Assembly: GCF_903893715.1 (NCBI RefSeq)
Contig: NZ_CAITNG010000139.1
Location: 1-64,000, forward strand
DNA length: 64,000 bases
Reading direction: 5' to 3'
Source of the DNA: an uncultured Mucilaginibacter sp.
GTDB taxonomy: Bacteria > Bacteroidota > Bacteroidia > Sphingobacteriales > Sphingobacteriaceae
Shown here piece after piece: positions 1 through 64,000 of the stretch. Every line of letters begins with the position of its first letter. Within the stretch, counting starts at the first letter, position 1. The position numbers and the translations under genes are program-made. The notes beneath the pieces were generated by a model, which saw nothing but the letters and a program-made list of their open reading frames with translations, was not told the DNA's origin and made no database searches.

Positions 1-249
1 GGTGTTCGGGCTGCCATCGCAAATGCCACGGCGGCTGAAACGGCTAAACCGGTTGAAGCTGTTAAGAGCGCGGTGGCCGAGGCTCCTAAAGCTGCGCCGG
101 GGCCTTATGATAAACCGGTAGCCGGGCAAAATAAGCCAGTCAATGTAAACTCTAATAAATTTAACGAGCCTATTGGTTACCGCCTGGAGCAGCAGCGAAA
201 TTTGAGCCGTGCAAAGACGGAGAAGTATTATTTTGGGTGGAAGTTGTGA
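1..249 (+). CDS. C-terminal fragment of a protein truncated by the window edge; Ala/Pro/Lys-rich tail ending ...RLEQQRNLSRAKTEKYYFGWKL
   Basis: Open frame 1 from base 1 to TGA at 247-249; no domain recognised. Confidence 0.6.
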   Translation, partial: GVRAAIANATAAETAKPVEAVKSAVAEAPKAAPGPYDKPVAGQNKPVNVNSNKFNEPIGYRLEQQRNLSRAKTEKYYFGWKL

Positions 250-690
250 GTTATTGGGTCATTGGTTCAATGGTTCATTAGTTCATTGGTTCATTAGTTC
301 ATTGGTCCTGTCGCGGGGTTATTTGGTTGGCGGGTTACCTGTCGCTTGGTTACCTGTTTGGTGGGGACAGATGGTTCATTAGTTCAATTGTTCATTAGTT
401 CATTAGTCCTGTCTTGGGGTTATTTGGTTGGCGGGTTACCTGGCGCGTGTGACTGGCACGCAGAGGTTGCTTCGTCGTACCTCCTCGCAATGACGTGGTG
501 GTGGATGGTTTTTTGAAACACCCATATGTCTCGCAAAGCGCAGAGAGCGTGGCGCATGGCGTTAGAGAATAAACTTTTTTTAACACCCATAAATACCCAT
601 GTGGTTCGCAAAGCGCATGGCGCGCGGCGCGGGGCGTTAGAGAATAAACGTTTTTTAACACCCATATTTACCCATATGGTTGGAAGAAAT
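250..690. repeat. Composite intergenic repeat region: GTTCATTRG microsatellite, ~101-bp direct repeat (290- and 391-), 'TTGCTTCGTCGTACCTCCTCGCAATGACG' element, 65-75 bp tandem units starting AACACCCAT at 517, 582, 657
   Basis: Direct reading of repeated strings; the ORFs called here are translations of repeats. Confidence 0.85.
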
Positions 691-704
691 ATTACACGTT
701 GATA

Positions 705-941
705 TCAACCCAAGCGGCCGATGGGGGTAAATTTTTCGAATACGGCTTCGGTATGGGGGGCGTCTTTTAGTTCGTCGGTAAGGTCTTGCCCGGCCCAGTG
801 CTCATAGTGTTTACCGTTGCGCCACAGGCGGCTGTCGGTTACATTGTAGATAAGGCCGTGGAGCGCTACCCATATTTCGGGCTTGTCTTGCCCGTTGCGT
901 AGGGCGAGTTGGTTTTTGGTATAAGTAGGTAAATCGGCCAT
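705..941 (-). CDS. Small cytochrome b5-like heme-binding domain protein (78 aa)
   Basis: YTKNQLALRNGQDKPEIWVALHGLIYNVTDSRLWRNGKHYEHWAGQDLTDEL...FTPIGRLG resembles the cyt b5 family. Confidence 0.75.
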   Translation of the reverse strand: MADLPTYTKNQLALRNGQDKPEIWVALHGLIYNVTDSRLWRNGKHYEHWAGQDLTDELKDAPHTEAVFEKFTPIGRLG

Positions 942-984
942 AGCTAAGCAAACATAACAAACTATCGGGATAACCTGACAGACA

Positions 985-1665
985 CTATTGAACCAATGAA
1001 CGTTTTTTAAAGTATTCGAAAAAGCCGATGTTCATGAGCAGGAGCGCCATCAGATAAAAATGGTCTTCAATGGGGATGCTGCCCACCCGGCTGCCCAGGT
1101 TTTGGGCGTTATTGTAAATAACCACCGGTATTGACGTGAGGTAGCCATTAATGACGTAAAAAGGTATTAATGTAACCACATAGGCCATAAAAAAGCGATT
1201 GAGCCAGTGTAGCTTGTATACATAGCGTATCAGAATAAGCAAAGCGCCGGCCAGTAAAAAGCTAACCAGGGTATACAGTTTGTGGTAGTTAAAACAGCAA
1301 TTGAGCAGGGCGTACACAATGATAGCATTAACGGCGATATCGGTAAGCATAACGCCCGGCCGCCATTTAATGTAGCGGGTGATGCAAGCATAGATAAAGA
1401 TACAGGCAAAGGGCACGGTAATGAAAAAGAGGATTTCTTCGAGCGGTAGTTGGAAGAGTTTGATGCCGATGATATACTTATCGTTAAAGCTCCATACGCC
1501 TTGGATGGTAAAGAGTATGTCCCAAACCAAGAAGAACATGGCGGTGATGGCCATACCGGGCCAAATGAATTTCCAGCTTTTGTAAAAGGCTACTTTTTTA
1601 TCGAACGATAAGGCCAGCGGGAACAAGATGGTTGCTATGTTGATGAGAAGGTAGGTATAGCTCAT
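985..1665 (-). CDS. crtY: Lycopene cyclase, fused CrtYc-CrtYd type membrane protein
   Basis: Multi-TM protein with two PxE[ED] motifs (PLEEILFF and PIEDHFYL) typical of the CrtYcd family; position in carotenoid cluster. Confidence 0.85.
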   Translation of the reverse strand: MSYTYLLINIATILFPLALSFDKKVAFYKSWKFIWPGMAITAMFFLVWDILFTIQGVWSFNDKYIIGIKLFQLPLEEILFFITVPFACIFIYACITRYIKWRPGVMLTDIAVNAIIVYALLNCCFNYHKLYTLVSFLLAGALLILIRYVYKLHWLNRFFMAYVVTLIPFYVINGYLTSIPVVIYNNAQNLGSRVGSIPIEDHFYLMALLLMNIGFFEYFKKRSLVQ

Positions 1666-2204
1666 TTCAGGTCGGTTAGGTATTGGTGCAGTCTGGTACC
1701 TTCGGGCGGGCTGCAGCGTTTAGAGTTAAGCAAAAAGGCAATGATAGTGCGGATCAAATCCTTTTCGGCGAGGTTATAATTCTTTCTGTCGAGCTGGGTA
1801 ATGATTTCTTCGCGGTCTTCTGCAAGGTTTTTGCCATAACCCAAAAAGCCGGGCACATTGTGCTGAATAGAAAACCTCAAAAAGCGAATTTCGATATTTT
1901 GGGGGTCATCGGCCACGGCCGTAAGCAGCAAACTTTGCGACTGGTTGAGGTATATTATTTTGCTGTAAGGATTCCAGGTTTGTTTGGCCTTCAAGGCATC
2001 CAGGGTGGCAATATAGGCTATGATGACGGGCGATTTGGCCGGTAGCTTGTCGAGGGCGTTGTACAGCGAGTCTGCGGTTTTTTTGTTGTTGGCGGCCAGA
2101 AGCATTTTTTGCCGCAATGGTTTGAGTTCGGGTTGCGGGTCGGCTGCACGGGCCATCGAACCACAGCATAACATCAGGAAACCTAATATCGAAAAGCGTA
2201 TCAT
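1662..2204 (-). CDS. Secreted/periplasmic protein of unknown function in carotenoid operon
   Basis: Signal peptide MIRFSILGFLMLCCGSMARA; overlaps the cyclase gene and the crtB gene by 4 nt each. Confidence 0.75.
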   Translation of the reverse strand: MIRFSILGFLMLCCGSMARAADPQPELKPLRQKMLLAANNKKTADSLYNALDKLPAKSPVIIAYIATLDALKAKQTWNPYSKIIYLNQSQSLLLTAVADDPQNIEIRFLRFSIQHNVPGFLGYGKNLAEDREEIITQLDRKNYNLAEKDLIRTIIAFLLNSKRCSPPEGTRLHQYLTDLK

Positions 2205-3034
2205 AACCTATTCAACTTTTGCTTTAAAACGGCCTTTATGTACAGTGCCATTTTTTGCGTATCAGAAACGCGGATCCGTTTTTGCATTATGGTTGCCGCG
2301 GACGTGCGCCTGATTTTTTTAAAAAGTTGAAGATAGTAAATATAGGCTATATAAACACCAAGGCGTGTGCCTTTGGGCAATTGTTTAATGCCTGCGAGGG
2401 CATTGTCGAAATCGATTTTGATGTCGGCCTCGATGCGTAGCTTGTCGGTTTCGGTGAATTGCTTAAAGTTTACGCCGGGGAAATAGGTGCGGCCAAGGTC
2501 ATTATAATCGGCACTGATGTCGCGCAAAAAGTTGATTTTTTGAAAGGCCGAACCAAGGCTGCGTGCCATGGGCAACAGCTGTTGGTAAAGGGCTTCATCG
2601 CCATCGCAAAACACGCGGAGGCACATGAGGCCCACCACTTCGGCCGAGCCGTAGATGTACTCTTTAAAGCGTTCATCGCAATAGCTGGCATTATCAAGGT
2701 CCATCTCCATGGAATGGAGAAAAGCATATATCAACCCATGATCGATATTGTATCGGTTTACCACGATTTGAAAGGATTGTAATACCGGGTTGAGGCTAAC
2801 GCCGTTGTTGATGGCCGCAAAAGCTTCCTTGCTGAAGTCGGCGATTAGGGAGGCTTTATCAAAACCGTGAAAAGTGTCTACAATTTCGTCGGCATAGCGT
2901 ACAAAGCCGTAAATGGCATAAATGGCGTTATGAAAGCGCGGATGAAAAGCGCGGATGCCTGCGCTAAACGAGGTGCTGTATTCATTGGTGATGATTTTAC
3001 TGCACGCAAAGCAGGTTTTGTTATACAGATCCAT
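2201..3034 (-). CDS. crtB: Phytoene synthase
   Basis: Squalene/phytoene synthase signatures YADEIVDTFHGFD and LRDISADYNDLGRTYFP; start moved to MDLYNKTCFACSKI (3034). Confidence 0.9.
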   Translation of the reverse strand: MDLYNKTCFACSKIITNEYSTSFSAGIRAFHPRFHNAIYAIYGFVRYADEIVDTFHGFDKASLIADFSKEAFAAINNGVSLNPVLQSFQIVVNRYNIDHGLIYAFLHSMEMDLDNASYCDERFKEYIYGSAEVVGLMCLRVFCDGDEALYQQLLPMARSLGSAFQKINFLRDISADYNDLGRTYFPGVNFKQFTETDKLRIEADIKIDFDNALAGIKQLPKGTRLGVYIAYIYYLQLFKKIRRTSAATIMQKRIRVSDTQKMALYIKAVLKQKLNRL

Positions 3035-3137
3035 GTTAGGTAGAGGGAACAGTTGTTCAAATGTAATAAAATAAGTCAGCAACCCTTAACGTGTAATTAG
3101 CACCGGCAATTTGTTTACTTTGGCATGAAGAAAATAT

Positions 3138-4625
3138 ATGGACAACCCTAAACACATAATCGTTATCGGTGCCGGTTTTGCCGGATTGTCGGCAGCCTCG
3201 GTGCTGGCCCAAGCCGGGCATAAAGTAACCATACTCGAGAAAAACGACCAACCCGGCGGCAGGGCCCGTATCTGGCAAAAAGATGGCTTTACCTTTGATA
3301 TGGGACCAAGCTGGTATTGGATGCCCGATGTTTTTGAGAACTATTTCGCATTGTTTGGGAAAAAAGTGTCGGAATATTACCAACTGGAGCGTCTGGACCC
3401 GGCTTACCGCATTTATTATGATGAAGCCGACAAAATGGACATCCCGGCCGACCGGGAAAAACTTGACGAGCTATTTGAAGAAATGGAACCGGGCAGCAGC
3501 GCGGCTTTAGAGCAATTTTTGATACAGGCAAAATATAAATACGAGGTAGCCATGTGTGATTACGTATTCCGCCCGTCGCACTCCATTACCGAATTTATCG
3601 ATATAAAACTCATCCGACAAAGCCTGCGCATACAAATGCTGAGCAGCATGCGCAGGCATGTGCGCAAATTTTTCAGTCATCCAAAACTGATAAAGCTGTT
3701 GGAGTTCCCGGTATTGTTTTTGGGTGCCACGCCACAAAACACGCCGGCCATGTACAGCCTGATGAACTATGCCGACCTGGTTTTAGGCACCTGGTACCCC
3801 ATGGGCGGTATGCACCAAATTGTAAAGGCCATGGTAAGCACAGCTACCGAACTTGGCGTAGATATAAAGCTAAACACTGCGGTAACCAAAATAAACGTGG
3901 ATAAAGGGAGTGCAACAACCATAGATACCAACAATGGCCGCTATACCGCCGATTTTGTAATTGCAGGTGCCGATTACAGGCATGTAGATCAGACACTGCT
4001 TGAAAAACAGTACCGCAATTACGATGAAAAACATTGGGACAGCCGCACTCTATCGCCGTCGAGCTTGCTATATTATATCGGTGTGAACAAAAAAGTGAAA
4101 GGCATACTGCATCACAGCCTGTTTTTTGACGAGGACCTGGAACAGCACGCGCACCATATTTATACCGACCCGCAATGGCCGGACAAGCCGCTGTTCTATG
4201 TTTCCTGTACTTCGGTTACCGACCCCTCCGTTGCGCCGGAGGGTTGCGAAAACCTGTTCTTTTTGATGCCGATAGCGCCCGGTTTGGAAGATAACGAAGA
4301 GACACGCGAAAAATATTTCGAGCTGATGTTGACCCGGTTCGAAAAAATAACCGGACAAAGCATACGCAATAACATTGTGGTGAAACGCAGCTACGCCCTC
4401 AACGATTTTACAGCTGACTATAATTCGTTTAAAGGGAACGCTTATGGCCTGGCCAATACGCTAAGCCAAACTGCGTTTTTTAAACCGGCTATGCGCGCAA
4501 AAAAAGTGAAAAACATGCTGTATACCGGACAGCTCACTGTGCCGGGGCCGGGTGTACCGCCGGCCATTATTTCGGGGCAGGTGGCCGCTAAAGAAGCAAT
4601 GAAAATATTGGACAAAAAAAGATGA
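3138..4625 (+). CDS. crtI: Phytoene desaturase (CrtI family)
   Basis: N-terminal dinucleotide-binding VIGAGFAGLSAASVLAQAGHKVTILEKNDQPGGRA; C-terminal YTGQLTVPGPGVPPAIISGQVAA. Confidence 0.93.
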   Translation: MDNPKHIIVIGAGFAGLSAASVLAQAGHKVTILEKNDQPGGRARIWQKDGFTFDMGPSWYWMPDVFENYFALFGKKVSEYYQLERLDPAYRIYYDEADKMDIPADREKLDELFEEMEPGSSAALEQFLIQAKYKYEVAMCDYVFRPSHSITEFIDIKLIRQSLRIQMLSSMRRHVRKFFSHPKLIKLLEFPVLFLGATPQNTPAMYSLMNYADLVLGTWYPMGGMHQIVKAMVSTATELGVDIKLNTAVTKINVDKGSATTIDTNNGRYTADFVIAGADYRHVDQTLLEKQYRNYDEKHWDSRTLSPSSLLYYIGVNKKVKGILHHSLFFDEDLEQHAHHIYTDPQWPDKPLFYVSCTSVTDPSVAPEGCENLFFLMPIAPGLEDNEETREKYFELMLTRFEKITGQSIRNNIVVKRSYALNDFTADYNSFKGNAYGLANTLSQTAFFKPAMRAKKVKNMLYTGQLTVPGPGVPPAIISGQVAAKEAMKILDKKR

Positions 4626-4693
4626 GCAATTGCTTTAATGCTTTCGAATACATACATTTAACAAAAGAACACACTAAAACATAACTTGTACCT

Positions 4694-6322
4694 ATGCTAA
4701 GAAGAAACTTCCTCAAAACCGGTTCGATAGCCGGACTTGCCCTACCGGCAGTGTTAGCCGCAGCATGCAGCCCTAAATCAAAAGAAAAAGACGACGATGA
4801 TGGTGAAAAGGAAGACGGTGATGATAAATTTGAGTTAAACGAGACCACTATTGCCGCTTTGCAGGATAAAATGAAAAGCGGCACATACACATCGCGTTCT
4901 ATTTGCGAACTATACCTAAAACGTATGGATGAACTCGATAAAAAAGGACCTAAACTGAACGCGGTTATCGAGTTGAACCCAGATGCTTTGAGCATAGCCG
5001 ATGCTATGGACAAAGAACGTAAAAGCGGTAAATTGCGTGGTCCATTACATGGCATACCTGTTTTAATAAAAGATAATATCAATACCGGCGATAAGATGAT
5101 GACCACGGCCGGCGCCGCCGCCCTTTTGGGCAATCATGCCGCGCAGGATGCCTTCATCGTTAAGCAATTGCGTGCAGCAGGGGCGGTTATTTTAGGCAAA
5201 ACCAATTTAAGCGAATGGGCTAATTTCCGCTCGTCGCGCTCAACCAGCGCCTGGAGCAGCCGGGGCGGGCAAACCCGCATGCCTTACGTGTTGGACCGTA
5301 ACCCAAGTGGCTCCAGTTCGGGCACAGGTTCGGCAGTCGCAGCCAATTTCTGCACCGTAGGCATTGGTACCGAAACGGACGGCTCGGTGGTTTCGCCGTC
5401 GTCGGTAAATGGCCTGGTGGGCATTAAGCCGACCGTGGGGTTATTGAGTCGCTCGGGCATCATACCCATCTCAAAAACGCAGGATACCGCCGGGCCAATG
5501 GCGCGAACCGTTACTGATGCCGCTATACTATTGAGTGCCCTTGCGGGGGTAGACCCTGATGATAGCTATACGGCTGCAAGCAAAGGCAAAAGCCACCCCG
5601 ACTATACTGCATTTTTAGATGCCGACGGGCTGAAGGGTAAACGCATCGGCATCGAAAAATCATTTTTGAAAGGCAATGACGACATTGTGGATGTGCTGAA
5701 AATCGCGATAGAAGTATTAAAAAGCAAAGGCGCTACCGTAGTGGAAGTGGATGTGCTTACCCCTATGAAAGACTTGGGGAAGGATGAGTTTAATGTATTG
5801 ATATACGAGTTTAAGGACGGCGTAAACAATTATCTGGCTAAAGCCAACAGTAACATGAAAACCCTGGCCGATGTGGTAAAATACAACAAGGACAATATTA
5901 AAACCGCTATGCCCTACTTTCGGCAGGAAACTTTGGAGCTGGCTCTTACCAAGGGCGATCTGAACAGCAAAGAATATCTTGATTCGTTAAAAAAATCGAA
6001 CGAAGGTACACGCGCCATCATCAATAAGATAATTGCCGATAACAAACTGGATGCCATTGGCGGCGCTACCAACGGGCTGGCTTGCTGCATCGATTTGGCC
6101 AATGGCGATTATGATACCGGTTTTTCGTTTTCATCGCCGGCGGCCATGGCCGCCTACCCGCATATAACAGTGCCGATGGGAACGGTACACGGGTTGCCGA
6201 TAGGTTTCTCGTTTATGGGAAGTGCGTATACCGAAGGCGAATTGATCAAAATGGCTTACGCCTATGAACAGGCAAGTAAAAAAAGGGTTTCGCCCCGGTT
6301 TATAGAGACGATCATGCCTTAA
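4694..6322 (+). CDS. Amidase (amidase signature family) with RR-type signal/lipoprotein-like N-terminus and acidic linker
   Basis: MLRRNFLKTGSIAGLALPAVLAAAC; KDNINTGDKMMTTAGAAALLG; GSSSGTGSAVAANFCTVGIGTETDGSVVSPSS. Confidence 0.9.
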   Translation: MLRRNFLKTGSIAGLALPAVLAAACSPKSKEKDDDDGEKEDGDDKFELNETTIAALQDKMKSGTYTSRSICELYLKRMDELDKKGPKLNAVIELNPDALSIADAMDKERKSGKLRGPLHGIPVLIKDNINTGDKMMTTAGAAALLGNHAAQDAFIVKQLRAAGAVILGKTNLSEWANFRSSRSTSAWSSRGGQTRMPYVLDRNPSGSSSGTGSAVAANFCTVGIGTETDGSVVSPSSVNGLVGIKPTVGLLSRSGIIPISKTQDTAGPMARTVTDAAILLSALAGVDPDDSYTAASKGKSHPDYTAFLDADGLKGKRIGIEKSFLKGNDDIVDVLKIAIEVLKSKGATVVEVDVLTPMKDLGKDEFNVLIYEFKDGVNNYLAKANSNMKTLADVVKYNKDNIKTAMPYFRQETLELALTKGDLNSKEYLDSLKKSNEGTRAIINKIIADNKLDAIGGATNGLACCIDLANGDYDTGFSFSSPAAMAAYPHITVPMGTVHGLPIGFSFMGSAYTEGELIKMAYAYEQASKKRVSPRFIETIMP

Positions 6323-6470
6323 AAACACGTCATATCTGCGAAACAATCATGACGAAAACGTTAGTTTTTTCTTTCTTAAAGAAACAGTTTAATAACTATT
6401 AATATAATTATTAACTCCCAGGTTTATTGGATTAATACCAGCGCCCATTTTTTCAATCCTTTAAACAAAA

Positions 6471-6583
6471 AAGTGCATTATTGCGTATAAAGATTGAAGG
6501 GCAAAATCATCTTGAGCTAAAACGAGGCTTGTTTTTTTTCGTATTTTCGCATATATTGGATAAGTGCACCATTGGCGTATAAA
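6471..6583 (+). repeat. Pair of ~22-bp direct repeats (AAGTGCATTATT-GCGTATAAA / AAGTGCACCATTGGCGTATAAA) upstream of the NRPS-like gene
   Basis: 6471-6492 and 6562-6583 read directly; ~91 bp apart, second copy ends 8 bp before the ATG at 6592. Confidence 0.7.
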
Positions 6584-6591
6584 AAATCTAC

Positions 6592-9225
6592 ATGAACCAA
6601 ATAATTACATTATTTGAACAGCAAGCAAAAAAACATGCGACCGACATAGCTGTAAGTTATCATGGGCATCGGCTTACGTACGACCAGATCAACCTGAAAG
6701 TGAATCAATTTGCAGGCTTTTTGATGGAGATGGGCGTCGGGGTGGAAGACAAGGTTGGGATAGCTATCGACCGCTCGCCCGAAATGCTGATTGTAATGTT
6801 GGCCATTTTGAAAGCAGGTGCAGCATATGTACCGCTTGATCCGGAATATCCGCAAAAGCGAGTCGAATATATGTTAGCGGATTCGGAAGCCAGGTTTTTG
6901 GTGGTGTCCACAAAATACAAGGGCCTGTATCATACAAAGGCTACCGAAATATTGCTCTAAGAAGCATGGATTGTTTTAAATAATTATTCAAAACAGAATC
7001 CTGAAATCAAAGCCGAACCCAGTAACCTGGCTTATATACTTTATACTTCGGGTTCTACGGGTGTGCCTAAAGGGGTACAGATAGAGCACCATAGCCTATA
7101 TAACCTATTGCTGAGCGTACAAAAATTGCCGGGGCTCGCAAAAAAGGATAAACTTTTGGCGATTACCACCATCTCGTTCGATATTTCAATCGCCGAGTTG
7201 TTTTTGCCGCTAATAACCGGGGCTGAACTGGTGCTTACCGATTCGGCAACCACGAAAGACGGCAGCGCTTTGCTCGACATCATCAAAAACGAACACATTA
7301 CTTTTATACAAGCCACCCCGGTAACCTTTAAAATCATGCTTGAAGCCGGCTGGGATGGGTTGTTGGACATGAAAGTAGTTTGTACCGGCGAACCTTTGCC
7401 AAAAGACCTTGCCATAAAGTTAACCTCCCGGTGCACAGCTCTATACAATATGTATGGCCCTACCGAGACCACGATTTTTTCGACAGGCAAGCAGATCAAG
7501 GCGACGGACGAATTGATTACGATAGGTAAACCCGTAGACAATACCTTGATTTATATTGTTGGAGATGATGGCCAACAGGTACCCGAAGGGGAAACCGGCG
7601 AAATATATATTGCAGGCGAAGGTGTGGCAAGGGGGTATTTTAAAAAGCCAGATCTGACGGCTGAGCGCTTTGTGGCCGATCCTTTTTCGGGAAATGCGGG
7701 CGACAGGATGTACCGCACGGGCGATTTGGGTAAAGTACTGCCGGACGGGGACATACAGTGCTTTGGCCGGATAGACAGCCAGGTAAAAATACGTGGTTAC
7801 CGTATAGAGCTGAGCGAAATTGAGTTTATACTGAGCCAGCAAAAAAACATAAAAGAAGCGGTAGTACTGTCGCTAAAAAACCGGGCGGGCGACCTTAGGC
7901 TGGTAGCATACGTCGTACAGACATCATCAAAAACCGAAACCGCGGCCACTGAAATACAGGGTTGGAAAGCCGCACTAAAAAACTCGCTTCCCATATTTAT
8001 GGTGCCTAACGATTTTGTATTGCTAGATGCACTGCCCTTAACATCGAACGGTAAAATTGACCGTAATGCGCTGCCTAACCCCGAAATCAATATCGATACG
8101 ACGTTGAGCAGCTATGTAGCGCCGCGTACCAAGCTCGAAAAAATGATTGCTGATATATGGTCGCAATGCCTAAAAGTGGAGAATATTGGCATTAACGATA
8201 CCTTTTTTGATCTGGGAGGGCACTCGCTAACTGCGGTACAAGTGATTACCCGAATTAAAAACGAGACAGGTAAGCGCATACGCTTCGCCAATTTTTTTGA
8301 ATACCCTACTGTTGAAAAAATTGCAGCCTTTTTGGAAAACGACAAAAAAGAGCCTGTTAAATCGTTGGTAGCTATTAAGCCCGAAGGGACAAAAGTACCC
8401 CTGTATATTGTCCATGGAAATGGGTCGACAGCGTTTAAATTTATGAATTTTGCGTACCAATTGGACACCGACCAACCTGTTTTTTGTTTGCAGGCCATCG
8501 GGATAGACGGATACGTAGAGCCTCTGGACAACATCAAAGACATCGCAGCTTCCTACGTATCCGAGGTTATAGCGCACAATCCCCACGGGCCGTATTCGCT
8601 GGCTGGGTACTCATTTGGCGGTATCATTGCGTTCGAAATGGCGCAACAGCTTAGGACGAAGGGCAAAACAGTAACCATGCTTGCCATGTGCGAGGGTTAC
8701 GTTATTGATAACTATCAACTGGAGCCGGGGCTTTACAAAACGCTTCATCGCATTTATACCAGGGGCCGAAAGTTTTTGTTCGGCTTTTATTTACTGACTT
8801 CTGAGCCAAAAAGGACCGTGCGTTTTAAAATAAACACTTTAAAAGCCTACATTAATGAGTTGGCCGGCAAAGAGGTAATGAAAGAAGACAAGCTGGATCT
8901 GGACCTGGAATTTATTGACAAAGTGGCCGAAATACATCACAAGGCTGTTTCCAAGTACCGACTAAAACCCTACGATGGTACAGTTTATGTATTCAGAGCC
9001 GCAAAACGATCATTTTTCATCGACGATTTTGTCAATTTGGGGTGGATACCTTACGCCCGTTCCGTTAAAGTTCTGGATATTGATGGCGAACATATGAGCA
9101 TATTTGAACCGCCATGGAACAAAAAATTTGCGCGCTTACTACAACAAACACTGGATGAGTGCAATAAAGGATTGGTTTATGAGTCCGCAGCAGGTTATCA
9201 AAATATACCGGTAGCGGTATTATAA
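6592..9225 (+). pseudogene. Single-module NRPS-like enzyme, adenylation-thiolation-thioesterase (A-T-TE), interrupted by an in-frame TAA at 6958-6960
   Basis: 6592..6960 and 7063..9225 are in the same frame; the 6961-7062 gap is open (EAWIVLNNYSKQNPEIKAEPSNLAYILYTSGSTG). Motifs: A3 LYTSGSTGVPKG, A5 YGPTE, A7 YRTGDLG, A8 GRIDSQVKIRGYRIELSEIE, A10 NGKIDR, T GGHSLTAVQ, TE GYSFGG. Confidence 0.9.
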
Positions 9226-9254
9226 AAATGGCCCGTAATAACGGGCCATTTTTA
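9225..9254. terminator. Intrinsic terminator between the NRPS-like gene and the sigma factor gene (convergent)
   Basis: AAAATGGCCCGT-AATA-ACGGGCCATTTT perfect 12-bp stem. Confidence 0.85.
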
Positions 9255-9276
9255 AGTAATATATGTTGGATTGATT

Positions 9277-9816
9277 TTAGTCTTCTTCGGCGTACGCCGC
9301 TTTTTTAACGCCGTTATCGTACGGTTTCAAGCTTTTCTTTAACAGCTTACGGGCTACGTGGATGCGGGTTTTTACCGTCCCTATCGGTATATCCAAATGG
9401 TCGGCTATTTCGTGGTATTTATGCCCTTCAAAATACATGTTGAATGGAACACAATAATCCGCCGGAAGTTTGTCCATCGCCCTTTTGATGTCGTCCATAA
9501 CAAACTTTGTTTCACCTTGGTTTTTTGTTGAGCTGTATACCAGGTTGGGTGATGATATCTCGTCACTCTTGGTAACAAAAGTGCTCATTTTAACAAAACG
9601 GCGATAATTGTTAATGAAAGTATTCTTCATGATGGTATATAACCATCCTTTTAAATTAGTGCCTTCTTTAAACTTATTGTAATAAGTGATAGCCTTTAGT
9701 ATGGTATCCTGCACCAAGTCGTTGGCATCATCTGCGTCGCGAGTAAAGTGCAGCGCGTATGACCTCAATGAACCTGCCTGCCTTAATACCATGGTGTTAA
9801 ATTCGATCTTAGTCAT
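9277..9816 (-). CDS. ECF-type RNA polymerase sigma factor (sigma-70 family)
   Basis: DADDANDLVQDTILKAITYYNKFKEGTNLKGWLYTIMKNTFINNYR (region 2); HEIADHLDIPIGTVKTRIHVARKLLKK (region 4). Confidence 0.92.
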   Translation of the reverse strand: MTKIEFNTMVLRQAGSLRSYALHFTRDADDANDLVQDTILKAITYYNKFKEGTNLKGWLYTIMKNTFINNYRRFVKMSTFVTKSDEISSPNLVYSSTKNQGETKFVMDDIKRAMDKLPADYCVPFNMYFEGHKYHEIADHLDIPIGTVKTRIHVARKLLKKSLKPYDNGVKKAAYAEED

Positions 9817-10055
9817 AATGTTAAAGTTTTGAGTTAAGTATTAAACAAACACTCAACCACTTTTGATGACATTAGGCAGACAGAATACAGATAGTTGGTT
9901 TTGAAACACACGAAAAAAAACCTCGATAACACCAATTTGTTTATAATAAACTAATAATGAGTAGTTTAATCTTAGATTATAAACAAATATTAAGAAAAAA
10001 TACTCCTCGGAATTAGGCTTTTTTTCGATGATTTATATTCAGCGCGATGGGATAG

Positions 10056-11069
10056 CTATAAAATATTTACTTCGCGCTCCAGCATAACGCCAAATTTACT
10101 GTACACACTGTCTATGATTTGCGACGAAAGTTCATACACTTCGCCTCCGGTAGCTCCGCCATGATTGACCAGTACCAAAGCCTGGTTTTTCCAGGTACCG
10201 GTATGGCCCACTACTTTACCTTTCCAACCGCATTGTTCTATCAACCATCCGGCTGCCAGTTTAACAAACCCTTCACCCGCCGAAAAGTTTACGATATTTG
10301 GATATTTAATTACGATAGGTTTAAAGGCTTCGGCAGTAATTACCGGATTTTTAAAAAAACTGCCCGCGTTGCCAATGGTGGATGGGTCGGGCAATTTAGA
10401 TACACGGATATGCGATACTACCTGTGAGATATCTTTAATGCTTGGCCGGGTAATGCCGCGATTAGTCAGTTCCTGCTCAATAGCGCCATAACGGGTATTG
10501 ATATTTGGCGTTAACGACAGAATGAACTTAACGCTTACAATAATGTATTGTCCTTTTTGTTGCTTAAATATGCTTTCACGATAGCCAAACCGGCAATCGG
10601 CTTTGGTAAAGGTTTTAAAGGCCCCGGTGGCTATTTCGAAAGCGCGGCAACTATAAAACACATCTTTTAACTCCACGCCATAAGCGCCGATGTTTTGTAT
10701 AGGCGAAGCCCCAACCGAACCGGGAATTAAACTCAAATTCTCGACCCCTGCAAATTGGTGGTCTACACAATAGTTTACCAAATCGTTCCACACCTCGCCC
10801 GCCCCGGCCTTAACAAAAGCTTCATTGCCATTAATCCGGTGTTCAATCCCCCGAATATTCATCCGGATAACCAACCCGTTAAAATCTTTGGTCAACAGTA
10901 AATTACTGCCCCCGCCCAAAACCAAACGCTCTGTTGCTTTCCATTTTGGATTAGCGAATAGTTCTGTTAATTCATCCTCGCGGTTGATTTCCACAAAATA
11001 CCTCGCCGAAACATCAATACCAAAAGTGTTAAAGTTTTTGAGCGATATGTTTTGTTCGATCTGCAGCAC
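10056..11069 (-). CDS. murB: UDP-N-acetylmuramate dehydrogenase
   Basis: LVLGGGSNLLLTKDFNGLVIRM; GSVGASPIQNIGAYGVELKD; GNAGSFFKNPV. Confidence 0.95.
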   Translation of the reverse strand: MLQIEQNISLKNFNTFGIDVSARYFVEINREDELTELFANPKWKATERLVLGGGSNLLLTKDFNGLVIRMNIRGIEHRINGNEAFVKAGAGEVWNDLVNYCVDHQFAGVENLSLIPGSVGASPIQNIGAYGVELKDVFYSCRAFEIATGAFKTFTKADCRFGYRESIFKQQKGQYIIVSVKFILSLTPNINTRYGAIEQELTNRGITRPSIKDISQVVSHIRVSKLPDPSTIGNAGSFFKNPVITAEAFKPIVIKYPNIVNFSAGEGFVKLAAGWLIEQCGWKGKVVGHTGTWKNQALVLVNHGGATGGEVYELSSQIIDSVYSKFGVMLEREVNIL

Positions 11070-11086
11070 GGTTTAAAGATAATAAA

Positions 11087-12835
11087 TTAGCGGTTGCCGT
11101 AGGGGTTATCTATTTGGATGAGGTAATAATGATTCAAAGTTTTGTAGCGCTCGTCCTCATTTAGAAACTGGCGGTTAATCACCTCTTGGGGGAAGTTATC
11201 AAACTTTTGAAGTAGGACGTATTGGATGTGTTCCTTTTGGATATGCTTCATCAAGGTATCCTCTATCAATACCACCTTGTTTTTGGTACGTTCTGCCATC
11301 ACCGAATCCAATTTCATAAACTCGACGGGGCGTTTGGTATAAAACTCAAAGCTATCGGGCACATCAAAGGCCGCTATTACCCGCTTACTAGAGGGGATAT
11401 ATTGATTGATGTATTTGGGTGCTTGTACTTCGCCGCGGTATTGGAGGAGGCCGGGGTATACATTACATATTAAAACAGTATTCACCAAAATGGCTGACAA
11501 ACCTGAAAATAAGAACAAGCCTTTTGTAATAGTAGTGCTTCTGAGACAATACCATACAGCAGCCCAAACTACCCCGTTAAAAAACAGGAAATAATTATGG
11601 TTAAGAGGGTAATTGAAAACAAAAGCTACGCCCAAAGCAAGAATAATAAATAAGGGGCTAACAGCAAACTGAACTATTTTGAAATATAAGTTTCGATTGT
11701 CTTTGACTACGTTTGCAACAAACGTTGCCGTTATCATCGCGAAAAAAGGGAACAAAATATTGGTATAAAACGGCAGTTGGAACTGCGATATGGAAAATAT
11801 AACCAACATAGGCAATGCACCGCATAGCGCGATATACTCCGGTTGGGCAATGCGTTGGAATATTTTACGGATGTTCAAAAATATAGCCGCGTAAAGCAAA
11901 AATGCCCAGGGCGCGAATGCCCACAGTAGTGTATGCAGAAAGAAAAAATAATCGTGTTCGGGCCGGCTGATATAGCCTGTATTATTAAAGCGCCCAAACT
12001 GGCTGTCCCATAAAAACCAGCGTATACCCGAAACATGGGTATGCCCGAATACCACCTTTTCGGGATGCAGGTCGAACTGTACATATAAGGTGTAAATTTC
12101 GGGTAAGGTAAATATCGCCACAAGCACCATGACGAGAAGCCAGCGCCATTGAAATAAACCTTTGAAGTCGCGCTTAAAAATATAATCGCCAATAATGGCG
12201 AAACCTACGGGAATGAGCAGGTAAATACCTTTGGTCATCACAGCGCAGGCTGTGAACAGTGAACCAATAATCAACTGCCAAATGCTGAATTTTTCTTTGA
12301 GGCATACAAAATAATAAACGCCGCCCATCAGCAAACCCATAATATAAGGCTCGGCCCGCACATCCGTGTTCGACATGATGGCGTGTTGCGCCGTCAATAA
12401 TATAAGCGCCGCTATGAATGCGGTCTCTACGCTATAAAACTTTTTGGCCAGCAGGTAGGTGTACCTCACCGAAATAAAGTAAAACAGTACCCCCGGCAAC
12501 TTATAAGCAATGGTATTTGCCCCAAACAGTTTAAAGCTTAACGCGACGACCCAGAAAGGGAAATGGGGTTTGTCGAGCCAGTCTTTACCGCGGTACACCA
12601 GGTCGATATAGTTATGGCTCTGCACCATATTACGGGCTATCAAACCATATAGCGCGGGGTCGTTCGTAAAAAAATCGGTAGTTATGCCGGCAATATTGAT
12701 GATGATACCCAATATCAGCGCTACCAAAAACGGCCGGTTTTTAGCCGAAGTAATATATTGATAGCCCGAAACCGTATTGATCTGCACCAAAAGAATAGAA
12801 TTTTTATTGAGCCCAAAAATAGGGGAAATAACCAA
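11087..12835 (-). CDS. Membrane glycosyltransferase, GT39/ArnT-like (PMT family)
   Basis: Multi-TM; DEP/RAEPY-type loop region, RNMVQSHNYIDLVYRGKDWLDKPHFPFWV. Confidence 0.8.
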   Translation of the reverse strand: MVISPIFGLNKNSILLVQINTVSGYQYITSAKNRPFLVALILGIIINIAGITTDFFTNDPALYGLIARNMVQSHNYIDLVYRGKDWLDKPHFPFWVVALSFKLFGANTIAYKLPGVLFYFISVRYTYLLAKKFYSVETAFIAALILLTAQHAIMSNTDVRAEPYIMGLLMGGVYYFVCLKEKFSIWQLIIGSLFTACAVMTKGIYLLIPVGFAIIGDYIFKRDFKGLFQWRWLLVMVLVAIFTLPEIYTLYVQFDLHPEKVVFGHTHVSGIRWFLWDSQFGRFNNTGYISRPEHDYFFFLHTLLWAFAPWAFLLYAAIFLNIRKIFQRIAQPEYIALCGALPMLVIFSISQFQLPFYTNILFPFFAMITATFVANVVKDNRNLYFKIVQFAVSPLFIILALGVAFVFNYPLNHNYFLFFNGVVWAAVWYCLRSTTITKGLFLFSGLSAILVNTVLICNVYPGLLQYRGEVQAPKYINQYIPSSKRVIAAFDVPDSFEFYTKRPVEFMKLDSVMAERTKNKVVLIEDTLMKHIQKEHIQYVLLQKFDNFPQEVINRQFLNEDERYKTLNHYYLIQIDNPYGNR

Positions 12836-12847
12836 TATACTCCCGGC

Positions 12848-13681
12848 TCATTTTTTAAACAACTTTTTTATTTTTTTAAAAATATCTTCTTTTCGAGGCG
12901 GCATCAGCCCATCGTGGGTAAACCCGTTTTTTATATGATGGTCCAATTTTTCGGCATATTCGCGAATGACAGGGTCGGTATCCAGCCGCATGGTGCTGAT
13001 GTAGGAATGGGCATGGCCATTTAACTGCGCGTTTTGTGATACGGTATAATAATGGCCCACCTGCGCGTTACTATTGTTATTATTAATGGGCTGGTGCTCA
13101 TTTTCGGTAAACAGGTCAATATGATAAATTTCGGGGTTCAGTACTTTGAGCCTTTCGGTGCCTTTACGTTCGTTGCGCCAGGGGTGTTCTCTAAACCTCA
13201 GCTGGCCCATCAAAAACAATTTATTCCATACCGTAACCTGGTGCGACATCAAGTATTTGCTACGGACGTTATCCAACAGTGTTACCGCCAGGCCGTTTAT
13301 ATATTTGCCTGCCGGGTTGGTTTTGTAAACGCTGTTACTCGAAAGTTTGAACAGGTCGGTTTGCTCTTTTAAGGCAAATTCGAGAACCTGCTTTATAGTA
13401 TCGCCATCGACCGGTTTGGTAAGCCACATATCTTCCTGAAAATAGATGACATATTCTTCGGGTATTTGTTCCAAGCCGCTCAACAACCTGTCGCTCCATT
13501 CGCCTTTGCCTGTTTTAATATTGGTGAAGATGGGGGACGGGTAGTCGACTTCCTCTGTTAAAAAATAATAGCTGACGGGCAGCTCTCCGTAAGGGAAATA
13601 TTTTTTAAAGAAATACTCAAAGCCCTTGTACAGCAGTTGGTACCTGTCGCAAGTATGGACGATGAGTGCGATTTGATTCAT
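12848..13681 (-). CDS. Glycosyltransferase-like protein of uncertain family
   Basis: ALIVHTCDRYQLLYKGFEYFFKKYFP... YVIYFQEDMWLT; start adjusted to MNQIALIV. Confidence 0.6.
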   Translation of the reverse strand: MNQIALIVHTCDRYQLLYKGFEYFFKKYFPYGELPVSYYFLTEEVDYPSPIFTNIKTGKGEWSDRLLSGLEQIPEEYVIYFQEDMWLTKPVDGDTIKQVLEFALKEQTDLFKLSSNSVYKTNPAGKYINGLAVTLLDNVRSKYLMSHQVTVWNKLFLMGQLRFREHPWRNERKGTERLKVLNPEIYHIDLFTENEHQPINNNNSNAQVGHYYTVSQNAQLNGHAHSYISTMRLDTDPVIREYAEKLDHHIKNGFTHDGLMPPRKEDIFKKIKKLFKK

Positions 13682-13690
13682 GGTAGTAAA

Positions 13691-13698
13691 CAAATATA
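13691..13698 (-). promoter_or_regulatory. Bacteroidota -7 box (TAnnTTTG) for the 12848-13681 gene
   Basis: Reverse complement reads TATATTTG just upstream of the start codon. Confidence 0.5.
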
Positions 13699-13706
13699 AT
13701 AATTTG

Positions 13707-13714
13707 TACTTTTG
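13707..13714 (+). promoter_or_regulatory. Bacteroidota -7 box (TAnnTTTG) for the DUF433 gene
   Basis: TACTTTTG, 13 nt before ATG 13727. Confidence 0.45.
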
Positions 13715-13726
13715 ATTGTGTCACAA

Positions 13727-13921
13727 ATGATAGACTATAGCAAATACATCGAAATTAATCCGGAGATACGGTTTGGCAAGCCGGTTATTATAGGCACACG
13801 TATCTCTGTTTATGATGTACTGCAATGGCTGGCATCCGGGATGTCGCATCAGCAGATATTAGAAGATTTTCCACAACTTCAGGACGAGCATATTTATGCG
13901 TGCCTGGCTTATGCCAATTAG
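13727..13921 (+). CDS. DUF433 domain protein, antitoxin-like
   Basis: MIDYSKYIEINPEIRFGKPVIIGTRISVYDVLQWLASGMSHQQILEDFPQL is a typical DUF433 sequence; start moved from the TTG at 13712, which lies inside the promoter box. Confidence 0.85.
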   Translation: MIDYSKYIEINPEIRFGKPVIIGTRISVYDVLQWLASGMSHQQILEDFPQLQDEHIYACLAYAN

Positions 13922-13959
13922 TCGAAGCCTTTCTGATTTTTACAGGAATGGCGTGTTAA

Positions 13960-14400
13960 CTATTTCTTAAACCACTTCTTATCTGCCACCAGCAGCCCAA
14001 ACTCCTCCGCCGGCTCCTTCTCCATCGATTTATGGTGTATTTTATGCGCCCTGCGGATACCCAGCAAATAACGGTTAGTAGTTTTAAACGATTTGAATCG
14101 GTTATGTATAAACCAATCATGAAAAACAAAATAGATGATGCCGTACAGACTAATACCGGCACCTATCCAAAAGTAATAGTTCAAGGTAAGGTGCCCTTTC
14201 CACATCAGCCATAAAGCAAATACCGCGAAAGCAAAGCTGAACAAGTCATTCAGTTCAAACCAAGTGTGTTTTTCTTGATGATGGGTCTTGTGAATGAACC
14301 ACAACGGGCCATGAAACAAATACTTGTGCATCGCCCAGGAAATAGTCTCCATCCCAACAAGGGTAAGAACAATGATGCTTGTATTAATGAGCGCTTGCAT
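13960..14400 (-). CDS. crtZ: Beta-carotene hydroxylase (CrtZ-type, membrane di-iron hydroxylase)
   Basis: Histidine boxes HKYLFH, HKTHHQ, HDWFIH, HKIHH. Confidence 0.92.
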   Translation of the reverse strand: MQALINTSIIVLTLVGMETISWAMHKYLFHGPLWFIHKTHHQEKHTWFELNDLFSFAFAVFALWLMWKGHLTLNYYFWIGAGISLYGIIYFVFHDWFIHNRFKSFKTTNRYLLGIRRAHKIHHKSMEKEPAEEFGLLVADKKWFKK

Positions 14401-14413
14401 ATCCTGTAAATAT

Positions 14414-14446
14414 AAAGCCCATTCTTTAAACTAAAGAATGGGCTTT
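14414..14446 (-). terminator. Terminator downstream of lpdA
   Basis: AAAGCCCATTCTTTA-AAC-TAAAGAATGGGCTTT perfect 15-bp stem. Confidence 0.8.
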
Positions 14447-14485
14447 TCAAAAGTCTCCCCCTTCAGGGGGAGATTTAGAGGGGGC

Positions 14486-15889
14486 TTATATATGAATAGG
14501 ACGATTATCCGTCGCAGCCAAACAAGCTTCGCGCATCGCTTCAGTATAGGTCGGGTGGGCGTGGCTCATACGGCTGATGTCTTCGGCACTGGCGCGGTAT
14601 TCCATAGCTACCACGGCTTCGGCTATCATGTCGGCAGCACGGGGGCCTATCATGTGTACACCTAATATCTCGTCGGTAGTGGCATCCGCCAATACTTTAA
14701 CAAAGCCGTCCATATCTCCGCTGGCAACCGCCCTGCCGCTCGCACGGAACGGGAACGAACCTGTTTTATATTTAATGCCTTTTTCTTTTAATTGCTCTTC
14801 GGTTTGGCCTACTGATGCTACCTCAGGCCAGGTGTACACCACACCGGGGATGAGGTTATAATTAATGTGCGGTTTTTGCCCGGCTATCAGTTCGGCAACC
14901 ATAGTACCTTCGTCTTCGGCTTTGTGGGCCAGCATAGCGCCGCGCACCACATCACCAATGGCATAAACACCTTTAACAGATGTTTCCATGTGATCGTTCA
15001 CGGTGATTTTTTTGCCTCGTTCTTCAACAGTAATGCCTATGTTCTCTAAACCTAAACCATCGGTATAAGCCACACGGCCAACAGCAACTAAACAATAGTC
15101 GCCTTTCAGTTCCATTTTTTCGCCTTTAGGGCTATCGAAAGATACAGTTACCTCTTTGGCTTTTACGCTTGCACCGGTTACCTTATGGCCCAGGTAAAAC
15201 TCCATACCCAATTTGGTGAGCACTTTTTGCAGCTCCTTGCCCAAACCCTTATCCATGGTGGGGATGATGCCATCCATAAACTCGATGACCGATATTTTGG
15301 CACCTAAACGCGCGTAAACCGAGCCAAGCTCCAAGCCGATCACACCGCCGCCGATCAGTATCATATGTTTGGGCACTTCGGTCAGCGTTAAAGCCTCAGT
15401 ACTGGTGATGATGCGTTTTTTATCGACAGGTAAAAACGGCAGTTTCGATGGTTTTGAACCTGTGGCGATGATGACGTTGGTACCGGTAATGGTTTCGGTA
15501 GTGCCATCTGCTTTGGTTATTTTGATGGTGTTCTTATCCACAAACGAACCCATGCCCTGGTAGGATGTGACCTTGTTCTTTTTAAACAGGAACGATATAC
15601 CTGCGGTGTTTTTTTGCACCACCTCGTTTTTGCGTTTTATCATTTGGGGCATGTCTACCTTCAAATCTTTTAGCTTGATGCCATGTGTTTCGAAGGTATG
15701 GCCGGCATTGTAGTAATGCTCGCTCGAGTCTAATAGGGCTTTGGATGGGATACAGCCCACATTGAGGCAGGTGCCGCCAAAGGTTGAATATTTTTCGATA
15801 CAAGCGGTTTTTAAACCTAACTGGGCACAACGTATAGCGGCTACATAACCGCCGGGGCCTGATCCGATAACAATAACATCAAATTGCAT
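14486..15889 (-). CDS. lpdA: Dihydrolipoyl dehydrogenase
   Basis: VIGSGPGGYVAAIRCAQLGLKTACIEK; GGTCLNVGCIPSKALLDSSE; HAHPTYTEAMREA. Confidence 0.96.
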   Translation of the reverse strand: MQFDVIVIGSGPGGYVAAIRCAQLGLKTACIEKYSTFGGTCLNVGCIPSKALLDSSEHYYNAGHTFETHGIKLKDLKVDMPQMIKRKNEVVQKNTAGISFLFKKNKVTSYQGMGSFVDKNTIKITKADGTTETITGTNVIIATGSKPSKLPFLPVDKKRIITSTEALTLTEVPKHMILIGGGVIGLELGSVYARLGAKISVIEFMDGIIPTMDKGLGKELQKVLTKLGMEFYLGHKVTGASVKAKEVTVSFDSPKGEKMELKGDYCLVAVGRVAYTDGLGLENIGITVEERGKKITVNDHMETSVKGVYAIGDVVRGAMLAHKAEDEGTMVAELIAGQKPHINYNLIPGVVYTWPEVASVGQTEEQLKEKGIKYKTGSFPFRASGRAVASGDMDGFVKVLADATTDEILGVHMIGPRAADMIAEAVVAMEYRASAEDISRMSHAHPTYTEAMREACLAATDNRPIHI

Positions 15890-16056
15890 AACATATATAT
15901 TTTAAGGCGGGCAAAGTTAATGATTATGAATAGGGTAATGAAATATATAGCGTCCTACTTTGTACAAGCGTTTCAATTATTTTATCATTTTTGATAAAGC
16001 ATTACCCACTATTGAGTGCTTTGTTTAAATTAGCTTTTTAACTGTATCCTCATATC

Positions 16057-17952
16057 ATGAAAAAAACCTTACTCGCTCTAAGCCTGGCGCTGTGTATTGC
16101 CGCCGGTTACGCCCAGCGCGGCGGCCCTTTAACCCAACAAGCTGTCGACGATGCGGCCTACATCAAGGCCAATTACACCAAAATGGAACAATACATTGCC
16201 ATGCGCGATGGTAAACGCCTGTTCTGCACCATTTATTTGCCGAAAGACCAAAGCAAAAAGTACCCCATCATGATGACCCGTACACCCTACAACGTTGGCC
16301 CTTACGGTGCCGATGTTTATAAAGGTGCCCTCGGTCAAAACATGTTGCTGGCCAAAGAGGGTTTTATTTTTGTGTACGAGGACGTACGCGGCCGTTACAT
16401 GAGCGAAGGCAATTTTACCGATGTGCGCCCGCAGATTGACGGTAAATATAATGCCACCACCACCGACGAAAGCACCGATACCTATGATACCATTGACTGG
16501 CTGGTAAAAAACCTGCCGAATAACAACGGCAAGGTGGGCATTGAGGGTATATCATATCCCGGTTTTTACTCCACCGCTTCGCTGCCGAACGCGCACCCGG
16601 CTTTAAAAGCCGTTTCGCCGCAGGCACCCGTTACCGATTGGTTCATAGGTGATGATTTTCACCACAACGGTGTGTTTTTTGAGATGGACGCCTTTGCTTT
16701 CCTTACGGGATTTGGTGTGCCCCGCCCTAAACCTGTTACGCCCGACCAGATTAAGAACCAGATCAAATACACCCAACACGATAACTATAAATTTTACTTA
16801 GAAATGGGTGCGTTGCCAAATTTCAAAAAGAAATACTTAGGCGACTCGGTAAAGTTTTGGGACAATATGATGAACCACCCCGATTACGATGGTTTTTGGA
16901 AAGCGATGAATATCCGTCCACATTTGACCAATATTAAGCCTGCTGTAATGACCGTTGGCGGATTTTTTGATGCCGAAGATGCTTTTGGCGCGCAGGCCGT
17001 ATACAAAGCCATCGAAAAACAAAACCCGCAAACCGTTAAAAACATGATCGTGTTGGGCCCATGGTTCCACGGCGGTTGGGAACGCGGCGATGGTGATACT
17101 TTTGGCGACCAGGATTTTGGGCAAAAAACCAGCGCCTGGTTCCGTGAGAATGTGGAATTGCCTTTCTTTAACTATTACCTGAAAGACAAAGGCGACATGA
17201 CCTTGCCCGAAGCCACCATATTTATTACCGGCGAAAACCAATGGCATAAATTTGATACCTGGCCGCCAAAAAATACTGTGGAGAAAACCTTGTATTTCCA
17301 ACCAAATGGCAAACTATCGTTCAGCGCGCCAAAGGTTGTTAATAGTTTCGACGAGTATGTGAGCGACCCGGCCTCGCCCGTGCCTTACCAGGACGGCATA
17401 CAAGAGCGCCGCACCCGCGAGTACATGATAGACGACCAGCGCTTTGCCGCCCGCAGGCCCGATGTAAAGACCTACCAAACGGATGCCTTGACCGAAGACA
17501 TCACCTTGACAGGTCCGGTAATGGCTAACCTGTTTACGGCCATCAGCAGTACCGATGCCGATTATGTGGTGAAGCTTATCGATGTGTTCCCGGATGATTA
17601 CCCTAACCCGATACCAAACCCCAAAGGTGTTACCATGAGCGGTTACGAAATGCTGGTGCGCGGCGATATCTTCCGTGGCAAATACCGCAACTCGTTTGAG
17701 CATCCTGAGCCATTTGTGCCGGGCAAGGTTACCCAGGTAAAATATACCATGCCCGATGTTGGCCATACCTTTAAAAAGGGTCATAAAATAATGGTGCAGG
17801 TGCAAAGCTCCTGGTTCCCGCTGGGCGACCGTAACCCGCAAAAGTTTATGGATATTTACAAAGCCAAAGATTCGGATTTCCAGAAAGAGACCATTAAGAT
17901 ATACCACGATACCATGGCGCCATCGGGTGTGAAGGTGATGGTATTGCAATAG
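16057..17952 (+). CDS. CocE/NonD family hydrolase (X-Pro dipeptidyl-peptidase S15-like), secreted
   Basis: Signal peptide; MRDGKRLFCTIYLPKD; nucleophile elbow GIEGISYPGF; jelly-roll C-terminus. Confidence 0.9.
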   Translation: MKKTLLALSLALCIAAGYAQRGGPLTQQAVDDAAYIKANYTKMEQYIAMRDGKRLFCTIYLPKDQSKKYPIMMTRTPYNVGPYGADVYKGALGQNMLLAKEGFIFVYEDVRGRYMSEGNFTDVRPQIDGKYNATTTDESTDTYDTIDWLVKNLPNNNGKVGIEGISYPGFYSTASLPNAHPALKAVSPQAPVTDWFIGDDFHHNGVFFEMDAFAFLTGFGVPRPKPVTPDQIKNQIKYTQHDNYKFYLEMGALPNFKKKYLGDSVKFWDNMMNHPDYDGFWKAMNIRPHLTNIKPAVMTVGGFFDAEDAFGAQAVYKAIEKQNPQTVKNMIVLGPWFHGGWERGDGDTFGDQDFGQKTSAWFRENVELPFFNYYLKDKGDMTLPEATIFITGENQWHKFDTWPPKNTVEKTLYFQPNGKLSFSAPKVVNSFDEYVSDPASPVPYQDGIQERRTREYMIDDQRFAARRPDVKTYQTDALTEDITLTGPVMANLFTAISSTDADYVVKLIDVFPDDYPNPIPNPKGVTMSGYEMLVRGDIFRGKYRNSFEHPEPFVPGKVTQVKYTMPDVGHTFKKGHKIMVQVQSSWFPLGDRNPQKFMDIYKAKDSDFQKETIKIYHDTMAPSGVKVMVLQ

Positions 17953-18000
17953 TTGGGATTTCACCGATTTTGATTTGATTTCACCGATTTGACAAAAAGC

Positions 18001-18654
18001 ATGAATAGCAAATATTTAATTATTGGTTTATTCATGCTTTTGTTTGGTGGGGCGTATGGGCAGACTTGTTTTCATACTGCACTGTCAAAGAAATTTGATT
18101 ATAAGATTATAAGGATAGATAAAAAAGATAATGAAGGCTTTACAATAAGTTCTAATATCATCATCGAGATTTATAATAAAAGTGATAAAAGGTTATTTCA
18201 GCGACTTCAATTTACTTCCGACGGATACACTTTTTATAAAACTTTCAGCGAAAGCACAAATGACCGTTCGTTCATTACAGGGCGAAACATGAAAGCAGAG
18301 GTATCGGAAGAAGACTATGGTGATATCGTTGTTGCCGATTTGAATTTTGACGGCAAGGAAGACTTTGCCATTAAGCATAATATTCCGATGGATGTTGGTC
18401 CGGAATACTGGTACTTTATACAAGGCGAACACGGGTTTAAAAAGGATAAATATCTAAGTGAAAATATGCCTTTTTTCCCATGGCTAATGAAGCCGGAAAA
18501 ACATGTTTTAATTTCAATTGCATCTCCAAATTGGGGTACAAATATTTACCAGTTCAAGTATAATGTTAGTACAAAAAAGTGGCGTAAAATTGGTTATCGA
18601 TTTATTTATCACGATGAAGGCTTAGAAAAAGTGTTGGCACGATTAAAAAAATAG
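18001..18654 (+). CDS. Secreted protein of unknown function (VVADLNFDGKEDFAIK FG-GAP/XAC2610-like motif)
   Basis: Signal peptide MNSKYLIIGLFMLLFGGAYGQ; start adjusted to ATG at 18001. Confidence 0.6.
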   Translation: MNSKYLIIGLFMLLFGGAYGQTCFHTALSKKFDYKIIRIDKKDNEGFTISSNIIIEIYNKSDKRLFQRLQFTSDGYTFYKTFSESTNDRSFITGRNMKAEVSEEDYGDIVVADLNFDGKEDFAIKHNIPMDVGPEYWYFIQGEHGFKKDKYLSENMPFFPWLMKPEKHVLISIASPNWGTNIYQFKYNVSTKKWRKIGYRFIYHDEGLEKVLARLKK

Positions 18655-18698
18655 CTTACGGAAATTACCATTGTTCTCAGAAAATAATCAACAATTAA

Positions 18699-20363
18699 AT
18701 GAAACTACCTCACATTATAACCTTTGCGCTTGGCCTCGGCTTTAGCATTTTTTCAGCTAGTGCCCAACTCGTCACCCCCAAGCCCACCTTTACCCGGGCA
18801 GATACCCTGCGGGGCAGCACTACGTCGCCATTGCGTACCTGTTACGACATCAATTATTACCATTTGGATGTGAAGGTGGATATTGATAAGAAATTCATCA
18901 GCGGCAGCAACCTGTTCAAATTTACCGCTGTGCAGGATTTTAGCACCCTGCAGTTCGACCTGTTTAATAACCTGGCCATCGAAAAGGTGTTGTATAAAGG
19001 CAAGGAACTACCTTATAAACGCGAGTTTAACGCGGTGTTCATTACCTTTCCGAAGCCCATCGCCAAAGGTACAAAGGACGCTTTTACCGTTTACTATTCG
19101 GGTAACCCGACTATTGCCAAACGCGCGCCATGGGACGGCGGCTTTGTGTTCTCGGCCGATAGCTTGGGCAAACCCTGGGTGGTTACTGCCTGCGAGGGTA
19201 TAGGCGCCAGTATCTGGTGGCCTAACAAGGACCAACTGGCCGATGAGGTGGACAGCATGATGATCAGCATCAGTGTACCAAAAGGTTTAAAGGATGTATC
19301 CAACGGCCGCCTGCGCAAAACCACCGAGCTGCCCGACGGCTATACCCGTTTCGATTGGTTTGTGGCCAATCCCATCAATAATTATGATGTGGCTGCCAAT
19401 ATTGGCGATTACCGGCACATCAGCGATAGCTACGATGGCGAAAAAGGTAAGTTGACCTTAGATTATTGGGTTTTGCCGGAACACGTCGCGAAAGCGACCA
19501 AGCAATTTGGCGAAAATGTAAAACCCATGCTCAAAGCTTTTGAATATTGGTTTGGCCCGTACCCCTGGTACGAGGATGGTTATAAATTAGTGGAAACACC
19601 GCATTTGGGCATGGAGCATCAAAGCGCTGTGGCTTATGGCAATAAATACCAGAACGGCTATTTAGGTCGCGACCTTTCGGGGACAGGCTGGGGCATAAAA
19701 TGGGACTTTATTGTGGTACATGAAAGCGGGCACGAATGGTTTGGCAACAGTATTACCGATAAAGACATTGCCGATATGTGGATGCACGAAGGCTTTACCA
19801 ATTATTCCGAATCGCTGTTTACCGAAATGTATTACGGCAAACAAGCAGGGCAGGAATATGTGCACGGCACCCGCCGCGCCATTGCCAATGATGAGCCTAT
19901 TATCGGCACTTATGGCGTAAATAAAGAAGGTTCGGGCGATATGTATTACAAAAGCGGAAATATGCTCAATGCCATACGCACCGTCATCAACGATGACGAA
20001 AAATGGCGCGGCATACTGCGCGGGCTCAACAAAACCTTTTATCACCAAACGGTAACGACCGAACAAATAGTCGACTATATCAATAAAGAATCGGGCATCA
20101 ACCTGACCACTATTTTCGACCAATATCTGCGCTATAAAAACATCCCAACGCTGGAGTTTCGCTTTGAGAACAACCGCGTAATGTGCCGCTGGGTGGCCGA
20201 TGTTGGCGGCTTTACCATGCCGGTAAAAGTAAGGGCAAAAGGTGGCGAGTATATCTTTATATCGCCGAAAACGCGTTTCGCGGCGGTGGACTTGCCGGGA
20301 GTTACGAAGGACAACCTGGAGGTGGATACCTTTGATTATTATATCGGGGTGCTTATCGACTAA
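18699..20363 (+). CDS. M1 family metallopeptidase (aminopeptidase N-like)
   Basis: GMEHQSAVAYG exopeptidase motif; zinc motif VVHESGHEWFGNSITDKDIADMWMHEGFTNYSE. Confidence 0.95.
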   Translation: MKLPHIITFALGLGFSIFSASAQLVTPKPTFTRADTLRGSTTSPLRTCYDINYYHLDVKVDIDKKFISGSNLFKFTAVQDFSTLQFDLFNNLAIEKVLYKGKELPYKREFNAVFITFPKPIAKGTKDAFTVYYSGNPTIAKRAPWDGGFVFSADSLGKPWVVTACEGIGASIWWPNKDQLADEVDSMMISISVPKGLKDVSNGRLRKTTELPDGYTRFDWFVANPINNYDVAANIGDYRHISDSYDGEKGKLTLDYWVLPEHVAKATKQFGENVKPMLKAFEYWFGPYPWYEDGYKLVETPHLGMEHQSAVAYGNKYQNGYLGRDLSGTGWGIKWDFIVVHESGHEWFGNSITDKDIADMWMHEGFTNYSESLFTEMYYGKQAGQEYVHGTRRAIANDEPIIGTYGVNKEGSGDMYYKSGNMLNAIRTVINDDEKWRGILRGLNKTFYHQTVTTEQIVDYINKESGINLTTIFDQYLRYKNIPTLEFRFENNRVMCRWVADVGGFTMPVKVRAKGGEYIFISPKTRFAAVDLPGVTKDNLEVDTFDYYIGVLID

Positions 20364-20475
20364 AGTCATGCTGAACTTGTTTCAGCACCTCAACGGAAGG
20401 GTAGAATGCGATAGGTCGCTTAGTTTCTTAGCATATGAGATCCCGAACCAAGTTCGGGATGACCTGAAAGTTTTT
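20364..20475. repeat. Dispersed intergenic repeat of the 'GTCATGCTGAACTTGTTTCAGCA...GATCCCGAACCAAGTTCGGGATGAC' type
   Basis: Contains the hairpin ATCCCGAAC-CAA-GTTCGGGAT; its translation gives the familiar spurious 'VMLNLFQHL...EIPNQVRDD' string. Confidence 0.85.
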
Positions 20476-20535
20476 TTCATTTTGCTGCAACTTTTTTGAT
20501 ACAACATGCGTCTCATCATAAAAACCAACAAGATC

Positions 20536-21237
20536 ATGAAATCACTGACCACGACTTTATTTGCCGCTATGCTGGTTCTCGGCATGAGCAACGCGTTCGC
20601 ACAAAAAACAGAAGACAGGCACCTGACCGGCTTTAATGCCATCAGCGTGGGCGGTTCTTACGATGTATATGTAACACAAGGATCAACGGAATCGGTAAAA
20701 GTAGTTGCCCCCGAAGATGAAATGGAACATATTGTTACCGAGGTGCAAAACGGCGTATTGAAAATTTACAACAGAAAAGACGATTGGAACTGGAGCTGGG
20801 GCGGCCATAAAAAAGAAATGGTGTATGTAACCATTAAAGAGGTGAACGCAATTGGGGTATCCGGCTCGGGCGATGTATTTTTTAAAGACGGTATAAGCTC
20901 ACCATCATTAAAACTGCGCGTATCCGGCTCGGGCGATGTTACCGGTAAGCTGGATGTTAAAACCCTCGAAAGCCATATTTCCGGCTCGGGCGATATGAAG
21001 CTTTCGGGTAAAGCCGATGATTGTACCATCAACATTTCGGGTTCAGGCGATTATACCGCGAGAGACTTGGTTACCATCAACACCGCCATACATGTATCCG
21101 GTTCGGGCGATGCTTCGGTTAATGCCAGCCAAAAAATCGATGCTTCGGTTTCAGGTTCTGGCGATATCAAATATACCGGAAGCGCTACACAGGTATCCAT
21201 ATCAAAGCATGGATCGGGCAGTGTACACAGGGGTTAG
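20536..21237 (+). CDS. DUF2807 / head GIN domain protein, secreted, with SGSGD beta-solenoid repeats
   Basis: Signal peptide MKSLTTTLFAAMLVLGMSNAFA; six SGSGD repeats at ~19-aa spacing plus a terminal HGSGS. Confidence 0.9.
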   Translation: MKSLTTTLFAAMLVLGMSNAFAQKTEDRHLTGFNAISVGGSYDVYVTQGSTESVKVVAPEDEMEHIVTEVQNGVLKIYNRKDDWNWSWGGHKKEMVYVTIKEVNAIGVSGSGDVFFKDGISSPSLKLRVSGSGDVTGKLDVKTLESHISGSGDMKLSGKADDCTINISGSGDYTARDLVTINTAIHVSGSGDASVNASQKIDASVSGSGDIKYTGSATQVSISKHGSGSVHRG

Positions 21238-21309
21238 GAGTTAATTAAGGCTCAGTAATAATAATAAACAAGTAGCGGTGGGTGCGAGACCTGCCGCTAT
21301 TTTTTTATT

Positions 21310-23031
21310 TTATTGTACCTCAAAACTGATCTCTGCACTATTCTTCGAACCCGGGAAAGGATCGGTGCGGATGGAGAAGAACAGATCGTATTTCCCCTTT
21401 TTTACCGGCGCCTTTACAGCGAAGGTATATTTTGCCGTCGCGCCTGCGTCTATATTAATCGCATTGAACACGCTGTCTGCCTTGCAACTATATTTGATGT
21501 CGCCATCCTGAAAAAAGCAAGCCTCCAAAAAAGCCTTGTGTAAATTGCTGCTGTCGCCAAAACTGATGGCATGCTTGTACGGGTCATGGATAGTTAAATT
21601 AAACCGGATAAGCTGCCCCGGCGACGCTTTCAGTTTTTCAGGAACCATATCGATGTCCACCTGCTGATAAGTCCGCACATCATCCACCCAGCCGCTATAA
21701 TACTTGCGATCGTACTCATCAACCACCGAATCCGTGGTTACGCCTTTCTCCGGTCCGTCCTGTAAAAAGTAAACACGCTTGTGCTGCAGGCTGTCTTCTA
21801 TCGACCAAATGTCGTACTGCGTTTTGCGGTAATAACGCGAGTCGTAACTCATGCATTTGGTGGAGTTGGTATAGTAGTTGTATTTGGACGGGTCCTGGAA
21901 ACCGTCGCGGATGATGACGTAACTATCGCCGGCTTTTTCATGTACTCGCTTTGTCCAGTCGCGGAAGCCGAAATAGCTTTTAAACTGCCCGATGTTCATC
22001 ACAAAAGGATACTGGAACAACAACGCCGAGCGGATGAACAGGATGAGCGCGATGTTAGCGACAGCCAAACCATAAAACCATTTCGGCAGGTTACCGTGCT
22101 GGCTAAACCTGATGATGGCCAGCATCAACAAAGGCACAAAAGCAATGAGCGTCCAGTGGGGTTGCACTTCGCCTTTAAAAGTACTTAACAAAAAGAACAA
22201 AAAGGTACCCACAAAATTGACCATCAGGCATCGCACAAAAGCATCGCTCACTTTGGTTTTGGCCGCCGAATAAAACAAAAACCAGCCGATAAGCGGCCCC
22301 GCCATGGCCAACTGCCCTAAAGGGTAAAGCGTGGTAAAATCCAAATGGTACACACTGGCTGAGCGGTCGAACAGGTGATATTTAACAGATGGGAAACCAT
22401 GGTTTATTTGCCATAGAATGTGCGGTAAAAACAGCGCCATCGCTCCGACAGCGATGAGCCAGAAACTCGCACGCTTAAGCAGTTTGATATTGGATAGTAT
22501 GGTTAAACCTATAAGTATGATACCATGATATTTACTATACAGCAAACCGGCCGAGACGATGGCTAAAATAAAAGCCAAACTCCATTTATCCTCATTAATA
22601 TATCGTTGATAAAAATAGTAGAACAGCACGGTAAAAAACAGCAAAGGTGAATCGGGCGTGGTGGTGAAACCATAAATATGGAAAATGAACAACCCCGATA
22701 TCACCAGCATAAACCATTTCGCACCGGCGTTGTATTTTTTCAAGATAAGCCACAGCAGATAGATGGATGCCGAACTGGTAATAACGGTGAGCAGGCGCAG
22801 GCCCAATTCGTTGTGCATGATACTGTCGCCGATGCGGATGAACACAGCCACCATGGGTGGGTGGTCGAAATAACCCCAATCCAAAAAACGGGAATACACC
22901 CAATAATAAGCCTCATCGCCATGCAGTTCGAGCGTGTAGGCTTGGAGGGTGTTCAACAGCGTCCAAAACAAAAGGAAATACCAGATGGGTTTGTTGGACG
23001 ATGCTTGTTGTGATGGAATGGCTTCGGGCAT
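21310..23031 (-). CDS. Membrane glycosyltransferase, GT39 family (PMT_2-like)
   Basis: ELHGDEAYYWVYSRFLDWGYFDHPPMVAVFIRIGD motif; multi-TM. Confidence 0.88.
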   Translation of the reverse strand: MPEAIPSQQASSNKPIWYFLLFWTLLNTLQAYTLELHGDEAYYWVYSRFLDWGYFDHPPMVAVFIRIGDSIMHNELGLRLLTVITSSASIYLLWLILKKYNAGAKWFMLVISGLFIFHIYGFTTTPDSPLLFFTVLFYYFYQRYINEDKWSLAFILAIVSAGLLYSKYHGIILIGLTILSNIKLLKRASFWLIAVGAMALFLPHILWQINHGFPSVKYHLFDRSASVYHLDFTTLYPLGQLAMAGPLIGWFLFYSAAKTKVSDAFVRCLMVNFVGTFLFFLLSTFKGEVQPHWTLIAFVPLLMLAIIRFSQHGNLPKWFYGLAVANIALILFIRSALLFQYPFVMNIGQFKSYFGFRDWTKRVHEKAGDSYVIIRDGFQDPSKYNYYTNSTKCMSYDSRYYRKTQYDIWSIEDSLQHKRVYFLQDGPEKGVTTDSVVDEYDRKYYSGWVDDVRTYQQVDIDMVPEKLKASPGQLIRFNLTIHDPYKHAISFGDSSNLHKAFLEACFFQDGDIKYSCKADSVFNAINIDAGATAKYTFAVKAPVKKGKYDLFFSIRTDPFPGSKNSAEISFEVQ

Positions 23032-23109
23032 TATGACAAATTTATGGAAATAATCATACTATTCTATTGCCTCGTTTTACGTAATATTGAACAGTAAAAA
23101 CCTGACATC

Positions 23110-23568
23110 ATGATCCAAGCCATTGAATTGATATTACAACCACGCCTTAAAATAGCAGAGATGCTAAAACAGTTGACCATCGAACAACTAAACACCGTGC
23201 CACCGGGTTTCAATAACAACATCGTTTGGAACATTGGCCACATGGTTACCACTCAGCAAGGCATTTGTTATAAACGCGTGAACCAACCCATAGCCATTAG
23301 CGATGAGTTTTTTGACACCTTTAAACCCGGCACAAAACCGGAAAGGTTTTTTGATGCGGCGGAAGTGGAAGAGATATTCAGCTTGTTTTCGTCCACTTTA
23401 ACCCTACTGGAGGCCGATTTGAAAACCGATAAATTTGCCGGCTACCCAACTTGGACCACGCGTTTTGGCTTTGAGGTAAAAAGCATTGAAGATGCGGTTG
23501 CTTTCATCGCTTTCCACGAAGGGATGCATATCGGGGCGATAGGGGCTTTGAGACGGTTTGTGGGATAA
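23110..23568 (+). CDS. DinB family protein
   Basis: WNIGHMVTTQQ ... AFHEGMHIGAIGALRR metal-ligand His pattern. Confidence 0.85.
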   Translation: MIQAIELILQPRLKIAEMLKQLTIEQLNTVPPGFNNNIVWNIGHMVTTQQGICYKRVNQPIAISDEFFDTFKPGTKPERFFDAAEVEEIFSLFSSTLTLLEADLKTDKFAGYPTWTTRFGFEVKSIEDAVAFIAFHEGMHIGAIGALRRFVG

Positions 23569-23578
23569 CGCTCCTATT

Positions 23579-23944
23579 ATGAAGCAATTTGCCATAATTT
23601 TATGTTTTCTTTTACTTGTGTCTTGCGGGCAGTATCCGCCAAAAATAAAATTTGATAGAAAATTATGGGATGAAAAACTGGATTGGGATTATCCTAACCG
23701 GGAATTTATGATAGATGATTTGGTAAAGAACCACAGGCTAAAAGGATTAACGTATAAACAACTTGTTGATTCTCTTGGTGAGCCGGCTAATTTTGGGGAT
23801 ACGACAAATATTGTAAGCTATGAAATCATAACTGACTTCGGTAGCGATATTGACCCAGTTCATACCAAGACACTTGTTATACAAATGAATAAAGATTCTG
23901 TTACAACAGGTTTTAAAATCGAAGAATGGAATAAAGATAAATAA
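23579..23944 (+). CDS. Putative lipoprotein, unknown function
   Basis: MKQFAIILCFLLLVSCGQY lipobox; start moved to ATG 23579. Confidence 0.65.
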   Translation: MKQFAIILCFLLLVSCGQYPPKIKFDRKLWDEKLDWDYPNREFMIDDLVKNHRLKGLTYKQLVDSLGEPANFGDTTNIVSYEIITDFGSDIDPVHTKTLVIQMNKDSVTTGFKIEEWNKDK

Positions 23945-24014
23945 CCCCAAAAAACCGGACTAACAGGTTTTTAATATTTATATGCGCAATAACAATGAAG
24001 TGTCTAAAGCTAAA

Positions 24015-24161
24015 TTACTGCCACTCGCCCCGGGCTTTTAATTGATATTCCAAACCATCAATTCCGAAATCAATTTTACCGGCATACTTATCCAGGTCGA
24101 TAGGTTTACGCTTTTGAATTATCTTGGATAATTTCTTCTTGCTGATTTTCTTATTGGTCAT
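24015..24161 (-). CDS. 48-aa basic small protein, possibly antitoxin-like
   Basis: MTNKKISKKKLSKIIQKRKPIDLDKYAGKIDFGIDGLEYQLKARGEWQ; the annotated 5' extension is the palindrome at 24180-24212. Confidence 0.45.
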   Translation of the reverse strand: MTNKKISKKKLSKIIQKRKPIDLDKYAGKIDFGIDGLEYQLKARGEWQ

Positions 24162-24179
24162 ATACAAAGATACCGTATT

Positions 24180-24212
24180 AGATTTGACAACTTTTTGAAA
24201 GTTGTCAAATCT
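24180..24212. repeat. Perfect palindromic element AGATTTGACAACTTT-TTG-AAAGTTGTCAAATCT
   Basis: 15-bp arms; a related copy with compensatory change lies at 38563-38591. Confidence 0.85.
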
Positions 24213-24225
24213 TTTGGGACACAAA

Positions 24226-24248
24226 AAAACCCGGCTAAACCGGGTTTT
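24226..24248 (-). terminator. Terminator downstream of sucB
   Basis: AAAACCCGG-CTAAA-CCGGGTTTT. Confidence 0.75.
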
Positions 24249-24287
24249 ATATTTTCTTTTTAGTTCCCCCTTCGGGGGTTAAGGAGC

Positions 24288-25835
24288 TTATACGCCCAAC
24301 AACAACCTTGCAGGGTCTTCCAACAATTGTTTTACACGTACCAGGAAGCTTACCGACTCACGGCCATCGATGATGCGGTGGTCGTACGACATGGCAAGGT
24401 ACATCATGGGGCGGATAACCACTTGTCCGTTTACAGCAACCGGGCGCTCAATAATATTGTGCATACCCAAAATAGCCGACTGCGGGGAATTGATGATGGG
24501 TGTCGACATCATGGAACCGAAAACACCACCATTGGTAATGGTAAAGGTACCGCCGGTCATTTCTTCGATAGTTAATTTGCTTTCGCGGGCTTTGCCTGCT
24601 AAAACTACAACAGCTTTCTCTATTTCGGCCAGGCTCATGGCACCCGCGTTGCGGATAACGGGAACCACCAAACCCTTTGGTGCCGATACAGCGATGGAGA
24701 TATCAGCAAAATCGCTGTACACTATTTCTTCGCCTTCTATGCGCGCGCCAACGGCAGGCCATTCTTTCAATGCCTCGCAAACGGCCTTGGTGAAGAACGA
24801 CATAAAGCCTAAGCCTACACCATGTTTTTCTTTAAATTTATCTTTGTATTTGGCACGCAATTCCATTATCGGCGCCATATCCACCTCGTTAAAGGTGGTG
24901 AGCATGGCGGTTTCGTTTTTAACGGCTACCAAACGTTTGGCAACGGTTTTACGCAACGACGACATTTTTTCGCGGCGCTCTCCTCTCGAGCCTTGAGTCT
25001 TGAGTCCTGAGTCTTGAGTCGGAGCTGCCTGCTTAGGACTAACGACTTCAGACTTTGGACTTGCAGAAGCGTTCAAAGCATCTTCTTTAGTGATGCGACC
25101 GTTTACGCCGTTTCCGGCGACAGCGGCAGGGTCGATGCCTTTTTCGGCCAATATTTTACCGGCGGCAGGCGATGGTGTGCCAGACGCGTAATTGGTTTTT
25201 GATTCAGCGGCGACTGATTGTGCCACGGGCTGCGGTGCTGCAACTGCAACTTGTGCACCGGCACCAACTTCAATGCTGCAAACTACAGCACCAATAGCTA
25301 AGGTATCGCCTTCTTTGGCGATGGTTTTTAAAGTTCCGGCTTGCTCGGCGGTCAGTTCGAACGTTGCCTTGTCCGACTCGAGTTCCGCAATGGCTTCGTC
25401 CATGGCAACAGCATCGCCATCTTTTTTCAGCCATTTTGACAATGTTACTTCGGTGATCGACTCTCCTACCGATGGTACTTTTACCTGTATAGATTTCGCA
25501 GGTGCGGCAACGGGTGCGGGCGTAGCTTTCTCTTCAACCGGTGCAGCAGCTGGTGCTTTTTCGGCAGCTACGGGAGCAGATTTTGCTGCCTGCGCGGTAG
25601 TTCCTTCTTCTATTGAGCAAACCACGGCACCTACTGGTATGGTATCGCCTTCTTTAGCAATCGTTTTTAAAGTTCCGGCTTTTTCGGCGGTCAGTTCAAA
25701 TGTGGCCTTGTCCGATTCTAATTCAGCAATTACTTCGTCCATGGCAACCACATCGCCATCTTTTTTTAACCATTTTGATAAAGTAACTTCGGTAATGGAT
25801 TCGCCCACGGGCGGAACTTTGATCTCTAAACTCAT
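24288..25835 (-). CDS. sucB: 2-oxoglutarate dehydrogenase E2 (dihydrolipoyllysine succinyltransferase) with two lipoyl domains
   Basis: Two copies of [19 protein letters not shown]...[14 protein letters not shown]; catalytic [15 protein letters not shown]. Confidence 0.95.
24987..25021. repeat. Heptanucleotide tandem repeat (TGAGTCY)n within sucB linker, 5 units
   Basis: CGAGCCT TGAGTCT TGAGTCC TGAGTCT TGAGTCG. Confidence 0.85.
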
Positions 25836-25857
25836 AATTTTATATCGTATAGACTAA

Positions 25858-28674
25858 TTAATCGGCACTGGTTTCGGCCATTTTCTCGACAGTTTTTTTA
25901 ATGCCCGCTTTTCCTTTTTCGCTCACAGCCGATTCGAAAGCTTTACCAACAATGTACATCTGTTGCGCAGTATGTTGTTTGGCGTAGCCGGTAGCGGTAC
26001 TTGCGCTTTCCTTGCGGGAAATCACGTCTAACCTCAGCTCGCTTTTGCGGAACTTACGGCACATATACGGCCAGGCACCCATGTTTTCGGGCTCTTCCTG
26101 TACCCAGAAAAATTCGGTTGCGTTGGCATATTTGGCTTTCAGTTTCAACATCTGCCTAAAAGGTGTAGGGTATAATTGCTCGATGCGGACGATGGCTACA
26201 TCCTTGCGTTTATCGGCTTGTTGCTTGTTCAACAGGTCGTAGTAAACTTTGCCGGTGCAGAACAATATCCGTTTTACGGCTTTTTCATCTGCGTAGCTAT
26301 CATCAATCAGGTCCTTAAACTTGCCTTTGGTAAAGTCTTCTATCGGCGATACGCATTGCGGGTTGCGCAACAGGCTCTTCGGAGTAAAGATGATCAACGG
26401 TTTGCGGAACTCCCGGTGCAACTGGCGGCGCAATATGTGGAAAAAGTTTGCCGGTGTGGTACAGTTTGCCACCTGGATATTGTTATCAGCGCAAAGCTCC
26501 ATAAAACGCTCAATACGTGCTGATGAATGCTCAGGACCCTGACCTTCGTAGCCATGGGGCAGCAACATTACCAGGCCGTTACCGCGCTGCCATTTGGTTT
26601 CGGCACTGGCAATATATTGGTCGACGATGATTTGGGCGCCGTTAAAAAAGTCGCCAAACTGTGCTTCCCAGATGGTAAGGCATTGCGGATCGGCCAAAGC
26701 ATAGCCATATTCGAATCCTAAAACACCATATTCGGACAATAACGAGTTATAAATATCCAATTTGGTTTCGGTACCCATGGTATTCAGCGGAGTGTACTCT
26801 TCTTCCGAATCTTCGAGGGTTAAAACGGCGTGGCGGTGCGAAAAAGTACCACGTTTTACATCTTCACCGCTTAAGCGCACGCGGTGCCCCTCTTTTAACA
26901 AGGAGCCATAAGCCATCAACTCACCCATTGCCCAATCGAACACATGGGTTTTGTTGACCATGTTTTTGCGCTCTTCGAACAGTTTTTCTATCTTTTTAAA
27001 GAAATCCTTGTCTTTAGGCAAGGTGCTGATGGCTTTGCCTATTTCAAGCAATTCCTTTTCGGTAATAGCGGTATCAGGCGACAGCGTAAATTCTTTTTCG
27101 TTAGCGATATGCAAGCCTTGCCAGGCACCCTGGAACATTTCTACCGACCCGCTTGCGCCTTCTTCAGCTTTCGATTCGTCGAGCATTTTTTGCAACTGGT
27201 CGCGAAATGTTTTTTCGAGTTGGGCGGCATAGGTTGCCGCAATGCTGCCTTGTTCCAGCAATTTCTGGTTATAAATATCGCGCGGGTTGGGATGCGCCTC
27301 GATAGCTTTATATAACAAGGGCTGGGTAAACTTTGGTTCGTCCGCCTCGTTATGGCCATAACGGCGGTAGCATAAAATATCTATAAACACATCCTCGTGG
27401 AAAGTTTGACGGTATTCCATCGCCATATTAATTACATAGGCAACGGCTTCGGCATCATCGCCGTTAACGTGCAATACAGGTGAAAGCACTGTTTTTGCCA
27501 CATCGGTACAATAGGTGCTTGAGCGGGCATCTTTATAATTTGTAGTGAAACCGATTTGGTTGTTGATGACCAAATGTATTGTACCACCTGTGCGGTAGCC
27601 GTCCAGTTTCGACATTTGCAACACTTCGTACACAATGCCTTGCCCGGCAACGGCAGCGTCGCCATGTATCAATATCGGTGCGATCTTTTTATAATCACCG
27701 TTGTATTTGAAATCAATTTTCGACCGCACCAAACCTTCTACTACGGGGTTAACAGTTTCGAGGTGCGATGGGTTGGGGCAAAGGCTAAGGTGAACTTTTT
27801 TGCTGTTATGGGTAACAATATCGTTTGAATAACCGAGATGGTATTTTACGTCGCCGCCGAAGGATGTTTCTTCATCATGCCCTTTACCCTGGAACTCGGA
27901 GAATATCTCTTTGTAAGGCTTTTTCATGATGTTACACAGTACGTTCAACCTACCGCGGTGAGCCATGCCAATCACGAATTCTTCTATGCCCAAGTCGGCA
28001 CCTTTTTCGATAACCGAATCGAGGGCCGGTATCATGGCTTCGGCACCTTCCAACGAGAAACGCTTTTGACCCAAAAACTTGGTTCCTAAAAAGTTCTCGA
28101 AAACAACGGCCTCGTTTAGTTTATTCAGAATCTGCTTTTTCTCGTCGACATTAAAGTTAGGGGTATTGCGCACTTTTTCCATCCTGTCTTCGAACCATTT
28201 CATTTTGATCGGGTTGCGGATGTATTTGTATTCGGCACCTACCGACTGGCAATAGGTTTGTTCTAACAAGTCATGTATGTCGCGCAGTTTTGCGGCGCCT
28301 AAACCAACTTCAACACCCGAACTGAAAACAGTGTCGAGATCTGCCTCGGTAAAGCCAAAAGTTTCTAACTCCTTGCCCGGAAAGTACTGACGGCGTGTGC
28401 GTACCGGATTGGTTTTAGTGAATAAATGGCCCCGCGCGCGGTAGCCATATATCATGTTTAAAACTTTAATTTCCTTTAAAAAATGCGCTTCGGCTGCTTC
28501 CGACGGGACATCACCAGATTGAGCTACGGCTGCAGGAGCGCCCTGGCCAAAATCAAAGCCTTCGAAAAACTTTTGCCAGCCGAAATCTATCGATTCGGGG
28601 TCTTGTTTATAGGCTTCGTAAAGTGAATTAATATAGTCTGCGTTGGCAGGGTTGATATAATTGAGACGATCCAT
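25858..28674 (-). CDS. sucA: 2-oxoglutarate dehydrogenase E1 component
   Basis: GMAHRGRLNVL; HGDAAVAGQG; YRRYGHNEADEPKFTQP; LLPHGYEGQGPEHSSAR. Confidence 0.97.
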   Translation of the reverse strand: MDRLNYINPANADYINSLYEAYKQDPESIDFGWQKFFEGFDFGQGAPAAVAQSGDVPSEAAEAHFLKEIKVLNMIYGYRARGHLFTKTNPVRTRRQYFPGKELETFGFTEADLDTVFSSGVEVGLGAAKLRDIHDLLEQTYCQSVGAEYKYIRNPIKMKWFEDRMEKVRNTPNFNVDEKKQILNKLNEAVVFENFLGTKFLGQKRFSLEGAEAMIPALDSVIEKGADLGIEEFVIGMAHRGRLNVLCNIMKKPYKEIFSEFQGKGHDEETSFGGDVKYHLGYSNDIVTHNSKKVHLSLCPNPSHLETVNPVVEGLVRSKIDFKYNGDYKKIAPILIHGDAAVAGQGIVYEVLQMSKLDGYRTGGTIHLVINNQIGFTTNYKDARSSTYCTDVAKTVLSPVLHVNGDDAEAVAYVINMAMEYRQTFHEDVFIDILCYRRYGHNEADEPKFTQPLLYKAIEAHPNPRDIYNQKLLEQGSIAATYAAQLEKTFRDQLQKMLDESKAEEGASGSVEMFQGAWQGLHIANEKEFTLSPDTAITEKELLEIGKAISTLPKDKDFFKKIEKLFEERKNMVNKTHVFDWAMGELMAYGSLLKEGHRVRLSGEDVKRGTFSHRHAVLTLEDSEEEYTPLNTMGTETKLDIYNSLLSEYGVLGFEYGYALADPQCLTIWEAQFGDFFNGAQIIVDQYIASAETKWQRGNGLVMLLPHGYEGQGPEHSSARIERFMELCADNNIQVANCTTPANFFHILRRQLHREFRKPLIIFTPKSLLRNPQCVSPIEDFTKGKFKDLIDDSYADEKAVKRILFCTGKVYYDLLNKQQADKRKDVAIVRIEQLYPTPFRQMLKLKAKYANATEFFWVQEEPENMGAWPYMCRKFRKSELRLDVISRKESASTATGYAKQHTAQQMYIVGKAFESAVSEKGKAGIKKTVEKMAETSAD

Positions 28675-28824
28675 TATAGAATATCTTGTAAACGTTGCAA
28701 AATTAAAATATAAAAGCCATACAAAACCTATTTAATTGGAAATAAGTTTTACGAAAACTCCTATAAAAAAGATTTAAACGGTTGAATTTGACGATTTTTA
28801 ATTAGTTAGGGCAAATAACGGCAT

Positions 28825-28852
28825 AATAATTATACCGGTTGGTATAATTATT
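28825..28852. repeat. Palindrome AATAATTATACC-GGTT-GGTATAATTATT
   Basis: 12-bp perfect arms between the photolyase stop and the sucA start; terminator or operator. Confidence 0.75.
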
Positions 28853-28867
28853 AAAATAACCGATCGG

Positions 28868-30403
28868 TCATAACTCGTCTAAAGATGCCAAATATAGGTT
28901 GGCTTGTTCATTTAATAAGCGTAACTCATTGGGGGGCATCTTATCCAAGGTTTTGTAACCCATCATCACGCGATGGTTGCCTCGTAATTTATCCGAATTA
29001 CGATGATAGAAATTCCAGTAAAGGCTATTGTAGGGACAGGCACCGTCGCCATAACGCTTGTCGCGATCATAGTGGCAGCCCTTACAATAGTCGCTCATTT
29101 TGTTAATATAGGCTGATGAAGCTGCGTAAGGCTTTGATGCTATAATGCCACCATCGGCATATTGGCTCATTCCGCGGGTATTGGTTATCTGTACCCATTC
29201 TATCGCGTCAATATAAACACCCAGATACCACTCATCAACCTGATCGGGGTCGATACCGGCAAGTAGGCAAAAATTACCTATTACCATTAACCGTTGAATG
29301 TGATGCGCGTGAGCTGATTGTAACGATTGCCCAATACAATGTTTCAAACAATTCATTTTGGTTTCCGCCGTCCAAAACCAGTGCGGTAAAGTTGCACGGT
29401 TTTCAAAATAATTCAACTTTGCGAAGCCCGGCATTTTTGCCCAATATACACCGCGCATAAACTCGCGCCAGCCAACTATTTGCCGGACAAAGCCTTCTAC
29501 TTGAGCGATACTTATCCCGTCGGGGTGTTTGTTCCAATACCCGATAACTTTATGTATTACCTGTAGCGGCGATACCAATTTTACGTTTAAACAAAACGAT
29601 AGCCGAGAGTGGAACAGCGTAGCATGGTTTTTAAGCATGGCATCTTCATAGGTACCAAAATGCGGCAGTAGATTTTCGCAAAAATAGTCTATCAATGTAA
29701 GTGCTTCATTTTGTGAAAGCGGCCAAGGTAAATGTTCGGCGTCGACCTCGCCAAAATACTTTACCTGCATTTTGTCGACCATTTGCAGTATCGGGGTCAC
29801 ATCGTGATTGAAGGTACACGCGCCGTGTAGCTTCGCCTTACCGTCGTATTTTTTACGGTTTTCATGGTCAAAATTCCATTTGTCGCCGAGGGGTTTATCG
29901 CCTGCAATTAAAATGTTCCATTTTCTGCGCATATACCTGTAAAAGCTTTCCATCAAGTATTGCTGCTTAACGATAAAATAATCGCGCACTTCAAAACGGT
30001 GGGTCATAAAGTGTTCGGTATCATACACTTTAACAGGAATACCGATGGCACCTCCCAACGTTTTAAGCTGTTCATCCAACCTGTATTCATCAGGTTGCTG
30101 ATATTCCAATACATTTATGCCATGTTGCGCGATAATTCGCTGTAAATTTTCATCAAAGCTTTGCAGGTTGTCCGTATCATCAAGTTCAATGTACAATACC
30201 CGGTGCCCCTGCTTTTTTAATACAAAAGCAAAATTGCGCATGGCGGCAAAAAAAGAAAGTATCTTTTGAATATGGTGTTTAACATAGTTCTGTTCCTGCA
30301 TTACCTCCATGAGCACATAAAGGGTATCAGGATCTTTACACGTATACCATGAATGATCCGGATTTAACTGATCACCTAAAATTAAACGTAGCTTTTTTGC
30401 CAT
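28868..30403 (-). CDS. Cryptochrome/photolyase-related protein, FeS-BCP ((6-4) photolyase-like) family
   Basis: LRLILGDQLNPDHSWY N-terminus; C-terminal Cys cluster MSDYCKGCHYDRDKRYGDGACPYNSLYWNF. Confidence 0.92.
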   Translation of the reverse strand: MAKKLRLILGDQLNPDHSWYTCKDPDTLYVLMEVMQEQNYVKHHIQKILSFFAAMRNFAFVLKKQGHRVLYIELDDTDNLQSFDENLQRIIAQHGINVLEYQQPDEYRLDEQLKTLGGAIGIPVKVYDTEHFMTHRFEVRDYFIVKQQYLMESFYRYMRRKWNILIAGDKPLGDKWNFDHENRKKYDGKAKLHGACTFNHDVTPILQMVDKMQVKYFGEVDAEHLPWPLSQNEALTLIDYFCENLLPHFGTYEDAMLKNHATLFHSRLSFCLNVKLVSPLQVIHKVIGYWNKHPDGISIAQVEGFVRQIVGWREFMRGVYWAKMPGFAKLNYFENRATLPHWFWTAETKMNCLKHCIGQSLQSAHAHHIQRLMVIGNFCLLAGIDPDQVDEWYLGVYIDAIEWVQITNTRGMSQYADGGIIASKPYAASSAYINKMSDYCKGCHYDRDKRYGDGACPYNSLYWNFYHRNSDKLRGNHRVMMGYKTLDKMPPNELRLLNEQANLYLASLDEL

Positions 30404-30447
30404 ACAAGCTGAATAGCGATAAGGTAAAATTTATAACAGGGCGATAA

Positions 30448-30552
30448 TTATAAATGGAAAGTTTTGCGCAGGTAAGCAAGTAATATCGAGCCACCTTCGA
30501 AGGCGATAGCGAGCAGCCCTATAATGACGGTAAATTCTTCGAACGGGTTCAT
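30448..30552 (-). CDS. 34-aa single-TM small protein MNPFEEFTVIIGLLAIAFEGGSILLAYLRKTFHL
   Basis: ATG at 30552 to TAA at 30448 on minus strand, between the two photolyase genes; below the ORF track cutoff. Confidence 0.45.
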   Translation of the reverse strand: MNPFEEFTVIIGLLAIAFEGGSILLAYLRKTFHL

Positions 30553-30576
30553 GGTGGTTTTTTATATTAAACGCCT

Positions 30577-32034
30577 TTAGCCAAATATTGTTACATTTTT
30601 ATCGAGGGGATTTTTCCATTGCGGCGGGATGATGAGGGCAGGATAGTCTACACCAAGCGTTACATGGTACATGCTTAATTCGGCATCATTTAAAAAGAAT
30701 GGCGTTTGTACCTGCTTTGCCGGAATGTTTTGCAGTTGCGGTAGCCAGGTTTTTATATAGTCGCCCTTAGGGTCGTATAGGGTAGCTTGTTTTATCACGT
30801 TGAAGTAGCGGTTTTCGCGCGGATCGTTACCTACGCCGGCCACATAGGCCCAGTTGCCCCAGTTACTGGCGGGCGAGTAATCAAGCAGTTTTTCTTCGAA
30901 ATAAGCTGCGCCGCGCGTCCAGTTCACTTTCAGATCGTGCACCAAAAAGCTGGCCACATTTTGGCGGCCGCGGTTGCTCATAAAACCGGTAGCGTTTAGC
31001 TCGCGCATGTTAGCATCTATAAAAGGTACGCCGGTGAGGCCATTCTTCCATTTTTCGAACAGTTCATCCTGGTTGGGGGCAACGTCGGGGGCATGCCCTT
31101 TAAAACCGCCAGGTTTAAAAAATTGATTGCCATATTTTTTAAACATGAAGCGGAAATAATCGCGCCAAAGCAATTCGAAGATGAGCCAGTAGGTAGAGTC
31201 GTTGGCGCCCCGCTCCTGCTCGTAGCGTTTTACCTCCCAGTATACCTGGCGCGTTGACAAGCACCCTACCGATAACCAAGGCGAAAACTTGGACGAATAA
31301 TCGGCGCCAAGCAACTCATTGCGGGTAATTTTATATGTTTTAAGCCGGTCGCTTTCCCAAAAGTAATGTTGCATACGCAGCAGGGCCTGGCTTTCGCCCC
31401 CTATAAAATGCATTACGGAGCGGGTATCATCAATGGGCTCGGTTAGGCCCAATTGCTCCAGTGTAGGCATTTCGCCGGCATCGCCTATGGCCGGAACAGG
31501 AATGGATGCAGGCGTTTCGAAACAAGGGCGGATGGTGCTGTCGCGCTCTACTTTTTTGCGAAAGACAGTAAATACGTCAGGGATATCCTTTATAGGAAAA
31601 GGCAGGTCTTCTTTATGATAAAAAGTATGACCGATGAAATGTTTGAGGTTAAGTTTTATCTTCCAAAGGGCAGCTTCAACCCTGGCCGAAATACTGGTTT
31701 CCTCAAAAGCAACTTCGCGATGATGATACACTTCAGCCACCTGGTATTGTTCGGCCAATTGCGGAATAATCTGTTCCGGGTCGCCTGTGCGCACAATTAA
31801 TTCTCCGCCAAGGCAACGTAAATTATCGCGTAAATTGCTGACTGATTCAATGAGGAAACGGGCACGGAAATTTCCGGTTTTAAGTGTGCCGTACTGGGTA
31901 GTTTTAAAATAAAAAGGGTCGAAACAAAACACGGGCAGCACTTTATCGGCCTTGCGTATGGCCTCCGTTAAAAGCTCGTTATCGTGAATGCGCAAGTCGT
32001 TCCTAAACCAAACCAGTATCGTCTTTTCGCTCAT
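30577..32034 (-). CDS. Cryptochrome DASH / deoxyribodipyrimidine photolyase
   Basis: ILVWFRNDLRIHDNELL; WRDYFRFMFKKYGNQFF; MRELNATGFMSNRGRQNVASFLVHDLKVNWTRGAAYFEEKLLDYSPASNWGNWAYVAGVGNDPRENRYFN. Confidence 0.93.
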   Translation of the reverse strand: MSEKTILVWFRNDLRIHDNELLTEAIRKADKVLPVFCFDPFYFKTTQYGTLKTGNFRARFLIESVSNLRDNLRCLGGELIVRTGDPEQIIPQLAEQYQVAEVYHHREVAFEETSISARVEAALWKIKLNLKHFIGHTFYHKEDLPFPIKDIPDVFTVFRKKVERDSTIRPCFETPASIPVPAIGDAGEMPTLEQLGLTEPIDDTRSVMHFIGGESQALLRMQHYFWESDRLKTYKITRNELLGADYSSKFSPWLSVGCLSTRQVYWEVKRYEQERGANDSTYWLIFELLWRDYFRFMFKKYGNQFFKPGGFKGHAPDVAPNQDELFEKWKNGLTGVPFIDANMRELNATGFMSNRGRQNVASFLVHDLKVNWTRGAAYFEEKLLDYSPASNWGNWAYVAGVGNDPRENRYFNVIKQATLYDPKGDYIKTWLPQLQNIPAKQVQTPFFLNDAELSMYHVTLGVDYPALIIPPQWKNPLDKNVTIFG

Positions 32035-32253
32035 ATCTTACCTAAAGGTACAGTTGATGCCGTAAAATTGAGAATTTTTTATTTTCCAACAGCGTAAATC
32101 ACAATATTTGACACCATCTCAACATTTTAAGGCAAAATTTGTCATCGGCGCTGTTTTTTAACAAATGGCTGACAGAATTACAATTTTGCGCTGACACAAG
32201 ACAATTTTAAACCTGCTATCATTGCGCCACAATTTTGACAATGTGCTTATTAC

Positions 32254-32937
32254 ATGGCTGAACAAAACCTAAAACTGACAATTAACACCGACGACGATAT
32301 TATCCACCTAATGGGTGATGACCACATCGGATCCAACTTTGAAACCCCACTCCGGGCGGATGCTTTTAAGCTTGATGACAATTTAAAAATTGAACTCATT
32401 GAAAAGCATTTTAGAGAAATTATGAACATACTGGGCCTCGACCTGAGCGACGACAGCCTGAAAGGCACGCCAAAAAGGGTGGCCAAAATGTATGTGAAAG
32501 AAATCTTCGGGGGGCTTAACCCAAAAAACAAGCCTAAGCCTACGCTTTTTGAAAACAAGTACCAATACAAACAAATGCTGGTGGAAAAGAACATCGCGGT
32601 AAGCAGTAACTGCGAGCACCATTTTGTGCCTATTACCGGCAAGGCACATGTTGCGTATATCAGTTCGGGTAAGGTGATAGGCCTTTCGAAACTGAACCGA
32701 ATTGTACAATACTATTCGCAAAGGCCGCAGGTGCAGGAAAGGCTGACCATACAAATAGCTAACGAAATGAAAGAAATACTGCAAACGGAAGACGTAGCCG
32801 TGGTGATAGACGCGCACCACATGTGTGTATCGTCGCGCGGGGTGAAGGATGCAGACAGCACAACGGTTACCGCCGAATATTGCGGTAAGTTTTTAGAAGC
32901 AGATACCAAATCGGAGTTTTTAAAACACATCGGATAA
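32254..32937 (+). CDS. folE: GTP cyclohydrolase I
   Basis: SSNCEHHFVPITGKAHVAYI; GLSKLNRIVQYYSQRPQVQERLT; DAHHMCVSSRGVKD. Confidence 0.96.
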   Translation: MAEQNLKLTINTDDDIIHLMGDDHIGSNFETPLRADAFKLDDNLKIELIEKHFREIMNILGLDLSDDSLKGTPKRVAKMYVKEIFGGLNPKNKPKPTLFENKYQYKQMLVEKNIAVSSNCEHHFVPITGKAHVAYISSGKVIGLSKLNRIVQYYSQRPQVQERLTIQIANEMKEILQTEDVAVVIDAHHMCVSSRGVKDADSTTVTAEYCGKFLEADTKSEFLKHIG

Positions 32938-33654
32938 ATGGGATTTACAGGAAAGAACATTTTAGTTGTAGGGGGTAGTACTGGTATTGGTTTGGCATTG
33001 GTAAAACAGCTTTGCGGCAAAGGCGCCAAGGTGTACAATGCATCGCGGCATGCTTCGGCGGAATGGCCAGATGGCGTAACGCATATTGAACTGGATGTTT
33101 TGTGCGATGTGAGCGCATTGAGCGAACAACTGCCCGAAGAACTGCACGGATTGGTTTACAGCGTCGGCAGTATCAATTTAAAGCCTTTTCACCGGTTAAC
33201 TAAAGATGATTTTTTGAACGATTACCGTTTGAACGTTGTAGGTGCGGCTGAGGTAATACAGCAAGCTTTGAAAAGCCTAAAAAACGCACCTGAAGCCGGC
33301 ATTGTATTGTTCAGTACGGTAGCTGCTAAAGCGGGCATGGGTTTTCATGCCAGTATAGCAGCGGCAAAAAGCGGGGTTGAAGGCCTGGCGTTATCGCTTG
33401 CGGCCGAACTGGCGCCAAGCCGTATCCGTGTAAACGTGATCGCACCAAGTTTAACCGACACGCCCTTGGCGGCCGCATTGTTAAACACGCCCGAAAAAAG
33501 GGAAGCTTCGGCCAAAAGGCACCCGCTGGGCAAATTTGGGATGGCGGATGATATAGCGGCAGCGGCAAGCTTTTTATTATCGGAGCAAAGTAGTTGGATG
33601 ACCGGCCAAGTTATAGGTATTGACGGCGGTTTAGGTAAGCTGAAAACTGTATGA
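32938..33654 (+). CDS. SDR family oxidoreductase
   Basis: Cofactor motif VVGGSTGIGLALVKQL; SIAAAKSGVEGLA active-site region with Ser at S/A-A-x-K context; WMTGQVIGIDGG. Confidence 0.9.
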   Translation: MGFTGKNILVVGGSTGIGLALVKQLCGKGAKVYNASRHASAEWPDGVTHIELDVLCDVSALSEQLPEELHGLVYSVGSINLKPFHRLTKDDFLNDYRLNVVGAAEVIQQALKSLKNAPEAGIVLFSTVAAKAGMGFHASIAAAKSGVEGLALSLAAELAPSRIRVNVIAPSLTDTPLAAALLNTPEKREASAKRHPLGKFGMADDIAAAASFLLSEQSSWMTGQVIGIDGGLGKLKTV

Positions 33655-34286
33655 CCATAACCGGCAACCAGATATCAAGTATGGAGCAGCGCTACCGAAC
33701 CACGCTGGTAAACAGTGTTTCGGGTTTTAAGAGTCTGCAAATGGTAGGTACCATCAGTACTGACGGTATTACTAATCTGGCTTTGTTTAACTCGATATTT
33801 CATGTTGGTGCTAACCCGCCATTGCTGGGCATGGTTGTGCGCCCCGACGGTGCTGAGCATGATACTTTAAAAAACATCATCGCGACCGGCCAATACACCT
33901 TAAATAATGTGTTGCCCGCATGGTACGCCAAAGCCCACCAAACCAGCGCCCGTTTCCCGAGCGGTGAATCGGAATTTGGGGAATGTGGCTTTACAAAGAG
34001 CTATATAGCTGGGTTGAAGGCTCCTTTTGTAAAAGAATCGACCATTAAGATAGGTTTAGTGCTACGCGATATCATCGATGTGTCAATTAACAATACCAGT
34101 ATCGTTATCGGCGAAATAATATACATAATTTTAGATGAAAATGTTATCGCGGCGGACGGTTATGTTGATTTGGAAAAAGCAGGGTCGGTAACTGTTGCGG
34201 GTTTAGATAGTTACCATACTACCCAACGCCTGGGCCGTTTAAATTATGCCAAACCCGGGAAACATCCTGAAGCATTGAGCGTTTAA
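33651..34286 (+). CDS. Flavin reductase family protein
   Basis: FMN-binding split-barrel pattern TTDGxTNLALFNSIFHVGANPPLLGMVVRP; ATG overlaps the SDR stop codon. Confidence 0.85.
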   Translation: MTITGNQISSMEQRYRTTLVNSVSGFKSLQMVGTISTDGITNLALFNSIFHVGANPPLLGMVVRPDGAEHDTLKNIIATGQYTLNNVLPAWYAKAHQTSARFPSGESEFGECGFTKSYIAGLKAPFVKESTIKIGLVLRDIIDVSINNTSIVIGEIIYIILDENVIAADGYVDLEKAGSVTVAGLDSYHTTQRLGRLNYAKPGKHPEALSV

Positions 34287-34320
34287 CTTTATAGTGTAAT
34301 CAAATTAAAACCATAAAACC

Positions 34321-34974
34321 ATGGCAACAAAAGAAGCGATACAGAAAGCCTACATCGATTATGTATTGACCGAAGGCGAGCAACCAAAGTCTGTTTACGT
34401 TTTTGCTAAAAAGCAAAAAATGAGCGAAGAAGATTTTTATAAAGTATTCGGTTCGTTTGAGGCCGTGGAACAGAGTATATGGACGGGTCTGGCCACAAAA
34501 ACCATTGCCGAGATAAAAGGGCAGGAAGTTTGGGCGCAATACTCGGCGCGCGAAAAGGCCTTGTCTTTTTTCTATAGCTTTTTTGAGCTGCTGAAAAGCC
34601 ACCGCAGTTTTGCTGCCTGGAGCATGAAGAAAATACATAAAGGCTTTACCACGCCCATGGCATTTGAAGGTTTGAAAGCCGAGTTCGAGGACATGAGTAT
34701 CGGCATTTTGCAGGAAGGTATTGAAAGCGGTGAACTGACCGACCGCAAGTTTTTTGCCGACCGTTACAAAGATGCCTTATGGGTACAATTTGTATTTGTG
34801 CTCAACTTTTGGATAAACGATGCCTCGGCCGGCTTTGAAAAAACCGATGAAGCTATTGAAAAAGGAATAAATGTTACGTTCGACCTTTTTCAACGCTCAC
34901 CTATCGACAACCTGCTGGAGTACGGCAAGTTCTTAGCTAAGAACGGTGGCATTAAAGAGAAGATGGGATTTTAA
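34321..34974 (+). CDS. TetR family transcriptional regulator
   Basis: N-terminal HTH-like (VYVFAKKQKMSEEDFYKVFGSFEAVEQSIW), helical C-terminus. Confidence 0.75.
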   Translation: MATKEAIQKAYIDYVLTEGEQPKSVYVFAKKQKMSEEDFYKVFGSFEAVEQSIWTGLATKTIAEIKGQEVWAQYSAREKALSFFYSFFELLKSHRSFAAWSMKKIHKGFTTPMAFEGLKAEFEDMSIGILQEGIESGELTDRKFFADRYKDALWVQFVFVLNFWINDASAGFEKTDEAIEKGINVTFDLFQRSPIDNLLEYGKFLAKNGGIKEKMGF

Positions 34975-35043
34975 TATAGTTGATGGACGATAGATAGCAC
35001 AAAACTTACTAAATACTGTGGACAATTGACCACTGACTAAAAA

Positions 35044-36366
35044 ATGAGCGAACAGCAAAAAGAGCAAAATAGTATTCCAACCAGTAAAGTACAGCGTTCG
35101 GCCAAGTTTGTGGGCACCGGCTTTAAAATTGGGGGAAATTATATTAAGCATTATTCCAAAAAATTGTTTAACCCGGATATGAACAATGACGAGTTGAACC
35201 AGGACAATGCGACGGACATTTACGCCAGTTTAAGCGAACTGAAAGGCAGCGCGCTCAAGGTAGCACAAATGCTGAGCATGGACAAAAACCTGCTGCCAAA
35301 AGCGTATGTCGACAAATTTTCGTTATCCCAATACAATGCGCCGCCTTTATCGGGACCGTTGATTGTTCAGACCTTTCGCAAGGCCTTTGGTAAAACGCCC
35401 GAGCAGATCTACGATAAGTTTGAACTGCGATCCACCAACGCGGCATCCATAGGCCAGGTGCACCGCGCCGAACTTAACGGCAAAAAGCTGGCGGTAAAAA
35501 TCCAATATCCCGGCGTGGGCGACTCCATATCATCGGACTTGAAACTGGTGAAACCTTTTGCGTTCCGATTATTGGGCATGAGCGAAAAGGAGCTGGATGT
35601 TTACATGAAAGAGGTAGAAGAGCGCCTGCTGGAAGAAACGGACTACGAGTTGGAAGTGCGTCGCTCCATCGAGTTCTCGGAAGCTTGCGCCAATTTGGAT
35701 AATATTGTGTTCCCGGAGTATTTTCCGGAACTATCGGCCAAAAGGGTAATTACCATGAGCTGGATAGAGGGCATGCACCTGAAGGAGTTTTTAGCCACTA
35801 ACCCATCGCAACAACTGCGCGATCGGATTGGGCAGGCACTTTGGGATTTTTACAACTACCAGCAGCATGAATTGCGCGCCGTACATGCCGATCCGCATCC
35901 CGGTAACTTTATGATAACACCCGACGGCAAGTTGGGAGTGATCGACTTTGGCTGTATTAAAGAAATGCCTGATAGCTTTTATTATCCATTTTTCTCATCG
36001 ACATCAACGGATTTGTTGGGTGATAAGGAAGAAACGTTAAAGGCCTTCAGGCAACTGGAGATGATACTGCCTAATGACAGCCCGCAGCAGGTGGAATTTT
36101 ACTATGCCATTTATAAAGAAATGATAAGCTTGTTTGCCCGCCCCTATATGGATAGCCATTTTGACTTTGGCGAAAACGAGTTTTTTGACGGCCTTTACAA
36201 CTACGGCGAAAAAATTGCCCGCATGCCGGAGTTTAAGCAGGCGCGTGGCGTAAAACACTTTATATATGTAAACCGCACCAACTTTGGCCTGTACAATATA
36301 TTGCACGAGCTAAAGGCCCGCGTAAAAACAGACACCTATAAGCCGCATGTGTTGTTAGCGTATTGA
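35044..36366 (+). CDS. ABC1/AarF (UbiB-like) kinase family protein
   Basis: KVAQMLSMD; NAASIGQVHRAELNGKKLAVKIQYPGV; HADPHPGNFMITPDGKLGVIDFG. Confidence 0.93.
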   Translation: MSEQQKEQNSIPTSKVQRSAKFVGTGFKIGGNYIKHYSKKLFNPDMNNDELNQDNATDIYASLSELKGSALKVAQMLSMDKNLLPKAYVDKFSLSQYNAPPLSGPLIVQTFRKAFGKTPEQIYDKFELRSTNAASIGQVHRAELNGKKLAVKIQYPGVGDSISSDLKLVKPFAFRLLGMSEKELDVYMKEVEERLLEETDYELEVRRSIEFSEACANLDNIVFPEYFPELSAKRVITMSWIEGMHLKEFLATNPSQQLRDRIGQALWDFYNYQQHELRAVHADPHPGNFMITPDGKLGVIDFGCIKEMPDSFYYPFFSSTSTDLLGDKEETLKAFRQLEMILPNDSPQQVEFYYAIYKEMISLFARPYMDSHFDFGENEFFDGLYNYGEKIARMPEFKQARGVKHFIYVNRTNFGLYNILHELKARVKTDTYKPHVLLAY

Positions 36367-36385
36367 TTGCGATAAAGGTTTTATT

Positions 36386-36393
36386 TATATTTG
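36386..36393 (+). promoter_or_regulatory. Bacteroidota -7 promoter element TATATTTG upstream of vapB
   Basis: TATATTTG with TTGA about 20 bp upstream; ATG only 7 nt downstream. Confidence 0.5.
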
Positions 36394-36399
36394 TATGGT

Positions 36400-36621
36400 A
36401 TGTGGGAAGTTCAATTAAAATATCAAAAGCTTGACCCCTTTGCCCAAAAGGAAGTAGATGACTTTATTGACTTTTTATTGAGCAAGAAAAATAAAAGGAA
36501 GGTTGATATGAAATCTTATCAGGAAAAGCTCTTGACAGTTTCTACTTGGTCGGAAGATGACATTAAAGTTTTTGAGGAGAATGCCAAATTGTTCAACAAC
36601 TGGACAATAGAAGAATGGTAA
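36400..36621 (+). CDS. vapB: VapB-type antitoxin (DUF2281-like)
   Basis: LDPFAQKEVDDFIDFLLSKK...KLFNNWTIEEW; overlaps the PIN toxin gene. Confidence 0.8.
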   Translation: MWEVQLKYQKLDPFAQKEVDDFIDFLLSKKNKRKVDMKSYQEKLLTVSTWSEDDIKVFEENAKLFNNWTIEEW

Positions 36622-36995
36622 TTGACACGAGCGTTTTTATAGAACACCTGCGGGCTAAAGATAAATCGAAAACCAAGCTTTATTCGATACGGGACCATAC
36701 CCCCAAGTTTACAACATCGGTAACGATATATGAGCTACTTGTTGGTGCCGGCACAATTGTGCATTCAGAAGATATCAAGCTTGTTTTGTCGGATATAGAT
36801 GTACTTCCGTTTGATAAACAAACTGCAATAAAGGCAGCGGAAATATTTCGGGACCTCAAAAAAGGAAATCAACTGATTGAATTTAGAGACATTTTTATCG
36901 CAGCAATTTGCATCACAAACTCGCTTCCTATCGTAACATTAAATAAGAAGCACTTTTCGCGCATCGAAGGATTATCTATTACGGTGGCTACATAA
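36615..36995 (+). CDS. vapC: PIN domain toxin (VapC family)
   Basis: VIDTSVFIEHLR...SVTIYELLVG...FRDIFIAAICITNSLPIVTLNKKHFSRI: PIN acidic residues. Confidence 0.92.
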   Translation: MVIDTSVFIEHLRAKDKSKTKLYSIRDHTPKFTTSVTIYELLVGAGTIVHSEDIKLVLSDIDVLPFDKQTAIKAAEIFRDLKKGNQLIEFRDIFIAAICITNSLPIVTLNKKHFSRIEGLSITVAT

Positions 36996-37117
36996 TTTAA
37001 AACTTACAGCCATTTCCCTTGTTATCATTAAAAATTCCCTGATTAGTGCTTTTATCATTTGTATTTAAAAAAAGATTTGCTAACTTTATTTTAAACCTCT
37101 TTTAAACACGCACTTTC

Positions 37118-37546
37118 ATGAAAAAGATACGGCATATCCTCGAAAACAAGGGTCACCATGTGTACTCTGTTACCCCCGAAACATCGGTTTACGATGCCCT
37201 GCATTTGATGATGGAAAAAAACATCAGCTCATTGCTCATCATGGAAAATGAAGTGCTTAGGGGTATTTTTACTGAGCGCGACTATGCCCGTAAACTGGTT
37301 TTGATGGGCCGCTCATCAAAAGATACTCCCATTGGCGATATCATGACCGCTAACCTGTATACCATAGCGCTGAACGAGTCGATAGACCATTGTATGGAGA
37401 TGATGAGCAATTTTAAGATACGCCACTTACCTGTTATCGACAATAACCGCGTTACCGGCATGGTATCCATTGGCGATGTGGTAAAGTTCATCATCGAAGA
37501 CCAAAAACGCACCATACAGCAGTTGGAGAGCTATATAGCCAGTTAG
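37118..37546 (+). CDS. CBS domain-containing protein
   Basis: Two CBS motifs (VYDALHLMMEKNISSLLIMEN...GIFTERDYARKL; MEMMSNFKIRHLPVIDNNRVTGMVSIGDVVKF). Confidence 0.93.
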   Translation: MKKIRHILENKGHHVYSVTPETSVYDALHLMMEKNISSLLIMENEVLRGIFTERDYARKLVLMGRSSKDTPIGDIMTANLYTIALNESIDHCMEMMSNFKIRHLPVIDNNRVTGMVSIGDVVKFIIEDQKRTIQQLESYIAS

Positions 37547-37549
37547 ATC

Positions 37550-37643
37550 AGTTCATTGGTCATTAGTTCATTGGTACTGTTTTTTTGAATAATATCGCTT
37601 TTAATCTTTTGAATCACCAATAAACTAATGAACGAGTGAACTA
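37550..37643. repeat. GTTCATTRG-type microsatellite with inverted flank
   Basis: CAGTTCATTGGTCATTAGTTCATTGGT ... CACCAATAAACTAATGAACGAGTGAACTAATGAAC. Confidence 0.75.
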
Positions 37644-38555
37644 ATGAACAAAATGCAAAGCATTTTAATAACCGGCGGCACAGGCTTGCTTGGCAAATAC
37701 TTAACCGACGCGCTTGTTATTAAGGGCCATACCGTTAGTCATTTAAGCCGCAGGCCGGGTAAAAACCCCGCCATCAAAACCTTTTTGTGGGACATAGACA
37801 AAGGCACCATTGACCCGGAATGCATTATCGGCGTGGATACCATTGTGCACCTCGCCGGCGAAGGTATTGCCGACAAACGCTGGACCACAGAGCGTAAACG
37901 GCAACTGATAGACAGCCGTACCAAATCCATCGCTTTGGTTTATAAACTACTTCAAACCACGCCGCATAGGGTTAAAAGCGTTGTTTCCGCTTCGGGCACG
38001 GGATATTACAGCGACCGGGGCGATGACTTGATGACTGAAACCAGCCCACCCGCCAACGATTTTTTAGCCGAATGCTGCATATTGTGGGAAAAAGCCGTTG
38101 ACCAAGGCGCCGAACTGGGCCTGCGCGTACTCAAGTTCCGAACCGGAGTAGTACTCACCACAGGCGGCGGGGCTTTACCTTTGTTGGCTATGCCTGTTAA
38201 ATTATATATGGGTTCGCCCATGGGCAATGGCAAGGCCTGGGTACCCTGGATACACTGGCGCGATGTAGTCGACATGTACATGTTGGGCATCGAAAACCAA
38301 AACCTGAGCGGCGTTTATAATATGGTGGCGCCTCATCCGGTTACCAACAAGCAGCTAACACAAGCCATTGCAAAACAACTGCATAAACCATTGTGGGCAC
38401 CCCATGTACCGGCTTTTGCGCTCAAGCTGTTTTTGGGCGAAATGAGCCTGGTAGTTTTAGGGAGTACCAAAACATCATCAGCTAAAATTGAAGCCGCGGG
38501 GTTCAAGTTTACTTATCCAACGGTCGACTTAGCCCTGAAAGAGATATACGTTTAA
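37644..38555 (+). CDS. TIGR01777 family (SDR-like) oxidoreductase / epimerase
   Basis: ILITGGTGLLGKYLTDALVIKGH; VVSASGTGYYSDRGDD; GKAWVPWIHWRDVVDMY. Confidence 0.92.
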   Translation: MNKMQSILITGGTGLLGKYLTDALVIKGHTVSHLSRRPGKNPAIKTFLWDIDKGTIDPECIIGVDTIVHLAGEGIADKRWTTERKRQLIDSRTKSIALVYKLLQTTPHRVKSVVSASGTGYYSDRGDDLMTETSPPANDFLAECCILWEKAVDQGAELGLRVLKFRTGVVLTTGGGALPLLAMPVKLYMGSPMGNGKAWVPWIHWRDVVDMYMLGIENQNLSGVYNMVAPHPVTNKQLTQAIAKQLHKPLWAPHVPAFALKLFLGEMSLVVLGSTKTSSAKIEAAGFKFTYPTVDLALKEIYV

Positions 38556-38562
38556 CGTCAAT

Positions 38563-38591
38563 ATTTGTCAACTTTTAAAAAGTTGACAAAT
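38563..38591. terminator. Palindromic element ATTTGTCAACTTTT-A-AAAAGTTGACAAAT between convergent genes, probable bidirectional terminator
   Basis: 14-bp perfect arms; related to 24180-24212. Confidence 0.65.
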
Positions 38592-38603
38592 CCAAATACA
38601 GCA

Positions 38604-40295
38604 TCACTGGTCAAACAAGCTCAACTCCTGTATCTGTATACCGGGCGAGGCTTTGGTGATATTGAGCCGGAACACTTGGGCGTTTACCGGGGCAAATTCC
38701 TTTAAAATGCCGCGGCCTATTTTTTTGCCTTCGTAAACTGTTTTCCATTGGTCGCCGTCTTTGTACTCCAGGCGGTATTCTTTTATGGTTTGTTCTTTGC
38801 CGGCCCCCTCTTGTACAGCTATGGCATCGATGTTAAAGCGTGCGCCGAGGTCGACCTCCAAAGTTGCCGTGGTATCTGTTTTGGCGGCGACCCATTTGGT
38901 AACGGGGTTGCCATCGATAGCTTTGGCGGCGCTGTTATCGGCACCCGCCTCGGAGGATGCTTTTACGGCCTTATTTTCCGACGGTACCGGCCTGGTTACC
39001 GGGTAGCCGGTTATTTCGAGGGCTATTACGCTGGCTATACTGTCGGGCGCGGTGGCGGGCAGGCTTAACCGTATGCCATCGGCCGTTGGTTTTACTTTTA
39101 CGGGTGTTTTGTTGGCCAGCAGGTAGGCTTTGTTTACCACGTTTTGCAAGGGTACGTTCAATATGCCGTTGGCCGGCCATTTAAACACGTGCAGGTAAAG
39201 TGTCTTACCATCGTACGTGGCGCGCCCCCAGTTTAAATAACTAAAAGGGCTGGCGTATGTGCCGTAAATGGCGTTGCCATTAACAGCCATCCACTTACCT
39301 ATTTGTTGCAAACGGGTAACCTCTTCGTCGGGTATCAAACCTTCGGCGGTGGGGCCAACGTTGAGCAGGTAATTACCACCTTTTGATGCGATATCGATGA
39401 GGTTTTGGATGAGCGTTTTGGTGCTTTTAAAGTTTTTGTCGTTTTGCTTATAGCCCCAGGTGTCGTTCATGGTCATGCAGGTCTCCCAGTTGCGGCCGGG
39501 GTAACCCGTTGCCGGGATGTATTGCTCCGGTGTTTCCAAATCGCCGCTAAAGCCACCACCCAGGCGGTTATTGGTGATGATATTAGGCTGCAGTTTTAGC
39601 ACGTCGTGTATTTTGGCGGCACGTTCAGGCGTCATACCGGTAGGGGTATCAAACCACAGTACAGAAATAGGGCCGTATTTTGTGAGTATCTCTTTCATTT
39701 GGGGCACGGCCACCTTATCGATATATTGGTCCATATCGCCATTTTGGGCAGGGTCCCAATAGCCGCCGTTGGCCGCGCCGCCGGGGTGGTTCCAGTCTTG
39801 CGCCTGCGAGTAGTACAGGCCAAATTTTATATCGTATTTATTGCAGGCCCTTGCCATTTCTTTTATTACATCCTTTTTATAGGGCGTGGCATCAACAATG
39901 TTAAAATCGCTGGCGTTTGACTTGAACATCGCAAAACCATCGTGGTGCTTGCTGGTGATGACGATATATTTCATACCCGCCTGTTTGGCCAAACTCACAA
40001 ACTTATCCGCATCAAACTTAACGGGGTTAAATTGGGCGGCATATTTTTGGTATTCCACCATCGGTATTTTACCCTTGTTCATAATCCACTCGCCAATACC
40101 GGGCACCTCCTTACCATTGTATATACCCGCCGGAACCGAGTAAATGCCCCAATGGATAAACATGCCAAAACGTGCCTCCGTCCACCATTTCATCCGCAGT
40201 TTACGCTGGTCTTCGGTTTCGGCAGGCGTTTGCGAGAAGGTGGTTTTGAACAACAGCAACAGGCAGGCTGTAATGATGAGGAAATATTTGTTCAT
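38604..40295 (-). CDS. GH29 alpha-L-fucosidase with C-terminal F5/8C (CBM32-like) domain, secreted
   Basis: WWTEARFGMFIHWGIYSVPAG; YIVITSKHHDGFAMFKS; C-terminal VKASSEAGADNSAAKAIDGNPVTKWVA; start corrected to MNKYFLIITACLLLL. Confidence 0.92.
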   Translation of the reverse strand: MNKYFLIITACLLLLFKTTFSQTPAETEDQRKLRMKWWTEARFGMFIHWGIYSVPAGIYNGKEVPGIGEWIMNKGKIPMVEYQKYAAQFNPVKFDADKFVSLAKQAGMKYIVITSKHHDGFAMFKSNASDFNIVDATPYKKDVIKEMARACNKYDIKFGLYYSQAQDWNHPGGAANGGYWDPAQNGDMDQYIDKVAVPQMKEILTKYGPISVLWFDTPTGMTPERAAKIHDVLKLQPNIITNNRLGGGFSGDLETPEQYIPATGYPGRNWETCMTMNDTWGYKQNDKNFKSTKTLIQNLIDIASKGGNYLLNVGPTAEGLIPDEEVTRLQQIGKWMAVNGNAIYGTYASPFSYLNWGRATYDGKTLYLHVFKWPANGILNVPLQNVVNKAYLLANKTPVKVKPTADGIRLSLPATAPDSIASVIALEITGYPVTRPVPSENKAVKASSEAGADNSAAKAIDGNPVTKWVAAKTDTTATLEVDLGARFNIDAIAVQEGAGKEQTIKEYRLEYKDGDQWKTVYEGKKIGRGILKEFAPVNAQVFRLNITKASPGIQIQELSLFDQ

Positions 40296-40491
40296 GGTCA
40301 AGGCATTAGATTGGTTTTTTAAAAATAGGCAAAAATCGGGAATATACAAGTTTTTTAGGCTGGTTATTGGTAATAATACGGCATCAACGCCAAGTACCTG
40401 CGCTATTTGCACATCTGCCCTAAATTTCTTATCTTGTATCTTCGTTGAAACCGATTTAAATAAGCCTCCAGATATTGAATGATTTTTTTTT

Positions 40492-40589
40492 AACACCCAT
40501 AAATACCCATGTCTTTTTTTGATGAAAGAACAAGGAGTTAAGGAGCAAAGACAAAAACATAAATGAAAAACACCCATAAATACCCATGT
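40492..40589. repeat. Two copies of 21-mer AACACCCATAAATACCCATGT (40492-40512, 40569-40589)
   Basis: Identical to 582-602; the second copy is inside the start of the GH43 CDS. Confidence 0.9.
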
Positions 40590-42149
40590 CTTCTTTTGGC
40601 TGCTCTGACTTTGTTAGTTGGTGTGGCCTGCGGGCAAAGCCCTAAAATGCAGCCGGGTGCTTGGGGCGATCAGGGGGATGGCACGTATAAAAACCCGGTG
40701 CTGAATGCCGATTATTCGGACCCGGATGTGATACGTGTGGGCAGCGATTTTTATTTGGTTTGCTCCGATTTTCATTTTATGGGGATACCGGTATTGCACT
40801 CGAAGGATTTGGTGAACTGGACTATCATAGGGCAGGTGTATAACCGGTTGGATATTGACCCCGGTTATAGCAACATGGCCAAATATAGTCGTGGCAGTTG
40901 GGCACCGTCGTTAAGGTATCACGACCATAAATTCTACATCTACTTTTGCACGCCCGAAGAGGGTTTGTATATGAGCACAGCTACCGACCCGGCGGGGAAG
41001 TGGTCGCTATTGACGGAGGTACAGCGCGTACCCAAATGGGAAGACCCCTGCCCTTTTTGGGATGATGACGGGCAGGCATATTTGGGGCATAGTCATACGG
41101 GCGCTGGGCCAATTATCATCCATAAAATGAGCGCCGATGGCACGAAGTTATTGGACACCGGCACGGTAGTGTACCGCGGGCCAACATCCGAAGGGACAAA
41201 AATTTACAAGCGTAACGGGTATTACTATATTATCATCCCGGAAGGAGGGGTTGGTAAAGGTTACGAGACCGCGCTGCGCAGCAAAAGCATTTACGGCCCT
41301 TACGAACGGAAAGTGGTTTTAGAACAAGGCAGCACCAAGGTGAATGGCCCGCACCAGGGCGGCTGGGTGGAACTGGATGCGGGCGAGTCGTGGTTTATGC
41401 ATTTCCAGGATGACGGGGCGATAGGCAGGGTTTGCCATTTGGAACCTGTGCATTGGGTTGAGGACTGGCCGCTGATGGGCGTTGATATTGACGGTAATGG
41501 TATAGGCGAACCGGTATCGGTATATAAGAAACCGAATGTTGGCGGGCAATATCCTATAAGTGCGCCGCAAACATCGGATGAGTTTAATGGCACTAAATTG
41601 GGACTGCAATGGCAGTGGAACCATAACCCGGTGGATGGGAAATGGTCGCTGGTACAACCCAAAGGTTATTTGAGTTTGCAGGCGATGAAAGCGCCCAATA
41701 ATAAACTGGCAAAGAATACCATCAGCCAAAAACTGATGGGCAAAAAAGGGGTGATGACCACCAGTCTCGATTTGATGCAAATAGCTGACGGGCAGCGTGC
41801 GGGTTTGGCTTTGTTGGGGCAGAATATTTACGAGATCGGCGTGATAGATACGAATGGCAAGAACATGCTTTTTGCCAATAATAACGGGAAGGTAACACTT
41901 GGGCCGGCATTGAAACAGGGTGTTATTTATCTGCGGCTTTCGGCAGATCTGGATAACGAACACACCGTGATGCAGTACAGCTTAAATGGAAAAGACTTTG
42001 AACAATTGGGCGATGTGTGTGTTTTGAGTAAAAAGAATTACTGGAAGGGCGTGAGGCCAGGGTTATTTAGTTATAATGTGAAAGAGGACGGTGGGGTGGC
42101 TTTGTTCGACTGGTTCCGTTATAGTTATGATGGGCCGGGCGGGAGATAG
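40563..42149 (+). CDS. GH43 family glycoside hydrolase with C-terminal beta-sandwich domain, lipoprotein-like signal
   Basis: YKNPVLNADYSDPDVIRVGSDFYLVCSDFHF; RGSWAPSLRYHDHKFYIYF; EDPCPFWDDDGQAYLGHSH. Confidence 0.92.
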   Translation: MKNTHKYPCLLLAALTLLVGVACGQSPKMQPGAWGDQGDGTYKNPVLNADYSDPDVIRVGSDFYLVCSDFHFMGIPVLHSKDLVNWTIIGQVYNRLDIDPGYSNMAKYSRGSWAPSLRYHDHKFYIYFCTPEEGLYMSTATDPAGKWSLLTEVQRVPKWEDPCPFWDDDGQAYLGHSHTGAGPIIIHKMSADGTKLLDTGTVVYRGPTSEGTKIYKRNGYYYIIIPEGGVGKGYETALRSKSIYGPYERKVVLEQGSTKVNGPHQGGWVELDAGESWFMHFQDDGAIGRVCHLEPVHWVEDWPLMGVDIDGNGIGEPVSVYKKPNVGGQYPISAPQTSDEFNGTKLGLQWQWNHNPVDGKWSLVQPKGYLSLQAMKAPNNKLAKNTISQKLMGKKGVMTTSLDLMQIADGQRAGLALLGQNIYEIGVIDTNGKNMLFANNNGKVTLGPALKQGVIYLRLSADLDNEHTVMQYSLNGKDFEQLGDVCVLSKKNYWKGVRPGLFSYNVKEDGGVALFDWFRYSYDGPGGR

Positions 42150-42192
42150 ACCCCTAAATCAGGAGTCAACATCAGGAATAGAGGAGGTTGTT

Positions 42193-43122
42193 ATGAAATA
42201 TCAAGGAGACACGTTGTCCGATGAGATGACCGAGACATTCGGCAAAAAAACAGTTAAACTGAGTCACTTAAACAAGCTTTATTGGGAGAAAGAAGGTATA
42301 AGCAAAGGCGCTTTGATAGCATACTACCGTGATATGGCCGGGTATATTTTGCCTTATTTGAAAGATAAGCCACTTTCGCTAAAGCGGCAACCCAACGGTA
42401 CAAAGGATGAGGGCTTTTTTCAGAAAGATGTTGACCCGGAGCTCTTGCCCACATGGGCAAAAACAACGCTGATACATTCGGAAAGTAACGACAAGGATAT
42501 CCATTACCTTGTTTGTAACGATGCGGCCACCCTGCTGTTTATGATAAACATGGGTTGCATCGAGATAGACCCATGGCTCAGCTCGTACAAAAAACCGGAA
42601 CAACCCGATTTTATGGTGCTCGACCTTGACCCTAACGACGTGCCCTTTAGCCAGACCATTGAGACGGCATTGAAGGCAAAAGAAGTGTTTGACCGTTTAG
42701 GGCTGGATGCATATATCAAAACATCGGGCTCGCGTGGCTTGCATATCTATTGCTATTTAGGTGCAAAATACCAATATGAGCTGACGAGGACGCTGATGGG
42801 GCAGATTGCCACGTTGATACACAGCGAATTGCCGGCAATAACAAGTATAGAGCGCAACCCGGCCAAAAGGCCCAATAAAATGTACCTCGACTTTTTACAG
42901 AACAGCCGGGGGCAAACCGTTGCGGCGCCATACTCGGTAAGGCCAAAGCCGGGTGCTACGGTATCGGCGCCATTGGCATGGGAAGAGGTGAACGATAGCT
43001 TAAAGGTGGCCGACCATACCATTTTTACCATGCCCGGGCGGGTAAAAAACAATTCCGACCCATGGAAAAACCTATTTAGCAAAAAGGCTGATCTGCGAAA
43101 AGCGATGGCCCTGATAAAATAA
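42193..43122 (+). CDS. Stand-alone LigD-type polymerase (PrimPol/NHEJ PolDom) domain protein
   Basis: VKLSHLNKLYWEKEGISKGALIAYYRDMAGYILPYLKDKPLSLKRQPNG; DFMVLDLDPNDVPF; KTSGSRGLHIY; start set at ATG 42193 after GAGGAGG. Confidence 0.88.
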   Translation: MKYQGDTLSDEMTETFGKKTVKLSHLNKLYWEKEGISKGALIAYYRDMAGYILPYLKDKPLSLKRQPNGTKDEGFFQKDVDPELLPTWAKTTLIHSESNDKDIHYLVCNDAATLLFMINMGCIEIDPWLSSYKKPEQPDFMVLDLDPNDVPFSQTIETALKAKEVFDRLGLDAYIKTSGSRGLHIYCYLGAKYQYELTRTLMGQIATLIHSELPAITSIERNPAKRPNKMYLDFLQNSRGQTVAAPYSVRPKPGATVSAPLAWEEVNDSLKVADHTIFTMPGRVKNNSDPWKNLFSKKADLRKAMALIK

Positions 43123-43133
43123 ACTATCCCAAA

Positions 43134-44321
43134 CTATAGTACCCTACACAACAGCCCTTTCAAGTATTCACCTTCGGGGAAAGAGGCGCGGACGGGGTGA
43201 TCGGCAGGCTGGCAAAACTGGTGGATAAACTGTACCTCTTTGCCGGCATCGAGGGCGGCCCAAGCCAATATTTGCTTGAAGGTGGTCATGTCCATAGCGC
43301 CGGAGCAGGAATAGGTGGCCAGCAATCCGCCGGGTTCGAGGATGAGCATGGCGAGGCGGTTCAGGTCCTTATAGGCACGTGCGGCACGGTCTAATGCCGA
43401 GCGCGAGGGCGCATATTTTGGCGGGTCGAGGATGATGATATCGAAGGTCTCTTCGTCCTCTCGGAACTGGCGCAGTTGTTTGTTCACGTCGGACCGGATG
43501 GCGCGATGTTCCGCCGCAGCGAAACCATTGAGGGCAAGATTGCTTTTGAGGGTCTCGATGGCGAGGTCGGAACTGTCGACACTGGTTACCGATCTGGCGC
43601 TTTGGCTAAAGGCATTGAGCGTAAAGCCGCCGGTGTAACTGAAGCAATCGAGCACCCGTTTGCCTTTGGCATAGCTTGCCACAATGCTGCGGTTATCGCG
43701 CTGATCGCAGTAGAAGCCCGATTTTTGGCCTTCGGCGATGTTGATGCCGTATTTGATGCCGTTTTCCACCACTTCCACTAATTCGGGTGGTTGTGAACCG
43801 GCAAGGATACCGAATGAGGGTGCCATGCCTTCGTGCTCGCGCGATGAGGCGTCGGAACGGTCGAATATGCTGGCGGGGTTCAATAGCTTTTGCAGCTCGT
43901 CGATGATGACGGGTTTGATATTCTCGATACCCGAGGTCAAGATCTGTAGGGATAGATGGTGGGCGTATTTATCCACGATCAATCCCGGAAGGTAATCGGA
44001 TTCGGAGAAAATAAGGCGGCAGGTATCGGTTTTGCCGGCTTCGAGGATAGCACTGCGCGCTGCTACCGCTACTGCAACTTTCTTCCGCCACCAGGTTTCG
44101 TCGATAATTACATCCTCGTTCCATTCGAGCAGGCGCAAGGCCACGCGCGATTGGGCGTTGTAAAAGCCGTAAGCCATAAAGGCGCCTTTGGCATCGATGA
44201 GTTTAACGATCTCGCCGTTAGCGGGTTTGCCTTTAACGCTGTCGATAGCGCCCGAGAATACCCAGGGATGTTTGTGCAGTACAGCTTTTTCTTTGCCTTT
44301 TTTGAGGATAACGTGGATCAT
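43134..44321 (-). CDS. Class I SAM-dependent rRNA methyltransferase, RlmI-like (PUA + MTase)
   Basis: HPWVFSGAIDSVKGKPANGEIVKL PUA; GQKSGFYCDQRDNRSIVASYAKGKRVLDCFSYTGGFTLNA; DIIILDPPKYAPSR. Confidence 0.92.
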   Translation of the reverse strand: MIHVILKKGKEKAVLHKHPWVFSGAIDSVKGKPANGEIVKLIDAKGAFMAYGFYNAQSRVALRLLEWNEDVIIDETWWRKKVAVAVAARSAILEAGKTDTCRLIFSESDYLPGLIVDKYAHHLSLQILTSGIENIKPVIIDELQKLLNPASIFDRSDASSREHEGMAPSFGILAGSQPPELVEVVENGIKYGINIAEGQKSGFYCDQRDNRSIVASYAKGKRVLDCFSYTGGFTLNAFSQSARSVTSVDSSDLAIETLKSNLALNGFAAAEHRAIRSDVNKQLRQFREDEETFDIIILDPPKYAPSRSALDRAARAYKDLNRLAMLILEPGGLLATYSCSGAMDMTTFKQILAWAALDAGKEVQFIHQFCQPADHPVRASFPEGEYLKGLLCRVL

Positions 44322-44339
44322 GCCGCAAAGTTATATTTT

Positions 44340-44395
44340 TGGTTCATAGTTCATGGTTGTTTTTGGTTCATGGTTCATAGTTGATGGTTCATGGT
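44340..44395. repeat. Degenerate GGTTCATRGTTCATGG microsatellite
   Basis: GGTTCATAGTTCATGG...GGTTCATGGTTCATAGTTGATGGTTCATGG. Confidence 0.8.
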
Positions 44396-44435
44396 AAAAA
44401 CTCAAATAGGAAAGTCATATATTTAAACACTTAAT

Positions 44436-45038
44436 ATGAAAGAGGCTTGGAAATTTCTTGCAATAGCAGTTGGCGCTGCGGTGGTTATCATTTTCGGAAC
44501 ACTGCTTGTACTATTCTACATATTTACAGGCAACGTTGGTAATTATTCCAAAAAGGACTTAATACAGAATTATGATAGGCATTGGCGTGAAATAAACGAG
44601 GTTAAAAGATATATGACCTCAATAACACCCATAAACGATACTGTGGAAATCGAGTTTGCCAGCGATAATGAACTCGATACATTTTATTTAAATAGAGAAT
44701 CTAATGCGAATTTGAAGATAGATTCACCAAAAACTGATAGCCTGTTACGCAAACTTGGGTGGACAAAAGAAAAGCTTGTAACATTAAAGGCAAAACTTGA
44801 TGATGCAAATTGTACATCTGTATCAACAGGCGAACCTTTTACAGTTGGGTATCAGCAAAATGGTTTGGGTATGTACTATTATAAGATTTTCAGCAAGCCT
44901 TTGAATGACAGTTTAAAAAGGGAATACAATAACGGATGTGAATACATCTTTTACAAAGACAACATCGTTTTAGCATATGAAGGCGGTGCCATCGGCATGC
45001 AGTGCTTTGAAGACTATTATAAGAATAAAAATAACTAA
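44436..45038 (+). CDS. Membrane-anchored protein of unknown function
   Basis: N-terminal TM FLAIAVGAAVVIIFGTLLVLFYIF; no recognised domain. Confidence 0.6.
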   Translation: MKEAWKFLAIAVGAAVVIIFGTLLVLFYIFTGNVGNYSKKDLIQNYDRHWREINEVKRYMTSITPINDTVEIEFASDNELDTFYLNRESNANLKIDSPKTDSLLRKLGWTKEKLVTLKAKLDDANCTSVSTGEPFTVGYQQNGLGMYYYKIFSKPLNDSLKREYNNGCEYIFYKDNIVLAYEGGAIGMQCFEDYYKNKNN

Positions 45039-45047
45039 CATCGTGTG

Positions 45048-45383
45048 ATGGAAACTATTACATGGCATGACTTTGAAAAAGTAGAGTTGCGGGCAGGAAC
45101 CATCATACAGATACTGGACTTCCCGGAAGCGAGGAAACCTGCTTATAAAGTACAGGTCGACTTTGGGCCATTGGGTTTGAAGTGGAGCAGCGCGCAGATC
45201 ACAAAACATTATACCAAAGAGGAATTAGTGGGACGGCAGATCATCGGGGCGGTCAATTTTCCTAAGAAACAGATCGCTACCTTTATGTCGGAATTTTTGG
45301 TGACGGGGTTTGCGGACGAGAACGGGGATATCGTACTTTCTGCCATTGATAAACCCGTACCTAACGGACAAAAACTGATATAA
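45048..45383 (+). CDS. csaA: tRNA-binding domain protein, CsaA-like
   Basis: DFEKVELRAGTIIQILDFPEARKPAYKVQVDFG...VNFPKKQIATFMSEFLVTGF. Confidence 0.9.
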   Translation: METITWHDFEKVELRAGTIIQILDFPEARKPAYKVQVDFGPLGLKWSSAQITKHYTKEELVGRQIIGAVNFPKKQIATFMSEFLVTGFADENGDIVLSAIDKPVPNGQKLI

Positions 45384-45859
45384 TGCGCTATTATAATTTT
45401 GGCGACGAGCCTGCCATTGTGCCCGACGAGTTTTTTATGAAGGAAGCTTTTAAAGAAGCAAAACTGGCCTTTGCGGAAGACGAGATACCCATTGGCGCCG
45501 TGGTGGTTTGCAAAGGGCAGATCATTGGGCGTGGGCATAACCTGACGGAACGCCTGAACGATGTTTCAGCGCATGCCGAAATGCAAGCCTTAACGGCGGC
45601 AGCTAACTATATGGGCGGAAAGTACCTGCCCGAATGCACCCTGTATGTTACCATGGAGCCCTGCGTAATGTGCGCGGGCGCCAGCTATTGGTTCCAGGTG
45701 GGGAAGATTGTTTTCGGGGCTTATGATGCCAAGCTAGGGTTCGGGCGGCTGAACCAGAAAGTGATCCATCCCAAAACATTGGTAACGGGCGGCATTATGG
45801 AAAACGAATGCGCCGAACTGGTGCGCGAGTTCTTCAGAAAGAAAAGACAGAAAACATGA
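45383..45859 (+). CDS. tadA: Nucleoside/tRNA adenosine deaminase
   Basis: HAEMQAL and YVTMEPCVMCAGA zinc deaminase motifs. Confidence 0.85.
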   Translation: MRYYNFGDEPAIVPDEFFMKEAFKEAKLAFAEDEIPIGAVVVCKGQIIGRGHNLTERLNDVSAHAEMQALTAAANYMGGKYLPECTLYVTMEPCVMCAGASYWFQVGKIVFGAYDAKLGFGRLNQKVIHPKTLVTGGIMENECAELVREFFRKKRQKT

Positions 45860-45892
45860 CATTTAGATAAACAAATATGCCGCTTGTGCCTT

Positions 45893-45900
45893 TATATTTG
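45893..45900 (+). promoter_or_regulatory. -7 element TATATTTG upstream of the superoxide dismutase gene
   Basis: TAnnTTTG match 45 nt upstream of the ATG. Confidence 0.45.
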
Positions 45901-45945
45901 TGCCAACAATCACCCAATATAAATTAACCTTTAAAAATAATCACT

Positions 45946-46560
45946 ATGGCTTTTGAATTACCGGCGTTATCTTACGCTACCGACGCACTTGAACCACACA
46001 TTGATAAACTGACCATGGAAATTCACCATGGCAAACACCACCAGGCCTATGTTACCAATTTAAACAAAGCGCTTGAGGGCAAACCCGAAGCTAACAGCAG
46101 CATCGAAGACATCATCCACAATATCTCCAAATTCCCGATGCCGGTACGCAACAATGGCGGCGGCCACTACAACCACACTTTCTTTTGGACTATTTTAAGC
46201 CCGAGCGGCGGTGGTGCACCAACAGGCGACCTGGCAGCGGCCATCAACAGTACTTTTGGTTCCTTCGCAGAGTTCCAAACTTTGTTTTCGACAGCGGGTG
46301 TTGGTCGTTTTGGCTCGGGCTGGGCTTGGTTGATCGTTACTCCTGAAAAGAAGTTAGCCATTGCATCGACGCCTAACCAGGACAACACCCTGATGGACCT
46401 GCCCGAAGTTGCCAAAGGCACTCCGGTGTTAGGCTTGGATGTTTGGGAACATGCTTATTACCTAAAATATCAAAACAAGCGCCCTGACTACATTACCGCT
46501 TTTTGGAATGTAGTAAACTGGAACCATGTTGCCGAGCTGTACAAAAAAGCGATGGCTTAA
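45946..46560 (+). CDS. sod: Fe/Mn superoxide dismutase
   Basis: [60 protein letters not shown]. Confidence 0.96.
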
Positions 46561-46582
46561 TTTATACCTTCAATAATATTGG

Positions 46583-46616
46583 ACGGCCGGGGGAAAATAT
46601 CCGGCCGTTTTTTTTA
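46583..46616 (+). terminator. Terminator of sod
   Basis: ACGGCCGG-GGGAAAATAT-CCGGCCGT followed by T tract. Confidence 0.85.
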
Positions 46617-46653
46617 TGTTTGCCCTTAAGCCACAAACCGAATACCAAGCCTT

Positions 46654-47649
46654 ATGAGAGCATTAGTTTTAGAAAGTTTTGATAACCCTTTTGCCCTGAA
46701 GGAAGTTGAAAAACCAGCGCTGCAAGCCGGCGAAGTTTTGGTACAAGTAAAAGCGGCGGCGCTAAACCGCCGCGATTGGTGGATAACCCGAGGCAAGTAC
46801 GCGGGCATCAAATACCCGTCAATTATCGGTTCGGATGGTGCGGGTGTTGTGGCCGAGATTGGCGAGGGAGTTGACCCGAAATGGCTGGGGAAAGAGGTGA
46901 TTATCAATCCAGGTGATAAATGGGGCGATGACCCGAATTGCCAGTCGAAAGAGTTTAATATACTGGGTTTACCCGATAATGGCACTTTTGCTGAATACGT
47001 AAAAATAAGCGACCGCCGTTTATACAGAAAACCCCAATATTTAACCTGGGAGCAAACGGCGGCTATCCCCGTGGCGGGTTTAACAGCTTACCGTGCGCTT
47101 TTTACCAAAGGGAAAGCTGTAAAAGGTAATACCGTGCTGATAGTAGGTGTTGGCAGTGGCACGGGTGCTATAGCCTTACAACTGGCATTGGCGGCAGGTT
47201 GCAAGGTATATGTAACATCAGGCTCGACAGAGAAACTGGATATAGCCCGGAAAATGGGCGCTACCGATGGCGTTATTTATAAAGATGCCGATTGGGACGA
47301 ACATTTGAAGGCCATGTCGGGTGGGTTTGATGTGATCATAGACAGTGCATTGGGCGAAGGTTTTGCCAAACTGCCGGACATTTGCAAACCGGGCGCACGT
47401 ATCGTGTTCTTTGGCGGCACAGCCGGCGACATACCACCAACCAACGGCCGTAAGATATTTTGGAAACAACTACAGATATTGGGCACCACATTGGGTACGC
47501 AGGAAGAATTTGAAGCCATGGTAGATTTTATTGAAGAACACCATATTATACCCGTGGTTGACGCGGTGTTCCCGTTGGAGGACGCGAAAAGCGCCTTTCA
47601 AAAAATGGACAATTCCACACAGTTTGGCAAGATCGTGATCAAAATGTAG
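46654..47649 (+). CDS. Zinc-binding/quinone oxidoreductase-type alcohol dehydrogenase (MDR family)
   Basis: VKAAALNRRDWWITRGKY...GSDGAGVVAEIGEGVD; VLIVGVGSGTGAIALQLALAAG. Confidence 0.9.
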   Translation: MRALVLESFDNPFALKEVEKPALQAGEVLVQVKAAALNRRDWWITRGKYAGIKYPSIIGSDGAGVVAEIGEGVDPKWLGKEVIINPGDKWGDDPNCQSKEFNILGLPDNGTFAEYVKISDRRLYRKPQYLTWEQTAAIPVAGLTAYRALFTKGKAVKGNTVLIVGVGSGTGAIALQLALAAGCKVYVTSGSTEKLDIARKMGATDGVIYKDADWDEHLKAMSGGFDVIIDSALGEGFAKLPDICKPGARIVFFGGTAGDIPPTNGRKIFWKQLQILGTTLGTQEEFEAMVDFIEEHHIIPVVDAVFPLEDAKSAFQKMDNSTQFGKIVIKM

Positions 47650-47654
47650 CACCT

Positions 47655-48680
47655 ATGCTTCAGTTAGCAGTTGAAGCCATAAAATGGGAGAGCCCCGATA
47701 CCGCTACCTTTTTTTTGAGAGAGGTGAACAATCAACCAATAAGCTACAAAGCGGGGCAATTTATTACACTCGTGTTTTCGCACCACAACAAGGAGATACG
47801 CCGGTCGTACTCTATCAGTTCATCTCCTGATGAGGCATTGTTGGCTATTACCGTAAAACGGATCGAGAACGGCGAGATATCACGATTTCTGTTAAGCAAA
47901 GCTAAAGTTGGCGATTTATGGGACGTGTTACCGCCGGCGGGGAAGTTTGTGATCGTAGACTACAGCAGCCAGAAAGACATCATCTATTTCGCGGCGGGGA
48001 GTGGCATTGCGCCTGTTTACGCGCATCTCAAATATATCTTATCACGCCAGGGCGAAAGTCATATTACCCTGGTTTATAGCAACCGTCATATCAAATCAAC
48101 TTTATTTTATAACGAGTTGAAGCAAATGGCTGCGGCTTATCCAAATCGTTTTACGCTGATCTTTCTTTTCAGCGAAAGCGGGAACGGCATAAAAGCGCAA
48201 CGCCTGAATAATGACCGGGTAATACAATTGGTGAATGATAACCTGCAATTCGCGCCCAACGATGCGGAGTTCTTTTTATGCGGGCCGTTCGCCTATATGC
48301 GGATGGTGAAGCTGACCTTGATGACGATGCATTTTAAGCCATCGCAAATACGTAAGGAGAATTTTGTGATCGAAACAAAACCTCAAACACATTTTACCAA
48401 GTATCCCGCAAAGGAAATAAAGCTGAAATTTGCCGGCAAGGTTTATGACTTGCAGGTTGGCGAAAACCAAACCATATTGGATGCCGCTTTGCAAAACAAT
48501 ATCCAATTACCCTATAGCTGCAAAGCAGGGATTTGCTCGAGCTGTACAGCTATTTGCAGCAGCGGCAAAGTGGTAATGAGCGTTAACGATGTGCTGACCG
48601 ACGAGGACCTGCAAGCCAAATGGATACTCACATGTACAGGGCATCCGGTGAGCGACAACGTAGTTATTGTATTTCCATAA
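47655..48680 (+). CDS. Ferredoxin reductase with C-terminal 2Fe-2S domain (PaaE/HmpA-like)
   Basis: RRSYSISSSPDE (FAD); CGPFAYM; plant-type ferredoxin motif CKAGICSSCTAICSSG. Confidence 0.9.
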   Translation: MLQLAVEAIKWESPDTATFFLREVNNQPISYKAGQFITLVFSHHNKEIRRSYSISSSPDEALLAITVKRIENGEISRFLLSKAKVGDLWDVLPPAGKFVIVDYSSQKDIIYFAAGSGIAPVYAHLKYILSRQGESHITLVYSNRHIKSTLFYNELKQMAAAYPNRFTLIFLFSESGNGIKAQRLNNDRVIQLVNDNLQFAPNDAEFFLCGPFAYMRMVKLTLMTMHFKPSQIRKENFVIETKPQTHFTKYPAKEIKLKFAGKVYDLQVGENQTILDAALQNNIQLPYSCKAGICSSCTAICSSGKVVMSVNDVLTDEDLQAKWILTCTGHPVSDNVVIVFP

Positions 48681-49602
48681 CCTCTTTTTTCTTTTTGCTA
48701 CGCATGCGTTTGGGCACAAACTCCAATATCTCATTTTTTAGGGCCTCAATCATGCGGCGTTTCAGGTAGTTCTTTTGGATAACGATGCTGACTTCGCGCA
48801 CGGGCTCGGGCGATTTGAAGTGGCGAACCTTATCGAGCTGCTTGTCTGTTAAGTCGGACAGCGAAAGTTCAGGCAATATGGTTGCGCCATTGTTTTGTTC
48901 TACCATGCGTTTCAGGGTTTCCACGCTGCCGGTATTGTACTCAAAATGCTGGAAGCCCTTGGTGGCACGGCGGCGCTGGCAAATGTTCAATACCTGCTCG
49001 CGCATGCAATGGCCCTCGTTAAGTACCCATATCTCTTCCATGTCGATATCATCGGGTTCGATGCTTTTCTTTTTAAACAGCTTGCTGCTTTTTGAGGCGT
49101 AGGCTACAAAGTTTTCGTAAAACACAGGAATCTCTAAAATACCGGCTTCGTGGAGCGGGGTCGATAGGATACCGCAGTCTATAGTACCCAGTTTTAATTT
49201 TTGTACGATTTCTTCGGTGGGTTGCTCCCATACAATAAGCTTTACCAAAGGGTAGTTTTCGATAAAGCGGGTAATGATGCGGGGCAATAAGTAAGGGGAA
49301 ATGGTGGGTATGATACCGATTTTCAATTCGCCCGACAGTTCTTTTTGCCTGTCGCTGATAATTTCCTTTATCTTTTGGCTTTCGGACAACAGGATACGCG
49401 CCTGGGCGATAATCTCTTCACCAATTTCGGTGGGTACAACGGGTTGCTTACTACGGTCGAATATCTTAACACCCAAGGTGTCTTCCAGTTTTTGCACCTG
49501 CATACTTAAAGTAGGCTGCGTTACAAAACACTTTTCGGCGGCTAAAACAAAGCTGCGGTAGCTGTCTAACGCAACAATGTATTCCAGTTGTACTATGGTC
49601 AT
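48664..49602 (-). CDS. oxyR: LysR family regulator, OxyR-like (hydrogen peroxide-inducible genes activator)
   Basis: LEYIVALDSYRSFVLAAEKCFVTQPTLSMQVQKLEDTLGVKIFDRSKQPVVPTEIG; ...EGHCMREQVLNIC matches the redox Cys region. Confidence 0.88.
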   Translation of the reverse strand: MTIVQLEYIVALDSYRSFVLAAEKCFVTQPTLSMQVQKLEDTLGVKIFDRSKQPVVPTEIGEEIIAQARILLSESQKIKEIISDRQKELSGELKIGIIPTISPYLLPRIITRFIENYPLVKLIVWEQPTEEIVQKLKLGTIDCGILSTPLHEAGILEIPVFYENFVAYASKSSKLFKKKSIEPDDIDMEEIWVLNEGHCMREQVLNICQRRRATKGFQHFEYNTGSVETLKRMVEQNNGATILPELSLSDLTDKQLDKVRHFKSPEPVREVSIVIQKNYLKRRMIEALKNEILEFVPKRMRSKKKKEVMEIQ

Positions 49603-49679
49603 TCTATTATAGTTGTAATCTATCCAAATATAATAATTATTGATTCCTTCTATAACACAACCACTATTTAACTAAATAA

Positions 49680-49713
49680 AAAAGGGTAAACAATCCATAT
49701 TGTTTACCCTTTT
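49680..49713 (-). terminator. Terminator downstream of glmS
   Basis: AAAAGGGTAAACAA-TCCATA-TTGTTTACCCTTTT. Confidence 0.85.
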
Positions 49714-49731
49714 CAAAAACCTTACTTAAAC

Positions 49732-51567
49732 TTATTCCACAGTTACAGATTTAGCCAGGTTACGTGGCTGATCCACGTTACAGCCACGCATCACGGCGAT
49801 ATGGTATGCCAAGAGCTGCAGCGGGATAGTAGCCACCAACGGTACGAAAGCTTCATGGGTTTCAGGTATTTCGATTACGTAATCGGCCATGTCCCTGACA
49901 TCTACATCACCTTCGGATACGATGGCTATTACTTTGCCTTTACGAGCTTTTACTTCTTGTATGTTGCTAACTACTTTCTCGTATGACGAATTTTTGGTGG
50001 CGATGAACACTACCGGCATCTCCTCATCAATTAAAGCAATAGGGCCGTGTTTCATTTCGGCGGCAGGGTAGCCTTCGGCGTGGATGTATGATATTTCTTT
50101 CAGCTTTAATGCACCTTCCAAAGCAACCGGGAACGAACTGCCGCGGCCCAAAAAGATGAAGTTTGAAGAGTCTTTAAATACCTCGGCTATTTTGATGATG
50201 TGGTCATCAGCAAGCAAAGCGCGCTCTATCAAAGTGGGTATCTCGTTAAGCTCGGTTAAATACTCAATCAATTTACTTTGAGTGATGGCACCCCGAACCT
50301 GCGCGATATAAAATGCGAGCATGGTTAAAGCGGTAACTTGGGCGGTAAAAGCTTTTGTCGATGCCACACCAATTTCGGGGCCAGCGTGCACATACACGCC
50401 CGCATGCGAAGTACGCGGGATGGATGAACCAACCACATTACAAATACCAAAAATAGTTGCACCACGGTCTTTAGCAAGTTCTATCGCGGCCATGGTATCG
50501 GCGGTTTCGCCTGACTGGGAGATGGCAATTACCAGGTCCTTTTCGGTGATGATGGGATTACGGTACCTGAACTCGGAGGCATATTCAACTTCTACCGGTA
50601 CACGGGCATATTCTTCTATCAGGTATTCGCCCACCAGACCCGAGTGCCATGAGGTGCCGCAGGCCACGATGATGATACGGTCGATGTTCTTTAACTTTTC
50701 TGTATACTCCTTAATACCGCCCAATTGCACTTTACCTGTTGACGGATAAATACGGCCACGTAAACAATCCCTGATGGAGCGCGGCTGTTCGTAAATTTCT
50801 TTCAACATGAAGTGGTCATACCCGCCTTTTTCCAACAATTCCAGTTTCAGGTCAAGTTCTTCGATATACGGAGTCTGGATAGTATTGTCAATATTTTTTA
50901 CCAGCAAATCATCTTTCCGGATATAAGCGATTTCGTTATCATTAAGATAGATGACATTTTTTGTGTATTCCACAATAGGTGTGGCATCTGATGCCACAAA
51001 ATACTCACCTTTCCCCACCCCAATTACCAATGGGCTGCCTTTTCGGGCGGCTATTAATTGGTCGGGCTCATCGCTGCTCATGATGACGATAGCGTAAGCG
51101 CCCACTACTTTATTAAGCGCAACACGTACAGCCTCGCGCAGGTCGAGACCGGTTTCGCTTTGAATATTTTCTATCAGGTGGATCAATACCTCGGTATCAG
51201 TATCACTTTTGAATACGTGGCCAGCGGCAATAAGTGCTTCCTTTATCACGCCATAGTTTTCGATAATACCGTTGTGGATGATAGTTAGTTTACGGTTACC
51301 GGATGAGTGGGGGTGCGAGTTTCGGTCGCTGGGGGCGCCATGCGTTGCCCAGCGGGTATGGCCCATGCCGATGTGGCCTTTCAGGTTAACATCTTTTACA
51401 AAGTTCTCCAGATCGCTTACTTTACCGGCCTTTTTATAAACTTTAAGCTCAGTATCAATTAGCGCGATACCAGCGCTATCGTACCCACGGTACTCTAAAC
51501 GGTGAAGCCCCTTAATAACAATGGGGTAAGCATCCCTGTAACCTACGTATCCTACTATTCCGCACAT
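49732..51567 (-). CDS. glmS: Glutamine-fructose-6-phosphate transaminase (isomerizing)
   Basis: MCGIVGYVGYRDAYPIVIKGLHRLEYRGYDSAGIAL; start corrected to MCGIVG (catalytic Cys2). Confidence 0.97.
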   Translation of the reverse strand: MCGIVGYVGYRDAYPIVIKGLHRLEYRGYDSAGIALIDTELKVYKKAGKVSDLENFVKDVNLKGHIGMGHTRWATHGAPSDRNSHPHSSGNRKLTIIHNGIIENYGVIKEALIAAGHVFKSDTDTEVLIHLIENIQSETGLDLREAVRVALNKVVGAYAIVIMSSDEPDQLIAARKGSPLVIGVGKGEYFVASDATPIVEYTKNVIYLNDNEIAYIRKDDLLVKNIDNTIQTPYIEELDLKLELLEKGGYDHFMLKEIYEQPRSIRDCLRGRIYPSTGKVQLGGIKEYTEKLKNIDRIIIVACGTSWHSGLVGEYLIEEYARVPVEVEYASEFRYRNPIITEKDLVIAISQSGETADTMAAIELAKDRGATIFGICNVVGSSIPRTSHAGVYVHAGPEIGVASTKAFTAQVTALTMLAFYIAQVRGAITQSKLIEYLTELNEIPTLIERALLADDHIIKIAEVFKDSSNFIFLGRGSSFPVALEGALKLKEISYIHAEGYPAAEMKHGPIALIDEEMPVVFIATKNSSYEKVVSNIQEVKARKGKVIAIVSEGDVDVRDMADYVIEIPETHEAFVPLVATIPLQLLAYHIAVMRGCNVDQPRNLAKSVTVE

Positions 51568-51597
51568 GTGATAAAAATTTAAATGAAGGTATAAAAA

Positions 51598-51632
51598 AAA
51601 AGCATCCTTCTGATAAATCAAAAGGGATGCCA
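51598..51632 (-). terminator. Probable terminator of the DUF4270 gene
   Basis: On minus: GGCATCCC...GAAGGATGC followed by T tract. Confidence 0.5.
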
Positions 51633-51668
51633 ATATTTTAATTCGATAAAATTATAAAATATAAATGC

Positions 51669-53135
51669 TTATTTGGTTACTTTATTGTAAAGTATGTTCA
51701 ACTTCATTTTGTATGGCGATGTTTTATTACCACCTACCACAGAACGGCCGTTAAAATATACAGAGGGGTTAACGTCTATCGATGCAGCGCCAATAGACGC
51801 GCCAGTACTGTCGGCAGGTGCTATAAAAGTGCCGTAATCTGTTAATTTACCGCGCAGCAAATCATCAACATAGCCTGTAATTAAAAAACTGTAATATTGA
51901 TGATAAGTATCATAAAACCCACCGAATGAGCCTACGCTGATATAGCGGGGGTCGGATGAATAAGCGTCGGGCACAACCGATCGCTGATGGGCAATATCCC
52001 ACCTGTACAACGTAATGCGCGGCAACGGGGGAAAAGGTATGCCTGTGCCTGCCACTGGTGTTACAATCAATTGCGCCTGATTAATGCCGAAGTCGACAAT
52101 GCTTGTTGTATCGAGCGAAGGGTTGGCGGTGAAGCTGCTTTTGCGGATATCGTGCAGCAAACGGGCCGCCTTTAAATACGGGAAGCTTATTTTACCACGT
52201 AAGCCTGACAAGCCTTGCAGATATACGTTTGGAAAAGAACCGGTTTGATTAGTTGGCTTAAGTTGGTTTACGATATCGCTGTTAATGCTATAATCGTGTT
52301 TTATCTGTACAGCATGCATATTGGCCACGGGTAAAGTGGTTACTACAGTATCAGGATTGGTGGTAACGTAAACAATTTTGTAATAAACATCGATGCGGGC
52401 CGATGACGAGATGTTGAAAAACATGGTACCACCCGGGTGATTCGAATTTACGTTGCTGCTATTAATGCTGATAAACAAACCTTTTATGGCGTTTTCGAAA
52501 ACTTGGTTTGTTGCCAGCTGGCTTGCTGTAGCGTTAAAGAAATTGTTATAAATAAAGTTAGGGTCGATAGGGATACGCAATTGAGGCACCACTTTTTTTA
52601 CGGTATCGGGACCCCCGGTAACAATGTCCACAATCTTCAGGGTATCGGTTGGTTTAGGCACAAAAGTTTTTGAACCAATAACTTTGCTGTTATAGTTCCA
52701 AACCTTATTGTTATAGTATGCCTGGCCCAGTACAGGTTCGGCTAACTGGTAAACATTCATGTTAAAAGTACTGCTGATATCGCCATAGTACTTTTTATCA
52801 TAATCGAGGACCAAAACCGCCGAATCGATACGTGGCGTACCGGTGGGTGCAGTAAATGCTACGCTACCGGGCAGACTGACGCTGGCTGCAAGGTCGGCTT
52901 CGGTTGTTCCCAATACGGGATCTTTAAAAAACGCAATGGGCACAATGGTGTCATTGCTGGTCAACACGGTATCATCGAGAGCGGTAACGGCTTTTATTGT
53001 GGTGGTATCGTTTAAGTTACCTTGTACAGATTTTGCCGGATCTATACCCAACCCTATACTGTCCGGGTTTTTACAGCCGGCAAAAATAAAAAGACTTATC
53101 AACAGGGTCAATAAGTCTAATCTAATAAACTTCAT
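51669..53135 (-). CDS. DUF4270 domain lipoprotein
   Basis: LLTLLISLFIFAGCKNPDSIGLGIDP lipobox; typical Bacteroidota DUF4270 sequence pattern. Confidence 0.85.
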   Translation of the reverse strand: MKFIRLDLLTLLISLFIFAGCKNPDSIGLGIDPAKSVQGNLNDTTTIKAVTALDDTVLTSNDTIVPIAFFKDPVLGTTEADLAASVSLPGSVAFTAPTGTPRIDSAVLVLDYDKKYYGDISSTFNMNVYQLAEPVLGQAYYNNKVWNYNSKVIGSKTFVPKPTDTLKIVDIVTGGPDTVKKVVPQLRIPIDPNFIYNNFFNATASQLATNQVFENAIKGLFISINSSNVNSNHPGGTMFFNISSSARIDVYYKIVYVTTNPDTVVTTLPVANMHAVQIKHDYSINSDIVNQLKPTNQTGSFPNVYLQGLSGLRGKISFPYLKAARLLHDIRKSSFTANPSLDTTSIVDFGINQAQLIVTPVAGTGIPFPPLPRITLYRWDIAHQRSVVPDAYSSDPRYISVGSFGGFYDTYHQYYSFLITGYVDDLLRGKLTDYGTFIAPADSTGASIGAASIDVNPSVYFNGRSVVGGNKTSPYKMKLNILYNKVTK

Positions 53136-53149
53136 ATATGTTTTTTATC

Positions 53150-53974
53150 TTATGCAACGTGCACCAATTCTTCGTTGGCTATTTCGTCGTAAAAATTGTA
53201 ATAATTTTCGAAATCTGAAGTAGATTCGAAATCTAAAAGCGATTTATTGCTGTTTTTAACATTATTTAACACATCAGCATCGATATTGGCACTGCCCAGC
53301 ACTATCCCATCAGAGTAATGGATGGCACCTGCATATAAGGCGGAGTTGGTGCCTTGGCCATACACTTCGGTGTGGCTTTCAGTCATGTCGGCCATTACGG
53401 CTTTGTGTGCAAACCCATCGGCCATTGGGCCTTCAAAATCGTTTTCGTAAACAGAGTACACTACTTTTGAATGTTTAAAGGTAGGATCGTCTTTATAGGT
53501 GGTTTTAAGGTATGCCGGTACAAGCGCACTCATCCAACCATGGCAATGAACGATATCGGGAGCCCAGCCTAATTTTTTAACGGTTTCTAAAGCACCTTTA
53601 CAAAAGAAGATCATCCGCTCATCGTTATCGGCATAAAACTTACCGTCTTTATCGGCAAAAACGTGTTTACGTTGAAAGTACTCTTCATTATCTAAAAAAT
53701 ACACCTGCATACGTGCGGCAGGTATGGAAGCAACTTTAATGATCAAAGGGTTATCATTATCGTTGATGATGATGTTCATGCCCGAAAGGCGTATCACTTC
53801 GTGTAACCTGTTCCTGCGTTCGTTGATACTGCCAAACCTTGGCATCAGAATTCGGATCTCGAACCCTTTGTCCTGCATTGCCTGTGGTAATTGGCGGGTA
53901 ATTTCAGAAATTTTTGTTAGTTCGAGGAAGGGAGACATTTCATGAGTAATGAACAAAAGCTTGGATTTAGCCAT
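53150..53974 (-). CDS. Glycogen/starch synthase-like, GT5 N-terminal domain only
   Basis: KLLFITHEMSPFLELTKISEITRQLPQAMQDKGFEIRILMPRFG; DIVHCHGWMSALVPAYLK; no C-terminal GT1-type half. Confidence 0.85.
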   Translation of the reverse strand: MAKSKLLFITHEMSPFLELTKISEITRQLPQAMQDKGFEIRILMPRFGSINERRNRLHEVIRLSGMNIIINDNDNPLIIKVASIPAARMQVYFLDNEEYFQRKHVFADKDGKFYADNDERMIFFCKGALETVKKLGWAPDIVHCHGWMSALVPAYLKTTYKDDPTFKHSKVVYSVYENDFEGPMADGFAHKAVMADMTESHTEVYGQGTNSALYAGAIHYSDGIVLGSANIDADVLNNVKNSNKSLLDFESTSDFENYYNFYDEIANEELVHVA

Positions 53975-54127
53975 CTCTAGTCTGTATTAATTTTATGTAA
54001 AGAACTCAAAAAATTTGAGTTTGCAAATATAAGCATTATCTTATGATATATCAACGATTTATGCAAGTTGTTTTGGTAATATTTAACCAATTGCTAATCT
54101 TTGCGTCCCCTTTAAAAAGCAAACCAG

Positions 54128-54964
54128 TTGAAAATCTTCACTACCAGACAAAAACTGCACGAATACTTGGCCGAAATGCGTTTAAACGGCAAAACAACAG
54201 GCCTTGTACCCACTATGGGAGCACTGCACAACGGGCATATCTCGTTGTTGGCCACGGCCAAACGGCAAACCGACGTGGTGGTTTGCAGCATTTTCGTCAA
54301 CCCAACACAGTTTAACGACGCAAACGACCTGGAAAAATATCCCCGGCCAATAGAAAGCGACATCGAAAAATTGAAAAACGCCGATTGCGACGTATTGTTT
54401 AACCCCACGGTTGACGAAATGTATGGCCCCAACGAGACCTGGCATTTGGATATAGGCCCGTTGGAACATTTGCTGGAAGGCCGCACCCGGCCCGGGCACT
54501 ATCAGGGGGTTACCCAAGTGGTAGCTAAGCTGTTCAATATTATTGAACCGGACATGGCATTTTTTGGGCAAAAAGATTATCAGCAGGTTTTAGTGATAAG
54601 CCGCATGGTGGAACTGCTCAAATTGCCAGTTAAAATGGTGATGTGCCCCATTGTGCGCGACGAAGGCGGGTTGGCCATGAGCAGCCGCAATGTGCATTTG
54701 AGTGCCGACGACAGGCAGCACGCTTTGGTGCTGAGTAAAACACTTAACATGGTAAAGGAACAATACCAACACCATACCCTTGCCGAATTGAAAGAGCTGG
54801 CCACTGCGTTCATCAACAGCGAGCCAGGTGTTATACTGGATTACTTTGAAATTGCTGATGGCGTTACCCTGCTGCCCGCGCAACCCGACTCGACAAAGGT
54901 AGTGGCCCTGGTTGCCGCCAGAGTGGGCAATACGAGGTTGATTGATAATATGATATTGGGGTAA
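54128..54964 (+). CDS. panC: Pantothenate synthetase (TTG start)
   Basis: GLVPTMGALHNGHISLL; FVNPTQFNDANDLEKYPR; FFGQKDYQQVLVI; MSSRNVHLS. Confidence 0.95.
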   Translation: MKIFTTRQKLHEYLAEMRLNGKTTGLVPTMGALHNGHISLLATAKRQTDVVVCSIFVNPTQFNDANDLEKYPRPIESDIEKLKNADCDVLFNPTVDEMYGPNETWHLDIGPLEHLLEGRTRPGHYQGVTQVVAKLFNIIEPDMAFFGQKDYQQVLVISRMVELLKLPVKMVMCPIVRDEGGLAMSSRNVHLSADDRQHALVLSKTLNMVKEQYQHHTLAELKELATAFINSEPGVILDYFEIADGVTLLPAQPDSTKVVALVAARVGNTRLIDNMILG

Positions 54965-55023
54965 TTCCGGTTTTTGGATTTCAACCATAAGCCTTATCTT
55001 GTGCTTATCAACCACCTATCGTA

Positions 55024-56025
55024 ATGAAAATAAAAATATGGCTTTGTTTGGGTATTGGCTTGTTTTGCGCGAAGCAGGACCTTGCACAACTTGGCAACGT
55101 GTATTATTTTAAAAGTTACGGGGAAATCTTTAATGTAGAAGTTAAAACTAAAGATAGTGCCGATTTTGTACGCGTGGTGACAGAGCCTGATTCGGGCACA
55201 ACGTTGTACAACATTTCAGAATATTACAAAAATGGTAAACGCAGACTAATTGGAAAAACATCAACGGTAGCGGGTACGATGTTACAAGGATACTGTATCA
55301 ACTTTTATCCTAACGGCAAAAAACAACAAGTTGCAAACTATGTAGATGGCCAAATGCATGGCGATGTATTCACCTACTATCCCAATGGCGCAATATATGT
55401 GGTAAAGGAATACACTCCCGGTATTCTCGTCCCGCAATATAACCTTTTGAAGAGTGATTCGATAATCAAGGCTTGCTATGATTCAACGGGCAAAGCCTTG
55501 GTAACCGACGGTAGTGGATATTATATTGGATATACAAAAGATTTTAAAAGCATTTTTGAAGAAGGTAATATCAAATCGGGATTAAAGGATGGTAATTGGA
55601 AAGGATTGGGAGAAGTTGATAGCAGTAAAATAACATTTATCGAAAGCTATCAGAATGGTAAATTGGTTGTGGGACAAGCAACCGATCTGTCTGGAAAAAT
55701 TTACAGTTATTCAGAACGTGAAACGCCTGCAAATTATGACGGCGGCATGGAAAAATTTTACAATTTTCTTGCGAAGAATATTCACTATCCCAAGGCAGCT
55801 AAAGAAGCCGAAACTCAGGGTAAGGTGATGTTGCAGTTTAATATTGACAAAGATGGCTCATTAGGAAATATTAATGTTCTGCAGTCGCCAGGCAACGGTC
55901 TTGCCGAGGAGTCTGTTCGCGTTTTAAAAATGACTCCAAAATGGATACCTGGACAAAAATTTGGTCAAATAGCTAAAACCTTATTTATCATACCGGTTAA
56001 TTTTACTTTTAGCGCGATAAAATAA
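55024..56025 (+). CDS. Secreted MORN-2 repeat protein with C-terminal TonB_C-like domain (paralogue 1)
   Basis: FYPNGKKQQVANYVDGQMHGDVFTYYPNGAIY; C-terminal YPKAAKEAETQGKVMLQFNIDKDGSLGNINVLQSPGNGLAEESVRVLKMTPKWIPG. Confidence 0.85.
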   Translation: MKIKIWLCLGIGLFCAKQDLAQLGNVYYFKSYGEIFNVEVKTKDSADFVRVVTEPDSGTTLYNISEYYKNGKRRLIGKTSTVAGTMLQGYCINFYPNGKKQQVANYVDGQMHGDVFTYYPNGAIYVVKEYTPGILVPQYNLLKSDSIIKACYDSTGKALVTDGSGYYIGYTKDFKSIFEEGNIKSGLKDGNWKGLGEVDSSKITFIESYQNGKLVVGQATDLSGKIYSYSERETPANYDGGMEKFYNFLAKNIHYPKAAKEAETQGKVMLQFNIDKDGSLGNINVLQSPGNGLAEESVRVLKMTPKWIPGQKFGQIAKTLFIIPVNFTFSAIK

Positions 56026-56031
56026 TTGTTT

Positions 56032-57075
56032 ATGCAGAAGCGCATTACTCAACTCGTTATTTTTTCGCTGCTGATGTTGGTGTTGCCCAAGATTACTTTC
56101 GCGCAGCGTGGCGATATATATTATTTAAAAAACTCGGGCAAAATTGTGGGCACTAAAGATAGCGCTGATTTTGTACGGGTGGTAACCGAGCCTGATTCGG
56201 GCACTGTGCTGTTTAATGTTGAAGAATATTACCCCAACGGAAAGTTAAAAATGAAAAGCAAAATAAGTTCACCCGCTACGTTAAGTTTCGAGGGGCCATA
56301 CATTAGTTTTTATCCATCGGGCAAAAAGCAAATTATAGCTACTTATAAAAACGGACTGCCTGATGGCGACATTTATACCTATTACCCCAACGGCAAATTA
56401 TATACCATCGCCAAGTATATATCACAAAAAACGGCAACCGGTTATTCATCATATTTTTATAGTATACAAACAGCCAAAGATTCTACTGGTAAAACAACCG
56501 TTACCGACGGAAATGGTTATTTTGTTCATTATTCGGACGATTTTAAAATTGTATTAGATGAGGGCACATTAAACGATGGGATACCTCAAGGCAAATGGAA
56601 AGGCACCCGTAAAACCGCAAATGGAAACGAAAATTATAGCGAAACTTATATCAACGGCGTGCTATTACCGGAACATTTTCAGTATAATATGATGGATAAC
56701 ATAGCCCAGACCCTAAAAAGCCCTCCAGATAAAACAGGCGAAGAAGAGATGGCCGCTTACAACAATGACCCTAACGCCAATCCCATTTTCGATGGTGGGA
56801 TGCAAAAGTTTTATAACTTCCTTGCAAAATATATTTTCTACCCGAATGCAGCAAAAGAAAACGGCACTCAAGGAAAAGTTATCTTGAAGTTTACTGTAAA
56901 TGAAGATGGTACACCAAGCGACGTGGTTCTTTTCCAAGATCCAGGCGACGGTCTTGGCAAAGAAGCGTTACGTGTTTTCAAACTTGCGCCCAAATGGCTA
57001 CCGGGTAAAAAAGATGGGCGGCCAGTGAAAAAGGAGATGACCATTCCTGTAAATTTTACTTTAAACGACCGATAG
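56032..57075 (+). CDS. Secreted MORN-2 repeat protein with C-terminal TonB_C-like domain (paralogue 2)
   Basis: Same layout; YPNAAKENGTQGKVILKFTVNEDGTPSDVVLFQDPGDGLGKEALRVFKLAPKWLPGKKDGRPV. Confidence 0.85.
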   Translation: MQKRITQLVIFSLLMLVLPKITFAQRGDIYYLKNSGKIVGTKDSADFVRVVTEPDSGTVLFNVEEYYPNGKLKMKSKISSPATLSFEGPYISFYPSGKKQIIATYKNGLPDGDIYTYYPNGKLYTIAKYISQKTATGYSSYFYSIQTAKDSTGKTTVTDGNGYFVHYSDDFKIVLDEGTLNDGIPQGKWKGTRKTANGNENYSETYINGVLLPEHFQYNMMDNIAQTLKSPPDKTGEEEMAAYNNDPNANPIFDGGMQKFYNFLAKYIFYPNAAKENGTQGKVILKFTVNEDGTPSDVVLFQDPGDGLGKEALRVFKLAPKWLPGKKDGRPVKKEMTIPVNFTLNDR

Positions 57076-57205
57076 CGACGGTTTTGACGAAAAAATTTCC
57101 TATCTGTAAAAGATGTTAAGTAGCCGGCCCTTGATTGAGCTATAGCTCGTTAAAAAAGCTAAACGGGTTGAAAATTTTCTTACAATCCCCCCAAGCAAGT
57201 TGTTT

Positions 57206-58258
57206 TCATTGCCCGATAAACGCAGCTAAAAACATGAGGATGGGTTTTGGTAGGGCCAGAGCCTTTAAATCATCGGGTGTGGTAAAAAACCAGGTTGGCT
57301 GTAGTTTGAGTTCATCGCGAGAAACCGAAACTTGGTAAAAACTAATATAAATATGCTGGTGGGTGAGGATATGTTTTTTAACCGGGTAAGCCTTTAGCAA
57401 AGCAAGTGCTGTTTGGAACAAAGTGGTTGTTTGGCCTGATGGAAATAATTGAGCAGGGGTAACCTGAGTGGGCGTTTCTATGAGGGGTAAGTCATACATA
57501 TTAGCCCAAATATCGGTATCTCCGCGTTTGTTGAGAAGGACGTTTTCGCCATCGGCAATCAAAAAATAGTTGAAGTAACGGTTTTTGATGCTATTTTTTT
57601 TGAGTTTAACAGGCAAACTCTTCACCAGGTTGTTACTATACGCAAAGCAGGTTTCGCGCAGTGGGCATATATTGCAGGCCGGGTTCTTGGGTTTGCATTG
57701 CAGGGCGCCAAACTCCATGATGGCCTGGTTATGCATGCCGGGGTATTGGCGGTCCAGTAGGTCGTTGGCTATTTGTTGGAACTGCTTTTTGCCTTTGTTG
57801 CTGTTGATGGGCTCATCGATGCCAAAATAGCGGGCCAGTACCCGGTTTACGTTACCATCCACCACGGCCTGAGCTTCGTTTGCGGCGAATGACGAGATGG
57901 CTGCGGCCGTATATTCACCAATGCCTTTGAGGGAGATGAGGTCGCTGTATTTATGGGGGAAGACGCCCTTATACTGTTGCTGTACCAGCCGGGCAGTTTT
58001 AAGCATGTTACGGCCGCGCGAGTAATAACCGAGGCCTTGCCAAAGGCTTAGTACTTCATCTTCGCTGGCGGCGGCAAAGTGGGAAACGGTTGGGTATTTT
58101 TCGGCAAAGCGGTAAAAATAGGGCATACCCTGATCAACACGAGTTTGTTGTAAAATGATCTCGGAGAGCCAGATAACGTAGGGATCGGTAGTGTTTCGCC
58201 AGGGGAGGTCGCGTTTATTACCGTTATACCATTGTATGATTGTTTGCGAAAAATCCAT
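57206..58258 (-). CDS. mutY: A/G-specific adenine glycosylase
   Basis: DLPWRNTTDPYVIWLSEIILQQTRV; HhH GIGEYTAAAI; 4Fe-4S CKPKNPACNICPLRETC; start corrected to MDFSQTI. Confidence 0.95.
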   Translation of the reverse strand: MDFSQTIIQWYNGNKRDLPWRNTTDPYVIWLSEIILQQTRVDQGMPYFYRFAEKYPTVSHFAAASEDEVLSLWQGLGYYSRGRNMLKTARLVQQQYKGVFPHKYSDLISLKGIGEYTAAAISSFAANEAQAVVDGNVNRVLARYFGIDEPINSNKGKKQFQQIANDLLDRQYPGMHNQAIMEFGALQCKPKNPACNICPLRETCFAYSNNLVKSLPVKLKKNSIKNRYFNYFLIADGENVLLNKRGDTDIWANMYDLPLIETPTQVTPAQLFPSGQTTTLFQTALALLKAYPVKKHILTHQHIYISFYQVSVSRDELKLQPTWFFTTPDDLKALALPKPILMFLAAFIGQ

Positions 58259-58350
58259 CGGCCACAAAAGTAATCCTTTTGCTTTATAAAGCATTTTTTG
58301 ACAAAATGGGAAAAATGTCATTTTTATTTTTCAATTTCATTTAAAACCAA

Positions 58351-58358
58351 TACTTTTG
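58351..58358 (+). promoter_or_regulatory. -7 element TACTTTTG upstream of the HU gene
   Basis: TAnnTTTG match 51 nt before the ATG. Confidence 0.5.
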
Positions 58359-58408
58359 CAACCCCAAAACAGTTAAGTAATTAAAAAAATTAATAAAGAA
58401 AAACAGGT

Positions 58409-58708
58409 ATGACCAAGGCAGAAATAATAGCTGAAATCTCATCTAAAACAGGTATTGAGAAAATTGATGTGCAGGAGACTGTAGAGGCTTTTTTTAAAGT
58501 TGTAAAAACCTCGATGGTAGGCGGCGAAAACGTATATGTGAGAGGTTTCGGTAGTTTTGTAGTAAAAAAGAGGGCTAAAAAAACTGCCCGTAATATTTCA
58601 AAAAACACTGCTATTATCATCCCAGAACATTTTGTACCAAGCTTTAAACCCGCCAAAACTTTTGTTGAAAAAGTAAGGACCGGCAACAAAACAAAAGCTG
58701 TTAAATAA
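58409..58708 (+). CDS. HU/IHF family DNA-binding protein
   Basis: MTKAEIIAEISSKTGIEKIDVQETVEAFFKVVKTSMVGGENVYVRGFGSFVVKKRAKKTARN. Confidence 0.95.
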   Translation: MTKAEIIAEISSKTGIEKIDVQETVEAFFKVVKTSMVGGENVYVRGFGSFVVKKRAKKTARNISKNTAIIIPEHFVPSFKPAKTFVEKVRTGNKTKAVK

Positions 58709-58715
58709 TAAAACA

Positions 58716-59570
58716 ATGAAAACGAAACAAATAGTTGTTATTAGCATCGTTGTTGCAATAATGGCTTATTTGTCGTTTTTACATCCGGTAGGCTTAGTGA
58801 AGCCGAAGGAAACCAGGAGCAGTGGAGGGTCGAAAGTAGTTGAAGCAAAAGCTGCCAATGCGAATGTAACAGTGGATTATGTATCGGCACCGGCGAAACA
58901 GTTGATAGGTGCCAACCTTGCCGCCCAGATAAGCGATCTGGAAAGCAAGTTAAAGGACGCAAGCAGCGATGCCGACAAGTTGAAGCTGCAAAAGCAACTG
59001 GCCAAAAGCTGGGACGATGTGAACCAACCTGGCCCCGGCGCTTTTTATTATCAAGCCATTGCCCGTAGCGAAAACACTTATCAGAACTGGGTAGATGCAG
59101 GCGACAGGTTCAATGATGCTTACAAAACCAGCCAGGATACGGTAGCGCAACCGGTTTTTGTACTGAACGCTGTAGAAGCGTTTCAAAATGCGCAAAAGCT
59201 GAACCCCGACGGCGTTGATGCCAAAACGGGTTTAGGTATAGCTTATGTAAATGGTGGTGCCGCAAGTCCGATGCAGGGTATAGCTTTATTGCTGGACGTG
59301 GTTAAGAAAGACCCGAACAACCGCAAAGCCAACCTTAATTTAGGTTTGTTTGCCATGAAATCAGGACAGTACCAAAAAGCGGTTGACCGTTTTACCAACA
59401 TGATTAAACAGAAGGCCGAAGTAGAGCCTTATTTTTACTTAGCTGAGAGTTACAAACAGCTGGGCATGAAAAATGAAGCGATTAACGCCTACGAACAATG
59501 CAAAATAATGATGCCCGACCCGGCGTTTGGGCAACGAATTGATCAGTATATCAAAGAATTAAAAAATTAA
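58716..59570 (+). CDS. TPR-repeat protein, membrane anchored
   Basis: N-terminal TM; VDAKTGLGIAYVNGG...RKANLNLGLFAMKSGQYQKAVDRFTNMI TPR-like repeats. Confidence 0.85.
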   Translation: MKTKQIVVISIVVAIMAYLSFLHPVGLVKPKETRSSGGSKVVEAKAANANVTVDYVSAPAKQLIGANLAAQISDLESKLKDASSDADKLKLQKQLAKSWDDVNQPGPGAFYYQAIARSENTYQNWVDAGDRFNDAYKTSQDTVAQPVFVLNAVEAFQNAQKLNPDGVDAKTGLGIAYVNGGAASPMQGIALLLDVVKKDPNNRKANLNLGLFAMKSGQYQKAVDRFTNMIKQKAEVEPYFYLAESYKQLGMKNEAINAYEQCKIMMPDPAFGQRIDQYIKELKN

Positions 59571-59590
59571 ATATTTAAAAACTTATTATT

Positions 59591-59680
59591 ATGCCAAGCG
59601 GTAAAAAAAGAAAGAGACATAAAATGGCCACCCACAAACGCAAAAAACGTTTGAGAAAAAACAGGCACAAAAAGAAATAA
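59591..59680 (+). CDS. 29-aa AURKAIP1/COX24 domain protein, probable small ribosomal protein
   Basis: MPSGKKRKRHKMATHKRKKRLRKNRHKKK; absent from the ORF track because of its size. Confidence 0.85.
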   Translation: MPSGKKRKRHKMATHKRKKRLRKNRHKKK

Positions 59681-59699
59681 TCAGCTTTCTCTGTTTGTT

Positions 59700-59720
59700 A
59701 ATTGCCCTTAGCGGGCAATT
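59700..59720 (+). other. Hairpin AATTGCCC-TTAGC-GGGCAATT in the leader of the RNase E/G gene
   Basis: 8-bp perfect stem without downstream T tract. Confidence 0.6.
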
Positions 59721-59792
59721 GATGTTATTGTTTAAACCTTCGAATTTTTTAATTCACGACCCTATATGTGGTTTGAAGAAATGGAGTAGCCG

Positions 59793-61343
59793 TTGGTAAA
59801 GGAGCTGATAATTGATGCCACCCCCAGCGGGGCTACTATTGCTTTATTACAGGATAAACAACTTGTAGAGCTTAACAAAGAGCAGATCAACAACAATTAT
59901 GCTGTTGGTGATATTTACTTGGGCAAGATCAAAAAGATCATGCCCGGGTTAAATGCTGCATTTGTTGATGTCGGCTACGAGAAGGACGCCTTTTTGCATT
60001 ATTTGGACCTTGGTCCGCAGGTGCAAAGTTTGATGAAGTTGACCAAATTGGTGCGCGGCGGAACCTATCAGGGCAAATTGCTGGATAGGTTTAAGTTGGA
60101 GGCCGAGATCAACAAATCGGGTAAAATATCGGAGGTTTTAACCAAAAACCAACTGATACCGGTACAAATCGCTAAAGAGCCTATATCCACCAAAGGCCCG
60201 CGCCTGAGTTCTGATCTGTCGATAGCCGGCAGGTACGTTATTCTCGTCCCTTTTTCTGAAGCTATCTCTATCTCCAAAAAGATAAAGAGCAATACCGAGC
60301 GCAACCGCCTTCGCAAGATCATCGAAAGCATCAAACCTCAAAACTTTGGTGTGATCATCCGTACGGTGTCCGAAGGGAAAGGTGTTGAGGAAATGCAGAA
60401 GGATCTGCTGGACCTGATTTCCAAATGGGAATCGTTCATCACCCGTTTGCCATCAACCGAACCTGCCAAAAAGGTATTGGGCGAAATGGATCGTACATCG
60501 ACCATTCTGCGCGATATTTTGAACCCCGATTTCCAGAACATTTATGTGAACGATGTGGGCATTTACGAGGAGATACGCTCGTACATCCAACAGATTTCGC
60601 CCGAACTGGAAGGCATCGTAAAGCTGCACAAACATAAGGACCCGATATTTGAGCACTTTGGTGTGGACAAACAAATAAAGGGAGCTTTTGGAAAAACGGT
60701 TAACCTTGCCGGTGGCGCTTACCTGGTTATTGAGCATACCGAAGCGCTGCACGTTATCGATGTGAACAGCGGTAACCGCACGGCTAATAAAGAGAACCAG
60801 GAAACCAACGCTTTCCAGGTAAACAAAGAGGCCGCTAAGGAAATTGCCAGACAGTTACGCCTGCGCGATATGGGCGGTATTGTGGTGATCGACTTTATCG
60901 ATATGCACAAGCCTACCAACCGTAAGGATCTGTTTGATTACCTGCGCAATGAGATGGCTTTGGATCGCGCCAAGCATACCATTTTGCCGCCAAGCAAGTT
61001 TGGTTTGGTGCAGATTACCCGGCAGCGTGTGCGCCCCGAAATGAACATTGTTACCACCGAGGTTTGTCCGGCCTGTGGCGGTACTGGCACCATACGTCCA
61101 ACAGTATTGCTCATTGATGATATTGAAGATAACTTCAACTATATCCTGAAAGAGCAAAACGAGAAAAACATTACGCTTTGTGTACACCCGTACATTGAGG
61201 CCTACATAAAAAAGGGTGTATTTAACCGCCAGATGAAATGGTACTTCAAATACAACCAATGGATAAAAGTAAGCAGCAACCCGGCTTACCAGATCACGGA
61301 GTTCCATTTCCTTTCGGGAAAAGGCGAAGAGATAAAGTTATAA
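59793..61343 (+). CDS. rng: Ribonuclease E/G family (TTG start)
   Basis: GDIYLGKIKKIMPGLNAAFVDVGYEKDAFLH S1-like; VIDVNSGNRT; VVIDFIDM; CPACGGTG. Confidence 0.95.
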   Translation: MVKELIIDATPSGATIALLQDKQLVELNKEQINNNYAVGDIYLGKIKKIMPGLNAAFVDVGYEKDAFLHYLDLGPQVQSLMKLTKLVRGGTYQGKLLDRFKLEAEINKSGKISEVLTKNQLIPVQIAKEPISTKGPRLSSDLSIAGRYVILVPFSEAISISKKIKSNTERNRLRKIIESIKPQNFGVIIRTVSEGKGVEEMQKDLLDLISKWESFITRLPSTEPAKKVLGEMDRTSTILRDILNPDFQNIYVNDVGIYEEIRSYIQQISPELEGIVKLHKHKDPIFEHFGVDKQIKGAFGKTVNLAGGAYLVIEHTEALHVIDVNSGNRTANKENQETNAFQVNKEAAKEIARQLRLRDMGGIVVIDFIDMHKPTNRKDLFDYLRNEMALDRAKHTILPPSKFGLVQITRQRVRPEMNIVTTEVCPACGGTGTIRPTVLLIDDIEDNFNYILKEQNEKNITLCVHPYIEAYIKKGVFNRQMKWYFKYNQWIKVSSNPAYQITEFHFLSGKGEEIKL

Positions 61344-61414
61344 TTTGCGAATGTGCAGATGAGTAAATGTGCAAATGGTGAGGAGCTGTTTGCACATTTT
61401 TTTGTTGCTTGATT

Positions 61415-62014
61415 TTAATTCTTTCCGTTTGGAGGTCCACCTAATGACATCTCAGTAGGTGGTTCTTCGACTTTAATTAAATAATTACACTCCTTATGGT
61501 ATTTCAATATAGTTGCTTCAAGCTTCGTCCCTTTGATCGAGTAACCTTTTTCTTTGACGTTATACCCAAATCTTAACCAAAAAAGCAAGTCGAATTTTTT
61601 ATAGTCATCTTCATCTAAATATGGCGTTTCTATAATAACATTCTCGACTGTGTTATCCTGATGAGTGCAACTTATGAAAAATGGCTTTCCAGCATAATGC
61701 CCTTCTAATTTCCTATCCGTTTTCATAAATGATCTGATTGTTTTTTGCCCACTGAAAATATAATTTAGCCGTGCAGCCATTGAGTCGGGAAATTGATAGG
61801 TTGTGTCACTAATTCCGTCATACAACTTTGTTACAACGTGTACTTTATGGTCGCTGATCTCACGGTAACCCGTCACAATAATACTTTGGGTTTTACCTTC
61901 CCCTTTTACATCATATTCAACCAAAATAAGCTTTTTAAATTTAAGGTTAGATTGGGCGAACAAGCTAATGTTAACAAAAGCAATTAAAAAGATAGTTACT
62001 TTGAAGTGACGCAT
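61415..62014 (-). CDS. Secreted protein of unknown function
   Basis: Signal peptide MRHFKVTIFLIAFVNISLFAQS. Confidence 0.6.
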   Translation of the reverse strand: MRHFKVTIFLIAFVNISLFAQSNLKFKKLILVEYDVKGEGKTQSIIVTGYREISDHKVHVVTKLYDGISDTTYQFPDSMAARLNYIFSGQKTIRSFMKTDRKLEGHYAGKPFFISCTHQDNTVENVIIETPYLDEDDYKKFDLLFWLRFGYNVKEKGYSIKGTKLEATILKYHKECNYLIKVEEPPTEMSLGGPPNGKN

Positions 62015-62149
62015 AATGTGTTTTAATTAATTCTTGTAAATGTAAGATATATGTTAAAAAAATCTACACACGTATTTTACTAATAAAATTAGTAAATCAC
62101 AAAACTAATTTGCACATTTGCATATCTACAAATATGCACATTCAATAAA

Positions 62150-63562
62150 GTGGCTAAAACAAGAACATCCTATTTCTGCCAGAGTTGCGGGCACGAGTCG
62201 GCGAAGTGGCTGGGCAAATGCCCCTCGTGCCAGTCGTGGAATACCTTTGTGGAGGAGATCATGGAGAAATCGAACGGCGCCGTTCCGGATTGGAAAGTGA
62301 GTTCGTCTACTTCGATGCAGCGCTCCAACAAACCTGTTTTGGTAGCCGATGTGGTATTTGAGGAAGATAACCGCCTGCTTACTCCCGACAAGGAATTTAA
62401 CCGTGTTTTGGGTGGCGGCATTGTGCCGGGATCATTGGTGCTGATAGGCGGCGAGCCGGGCATCGGTAAATCGACCCTGATGCTGCAGTTAGCCATGAAC
62501 ATGCCGGCAATGAAGGTGCTCTATATATCGGGCGAGGAAAGCGAGCGGCAGATAAAAATGCGGGCCGAGCGCCTGGCACCCAATGCGGGAAAGGCGGGGG
62601 GCGGGTGTTTTATCCTGACGGAAACCTCGACTCAAAACATCTTTAAACAAATAGAGCAGTTGCAGCCCGATTTGGTGATTGTGGACTCTATCCAAACCCT
62701 ATACTCAGCACATATCGAGTCGACCCCGGGGAGTGTATCGCAGGTGCGCGAATGTACGGCGGAACTGCTGCGCTTTGCCAAAGAGACGGCAACGCCGGTA
62801 TTTTTGATTGGCCATATCACCAAAGACGGTATGATAGCCGGCCCGAAGATATTGGAGCACATGGTAGATACCGTTTTGCAATTTGAGGGCGACAGGCACC
62901 ATATTTACCGCATTTTAAGAGCGATAAAGAACCGTTTTGGCTCGGCATCAGAGTTGGGTATTTACGAGATGCTGGGCGAGGGCTTACGGGAAGTATCGAA
63001 CCCGTCGGAAATACTGCTATCCCAGCGGGATGAACCCTTAAGCGGTATCACCATTTCGGCCACGTTAGAAGGTGTAAGGCCGATGCTGATCGAGACGCAG
63101 GCATTGGTGAGCACATCGGCATACGGAACGCCCCAGCGCTCTGCTACGGGCTTTGATACGCGCAGGATGAACATGCTGCTGGCCGTGTTGGAAAAGCGCT
63201 GCGGTTTCAGGTTGGGTACTCAGGATGTATTCCTCAACATTACCGGTGGCATCCGGATTGAAGACCCAGCCATCGATCTGGGTTTGGCCGCGGCTATTAT
63301 ATCATCGCATCAGGATATACCCGTGCCGTTTAAAACCTGTTTTGCCGCAGAGTTGGGGCTTTCGGGCGAGATACGAGCAGTGAACAAGATAGAGCAACGC
63401 ATTGCCGAAGCCCAGAAATTAGGCTTCGAGCAGATTTTTATCTCGAAATACAATATGCCCTCGGGCGGGAAAGACAAAAAGCTGTTCGACCTGTCGCGCT
63501 ACAGCATCGAAGTTAAGCCTGTCGGCCGTATTGAGGAGGCCTTTAACCTTTTGTTTGGATAG
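62150..63562 (+). CDS. radA: DNA repair protein RadA/Sms (GTG start)
   Basis: Zn finger CQSCGHESAKWLGKCPSC; Walker A GGEPGIGKST; KNRFG motif (AIKNRFGSASELGIYEM). Confidence 0.97.
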   Translation: MAKTRTSYFCQSCGHESAKWLGKCPSCQSWNTFVEEIMEKSNGAVPDWKVSSSTSMQRSNKPVLVADVVFEEDNRLLTPDKEFNRVLGGGIVPGSLVLIGGEPGIGKSTLMLQLAMNMPAMKVLYISGEESERQIKMRAERLAPNAGKAGGGCFILTETSTQNIFKQIEQLQPDLVIVDSIQTLYSAHIESTPGSVSQVRECTAELLRFAKETATPVFLIGHITKDGMIAGPKILEHMVDTVLQFEGDRHHIYRILRAIKNRFGSASELGIYEMLGEGLREVSNPSEILLSQRDEPLSGITISATLEGVRPMLIETQALVSTSAYGTPQRSATGFDTRRMNMLLAVLEKRCGFRLGTQDVFLNITGGIRIEDPAIDLGLAAAIISSHQDIPVPFKTCFAAELGLSGEIRAVNKIEQRIAEAQKLGFEQIFISKYNMPSGGKDKKLFDLSRYSIEVKPVGRIEEAFNLLFG

Positions 63563-63574
63563 TTAAGCCGTTGA

Positions 63575-64000
63575 TTACGGTTGGACAGCTATCGTTAGCT
63601 TGCGAATAACGTTGTTGTAATAGTCGGTTACAAAGATGTTGCCGTTCTTGTCGGCGGCTACGGCAAGCGGGTTGTTAAACTTAACATTGGTATTGGTGCC
63701 GTTGGTAAAACCGGTACTGCCCGATACGCCGGCCAATGAATACAACACGTTGTTGTTACTCATTTCTAAAATGCGCCCATTGGTGTCGGTGATGTAGATG
63801 TTGGCATTTTTATCAACGCAGATACCGGTAGGCGCGCCAAGGGTAGTCTTTAAAAAGTTGGTGCCCAAAAGCGTAGTTACCACACCACCTGATGTTATTT
63901 TGCGGACGGCATTATTACCCTGATCGGCCACATAAACGTTACCTGTAGCATCAACAACGATGCCGGTAGGTGAATTGAAAGTGGCGGCTGTGCCTGTGCC
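63575..64000 (-). CDS. NHL-repeat protein, N-terminus beyond window
   Basis: Repeats GIVVDATGNVYVADQGNNAVRKI, GICVDKNANIYITDTNGRI, AVAADKNGNIFVTDYYNNVIRKL; frame open to the window edge. Confidence 0.85.
   Translation of the reverse strand, partial: GTGTAATFNSPTGIVVDATGNVYVADQGNNAVRKITSGGVVTTLLGTNFLKTTLGAPTGICVDKNANIYITDTNGRILEMSNNNVLYSLAGVSGSTGFTNGTNTNVKFNNPLAVAADKNGNIFVTDYYNNVIRKLTIAVQP

Follow-up and report, generated by a model that had tools for sequence, protein, structure and literature searches.

The locus at 6592-9225 of the window (the whole 64,000-nt stretch of DNA from a Mucilaginibacter, a soil bacterium, that was analysed) raises the question of whether an NRPS-like gene carrying one in-frame TAA has been inactivated, is still used despite the stop, or is intact in the organism and misread in the assembly. 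A sequence-only reading had described two ORFs lying in one frame, separated by a single nonsense codon without a frameshift and followed by more than 700 intact codons. The translation agreed with this description: 6592-9225 reads in a single frame as 122 residues, the TAA at 6958-6960, 754 residues, and a terminal TAA at 9223-9225. The probability that 754 codons remain open by chance is near 6e-20 at the local base composition. The parts of the gene are as follows.

6592..9225, + strand: whole interrupted A-T-TE (adenylation, carrier, thioesterase) NRPS-like gene, 878 codons with both stops counted, the internal one and the terminal one
6592..6960, + strand: part 5' of the stop, coding for 122 residues that form the N-terminal piece of the adenylation domain (AMP-binding 1-100 in Pfam) and end short of A3
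6958..6960, + strand: internal in-frame TAA, in a column that is acidic in 80/86 homologues with a residue there
6961..9225, + strand: part 3' of the stop, 754 sense codons comprising the remaining A domain, the carrier domain and the thioesterase
7042..7074, + strand: A3 core YTSGSTGVPKG, containing GTG 7063 (read from the sequence)
8212..8229, + strand: carrier-protein motif LGGHSL, including the phosphopantetheine serine (domain match and translation)
8605..8622, + strand: thioesterase nucleophile motif GYSFGG (domain match and translation)
Near residue 834: candidate catalytic His of the thioesterase, within DGEHMSIF

Both halves belong to one contiguous adenylation domain. In the domain search, the stop divided Pfam AMP-binding (PF00501) into profile positions 1-100 before it and 154-384 after it, and NCBIfam TIGR01733 (amino-acid adenylation) was likewise divided into 1-89 and 110-409, so that the two halves cover complementary parts of the same models, and they align to one intact ortholog. 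The 102 nt past the TAA read as adenylation sequence into A3, as had been stated. A structure-relative search returned the same enzymes for the sequences before and after the stop, with the linear gramicidin synthetase LgrA at the top. AMP-binding is followed by AMP-binding_C, PP-binding (PF00550) and Thioesterase (PF00975), and the A3, carrier and thioesterase motifs 3' of the stop are all intact. The gene thus has the amino-acid-type adenylation domain, the carrier serine and the thioesterase GxSxG (GYSFGG) of an A-T-TE gene. An uninterrupted frame is found in the ortholog from Mucilaginibacter rivuli and is lacking in the window gene (TAA 6958-6960).

The A domain retains the Asp of the FDxS motif. 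In NRPS adenylation domains this residue is a hint of an alpha-amino acid substrate, and since it is kept here, the predicted substrate is likely an alpha-amino acid. The domain search found no condensation domain in the A-T-TE protein or anywhere in its genome, which encodes two phosphopantetheinyl transferase-family genes; because of these two features, the enzyme would be expected to work alone. In the intact enzyme, the substrate would be loaded onto the carrier, and the thioesterase would free the product from it. No second copy of the gene was found in the same genome.

The closest relative came from M. rivuli HMF5004 (L037 5632-8235, also G024): an uninterrupted protein of 867 aa with 77-78% identity. 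The window frame aligned to it free of gaps across 864 aa, and a frameshift in place of the nonsense codon was thereby ruled out. The M. rivuli gene resembles the window gene in its start, its domain order and its flanks (phytoene desaturase and sigma factor), whereas it has no internal stop and its C-terminus is 10 aa shorter. The remaining homologues across 150 Mucilaginibacter genomes showed identities of 58% or less; no sequence from the same species, that is, no ortholog nearer than that of M. rivuli, was present among these 150 genomes, and none was present in viral contigs. Other Mucilaginibacter and Pedobacter A-T-TE proteins of about 880-900 aa share the architecture of the window gene at 49-58% identity; their genes are sited elsewhere than at the window locus, those examined were intact, and in several genomes they share a contig with NRPS genes whose open frames run to about 2,200 and 1,345 codons. 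The possibility of two independent genes or of a known split family was ruled out, as no homologue was split at this place. Many Mucilaginibacter genomes also carry, on one contig, three A-domain open frames of ~890, ~2,220 and ~1,345 codons (e.g. L012 / G055:C16:109240-125701 and G005:C347), the first of which is an A-T-TE frame related to the window gene.

The gene lies beside carotenoid genes, with the following neighbours.

985-1665, - strand: lycopene cyclase
2201-3082, - strand: phytoene synthase
3138..4625, + strand: CrtI-type phytoene desaturase, a flank conserved in the genus
4694..6322, + strand: amidase, 3' of the carotenoid desaturase and 5' of the A-T-TE gene, missing at the M. 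rivuli spot
9277..9816, - strand: ECF-type sigma factor, a flank conserved in the genus at about 90% identity
13960-14400, - strand: fatty acid hydroxylase family gene, which may be a carotenoid hydroxylase

In the genomes examined besides that of M. rivuli, the A-T-TE gene is missing between the desaturase and the sigma factor, and at L147, L150, L151 and L156 the sigma factor directly follows the desaturase. Since the spot is empty of the A-T-TE gene in these genomes, the gene is, as judged from gene order, a lineage-specific accessory insertion beside the carotenoid genes. The M. rivuli locus differs from the window in that no amidase separates its desaturase from its A-T-TE gene; the desaturase-sigma factor interval therefore seems to collect accessory genes. 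Farther along the window, 55024-57075 holds two end-to-end genes in one frame, both with TonB_C and MORN_2, which look like a tandem duplicate, not a broken gene.

The codon at the stop was then compared with those of the relatives. Asp or Glu occupied the stop column in 80 of the 86 homologues having a residue there, and the stop was absent from the same place in all 114 relatives' loci checked; the few stops seen among these 114 loci occurred only at or past the C-terminal end of the match. M. rivuli also has an acidic residue in this column, and its codon is one substitution from TAA, in line with the single-base origin that had been proposed. No further stop or indel was found beyond the TAA in the 754 codons. 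If these codons have been neutral since the stop arose, the neutral divergence accumulated since then would be less than about 0.032-0.045 substitutions/site from stops alone, and the bound falls to about 0.01 substitutions/site when indels are assumed to be 10% of substitutions. The dN/dS-type ratio against M. rivuli was low throughout, at 0.11 before the stop and 0.17 after it, where synonymous sites are saturated. At conserved sites, defined as those conserved in at least seven of nine outgroups, unique changes after the stop numbered 18 in the window gene versus 11 in M. rivuli (p=0.26), no significant excess, and neither relaxed selection nor extra lesions after the stop were detected; such rate tests average a long intact history and have low power for recent events because synonymous sites are near-saturated. 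Such an absence of decay would be expected only of an allele that is very young, or of an error.

Based on these results, we consider that the gene is a recent nonsense allele, an ordinary loss-of-function mutation at codon 123, with a probability of roughly three in four (0.74). A recent pseudogene or strain mutation, which were among the options listed by the sequence-only reading, is backed by the intact syntenic ortholog, the acidic stop column and the undetectable decay elsewhere. Translation from ATG 6592 would end after 122 residues and yield an inactive fragment, since both the substrate pocket and the ATP-binding loop of A3 lie beyond its end, and the 3' part would have no plausible start for a working adenylation domain. 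The gene is thus most likely null in the window strain. The event appears to be very recent, or else an error, and the stop probably represents variation at the level of the strain or the population, since it seems too young for other damage to have followed. Lone nonsense codons are a common feature of the accessory biosynthetic genes of bacteria, and the TAA here does not look like a new biological mechanism. A survey of in-frame stops of bacterial genes indicated that their persistence is, for the most part, that of polymorphisms within populations, and it demanded that a stop be shared between genomes to set errors aside (PMC7918605); the window stop, seen in no relative, lacks such sharing.

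The alternative that the TAA arose through an error in the consensus or the assembly, the gene being intact in the organism, is unlikely, although it is the most serious competitor of the recent nonsense allele. A single base is the sole lesion of the gene, the assembly is a 161-contig draft (4.02 Mb), and an error would equally give a total lack of other decay. However, a search of about 447 kb of this genome, with about 450 ORFs, turned up no second same-frame nonsense break, and the stop site is not a homopolymer. This search was an ORF-pair test, as a codon-usage scan was too insensitive and missed even the A-T-TE locus; the other neighbouring pairs in one frame, both those at wider spacing and those checked within the window, belonged to different Pfam families or were tandem full-length paralogues. 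In the comparison with the M. rivuli contig, which covered 17 orthologous ORFs, an interruption was seen only in the A-T-TE gene. Because a generally poor consensus would show extra breaks, a real mutation is modestly favoured over an error.

If the mutation is real, the stop might still be read through at some rate, giving a low level of full-length enzyme, possibly in a regulated manner. The sequence 3' of the stop is conserved as coding sequence is, and certain bacterial in-frame stops have been argued to be tolerated (PMC7918605). This conservation is no sign of present use, since it predates the stop. Furthermore, the stop is found at that place in no relative, none of the 42 tRNA genes in the genome reads TAA (anticodon TTA), and TAA is the commonest stop, ending 206 of the 331 long ORFs in the 447 kb sampled; in 38 of these 206 ORFs the TAA is followed by G, as it is at 6958-6960. 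The readthrough listed by the sequence-only reading was consequently disfavoured by the unshared stop, the absence of an ochre suppressor tRNA and the use of TAA as the main stop, and we regard it as very improbable. Termination followed by restart, producing two polypeptides in which a split adenylation domain is complemented, together with T and TE, is more improbable still. Both parts are open and well conserved, but the first listed start downstream, GTG 7063, lies within A3, where it codes for the V of VPKG; initiation there would delete the ATP-binding loop, in agreement with the earlier judgement that such a start is implausible for a working enzyme. The first in-frame ATG is located 125 codons past the stop, and no homologue is split where the window gene is interrupted. 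A restart product would therefore have no A3 loop, barring a rare start codon just 3' of the stop. Even taken jointly, a functional readthrough product and a split enzyme have little likelihood. It is comparably far-fetched that sense and stop alleles are kept as an on/off or low-dosage switch, or that a leaky TAA provides trace full-length enzyme or complementing halves.

The general significance of the broken gene is little. At this locus, gene callers will give two unrelated ORFs, and it is the intact M. rivuli copy that reveals the enzyme. An orphan A-T-TE enzyme situated beside carotenoid genes, in a genome without a condensation domain, could be assayed via this intact ortholog. Among the papers searched, none joined Mucilaginibacter, nonribosomal peptide and adenylation domain.

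Among known systems, LgrA (PDB 6mfz) is the nearest solved relative of the A and T domains, for the sequence before the stop as well as for that after it. Unlike the window gene, LgrA is multi-module and has condensation domains, of which the window genome has none. The NRPS-like A-T-TE synthetases, such as quinone and furanone synthetases, that were studied in PMC12105029 and PMC10316625 are fungal enzymes whose substrates are aryl-pyruvic acids. They share with the window gene the three-domain A-T-TE layout and the absence of a condensation domain, whereas the window A domain differs from theirs in fitting the amino-acid adenylation model and in having the FDxS Asp.
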